Position numbers and translations under genes: made by a program | Shown here: positions 1-20,357 of the stretch, in pieces | Position numbering within the stretch: the stretch's first letter is position 1 | Layout of the letters: every line of letters begins with the position of its first letter | Notes under the pieces: model-generated | What the model was told of the DNA's origin: nothing | Seen by the model: the letters and a program-made list of their open reading frames with translations, nothing else | The model's database searches: none | IMG/VR virus record: IMGVR_UViG_3300007236_000089 | Span: 1-20,357 of that record | Source of the DNA: a virus | DNA: 20,357 bases | Strand: one strand, 5' to 3'

Positions 1-1
1 T

Positions 2-1402
2 ATTGAGTTAGATGCGGTCGGTGGCACATATCCAGCACAGGTCCCCCTCAGGAATACCACCGCGAATGCCACCACTTTTTCAGAAGTTGCCAATACTGGT
101 ACCACCGCCTATGTAAAACTCGCCAACGCTAACGCATCGACAGCAGATAACTTTTACAACGGATATGAGTTACACGTTGTGGCTGGAGATGGTGCAGGAG
201 AGAGATTAGGTATCTCCGACTACGAAGGAGACACCAGAAGGGTAATTTTGGATGGAAACTTCTCCACGGTGCCCAACACCACAACCAGCAAATATGAGAT
301 CGTGCCCAAGGTAGTCATTTCTGGAGACGGTACTGGTGGACAGGCAGCCGCCGTCATGAATGGAGGAGTAGAAGGATTTGGATACATCTCTGACATCAAT
401 CTGCTTAATATTGGCAGAGATTACACCCATGCATCTGCCGAGGTGACCACCGTCAACCCAGGAGATGGTGCCACTCTAGATGTCCACCTGTCATCACCCA
501 ACGGTCATGGGTCGGACCCAGAGGCAGAACTTCTGGCAACCAAGCTGATGATGCTAGTCAGGATTGAGAAGGACAGCAGCGGCATCACTGGTAACAACAG
601 AGATGGAGATCTCCCACTCCGCAACGACTACCATCAGTACGGCATTATCCGCAACCCAATCTATGCCACTGGTGATAGAGCAGGTGAAGTAGCGGGCATC
701 GACTCTGGTTCTTTCACCGACATCATTATCGACGCACCCACTGGTGATGTGTTCGGATCTTCGGACCTCCTTCCAGGCGACTTTGTCGTGGGGTACACCA
801 GCAAGAGTGCGGGTGAAGTACATAGATTCGCTAGAAGCACTGACACCAGAAGAGCGATCATCACCCTCAGAGACAACAAGAGTGCTTTTGCTGCTGGGGA
901 ACTTGTGGTCGGCACCTCTGCTACAGGAGAAGCAGGAACGGTATGGACCTCTTCTGGAAAGGGTTACGGTTACTATAAATACTCTGAGGACACTGTACCA
1001 GTTCTAACCAACGACACCTATCGCCTTACCACCAGAATGGTGATTGAGACTACTGGTGCCAACAGCGGTGAGACTTGGGAACCAACGTCCATCACTCTAG
1101 ATCATGCATTGGTTGGGGCATCTGGTTCTTCGGCAGCAGTCGTGGAATTCGTACCCCACCCAGACTCGGTAACTGCAGACATCTACGTCACCAACGTAGT
1201 TAGACAAAATAGCGGTGCACCTGACTATGGGTTCACATTCGGAGAGCAGACCATCAACCTTTCAAAGGTGGCAAAGGTCAACGAAATTCATATCCCAGAG
1301 TTCGTTTACAACTCTGGAGACGTCTTATACATAAAGAATGCAGCCTCTATTGAAAGAAGCATCGAACAAGAAGAAGAATTCAAGATTACTCTTGATATCT
1401 GA
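2..1402 (+). CDS. 8: Baseplate wedge protein, gp8-like (5' partial, C-terminal 466 residues)
   Basis: The reading frame is open from base 2, so the gene begins to the left of the window; the GTG at 179 is internal. The last ~35 residues (FVYNSGDVLYIKN, then an acidic EQEEEFKI tail) match from memory the end of T4 gp8 (SGEMIYMENR..., then DQTEEINILF). A GHGSDP motif near residue 168 followed by a 'ND...GIIRNP' segment recalls marine T4-like wedge proteins. T4 gp8 is a dimeric wedge component of the baseplate linking gp7, gp10 and gp6. The visible part already exceeds full-length T4 gp8 (334 residues) and is padded with Gly/Thr/Ser-rich beta-type modules, including two related GxxVVG...(A)G(E/T)V units at residues ~259-273 and ~299-314. 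Position just upstream of gene 13 and tail-fibre-like genes fits. An alternative is another wedge or fibre-attachment structural protein sharing this tail. Confidence 0.62.
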   Translation: MELDAVGGTYPAQVPLRNTTANATTFSEVANTGTTAYVKLANANASTADNFYNGYELHVVAGDGAGERLGISDYEGDTRRVILDGNFSTVPNTTTSKYEIVPKVVISGDGTGGQAAAVMNGGVEGFGYISDINLLNIGRDYTHASAEVTTVNPGDGATLDVHLSSPNGHGSDPEAELLATKLMMLVRIEKDSSGITGNNRDGDLPLRNDYHQYGIIRNPIYATGDRAGEVAGIDSGSFTDIIIDAPTGDVFGSSDLLPGDFVVGYTSKSAGEVHRFARSTDTRRAIITLRDNKSAFAAGELVVGTSATGEAGTVWTSSGKGYGYYKYSEDTVPVLTNDTYRLTTRMVIETTGANSGETWEPTSITLDHALVGASGSSAAVVEFVPHPDSVTADIYVTNVVRQNSGAPDYGFTFGEQTINLSKVAKVNEIHIPEFVYNSGDVLYIKNAASIERSIEQEEEFKITLDI

Positions 1403-1413
1403 TCGGAGATTAA

Positions 1414-4400
1414 ATGGCACTATCACACGATCCTGATACCACGAACAAAGACCCCTATTACGACGACTTCGATGCGTCTAAGGGTTACTATCGGGCTTTA
1501 TTCAAGCCTGGTACTGCTGTTCAGGCGAGGGAATTGACCCAGATCCAGACTATTCTACAGAACCAGATTGAAAGCATCGGCACCCACATCTTCGAGAACG
1601 GTGCCGTCGTTGCTGGTGGTGGTATCGCTGAATCTAACGTAGCAGCCATGAGAGTTGATACCACTAGCTCCCTGTCTTCTGCCAACATGTCAACCATCGT
1701 AGGGAAGAGCGTTTCTAACGGAATCGTAAATGCGAAGATCCTGAAGAGCATCAGCGGTTCCACTCTTCCAGTGGATGCCAACCAGATCCTCGTATACCAG
1801 TACACCTCTAACGGTGTGTTTGCACCCGATGACGTTATCAGCACTACAGATACTTCTGGGATCACATTCTCTATCGCCTCTGCTGGCGGTTGTGCAGATG
1901 CAATCATCCCAAATGCAGCATTCGTGAGTGTAGATCAGGGCGTCTTCTACGTCGACGGATTCTTCGTCTACAACTCACCCCAGAACAACTCCCCATTCAG
2001 CATCAGCGGTGTTACCAACGCAGCAGGAGACTTCAGGTACAGAGATTTTGCTAACCCCACCGCATCGGTCGGGTTCAGGATCTCCAAGTCCACCATCGAC
2101 AGCGAAGTGGACCCCACCCTGAAGGATCCTTCCAGCGGCTTCTACAACTACAACGCGCCTGGTGCCGATCGGTACAAGGTCGAACTTACTCTAGACCACA
2201 TCCCCTTCAGCGGACAACTCGGTGACTCTTCTGGCCTCACCTTCGACACCAGCAGCTACTTCGAACTGCTTAGGATGGTCGGAGGGGTATCCACCAAGAC
2301 GGTCAAATACACCGAATATGCAGAGATCGAAGAAACTCTCGCCCGCCGTACCTTCGACGAGAGTGGTAACTACACGGTCAACTCTCCCAAGATCAGAATC
2401 ACTGATCATGGTGATGTGTTCACCCCCGCCGACACCACCAAGTTCGCAGTGGGAATCGAACCAAACAAGTCGTACGTAGGTGGATTCGAGGTCGACACTC
2501 AGAGCACCTTCTTCCTAGAAGTCGACAAGACAAGAGACACCGCAGTAGTACCAGATAAGAGCGAATTCCTGAACACCCCAGTAGGCAACTACGTCCTAAT
2601 CGACAAGGCGAACTCTGGGTTCGGAATTGGGAATATTTCCAACTTCTCTGCCACCGACTCTCTGGATACCTTCCAGACCTATAACATCTATCAGGATGAC
2701 AGCGGGTTCGGTCCCAATCACCCAACTGGTCAACCATTTGGCACCGCCAGAGTTAGAAGCATCACCAGAGATACGGACGGGATCAAGGCATCCTTGTTCG
2801 ACATCAACCTATCTGGTGCCACGGCATTCAACAAGGCAGGATACCTAGTATCCTCAGCCTCGGTTACCTTGGGCGGTCATACTGGTTCGACTGGCGACTT
2901 CTACAAGATCTCAGCAGTCAACGGAATCACGGGTCCTCAAGATGCGGACCAGAAGTCCCTCATCTTCCCAGTCAAGAACCCAGGGCTAACCAGCGGACTC
3001 GGCATCGGACAGGACGCATCTTTCGTAGTGAGGGAGACTAGCAAACTCCACCTTGCGTCAGGTTCAAACGTTGCCACCATTTCTATGACAGATGGTAAGA
3101 GCCTTTTGGGTTCTGACGACGAAGAGTTTTTGGTGTTTCACTCTGCCACCTTCGATAATGACTCTCCCGTCGAACTCCTAGATGACGATGCTTATGATGC
3201 CACCGTGATCAACGCACTGCAGAAGAACTCCACCCTGAGGATTAGCGGTCTGACTGCTGGTCCTGTTGGCGGTTTGACCTTCTGTGTCAGCCATCCCGTC
3301 CTATATGATACCAACCTCTACACTGGTGGCGACTACCAGAGGACCCTCACTAGTACTACTGCCACCAAACTGACAGTGGTATCCACGACTGTGGTAAGCA
3401 GAGACGGTGTTCAGTGTGCTGAGTTTACACTAAATAACTCCCATGTATATAATGTCACTGGAATCGAGGATGCACCAACCTCTGGTGGTGTTAGTGACAT
3501 TACTTCTAGTATTTCTGGTCTGGACTACCTAGACGACGGACAGAGAAGTTCTGGATATTTCATATCCAAGGTGTACGTCCCAACCGCCTCCCTTACTGCT
3601 CTCAATGGTGAATACAGAATCAACATCACATATAACTACTACGCACACACGGGTGTGGGACCAGTAACCATCAACAGTTACAGAAATGCTGGCATCGCAT
3701 ACGAGTCAATGCCATCATTCACCGACCCAGATTCTGGTATCAGGTTCGTGCTAAGAGACTGCGTTGACTTTAGACCAGTGCAGAATTCAATCGGTAACTT
3801 CACCAACTTCGGTATCCCATTCTACAAGAACACAGGACCCCTTAGTAAGGTTGGTTATCAGCACTTCCTGCCCAGAATCGATACCGTCACTCTCTGCTCC
3901 GACAGAAGTTACAGGGTCGTTAAGGGTGTGTCCTCGGTAGACCCCAAGGCACCGCTCACCACCAACGACGATATGGACCTATACCATATCAAGATGAAGC
4001 CTTACGTCTTCGACGTCAATACAGACATTACCACCAAGTACATCGAGAACAGACGATATACAATGCGTGATATCGGCGAGATCGAGAACTCGGTGGAAAA
4101 TGTCGAAAGAGACAGATACCTTGAGGTCCTTCAGAGCGACGCAATCGCCAGAGGTGCAGCGGTATCTACCCAAATCATCGAGAACAGCACCATGGTGGAC
4201 GATTTCTCTACTCATGCGTTCGCTGACGTCTCTAACAGGGACCACAACTGCTCGATGGATTACAAGGACAGAGGTCTCAGACCAGCATTCGAGGCAAGAG
4301 GGGTGGATCTCACCCAGAACACTTTGGGTACTGGACTTACCATGAGTCCAGACAGGGTGGTCACCTACGACTACTCCACCTCCAACACCTTCAGAGGTGC

Positions 4401-6438
4401 CACTGGTACTGGTACACTCGCAGTCAACCCATTCGGGATTACCGACTTCCTAGGATTCGTCAAGATCGAACCCAAGGCAGACTTCTTCTACGATACGTCT
4501 CAGAACCCCAACGTTCTCGTCAACGAATTCGGCGAGAACAACCAATACTTCATCACTACCAGATCGTGGGGGGCAGGCAAGTCTGCTGGATTCGGTGGAG
4601 AAGACGAGGAGTATCTAAGCCACTGGTTGGGTACTGATGATATCAAGGATGTAGCAGACACTGCTGATCCTTTCGCTAGAGATTATAAGAGTCCAGTCAA
4701 GGGTGCAAGGGCGAAGCTGCCTGATCGAATCCTAAGATCGGTCGGCGATAAGACTGTCGATGAAAGTGTCATCCCCTACATGAGATCAGTGGGTATCACG
4801 TTCGAAGCAACTGGTATGCTACCAGGATCTACGGTCTACGCATTCTTCGATTCAACCTCAGTCGGTCTGACCGCTGGTTACACCGTGAACTCTACTGGTG
4901 CCGTTAGTGGATACGTCTCGGTCCCAGCAACATTCCTAACTGGTGAGAAGACCTTCAGACTTACGGACTCCAATACGGACTCTGTGAATCTTGCCACCAC
5001 TGCTGCCGATACCAAGTTCTTCGCACAGGGTCTGCAGAACAACAAGAATGTCACCATCATCAGTGATCTTCCATCAGAGAGCAGGAGACCATCGGTCAAC
5101 AGTTCGTCCGTGGTAGAGTCCAGCTTCCTAGACAACCAGCAGGGTAACTTCAGTGCCATTCAGAACGGTCTGGATCCTCTCAGTCAAGAAATCATCGTCG
5201 AGGCAGGAACTTTCCCACAGGGTCTGTTCTTGGAGTCGATCGATCTGTTCTTCAAGGAGAAGGACGAGAATCTACCCGTCACCATCCAGATCAGACCAAT
5301 GGTCAACGGGTCGCCCCACGAGTTCGTCTCGGTTCCACACAGCACCGTGACTGCCACCCCAGTAGGGAGTGCAGGACCAAACAGGTCTCTCAATACCAAT
5401 TTCAAGTTCTCGTCACCAGTATACCTTCCAGTAGGCAACTGGGCAGTCTGCGTGTTCTCTAACAGTGAGAAGAACGTCCTCTACAAGTCAGAGGTCGGTC
5501 AACCATTCCTTCTCTCCGCCACTGGTCTACCCAACCCAGAATCCACCACCATCGACAATCTGTCCACTGGTGCCGCTGGTGTCAGGGTCGGCGGACTCTT
5601 CCTGCCCCTCAACAACGGAAGCAGGGTGAGAAGCACTAACCAGTCGCTGATGATGGACGTCAACCGATGCAGGTTCACAGGAGCCTCATCCACCAGTCCT
5701 CAGGATAGAAGAGTCCTCTTCGACTGCGACTTCGGTGGTGTGTCTGCTAGTGCTAACCAGTTGGTGATCGCCTCCAATGAGCAGTTGTTCACGAGCAGTT
5801 CTGCATTCCTCAGATACGACGTGTTCGACAACTCAGACACGAAAAACCCAATTGACTACATCGGGGTCACACCCAACAAGACACTCCAGCTATCTAAAAA
5901 GGTGAACAGAGTCAGCACAGACAGTGCGGTTCAGGTGCAGGTCCTGATGTCACAGACCAACTCCAACGACCTAAGTCCAGTGATCAACATGGACAGACTG
6001 GGTTTGATTTTTGCAGACAGGAAGATCGACGAGTTGGATAATCAGAGCATGCAGGTGGTTGGGGAACTGGCAAGGAACGGATCTGGACTCGGAACAAGAG
6101 CCAGGTACGTCTCTAAGAGATCCAACTTCGGCAACACTCCAGCTACTGACATGAGAGTGTTCCTAGACATCGATCCTAGAGAAGGACAGGTCAAGGTTCT
6201 AACTAAGGTCAACGCATCAGGTGATAACTTCGACGAAGAACCTTACATTGAACTGGCGATACAGGGAATCCAGACGGGTGGTCTCAAGACCTACACTTTC
6301 GCTCCTTCGGCGGACTCCTTGGGCAGTTTCACTTCATACGCAATCAAGATCGTACTGTTCGCTCCAGACGCTCCAGACGGAACACCAGACTCAGGGCTGC
6401 CTGTGGTCAAGAATCTCAGATCAATCGCCATCAGGTGA
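1414..6438 (+). CDS. Large DUF4815-type virion structural protein (baseplate/fibre region)
   Basis: A 1674-residue protein. The N-terminus (YYDDFDASKGYYRALFKPG, then VQARELTQIQTILQNQIE and HIFENGAVV) is the signature of the DUF4815 structural proteins of marine T4-like phages. The middle is long, Gly/Ser/Thr/Asp-rich and beta-like. Near the C-terminus, residues ~1268-1300 (ESIDLFFKEKDENLPVTIQIRP) and ~1345-1370 (GNWAVCVFSNSEKNVLYKSEVGQ) resemble a folded domain found on tail-associated phage proteins. No enzyme motif or transmembrane segment is apparent. It starts 11 bases after the gp8-like stop with CGGAG at 1404-1408 as ribosome site. It sits where T4 keeps genes 9-12, so a role in the baseplate periphery or fibre attachment is inferred, not shown. 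Family assignment is strong; exact function is unknown. Confidence 0.8.
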   Translation: MALSHDPDTTNKDPYYDDFDASKGYYRALFKPGTAVQARELTQIQTILQNQIESIGTHIFENGAVVAGGGIAESNVAAMRVDTTSSLSSANMSTIVGKSVSNGIVNAKILKSISGSTLPVDANQILVYQYTSNGVFAPDDVISTTDTSGITFSIASAGGCADAIIPNAAFVSVDQGVFYVDGFFVYNSPQNNSPFSISGVTNAAGDFRYRDFANPTASVGFRISKSTIDSEVDPTLKDPSSGFYNYNAPGADRYKVELTLDHIPFSGQLGDSSGLTFDTSSYFELLRMVGGVSTKTVKYTEYAEIEETLARRTFDESGNYTVNSPKIRITDHGDVFTPADTTKFAVGIEPNKSYVGGFEVDTQSTFFLEVDKTRDTAVVPDKSEFLNTPVGNYVLIDKANSGFGIGNISNFSATDSLDTFQTYNIYQDDSGFGPNHPTGQPFGTARVRSITRDTDGIKASLFDINLSGATAFNKAGYLVSSASVTLGGHTGSTGDFYKISAVNGITGPQDADQKSLIFPVKNPGLTSGLGIGQDASFVVRETSKLHLASGSNVATISMTDGKSLLGSDDEEFLVFHSATFDNDSPVELLDDDAYDATVINALQKNSTLRISGLTAGPVGGLTFCVSHPVLYDTNLYTGGDYQRTLTSTTATKLTVVSTTVVSRDGVQCAEFTLNNSHVYNVTGIEDAPTSGGVSDITSSISGLDYLDDGQRSSGYFISKVYVPTASLTALNGEYRINITYNYYAHTGVGPVTINSYRNAGIAYESMPSFTDPDSGIRFVLRDCVDFRPVQNSIGNFTNFGIPFYKNTGPLSKVGYQHFLPRIDTVTLCSDRSYRVVKGVSSVDPKAPLTTNDDMDLYHIKMKPYVFDVNTDITTKYIENRRYTMRDIGEIENSVENVERDRYLEVLQSDAIARGAAVSTQIIENSTMVDDFSTHAFADVSNRDHNCSMDYKDRGLRPAFEARGVDLTQNTLGTGLTMSPDRVVTYDYSTSNTFRGATGTGTLAVNPFGITDFLGFVKIEPKADFFYDTSQNPNVLVNEFGENNQYFITTRSWGAGKSAGFGGEDEEYLSHWLGTDDIKDVADTADPFARDYKSPVKGARAKLPDRILRSVGDKTVDESVIPYMRSVGITFEATGMLPGSTVYAFFDSTSVGLTAGYTVNSTGAVSGYVSVPATFLTGEKTFRLTDSNTDSVNLATTAADTKFFAQGLQNNKNVTIISDLPSESRRPSVNSSSVVESSFLDNQQGNFSAIQNGLDPLSQEIIVEAGTFPQGLFLESIDLFFKEKDENLPVTIQIRPMVNGSPHEFVSVPHSTVTATPVGSAGPNRSLNTNFKFSSPVYLPVGNWAVCVFSNSEKNVLYKSEVGQPFLLSATGLPNPESTTIDNLSTGAAGVRVGGLFLPLNNGSRVRSTNQSLMMDVNRCRFTGASSTSPQDRRVLFDCDFGGVSASANQLVIASNEQLFTSSSAFLRYDVFDNSDTKNPIDYIGVTPNKTLQLSKKVNRVSTDSAVQVQVLMSQTNSNDLSPVINMDRLGLIFADRKIDELDNQSMQVVGELARNGSGLGTRARYVSKRSNFGNTPATDMRVFLDIDPREGQVKVLTKVNASGDNFDEEPYIELAIQGIQTGGLKTYTFAPSADSLGSFTSYAIKIVLFAPDAPDGTPDSGLPVVKNLRSIAIR

Positions 6439-6446
6439 TTTGGCAG

Positions 6447-6466
6447 CCTTTAGGAAAGGATAAATA
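6447..6466 (+). promoter_or_regulatory. Small hairpin and GATAAATA box before the fibre-like gene
   Basis: Between the DUF4815 stop and the ATG at 6474 lies CCTTT-AGG-AAAGG (6447-6459), a 5-bp perfect inverted repeat with a 3-base loop. It is followed at once by GATAAATA (6459-6466), one base from the T4 late consensus TATAAATA. The only purine-rich ribosome-site candidate (AGGAAAGGA, 6452-6460) lies inside the hairpin and about 13 bases from the ATG. If the box were a late promoter, transcripts would start almost at the ATG, so it may be fortuitous. Seen directly; function is inference. Confidence 0.3.
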
Positions 6467-6473
6467 AAGAACA

Positions 6474-7874
6474 ATGGCATCAAGCACAAATCCACCTTCA
6501 GTTGAACAAGTGTCTAATCTGGTATTATCAGATACTTTCTACACTTGGTTCAACGTGTCTAACGACATTGTAAACAAGATCAACCCGATCGAGGTGTACA
6601 GCATTTCTGCTGATGCCAGAGACTACACCACTGTTGGTGCTGACGGCATCACCATTGATGATCTTGGTCAGGGCAACTACAGAATCGGTTACGTCATGCC
6701 CAGCAACATCACTGGTGGACACACGTTCCATCAGGATATCAATTTTGCTGCTGGTGCATCTGGTCCTATCGTAAACGCACTAAACGGTGTCACTGGAGAG
6801 ACGACAGCAGTAACCACCATTTCGGGCAGATCTATTACATCCACCGTCGCTGGTGTCGCTAACGTTGAAGCCGTTGTGCTTGATATTAACGGCATTTCTG
6901 CCTCCACCGCTGGTAGTCTAACCCTCGATCTAAGCGGAATCGCCTCTACTGGGGGTCTGGGTACCGTTCTAACTGCCACTGGCGGTACTGGAACCTTCTC
7001 ACACCAAACCCAGCTATTCTTTGGTAAACCAGAACCAGACCAGCTAGGAATCAGGATCAAGGGTGCCACCCATAGTGCTGCTGTGGTCATGGGTGGACCA
7101 CTGGGTACCACCACAGATGCAGACTACAGACTCAGTGTTCTTGCTGGCAACTCTGGTGCTTTTGGTGCAATCTCCGTTGTGGGAGACGAAGGTCTAGCCC
7201 CTACCGTCATGCTAAGAAACAGCGGGTCCATCAACGGCGAAGACAAGTTAACTTTGATGTCTGGTGATGCTGGTAGTCCTGGCACCATCGAACTTAGGAC
7301 TGGCTCTGGATTCACTGCTGGGCAGAAGAATCTTGCGATTGGCATCTCTCAGGATGGTGTTCAAATTGTAGGCAAGCTATATGACTCTAGTGGGGTCCCT
7401 GGTTCTGCTGGTCAGGTGTTGACCTCTACTGGATCGGGCACCAGTTGGTCCGCTTCGACACAAGTCGGTTATGGGGTCGGAGCCGTGGCAGTCAGGGCGG
7501 GGTCCTCCACCACCAATTTCTTCCGCACAACAGTTGACGGTACCAGCGGCTTGACTTTCAGCATGCCTTCGGCTGGTTCTTCCGCCGAGTTTTTTTATAG
7601 CACCGCTGATAGTTCCAATGGACCGATCATGGTGACACTTAGTGTTGACGGCGGCCCCAGCGAGAAGTACGGATTCACCGTTCAATATAAAGCATTGTCA
7701 GGAACTTATATCACCATTGGAGGTCTACAAAAGACTGGTGGAGCTGGCGGACTTGGATACGACCAGTCTTTATCGTGGCCTATGGTGCCTGGTACTAGCT
7801 TCATTGTCAACACCGACCTCGACGAGGGCGGCCTCAATGGTAGATCCAATCTGACAGTATTCACTTCTTCCTGA
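6474..7874 (+). CDS. Fibre-like virion structural protein
   Basis: A 466-residue Gly/Ser/Thr-rich protein with low charge and no signal peptide. The N-terminus (residues ~10-45, NLVLSDTFYTWFNVSNDIVNKI) looks like the short helical attachment segment that begins many marine myovirus fibres. The middle is repetitive beta-type sequence. Residues ~302-326 (LYDSSGVPGSAGQVLTSTG, then SGTSW) contain a 'YDSSG...GxAGQVLTSTGxGxxW' element that recurs in phage fibre proteins. The C-terminal ~130 residues look like a separate beta-rich domain. It lies immediately before gene 13, the position of T4 genes 12 and wac, which encode the short tail fibre and fibritin, but I see no clear sequence match to either. 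A fibre or collar-whisker role is inference from composition and place. Confidence 0.6.
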   Translation: MASSTNPPSVEQVSNLVLSDTFYTWFNVSNDIVNKINPIEVYSISADARDYTTVGADGITIDDLGQGNYRIGYVMPSNITGGHTFHQDINFAAGASGPIVNALNGVTGETTAVTTISGRSITSTVAGVANVEAVVLDINGISASTAGSLTLDLSGIASTGGLGTVLTATGGTGTFSHQTQLFFGKPEPDQLGIRIKGATHSAAVVMGGPLGTTTDADYRLSVLAGNSGAFGAISVVGDEGLAPTVMLRNSGSINGEDKLTLMSGDAGSPGTIELRTGSGFTAGQKNLAIGISQDGVQIVGKLYDSSGVPGSAGQVLTSTGSGTSWSASTQVGYGVGAVAVRAGSSTTNFFRTTVDGTSGLTFSMPSAGSSAEFFYSTADSSNGPIMVTLSVDGGPSEKYGFTVQYKALSGTYITIGGLQKTGGAGGLGYDQSLSWPMVPGTSFIVNTDLDEGGLNGRSNLTVFTSS

Positions 7875-7886
7875 TAGGGAACCAAA

Positions 7887-8636
7887 ATGGCACAACCTAA
7901 CTCAAGACAATCCCTAAAAGACTACGCTCTAAGAAGACTCGGTGCTCCCGTCATCGAGATCAACGTAGATGATGCGCAGGTTGAGGATGCTCTTGATGAT
8001 GCTCTGCAGTTCTTTGCAGAATACCATTTCGATGGAGTAGAAGAGACTTTCATTAGTCATCAAGTCACACAGACCGATATTGACAACAAATATATCAACA
8101 TGGACGCGATCGATGACAGAGTGGTCAGTGTAACCAACATTCTCAGCATTAATACGAACAACAGTAGCATGTTCGATCCCGAATACCAGATCGCTCTGAA
8201 CGACTTCTTCGGATATTTTACCCCAGGCACATTGACTAATTACGCCATCACTAAGCAGCATATGTCCATGGTTCAGCAGATGTTGGATCCAGACAAGAAT
8301 TTCAGATTCAGCAGAGTCACCAATAGGTTATACGGTGATTTTGATTGGGAAGAAGATCTGGAGGTAGGAGATTATGTGGTGATTCAGGCATATACTGCCT
8401 TGGATCCAAACACCTACCCAGAGATTTACAACGATCGCCTCCTGAAGAAGTATGTCACCGCCCTGATTAAAAGGATTTGGGGCAACAACCTATCTAAGTT
8501 CACTGGGATCCAGCTACCAGGCGGGATTCAGTTCGACGGACAAAGGATCCTGTCAGAAGCACAGGACGAGATCGACAAGATCGAAGATGAAGTGCAAGAC
8601 AGATACGAACTACCCCCAGACTTTATGGTAGGATAA
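7887..8636 (+). CDS. 13: Neck/head completion protein gp13
   Basis: A 249-residue protein recognised by its N-terminus (LKDYALRRLGAPVIEINVDD, then QVEDALDDALQFFAEYHFDG) and C-terminal half (KKYVTALIKRIWGNNLSKF, GIQLPGGIQFDGQ), both characteristic of T4-type gp13. It is shorter than T4 gp13 (309 residues). In T4, gp13 with gp14 closes the DNA-filled head and forms the neck surface to which the tail joins. It starts 12 bases after the preceding stop with TAGGGA (7875-7880) as ribosome site, and gene 14 follows three bases after its stop. The tight spacing and fixed 13-14-15 order argue for co-translation. The C-terminus is a charged helical stretch (DEIDKIEDEVQDRYE). Confidence 0.9.
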   Translation: MAQPNSRQSLKDYALRRLGAPVIEINVDDAQVEDALDDALQFFAEYHFDGVEETFISHQVTQTDIDNKYINMDAIDDRVVSVTNILSINTNNSSMFDPEYQIALNDFFGYFTPGTLTNYAITKQHMSMVQQMLDPDKNFRFSRVTNRLYGDFDWEEDLEVGDYVVIQAYTALDPNTYPEIYNDRLLKKYVTALIKRIWGNNLSKFTGIQLPGGIQFDGQRILSEAQDEIDKIEDEVQDRYELPPDFMVG

Positions 8637-8639
8637 CCC

Positions 8640-9500
8640 ATGGCAATCAACCCGTACTTCAAGAATCAGAGGCAAGAGCAAGATGTTCTTGAAGATCTGG
8701 CCATTGAGACTATCAAGATCCATGGTCAGAACATGATCTATATGCCCAGAACGTTGACCAACGAGGATGCACTCTTCGGGGAAGATACCCAGAGTTTATT
8801 CAACAACGGTTACGAACTGGAAATGTACATCTCCTCTGTTGACGGGTTCGAGGGAGAGGGAGATATCATCTCCAAGTTTGGTCTTCAAATCAACGACACC
8901 GCCACATTCGTTCTCTCCAGAAAGCGATTTAGGCAGGCGGTCGGTGATTTTCAAGATGGCATCGACAAACCAAGAGAAGGCGATATGATCTATTTCCCTC
9001 TAACTAGAGGACTGTTCCAGATCACCTTCGTAGAGGACGAAAATCCGTTCCACCAGTTGGGCAGATTGTATACCTACGACCTTACGGTGGAACTGATCAA
9101 ATACACCAAGGAGCAGTTCCTCACTGGTTGGCCTGACATTGACAACTTGGGTGCTGCTAGAGACAACCCAATGATCCAGTTCTCCATCTCTGGTCATACT
9201 GGGGAGTTCGTTGTCGGAGAGATTATCACCGATGCTGCTGGTACCACTGCAGAGGTTATTACTTGGAACACATCTGCTAACCTCATGGAAGCAGCAGGTA
9301 GAACCGCAGCGGCAGGAATGTCTGGCGGGATCACTGGTTCCAACAGTGGAGCATTCGGTACCATCGGCTCTACTGCTGGACTAGGAATCACCACAGAATC
9401 CATTAGCGATCCATTTGGTAGTAATTCGGAAATCCAGTTAGAAGGTAATGGATTTATCAACTTCAGCGACAAAGACCCGTTCTCGGAGGGTAACTTCTAA
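8640..9500 (+). CDS. 14: Neck/head completion protein gp14 with C-terminal extension
   Basis: A 286-residue protein whose first ~175 residues follow the T4 gp14 pattern (MAINPYFKNQRQEQDVLEDL, then IKIHGQNMIYMPR and EMYISSVDGFEGEGD). With gp13 it seals the packaged head and forms the connector to the tail. From residue ~180 the sequence changes character: a GEFVVGEIITDAAGTTAEV unit (~188-206), an Ala/Gly/Ser-rich stretch (~215-255), then an acidic end (FINFSDKDPFSEGNF). The GE-V-G...AG-T-AEV unit resembles units in the gp8-like and DUF4815 proteins here. The protein is somewhat longer than T4 gp14 (256 residues). Its stop TAA (9498-9500) shares its last A with the ATG of gene 15, implying translational coupling. 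Confidence 0.88.
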   Translation: MAINPYFKNQRQEQDVLEDLAIETIKIHGQNMIYMPRTLTNEDALFGEDTQSLFNNGYELEMYISSVDGFEGEGDIISKFGLQINDTATFVLSRKRFRQAVGDFQDGIDKPREGDMIYFPLTRGLFQITFVEDENPFHQLGRLYTYDLTVELIKYTKEQFLTGWPDIDNLGAARDNPMIQFSISGHTGEFVVGEIITDAAGTTAEVITWNTSANLMEAAGRTAAAGMSGGITGSNSGAFGTIGSTAGLGITTESISDPFGSNSEIQLEGNGFINFSDKDPFSEGNF

Positions 9501-10557
9501 TGTTTGAACGGTTCTATAATCAGGCTCTCAGAAAGATTACAGTGGGCTTCGGCACTCTGTTTAATAACGTGTATATGACACGCATGAATCTGGACGGGAC
9601 CAAGGACTCCGAAATGAGAGTCCCTTTGGCATACGGACCCAAGACTAAATGGATTCGTATGCTTAATGAGAGAACGTCTGGTACACAGATGGAACTGCCC
9701 AGAATGTCGTTCGATATTGTGGGCATTGAATACGACCCCACCCGCAAGAAGAATTCTTTACAGAAGAGGATGGCAGTTGGACCGAACAACGAGACAGTGT
9801 ATTCGAACTTCATGGAAGTTCCATACAATATCGAGTTCGAATTGTCCATCATGGTCCAATATGTAGAAGACGGGTTGAGTATTCTAGAGCAGATTTTACC
9901 ATATTTCTCTCCACAATTTAATATCTCCATTAACTTTAATGAAACGAATCAAAACGTAGATATCCCTATCGTCTTGAACAGCACTTCTGTATTATCAGAC
10001 TATGAAGGGCAAGTGGAGGGAATGAGAATCCTAACCATGGATCTTTCCTTTACTGCTAAGGCATCCCTGTTTGGTCCTCAGACCAGCAGTGGAACGATCC
10101 AGAGAGCACAAATCAACTTCTTCGAACCAGAGACGTTTACATTCGACGACTATGGTGTGGTGATAGGATGTTCTGGTGCTACGGGTGCTCTATCAGAAGT
10201 GCACGTTGGGGTTACTGGTCCCTCTGGTGCTTCCTCTGGTGTGGACACCTTCACTGATTACACCGTGGGAATTACGGTCTATGGTGCTACCAGTGCCCCG
10301 CCAGTTCAAGGAATCCAATTCGGTGAATTGAGCTTAGGAGAAGTCTACGGAGGTATCACCAACTTCGTAGGGGTAGAAATTTCAGGCGTTACTTATGAAG
10401 GCGTTTCATGGGAATGGGAAGGGGTTACCAGTGCTGGAATCCAATTCGGTGAATTGAGCTTAGGAGAAGTCTACGGAGGTATCACCAACTTCGTAGGGGT
10501 AGAAATTTCAGGCGTTACTTATGAAGGCGTTTCATGGGAATGGGAAGGGGTTACAGC

Positions 10558-10561
<4 letters not shown>
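9500..10561 (+). CDS. 15: Tail completion and sheath stabiliser protein gp15 with duplicated C-terminal extension
   Basis: A 353-residue protein. Residues 1-~205 align in pattern with T4 gp15: MFERFYNQALRK start, FNNVYMTRMN, MRVPLAYGPK, LPRMSFDIVGIEY, YELSI-like FELSIMVQYVEDG and EQILPYFSPQFN. T4 gp15 forms a hexameric ring capping the tail tube and sheath and docking to the gp13/gp14 neck. From ~210 the protein carries a Gly/Ser/Thr/Val-rich extension absent in T4, ending in two adjacent 41-42-residue copies of one unit (271-312 and 313-353). The copies are identical apart from the junction residues, giving a protein ~80 residues longer than T4 gp15 (272). The unit is rich in Gly, Val, Glu and aromatic residues (e.g. 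YEGVSWEWEGVT) and looks beta-type. Start is fixed by overlap with the gene 14 stop; the stop overlaps the gene 16 start (ATGA). Confidence 0.9.
10310..10554 (+). repeat. Perfect 126-bp-period tandem duplication in the 3' end of gene 15
   Basis: Bases 10310-10428 recur exactly as 10436-10554: 119 identical bases with a period of 126, i.e. 42 codons. The bases after the identical stretch diverge, because copy 1 runs into copy 2 and copy 2 runs into the gene 15 stop and gene 16 start. The copies are in frame and keep the gene open. The absence of even synonymous differences indicates a very recent event, a conversion-maintained repeat, or an assembly artefact. Confidence 0.97.
10542..10550 (+). 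promoter_or_regulatory. Ribosome site of gene 16, lying inside the second repeat copy
   Basis: GGGAAGGGG (10542-10550) sits 7 bases before the ATG at 10558. It is why that ATG is preferred over in-frame ATGs at 10534 and 10540, which lie within the duplicated gp15 coding unit. The identical sequence in copy 1 (10416-10424) is not followed by a nearby ATG. Confidence 0.6.
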
Positions 10562-12656
<2,095 letters not shown>

Positions 12657-12658
<2 letters not shown>

Positions 12659-12672
12659 CTAAATATGGGTAC
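12657..12672 (+). promoter_or_regulatory. Candidate late promoter upstream of gene 18
   Basis: CTAAATA at 12659-12665, overlapping the end of gene 17, continues as CTAAATATGGGTAC (12659-12672). It resembles the T4 late box TATAAATA and the TAAATA-type boxes described in T4-like cyanophages, recognised by a gp55-type sigma with the gp45 clamp. A leader of roughly 60 bases would precede the gene 18 ribosome site TAGGAGAA (12721-12728). The extended box is shared with the one before gene 20. Confidence 0.6.
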
Positions 12673-12733
12673 GACAACAGAGACATCTGTATGCACGTAA
12701 AAGCTCAAGAAAACTATTCCTAGGAGAAATGAT

Positions 12734-14533
12734 ATGGCATTTCAAGTAAGCCCTGGTGTGGTAACGAAAGAGGTTGACCTCTCTTCTATCATCCCAGCAG
12801 TATCGACCACCGTTGCTGGGTATGCAGCACAATTTCAATGGGGACCAGCGGACCACCTTGTCACCGTGGACAGTGAGAACAACTTGGTCAGCCTATTTGG
12901 TGAACCCACAGACGACAACTACAAGGAATGGTTCCCAGCGGCTAACTTCCTAGGATATGGAAGCAATCTTCGCCTTGCCCGATACGTCGGAGACACCGCA
13001 AGAAACGCTGCGGGCCCAGGAGGGGTTTCTGGATCTGACTCCCTAATCAGAAACGAAACCCTGATCGATTCCGCTCTTACCGCTTTCTCTGCAGGACAGA
13101 CAGGTCACTTCCACGCAAGATACCCTGGTAACAGAGGTAACAGCCTAAAGGTGGTCTGGCATGACGGCGGAAACGGGTCAGGGTACTCCGCTAGTAACTA
13201 CAACCTATGGCAGTATGCCAACCAGTTCGATGTGAACATGCCCTTCACCACTGGTTGGGCGGCGGGTGTAGATGGAGAAGGTGTGAACGACGGCGTGAAC
13301 ATCGCAGTCATCGACGAAGATGGTCTGTTCTCTGGTGTCAAGGGAACTGTACTAGAAACCTTCGATGCAGTATCAAAGGCTTCTAACGCACTCAACTCCG
13401 ACGGCACCAACAACTTCTACCGTACGGTCATCAACGAGTCTTCCAGATACATTTATGCTACCGCTCACCCAGAAGGAGGCACCTATGGACAGGGTACAAC
13501 TGGTGAGGCTGGTAACCTAACTTGGGGATCAGTGGTCTCAGCAGCAGGAGGATCTTTCGACAGACTCAATGCTGCCAGTGGTAACACTGCTGGTTACGCG
13601 GTATCGCTAGCAGGTGGTACTGGTGAGTTCGGTAGCACCATCCCAGCGACTGGTTCGTCTCAGGGTTGGGGACTTCTCAGTGACACCGATGCCGAAGACA
13701 TTTCAATCATCATCGGTGGTCCAGCAAATTCCACCCAGGCTGGTGGTATCGTTGACATTGCAGATGCCCGTAAGGACTGCGTTGCGTTCCTTTCCCCAGA
13801 AGAAACAGACTGCATTTCCAATGGTGTCCCCCTAACACAGGCTGCCGCAGAATCAGCAGTTCTGGACTATAGAAACACCCAGCTCAACAAGAGCAGTTCT
13901 TATGCATTCCTCGACTCTGGTTGGAAGTACCAGTACGATCGATATTCAGACTCATACCGATGGGTCCCACTAAACGGTGATGTCGCTGGTATTGCAGTAA
14001 GATCGGACGAGAATTCTGAGACTTGGTTCTCACCAGCAGGTTTTAATCGTGGTCAGGTACGTGGTGTGGTTAAACTAGCATTCAACCCATCCAAGGCCAA
14101 CCGCGATAACCTCTACAAGGATCAGGTTAACCCAGTGGTGTCCTTCCCAGGCGAGGGTACAGTCCTCTTCGGAGACAAGACCCTGCTCGCTAAGCCTTCT
14201 GCATTCGATAGACTGAACGTGCGACGTTTGTTCATCGTGCTTGAGAAGGCAATTGCTACCGCTGCTAAGTACCAGTTGTTTGAGCAGAACGACACCTTTA
14301 CTCGATCCCACTTCAAGACCATGGTCGAACCCTTCCTAAGGGACGTCAAGGCCCGTCGCGGGATCACTGAATTCAAGGTAGTTTGTGATAGTAGCAACAA
14401 CACATCGGCGGTTATCGACCGCAACGAGTTCGTTGCTGACATCTTCATTAAACCCACCAAGTCAATTAACTTCATCACCCTCAGTTTCGTCGCCACCTCA
14501 CAGGGTGTAGACTTCTCTGAAATCGGATCCTGA
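12734..14533 (+). CDS. 18: Contractile tail sheath protein gp18
   Basis: A 599-residue sheath subunit, somewhat shorter than T4 gp18 (659). The N-terminus (MAFQVSPGVVTKEVDLSSII, then PAVSTTVAGYAAQFQWGP) is the standard start of T4-type sheath proteins; this arm links sheath subunits into a mesh. The C-terminal region holds the conserved sheath core: ETWFSPAGFNRGQV near residue 430, LNVRRLFIVLEKAI ~495, then FLRDVKARRGITEFKVVCD and the final FIKPTKSINFITLSFVA segment, which folds with the N-terminal arms of neighbours. The middle is the variable, surface-exposed Gly/Ser/Asn-rich domain. It has its own candidate late promoter and a good ribosome site, fitting a protein needed in more than 100 copies per virion. 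Gene 19 follows after 12 bases. Confidence 0.96.
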   Translation: MAFQVSPGVVTKEVDLSSIIPAVSTTVAGYAAQFQWGPADHLVTVDSENNLVSLFGEPTDDNYKEWFPAANFLGYGSNLRLARYVGDTARNAAGPGGVSGSDSLIRNETLIDSALTAFSAGQTGHFHARYPGNRGNSLKVVWHDGGNGSGYSASNYNLWQYANQFDVNMPFTTGWAAGVDGEGVNDGVNIAVIDEDGLFSGVKGTVLETFDAVSKASNALNSDGTNNFYRTVINESSRYIYATAHPEGGTYGQGTTGEAGNLTWGSVVSAAGGSFDRLNAASGNTAGYAVSLAGGTGEFGSTIPATGSSQGWGLLSDTDAEDISIIIGGPANSTQAGGIVDIADARKDCVAFLSPEETDCISNGVPLTQAAAESAVLDYRNTQLNKSSSYAFLDSGWKYQYDRYSDSYRWVPLNGDVAGIAVRSDENSETWFSPAGFNRGQVRGVVKLAFNPSKANRDNLYKDQVNPVVSFPGEGTVLFGDKTLLAKPSAFDRLNVRRLFIVLEKAIATAAKYQLFEQNDTFTRSHFKTMVEPFLRDVKARRGITEFKVVCDSSNNTSAVIDRNEFVADIFIKPTKSINFITLSFVATSQGVDFSEIGS

Positions 14534-14545
14534 TAGGAGAAATCA

Positions 14546-15112
14546 ATGAATATCGATAAGTTTAAGACAGCACTATCAAAGGGCGGCGTCCGATCCAACC
14601 TGTTCAGAGTTCAGGGTGACATCGGCTCTACCTCCCTCCCAACCAAGGTCGGTTATCTTTGCCGTGCTGCTGCAATGCCCGCCACCACCATTGAACCAAT
14701 CGAGGTTCCTTACCGTGGCAGACAGCTAAAGATCCCTGGAGACAGGACCTATGCAGAATGGACCCTCACCTTCATGTCTGACGGTGATATGGAACTCCGC
14801 AATGCATTCGAGAAGTGGATGGACGACATCAACAAGACGGTAGACAACGTTGCTACCGCAGATCTCAACCTCACTGGTACACTCTTCCCAGAGTGGAACG
14901 TGGAGCAGCTCGACAGGACTGGTAAACCAATCAAGTCCTATAAGTTCCTCCACTGCTGGCCTTCCGAGGTTGCTCAGATCGAACTAAGTTCTGAGGATAC
15001 CGATCTCCAGACCTTTGATGTCACCCTGCAGTACACCTACTTCTTGTCTCAGACCACCGATGAATCGGTCGGGCTTGGCATCGCCGCCGCGCCTGGTGAT
15101 ACCGATAACTGA
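14546..15112 (+). CDS. 19: Tail tube protein gp19
   Basis: A 188-residue tube subunit, slightly longer than T4 gp19 (163). Pattern matches to T4 include the N-terminal RSNLFRVQGDIG, the AAAMPATTIEPIEVPYRGRQ strand, the strongly conserved GDRTYAEWTLTFMSDGDMELR and the terminal LQTFDVTLQYTYF. Gp19 hexamers stack to form the inner tube through which DNA passes, while gp18 contracts around it. The last ~15 residues (DESVGLGIAAAPGDTDN) are an extra tail beyond the T4 end and likely project from the tube. TAGGAGAA lies upstream of the ATG, 12 bases after the gene 18 stop. A 54-base gap with a promoter-like box separates it from gene 20. Confidence 0.96.
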   Translation: MNIDKFKTALSKGGVRSNLFRVQGDIGSTSLPTKVGYLCRAAAMPATTIEPIEVPYRGRQLKIPGDRTYAEWTLTFMSDGDMELRNAFEKWMDDINKTVDNVATADLNLTGTLFPEWNVEQLDRTGKPIKSYKFLHCWPSEVAQIELSSEDTDLQTFDVTLQYTYFLSQTTDESVGLGIAAAPGDTDN

Positions 15113-15128
15113 TATCCTGTGAGTAAAC

Positions 15129-15142
15129 CTAAATAATGGTAC
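15129..15142 (+). promoter_or_regulatory. Candidate late promoter upstream of gene 20
   Basis: CTAAATAATGGTAC (15129-15142) matches the extended box before gene 18 at 12 of 14 positions. The ribosome site AGGAG (15153-15157) precedes the ATG at 15167. The box sits in the non-coding gap after gene 19, as expected for a promoter opening the head gene block. Confidence 0.6.
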
Positions 15143-15166
15143 CTCACTTTACAGGAGCATTATATA

Positions 15167-16687
15167 ATGGCACTTGAGTTTTTCGGATTTTCCTTGGGAA
15201 GATCCAACAAAAAAGATGAAGAGGAGAAGAGAAATAATCTCCCATCCTTTGTCGAACCCAACGACGAGGAAGGTGCTTCTATAGTAGATGCATCCGCCTC
15301 CGCTGGTGGTTATTTTGGTGCATATATTGATTTTAATAGCGAAGTCAAGACCGAAGTAGAGTTCATCAATCGATATCGTGAAATGGTCCTCCACCCAGAG
15401 GTAGAATCTGCGGTGGAGGATATCTGTAACGAGACTATTGTTTATGATGAAGAAAATCAGACCGTGGAGCTCGATCTAGAGCAGGTGAAAGATCTGTCTG
15501 ATAATATCAAAAACAAGATCCAAGACGAGTTCGATTACCTATATCACCTCTTGACTTTCTCCACCAAAGGATATGAAATCTTTAGGAGATGGTATGTGGA
15601 CGGTCGCATTTTCTACCACATGGTCGTTGATCCTAAGAATCCCAAAAAGGGCATTCAAGATGTTAGATTCGTTGACCCCACCAAGATCAAGAAGGTCATC
15701 GAACTAGAGAAGGATTCAACTAGGGTAGATCGTACTGGTGCAGTTGCAGACACAATCAAAAAGGCTGAAGAATACTACCTCTATAGAGAAGATCAGGACA
15801 TTCCAGAAGCAGTACGCATTGCACCTGAGGCAGTATGCTATGTTACTTCTGGTCTTTACGATGCTTCCAATAAGAAGGTCATTTCTTACCTCCACAAGGC
15901 GATCAAACCCCTCAACCAGTTGCGTATGATCGAGGATGCCTCGGTAATTTACCGCATCTCGCGTGCACCAGAACGACGTGTATTCTACATCGACGTTGGT
16001 TCGCTTCCTAAGACAAAGGCGGAACAATACGTCAAGACCATCATGAACAAGTACCGCAATAAGCTGGTCTATGATGCATCTACAGGTGCTATCAAGGACG
16101 ATAAGCGGCACATGAGCATGCTTGAAGACTATTGGTTGCCTCGAAGAGAAGGTGGTAAGGGTACAGAGATCTCTACCCTAGACGGCGGTCAGAACCTAGG
16201 CGAGATGGAAGACGTAATTTACTTCCAGAGCAAGTTGTACGACGCATTGAACATCCCTCGGACCAGAATGCAGACAGACGACAGATTCGGTGTCGGTCGA
16301 GCATCAGAGATTTCCAGAGATGAAGTCAAGTTCATGAAGTACATTGACAGACTACGCATCAAGTTCAACGACTTGTTCCTCACCATGCTCAAGACCCAGT
16401 GTCTCTGCAAAGGCATCATGACTTCGGACGAGTGGGAGAACATCTCCAGCTACATTAGATTCGAGTATTGCAAAGATAACCACTTCTCCGAACTGAAGGA
16501 TTTTGAGGTTCTAGCAGAGAGAACCAGAGCACTGAACGATGTTGATGAGTACATCGGCAAATACTTTAGTGTCGAATGGGTCAGAAAGAATCTACTAAGG
16601 CAGTCTGAAGAAGACATCAAGGAGATGGACAGACAGATCGCCAAGGAAAGAGAAGAAGGAATCATCTCAGACGAAGCAGAGTTTTGA
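15167..16687 (+). CDS. 20: Portal protein gp20
   Basis: A 506-residue portal subunit, close to T4 gp20 (524). It forms the dodecameric ring at the unique head vertex, nucleates prohead assembly and is the docking site for gp17 and later for the neck. Recognisable segments: VEFINRYREMVLHPEVESAV and EDICNETIVYDE early on, the stem region around VRFVDPTKIKKV, RVFYIDVGSLPKTKAEQYVK, then NKYRNKLVYDASTGAIKDDK and the EDYWLPRREGGKGTEI-STLDGGQNL block. The last is among the best conserved parts of T4-type portals. The C-terminal helices (EEDIKEMDRQIAKEREEGI) are highly charged. The N-terminal Asp/Glu/Lys-rich stretch (~14-35) is variable. The gene follows a candidate late promoter. Confidence 0.97.
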   Translation: MALEFFGFSLGRSNKKDEEEKRNNLPSFVEPNDEEGASIVDASASAGGYFGAYIDFNSEVKTEVEFINRYREMVLHPEVESAVEDICNETIVYDEENQTVELDLEQVKDLSDNIKNKIQDEFDYLYHLLTFSTKGYEIFRRWYVDGRIFYHMVVDPKNPKKGIQDVRFVDPTKIKKVIELEKDSTRVDRTGAVADTIKKAEEYYLYREDQDIPEAVRIAPEAVCYVTSGLYDASNKKVISYLHKAIKPLNQLRMIEDASVIYRISRAPERRVFYIDVGSLPKTKAEQYVKTIMNKYRNKLVYDASTGAIKDDKRHMSMLEDYWLPRREGGKGTEISTLDGGQNLGEMEDVIYFQSKLYDALNIPRTRMQTDDRFGVGRASEISRDEVKFMKYIDRLRIKFNDLFLTMLKTQCLCKGIMTSDEWENISSYIRFEYCKDNHFSELKDFEVLAERTRALNDVDEYIGKYFSVEWVRKNLLRQSEEDIKEMDRQIAKEREEGIISDEAEF

Positions 16688-16700
16688 GAAAGGCACTATA

Positions 16701-17285
16701 ATGGCAAGCGACCGAGCATATGAAATCCTGAGGAAAATCTCTAAAAGCCTGGAAACCAAAGGTCCAGGCTCTATGGATATCGATGCTATCAGCGATATCG
16801 TTGAAGGTTTCGAATTAGAGGCCGATTTATTGCTGAAGAGAGATCATGCTCTCAACGAAGAAGGCGAAGAGGCACCCAGCCCTGGAGAAGTCCAAGGTAC
16901 CATTGAAGATCCAACACTAGATCCAGGTCTAGAAAAAGAATATTTCCTCAAGACGGTCGATGCAGGCGATCATGTCATCACTCTAAAAACTATCGGCATT
17001 GGCAAGAACAAACCCGTGTCTGTCTACATCGACGGATACCGATGGGAAATGTTCCCAGGCCCCATCAAAGCAGAATCAGAAACCCAAGCATTCATCAAGT
17101 CCAAGCACTTCGATAAGTGGCTGGCGAAGTTCGATGCTCCTGAACCTGCTCCTGAGGAGGCCCCCACCGATGAGACAGACTCAACCCCACCGCCCGATAC
17201 CAAAGACGGCGAAACCGAGGGACCCGAATCGGGCGATGGCAAGAAGGATGACGATGACGGCTCCTCAGACACCGAAGAAAAATAA
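16701..17285 (+). CDS. Conserved head-region protein of unknown function between portal and core genes
   Basis: A 194-residue acidic protein that I cannot assign to a T4 gene. Three parts are visible: an N-terminal helical segment (1-50, starting ASDRAYEILRKISKSLE); a compact folded-looking domain (~80-142, YFLKTVDAGDHVITLKTIGI and PVSVYIDGYRWEMFPGP then KSKHFDKWLAKF); and a disordered Pro/Glu/Asp-rich tail (~146-194). A similar protein follows the portal gene in several marine T4-like phages, as I recall. The place between portal and core genes suggests a part in prohead initiation or core assembly, which is inference. It starts 13 bases after gene 20 with GAAAGG upstream; its stop codon overlaps a promoter-like box. 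Confidence 0.7.
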   Translation: MASDRAYEILRKISKSLETKGPGSMDIDAISDIVEGFELEADLLLKRDHALNEEGEEAPSPGEVQGTIEDPTLDPGLEKEYFLKTVDAGDHVITLKTIGIGKNKPVSVYIDGYRWEMFPGPIKAESETQAFIKSKHFDKWLAKFDAPEPAPEEAPTDETDSTPPPDTKDGETEGPESGDGKKDDDDGSSDTEEK

Positions 17286-17288
17286 ATA
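17281..17288 (+). promoter_or_regulatory. Candidate late promoter box upstream of the gp67-like gene
   Basis: AATAAATA (17281-17288) differs at one base from T4 TATAAATA and overlaps the stop codon of the preceding gene. It leaves a leader of about 35 bases with GAAAGG (17318-17323) before the ATG at 17331. The position is right for a late promoter feeding the core, protease and capsid genes; A-richness makes a chance match possible. Confidence 0.42.
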
Positions 17289-17330
17289 GAAAGATCGGAC
17301 ATCTCAAAACTAACACCGAAAGGTAATTAT

Positions 17331-17900
17331 ATGAACCTTCAAGACAGATTCTATGGCTCACAGATTAGAGGTGTGGGCAAAAAGTTTATCACCGCTGTAT
17401 CTGACGAGAACCTCCTCGAGGCTAAGGAGGCTGTGGAAACTGGTCTTTTTGGTAAGGCAGGAGAAGTTCTCTCAGAAGAAGCATCCCTTCAGACCATCGC
17501 AAACCGCATCATTTCTGGTGACGTGGCAGGCAGACTAGAAGAGTCTTCCAAGAAGTCCACCAAGAAAGAGGGTTGGAGCGAAGACGAAGAAGAGGAAGAG
17601 TACGAAGTCCTCAATCTCGAATCCGAGGAAGAGGAAGAGGTAGAGGAAGACTCTGACGAGGAAGACTCCAAGGAAGAAGTCAAAGAAAACTTCGACCCAA
17701 AGTCGATGATGCAAATGTTCCAGATGATGATGGCGATGGCTATGATGGGTAATCAAGGTCAGCAGGGTTTTGGCGGTCTAAAACCAGAACACGCTCGAGC
17801 ACTAGGCAAAGTGGGTGGAATGAACCCAGGTAGCTTTGCTGGTCCCGCAGGTCGTCCTGGTGGCGGCAACGGCATGGGCATGGGAGGCGGACGACGATGA
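17331..17900 (+). CDS. 67: Prohead core protein, gp67-like
   Basis: A 189-residue protein at the gene 67 position. Layout: MNLQDRFYGSQIRG start; a helical segment (~22-65, VSDENLLEAKEAVETGLFGKAGEVLSEE) resembling the short helical start of T4 gp67; a very acidic stretch (~83-119, runs of Glu/Asp as in T4 gp67); a Met-rich segment (~125-140, MMQMFQMMMAMAMM); and a Gly/Arg/Pro-rich tail ending GMGMGGGRR. T4 gp67 is only 80 residues, so the Met- and Gly-rich C-terminal half is an addition. In T4, gp67 is an internal core protein needed for correct head shape and is degraded by gp21; L-x-E sites suited to that protease are present (NLLEAKE, VLSEEA). Its stop overlaps the next start (ATGA). Symbol given by position and architecture. 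Confidence 0.65.
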   Translation: MNLQDRFYGSQIRGVGKKFITAVSDENLLEAKEAVETGLFGKAGEVLSEEASLQTIANRIISGDVAGRLEESSKKSTKKEGWSEDEEEEEYEVLNLESEEEEEVEEDSDEEDSKEEVKENFDPKSMMQMFQMMMAMAMMGNQGQQGFGGLKPEHARALGKVGGMNPGSFAGPAGRPGGGNGMGMGGGRR

Positions 17901-18364
17901 ACCTACAGCAAAGATTTTATGCACAACGTATCCAGAACCTCCAAGAGGCCAAGGATTCCCCAGAGCAGAAGGCATACAAGGAATTGTTTGCTAAGATGCT
18001 CGACAAGTACGATGCCGACTCTCCCAACGACATCCCCAAGGAGAAGAGAGACGATTTCTTCAACGAAGTCGAGGCAGCATGGAAGAAAGATCCTGCCAAC
18101 GACTCTGAGGGTGAAGGCGAAGAAGAGGAAGAAATGGAAGAAGGTCTGAAAGAGGCCACCGATGGCGGCGGTCCAGGCGGCGGAGGCAAAGGCGGTCATG
18201 GCACCCCTCCCCCAAGTGTAGTTGATGCCGCTGGTCAGGGTCCTCTCACCATGAACGGCATGCTTGCCGCTTTCGGTTCTCGTGACCTTAGATACGACTT
18301 CAATGGAGACGGAGTTGTCGACGGTGAGGATCTAGGAATTTTCCTCGCTAAGTTCGGCGGCTGA
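17897..18364 (+). CDS. Prohead core-type protein at the gene 68 position, with a C-terminal dockerin/EF-hand-like loop
   Basis: A 155-residue protein directly before gp21, where T4 has gene 68. It starts MNLQQRFYAQRIQNL, nearly the same as the preceding gene. A helical region follows (~22-65), then an acidic run (~69-83), a Gly-rich linker (~89-102) and a C-terminal segment (116-155). That segment contains YDFNGDGVVDGEDLGIF (133-149), in which D134, N136, D138, D142 and D145 fit positions 1, 3, 5, 9 and 12 of a dockerin-type calcium loop. L-x-E sites (NLQEAK, GLKEAT) could be cut by gp21. I see no convincing sequence match to T4 gp68 itself, so the symbol is withheld. The ribosome site GGGAGGCGG (17882-17890) lies inside the end of the gp67-like gene; ATGA overlap implies coupled translation. 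Core role is inferred from place and composition. Confidence 0.62.
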   Translation: MNLQQRFYAQRIQNLQEAKDSPEQKAYKELFAKMLDKYDADSPNDIPKEKRDDFFNEVEAAWKKDPANDSEGEGEEEEEMEEGLKEATDGGGPGGGGKGGHGTPPPSVVDAAGQGPLTMNGMLAAFGSRDLRYDFNGDGVVDGEDLGIFLAKFGG

Positions 18365-18378
18365 TAAGGAAAGAAAAA

Positions 18379-19029
18379 ATGCTTCTAATTACCGAGACAG
18401 TTCAAGACAATATCAAACTGCTAAAAGAGTCTGCCGACGATGGATCCCAGAAGTATTCCATCGAAGGCATCTTTATGCAGGCAGATAAGCAGAACAAGAA
18501 CGGAAGAGTCTACCCTTCTAAAACTCTGCTAAAAGAAGCGAAGAGGTATGAAAAAGAGTACGTCAAGAAGAATCGTGCTCTTGGTGAGTTGGGTCATCCC
18601 GAAGGTCCAACCGTCAATCTAGATAGAGTATCTCACGTCATTAAGGAACTATGGAACGAAGGCACCGACATTTATGGACGTGCCCGAATTCTTGACACTC
18701 CAATGGGTGAGATTGTAAAGGGACTCCTTAACGATGGTGTTTCGATCGGTGTGTCCACTAGGGGCATGGGGTCGATCAAGAAGAACAAAGAAGACGTAAA
18801 CGAAGTTCAAGACGACTTCCTACTCGCTGCGGTCGATATCGTTTCCGATCCGTCAGCACCAGATGCTTTCGTTAATGGAATCATGGAAGGCAAAGAATGG
18901 GTTTGGGACAATGGCATTATCAAATGTCGCGATATTGAAACTCATGTAAAACTCATTGAAAACGCCAGTAACAAGATGGAGCGAGAGGAAAGGATCCTCT
19001 CAGCATTCAACAGCCTGTTAAATGGCTAA
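18379..19029 (+). CDS. 21: Prohead maturation protease gp21
   Basis: A 216-residue serine protease of the T4 gp21 type (MEROPS S77), almost the T4 length (212). Conserved blocks: YSIEGIFMQADKQNKNGRVY (26-45), ALGELGHPEG with the probable catalytic His at 73, VYGRA-like DIYGRARIL (~97-105), IGVSTRGMGS with the probable catalytic Ser at 126, and AVDIVSDPSAPDAFV (~151-165). It assembles inside the prohead, is activated after shell completion, digests the scaffold and core proteins and removes the N-terminal segment of gp23, typically cutting after (L/I)-x-E. AAGGAAAG (18366-18373) precedes the ATG, 14 bases after the previous stop. Confidence 0.95.
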   Translation: MLLITETVQDNIKLLKESADDGSQKYSIEGIFMQADKQNKNGRVYPSKTLLKEAKRYEKEYVKKNRALGELGHPEGPTVNLDRVSHVIKELWNEGTDIYGRARILDTPMGEIVKGLLNDGVSIGVSTRGMGSIKKNKEDVNEVQDDFLLAAVDIVSDPSAPDAFVNGIMEGKEWVWDNGIIKCRDIETHVKLIENASNKMEREERILSAFNSLLNG

Positions 19030-19033
19030 TTTT

Positions 19034-19041
19034 TATACATA
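19034..19041 (+). promoter_or_regulatory. Possible late promoter box upstream of gene 22
   Basis: TATACATA (19034-19041) is one base from TATAAATA and lies in the 41-base gap between genes 21 and 22. AAGGAGA (19057-19063) follows, with the ATG at 19071. T4 itself has late promoters near this block. A single mismatch in an AT-rich gap is weak evidence. Confidence 0.33.
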
Positions 19042-19070
19042 AGATATCCGACTTTCAAGGAGATACGGAA

Positions 19071-20126
19071 ATGCCAACTTCTAAGAACAAGATCTCAGAG
19101 GATCTCAAGAAAGCACTTGAGGCCGCGAGAGAAGCCGATGAAAAGACTTTCAAGTTCAAGGGCAAGACTTATGCCGTTGAAGACTTCCCCATGGATGATG
19201 AGGAAGAGGAAATGGAAGAGTCCAAATCCGAGACCAAGGCTAAAGATGCCGACGTGAAGGAAATGGACGACGAAGAAGAAGAAGAACACGACGAAGAGGA
19301 AGAGGAGGAAGAGGTCAAAGAGTCACGCACTCTAGACGTCGTAGATTCCATCATCCTCGACGTTGAGTCAGAAGTATCTGCCAGCGTTACCGAAGATGTC
19401 GATGCCCTTTTCAACGGTGAAGAACTCACCGAGGAATTCAAGGGTAAGGCCACTACCATCTTCGAAGCGGCAGTCAGCACTCGTGTCTCCGAGATCGCCG
19501 AACGACTTCAGGAAGAGGCCAACGAAAAGGTCGCTGCCGTAGTCGCTGAGGAAACCTCCAAGATGGCAGATCAGGTTGACGAGTACCTCACTTACGTTGC
19601 AGAACAGTGGGTTGCCGAGAACCAGGTCGCCATCGACAAGGGTGTCCGAACTGACATCTGCGAATCTTTCATGTCTGGTCTAAAGACTCTCTTCGAAGCA
19701 CATCACATCGATATGCCACAGGAGAAGTTCGACGTCATGCAGGAGCAGCAACAGCAGATCGCTGCACTTCAGGCACAGCTTAACGAAAGCCTAGCCTCTA
19801 ACGCAGCAGTCGCCGCCCAGGCACGTGCTTCAGAGCAGCTCGCCGAGTGCAACGCAGCACTCACTGATGCCTGCAATGATCTCACCGACACCGAAGCAGA
19901 GAAGCTTCAGAAGCTTGCTGAAGGTATTGATTTCGAAGATACCAATCAGTTCATCGAGAAGCTCGCCGTCCTCAAGGAGTCTTATTTTGGTTCGGGTCGC
20001 AAGACCTCCAAGAGAGTCCTAGATGAGGAAGACGTTTCGCTTCCTGCAGACGCAGACAACACAGTTTATACCTCACCCAACGTCGAACAGTACGTTAATT
20101 TCATTAGCAGCAGAGCAACCTCCTGA
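19071..20126 (+). CDS. 22: Prohead scaffold (core) protein gp22
   Basis: A 351-residue scaffold protein, longer than T4 gp22 (269). Layout: a charged N-terminal helix (~5-30); a short FKFKGKTYAVEDFPMDDEE segment leading into a dense acidic region (~41-84, almost all Glu/Asp); then a long helical, coiled-coil-like body rich in Ala, Glu, Gln and Leu (~95-325), including MQEQQQQIAALQAQLNESL near 222-240. The C-terminal region (~326-351) contains VYTSPNVEQYVNFISS, similar to scaffold C-termini that contact capsid subunits. It forms the internal core on which gp23 assembles, then is cut to peptides by gp21; several L/I-x-E sites are visible (IAERLQEE, LAEG, LKES). It sits between gp21 and gp23, as in T4. 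Confidence 0.9.
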   Translation: MPTSKNKISEDLKKALEAAREADEKTFKFKGKTYAVEDFPMDDEEEEMEESKSETKAKDADVKEMDDEEEEEHDEEEEEEEVKESRTLDVVDSIILDVESEVSASVTEDVDALFNGEELTEEFKGKATTIFEAAVSTRVSEIAERLQEEANEKVAAVVAEETSKMADQVDEYLTYVAEQWVAENQVAIDKGVRTDICESFMSGLKTLFEAHHIDMPQEKFDVMQEQQQQIAALQAQLNESLASNAAVAAQARASEQLAECNAALTDACNDLTDTEAEKLQKLAEGIDFEDTNQFIEKLAVLKESYFGSGRKTSKRVLDEEDVSLPADADNTVYTSPNVEQYVNFISSRATS

Positions 20127-20151
20127 CAGAGGCGGCTATTTTTACATCCAA

Positions 20152-20158
20152 AAGGAGG
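20152..20158 (+). promoter_or_regulatory. Strong ribosome binding site of gene 23
   Basis: AAGGAGG (20152-20158), 7 bases before the ATG at 20166, is the closest match to the full Shine-Dalgarno consensus among the gene starts here, as expected for the most abundant virion protein. Confidence 0.75.
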
Positions 20159-20165
20159 CCATAAA

Positions 20166-20357
20166 ATGGCAAACTCAGAGTTTACAGACCCAACGGACCT
20201 CACCGAGGCCATCAAGACAAAGTGGAAGCCTGTCCTTGAGCACAAGGATTGCGAACCCATTGCAGACCCCTATAAGAGAAACGTCACCGCGATTCTCCTC
20301 GAGAACCAAGAGCAGGCTATGATTGCTGAGGCGGCTCCCGCCAACGCAATTGGCGGT
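20166..20357 (+). CDS. 23: Major capsid protein gp23 (3' partial, first 64 residues)
   Basis: The frame is open to the right edge, giving the first 64 residues (start MANSEFTDPTDLTEAIKTKW). The segment KWKPVLEHKDCEPIADPYKR followed by NVTAILLENQEQAM is the familiar N-terminal targeting region (delta domain) of T4-type gp23, which binds the scaffold and is removed by gp21. An I-A-E triplet at 53-55, followed after a few residues by AIGG, parallels the T4 cleavage site (IAE, then AEIGG), so mature gp23 would begin near residue 56. The fold-bearing part of the protein lies beyond the window. Location after gp22 and the very good ribosome site agree. Confidence 0.92.
   Translation, partial: MANSEFTDPTDLTEAIKTKWKPVLEHKDCEPIADPYKRNVTAILLENQEQAMIAEAAPANAIGG

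Follow-up and report, generated by a model that had tools for sequence, protein, structure and literature searches.

The window analysed here, that is, the whole 20,357-bp IMG/VR record, belongs to a T4-like phage whose only source is environmental DNA. From PHROG and Pfam matches, its genes encode, in order, a baseplate wedge-like protein, a 1,674-aa DUF4815 protein, an unmatched 466-aa protein, gp13, gp14, gp15, gp16, gp17, gp18 (sheath), gp19 (tube) and gp20 (portal), followed by small proteins, the gp21 protease and the gp22 scaffold. The 466-aa protein, directly 5' of gp13 (6474-7874), has no Pfam or PHROG match, and a small protein between the portal and protease genes (17897-18364) carries a C-terminal dockerin or EF-hand-like motif (DFNGDGVVDGEDLGIFLAKF). 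Gene 15 (Table 1) encodes a bona fide gp15 tail terminator, as the first-pass annotation had proposed: the product matches PF16724 over residues 5-211 (E=2.2e-63, 214 bits against a curated cut-off of 25) and phrog_227 (E=1.4e-66), the best Foldseek match of its predicted core fold is T4 gp15 in the portal-neck-tail structure 9MKB (9mkb_AB, E=3e-16), followed by 4huh/4hud, and the gene sits between the neck genes 13/14 and the terminase genes 16/17 (phrog_211, 460, 227, 445 and 2, in order).

Two identical 119-bp copies lie in frame at the 3' end of this gene. Tandem Repeats Finder and a direct-repeat search agree on an array at 10310-10554 with a period of 126 bp (42 codons) and 100% matches, the sole tandem array found in the window, and with 119 exact bases a chance origin is negligible. 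The exact 119-base identity, the 126-base period and the reading frame are thus as first described, while the description of a perfect 126-bp duplication adding a second unit of 42 residues needs correction: identity spans 119 bp, since CAGTGCT, which separates the copies, is present only once, leaving 245 periodic bases where a clean tandem duplication of 126-bp period would give 252, and unit 1 comprises 42 residues (271-312) but unit 2 only 41 (313-353, ending in VTA-stop). The separating stretch is seven bases long. The absence of any difference had also been taken to mean a very recent event, a repeat kept uniform by recombination, or an assembly error; the identity is real, but it only bounds the divergence of the copies at less than about 2.5% (95%), and a 12-bp indel and one synonymous change adjoin the identical stretch if the 138-bp model presented below is right.

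Table 1. Features of gene 15, its repeat and the start of gene 16 (window positions)
Feature	Position	Strand	Basis
Gene 15, tail terminator / tail sheath stabiliser, 353 aa	9500..10561	+	PF16724, phrog_227, predicted fold
gp15 core and C-terminal segment common to nearest relatives, residues 1-266	9500..10297	+	relatives' profile alignment
TACCAGTGC, proposed left end of the 138 bp originally duplicated	10288..10296	+	9-mer and 14-nt pair
12 bp, CCG CCA GTT CAA (PPVQ), before copy 1, absent before copy 2	10298..10309	+	flank comparison
Copy 1 of the exact 119-bp repeat; unit residues 271-312 run on through the junction	10310..10428	+	repeat searches
Duplicate GGGAAGGGG, ribosome-site-like, within copy 1; no gene-16 start after it	10416..10424	+	sequence
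TACCAGTGC at the copy 1/copy 2 junction	10426..10434	+	9-mer and 14-nt pair
Junction CAGTGCT between copies; first five bases also in contig L001/L088	10429..10435	+	sequence, contig comparison
Copy 2 of the exact repeat; residues 313-353 with following bases	10436..10554	+	repeat searches
GGGAAGGGG, likely gene 16 ribosome site, 7 nt before ATG	10542..10550	+	sequence; relatives' sites
Gene 16, small terminase subunit; start overlaps gp15 stop (ATGA, 10558-10561)	10558..11025	+	phrog_445, E=2.5e-41

Both units belong to an extension of 87 residues (267-353), which begins where the closest relatives end, and whose codon usage resembles that of the gp15 core. Eighty related contigs were found with gp17 (the best relative being 74% identical) and further ones with a gp15 alignment; the gp15 homologue set contains 102 non-redundant complete sequences. 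In the closest contigs (L004-L017), gp15 is 272-282 aa long and 50-64% identical over the core, and most of these proteins carry GVTGPSGASSG(I/V)DNFT and end about 15-25 residues later. A profile of 11 relatives aligns with residues 1-265 of the window gp15 (profile positions 1-269 of 278), and has no match to the 87-residue extension. Across the whole set, gp15 is at most 293 aa long in 61/102 homologues and at least 330 aa in the other 41. Added C-terminal sequence is therefore common in marine T4-like gp15, so that an extension as such is not unusual, and the C-terminal end of the protein tolerates add-ons. The repeat unit and its duplication are in contrast unique among the sampled homologues: the search for repeat copies in related gp15 C-termini suggested by the first-pass annotation returned no tandem repeat in any of the 102 (best ungapped self-match score of at most 38, vs 215 here) and no relative with the unit.

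The marine T4-like gp15 lengths are bimodal (L084, L085, L099-L168), with a long form of 330-353 aa that carries, past the PF16724 match and before a DDFGF terminus, a segment of about 65-70 residues (like ITVDDASSI..YIDIDGEEMYVKSKSGNKLTVERGQDGT). Segments of another type (GSFTTGEKITGASSGTTAYV) are inserted within the gp15 core of L024 and L025, and the window gp14 (8640-9500) holds a similar segment, GEFVVGEIITDAAGTTAEVITWN.

The flanks of the array offer some indication of how it arose. The window contains the 9-mer TACCAGTGC just twice, at 10288 and at 10426, and the repeat search returned a 14-nt pair, GGTGCTACCAGTGC and GGGGTTACCAGTGC, with a spacing of 138 (126 + 12); the codons before copy 1 read ACC AGT GCC CCG CCA GTT CAA, and those before copy 2 ACC AGT GCT. 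On the simplest reading, which we infer from these flanks, one event would fit them better, namely a 138-bp (46-codon) tandem duplication at a TAC microhomology followed by two changes. Template switching or illegitimate recombination at the 3-bp TAC would have duplicated the segment running from TACCAGTGC (10288) to the GGGGT before TACAGCATGA. A later deletion of 12 bp (PPVQ) from the second copy, which also acquired one synonymous change (GCC to GCT), would have brought the period to its present 126 bp. Counting against this model, the flank similarity amounts to 9-14 bases, a wider local DNA alignment is not significant (p 0.24), and two extra changes are needed. With a period of 42 codons and the gene-16 ribosome site at the end of every copy, subsequent gain or loss of copies by homologous recombination would disturb neither the gp15 frame nor the start of gene 16; the array would thus be free to persist or collapse, and the duplication would be tolerable without assuming any benefit. 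Taken together, we consider it rather probable that the locus carries a genuine and recent in-frame tandem duplication within a lineage-specific C-terminal extension of gp15, whose second copy is probably near-neutral.

Since the window is a single metagenomic contig and exact repeats are typical of assembly errors, the phage might have one copy only. To this we give very little weight. The end of copy 2 lacks the CAGTGCT of the junction, which must therefore come from reads. A second IMG/VR contig, 3300025769_009193 (L001/L088), which may share its sample with the window contig, is 99.95% identical over 3,934 aligned bp (two mismatches, at 9071 and 9724), crosses all of copy 1, continues with CAGTG, and ends at window position 10433, before copy 2. 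As a one-copy genome would read AGCATGA after copy 1, this other assembly also saw the junction. These five unique bases make unlikely the assembly error that the first-pass annotation had left as an option, and the duplication is most likely genuine, as judged from the two contigs. On the other hand, the second contig breaks at the repeat, so that the exact copy number may be two or more, or mixed. Does the locus then vary in copy number, with 1, 2, 3 or more units exchanged by homologous recombination and altering the neck or tail-top surface? The array shows one trait of a variable-number repeat locus, at least two near-identical in-frame copies (119/119 identical, period 126), the long exact repeat has a period that preserves the frame and the gene-16 start, and the independent assembly breaks no more than five bases past copy 1, as is common at repeats or with mixed copy number. 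Against this, IMG/VR yielded no contig with another copy number and no third contig with the unit peptides or DNA, the sole near-identical contig stops after copy 1, its end position misfits, by reasoning, a simple k-mer prediction for three copies, and there is no sign of a receptor-binding role. We therefore regard such variation as doubtful, and the rapid alteration of the neck surface suggested at first finds no support, neither another copy number nor a relative with the unit having been found. No copy number was concluded from the end position of the contig, given its misfit to the k-mer model.

The array also touches the start of gene 16. The duplication had been said to carry the gene 16 ribosome site, and the likely site, GGGAAGGGG, is indeed found in copy 2, relatives carrying GGAAGGGAA or GGAAGGAAA near the same place; there is no separate leader in which the repeat could end, as had been stated, since gene 15 ends and gene 16 begins in the same ATGA. 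Upstream of it, copy 2 has ATG codons in the frame of gene 16 at 10534 and 10540, so that the true start of gene 16 is uncertain. Selection could have acted on the doubled ribosome site, or on an altered mRNA before gene 16, tuning the level of the small terminase: GGGAAGGGG is present in each copy, and that of copy 1 is followed after 6 nt by a GTG opening an out-of-frame frame of 8 codons (10431-10457). This is scarcely credible, as the copy 1 site is without a gene-16 start and lies 126 bases upstream, the RNA folding of the repeat is ordinary (z about -0.6), and no promoter- or terminator-like site was found in the repeat.

A different question concerns the origin of the first unit. No donor was found in the window or in 18 relative records searched whole, nor in phages (protein and distant DNA), Pfam, PHROGs, PDB sequences, IMG/VR or GTDB genomes; the unit has no profile match above the cut-off in Pfam or PHROGs, and phage tblastn matches have E values of at least 3. 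By sequence comparison, the 87-residue extension is thus an orphan in the collections searched. PDB sequence matches to a knotted solenoid (E 0.15-0.22) are weak and were treated as chance. The unit could itself stem from an ancient, since diverged duplication of the conserved C-terminal segment of gp15 (GVTGPSGASSG...), the C-terminus having grown by repeated rounds of duplication, which would be compatible with the favoured recent duplication as it bears on the origin of the first unit. A weak similarity points that way (ALSEVHVGVTGPSGASSGV vs SLGEVYGGITNFVGVEISGV, GATSA vs GVTSA), but the p values of shuffle tests range from 0.04 to 0.4 with the choice of gap cost and partner, and the relatives' profile has no match in the extension. 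A homology between the unit and this segment was rejected as not significant, and such an ancestry seems unlikely.

As to the position of the extension in the virion, T4 gp15 is a ring-shaped hexamer and binds both gp3 and the last ring of the sheath (PMC3004832). In phage XM1, the C-terminus of the terminator enters the sheath, where it contributes a strand to the beta-sheet of the last ring, and the T4 crystal structure has no region equivalent to it (PMC10457771). Since this XM1 C-terminus joins the sheath, sequence beyond it should lie outside the sheath-neck junction; by this analogy, the extension would hang outside that junction, in six copies per virion, where extra length would be tolerated. 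AlphaFold2 gave no confident structure for residues 220-353 (pLDDT of the extension about 35 with an alignment and 37 alone), and at these values the repeating short strands of the model were set aside. The extension itself may have a role at the surface, and we think that the second copy is close to neutral. It is improbable that the gp15 C-terminus is a contingency locus preserving the frame and the gene start, in which recombination between exact 126-bp units would vary how many orphan units the neck of the virion displays.

As it stands, this is a modest evolutionary observation, an instance of a core tail-assembly protein lengthened by duplication of its DNA. The copies have not yet diverged, and they lie at a site where many marine T4-like phages have unrelated sequence added. 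Were the copy number found to vary in nature, this would suggest that a conserved assembly ring could double as a variable display platform.

Several known systems resemble the locus in part. T4 gp15 (PDB 4HUD, 4HUH and 9MKB; PF16724) shares the gene order 13-14-15-16-17-18-19-20, the core (residues 1-211) and the predicted fold, but is 272 aa long and has no repeated C-terminal unit, as the first-pass annotation had rightly pointed out. Closer still, the gp15 proteins of L005-L007 (core 64% identical, 272 aa) have the same core, GVTGPSGASSG segment and overlap of the gp15 stop with the gene-16 start, and end where the extension starts. The long gp15 of Kyanoviridae and other marine T4-like phages (343 aa in P-SSM4, 337 aa in S-SCSM1) also bears extra C-terminal sequence after the same core, but this is a different single segment of their own, of about 65-70 residues before DDFGF, and free of tandem repeats. 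At the DNA level, tandem expansion has been described for a proposed virion filament gene of phiCbK (PMC3556154); this gene 76 (proposed head filament) likewise encodes a virion protein and is proposed to have grown by DNA-level tandem duplication, although the protein is unrelated to gp15 and located elsewhere in the virion. Finally, the gp16-dependent amplifications around the gene-16 pac site of T4 are tandem duplications in the same genome neighbourhood, but are large and were selected in the laboratory (PMC3012670); the window repeat, lying beside gene 16, recalls them by analogy, as a lead only and at another scale.
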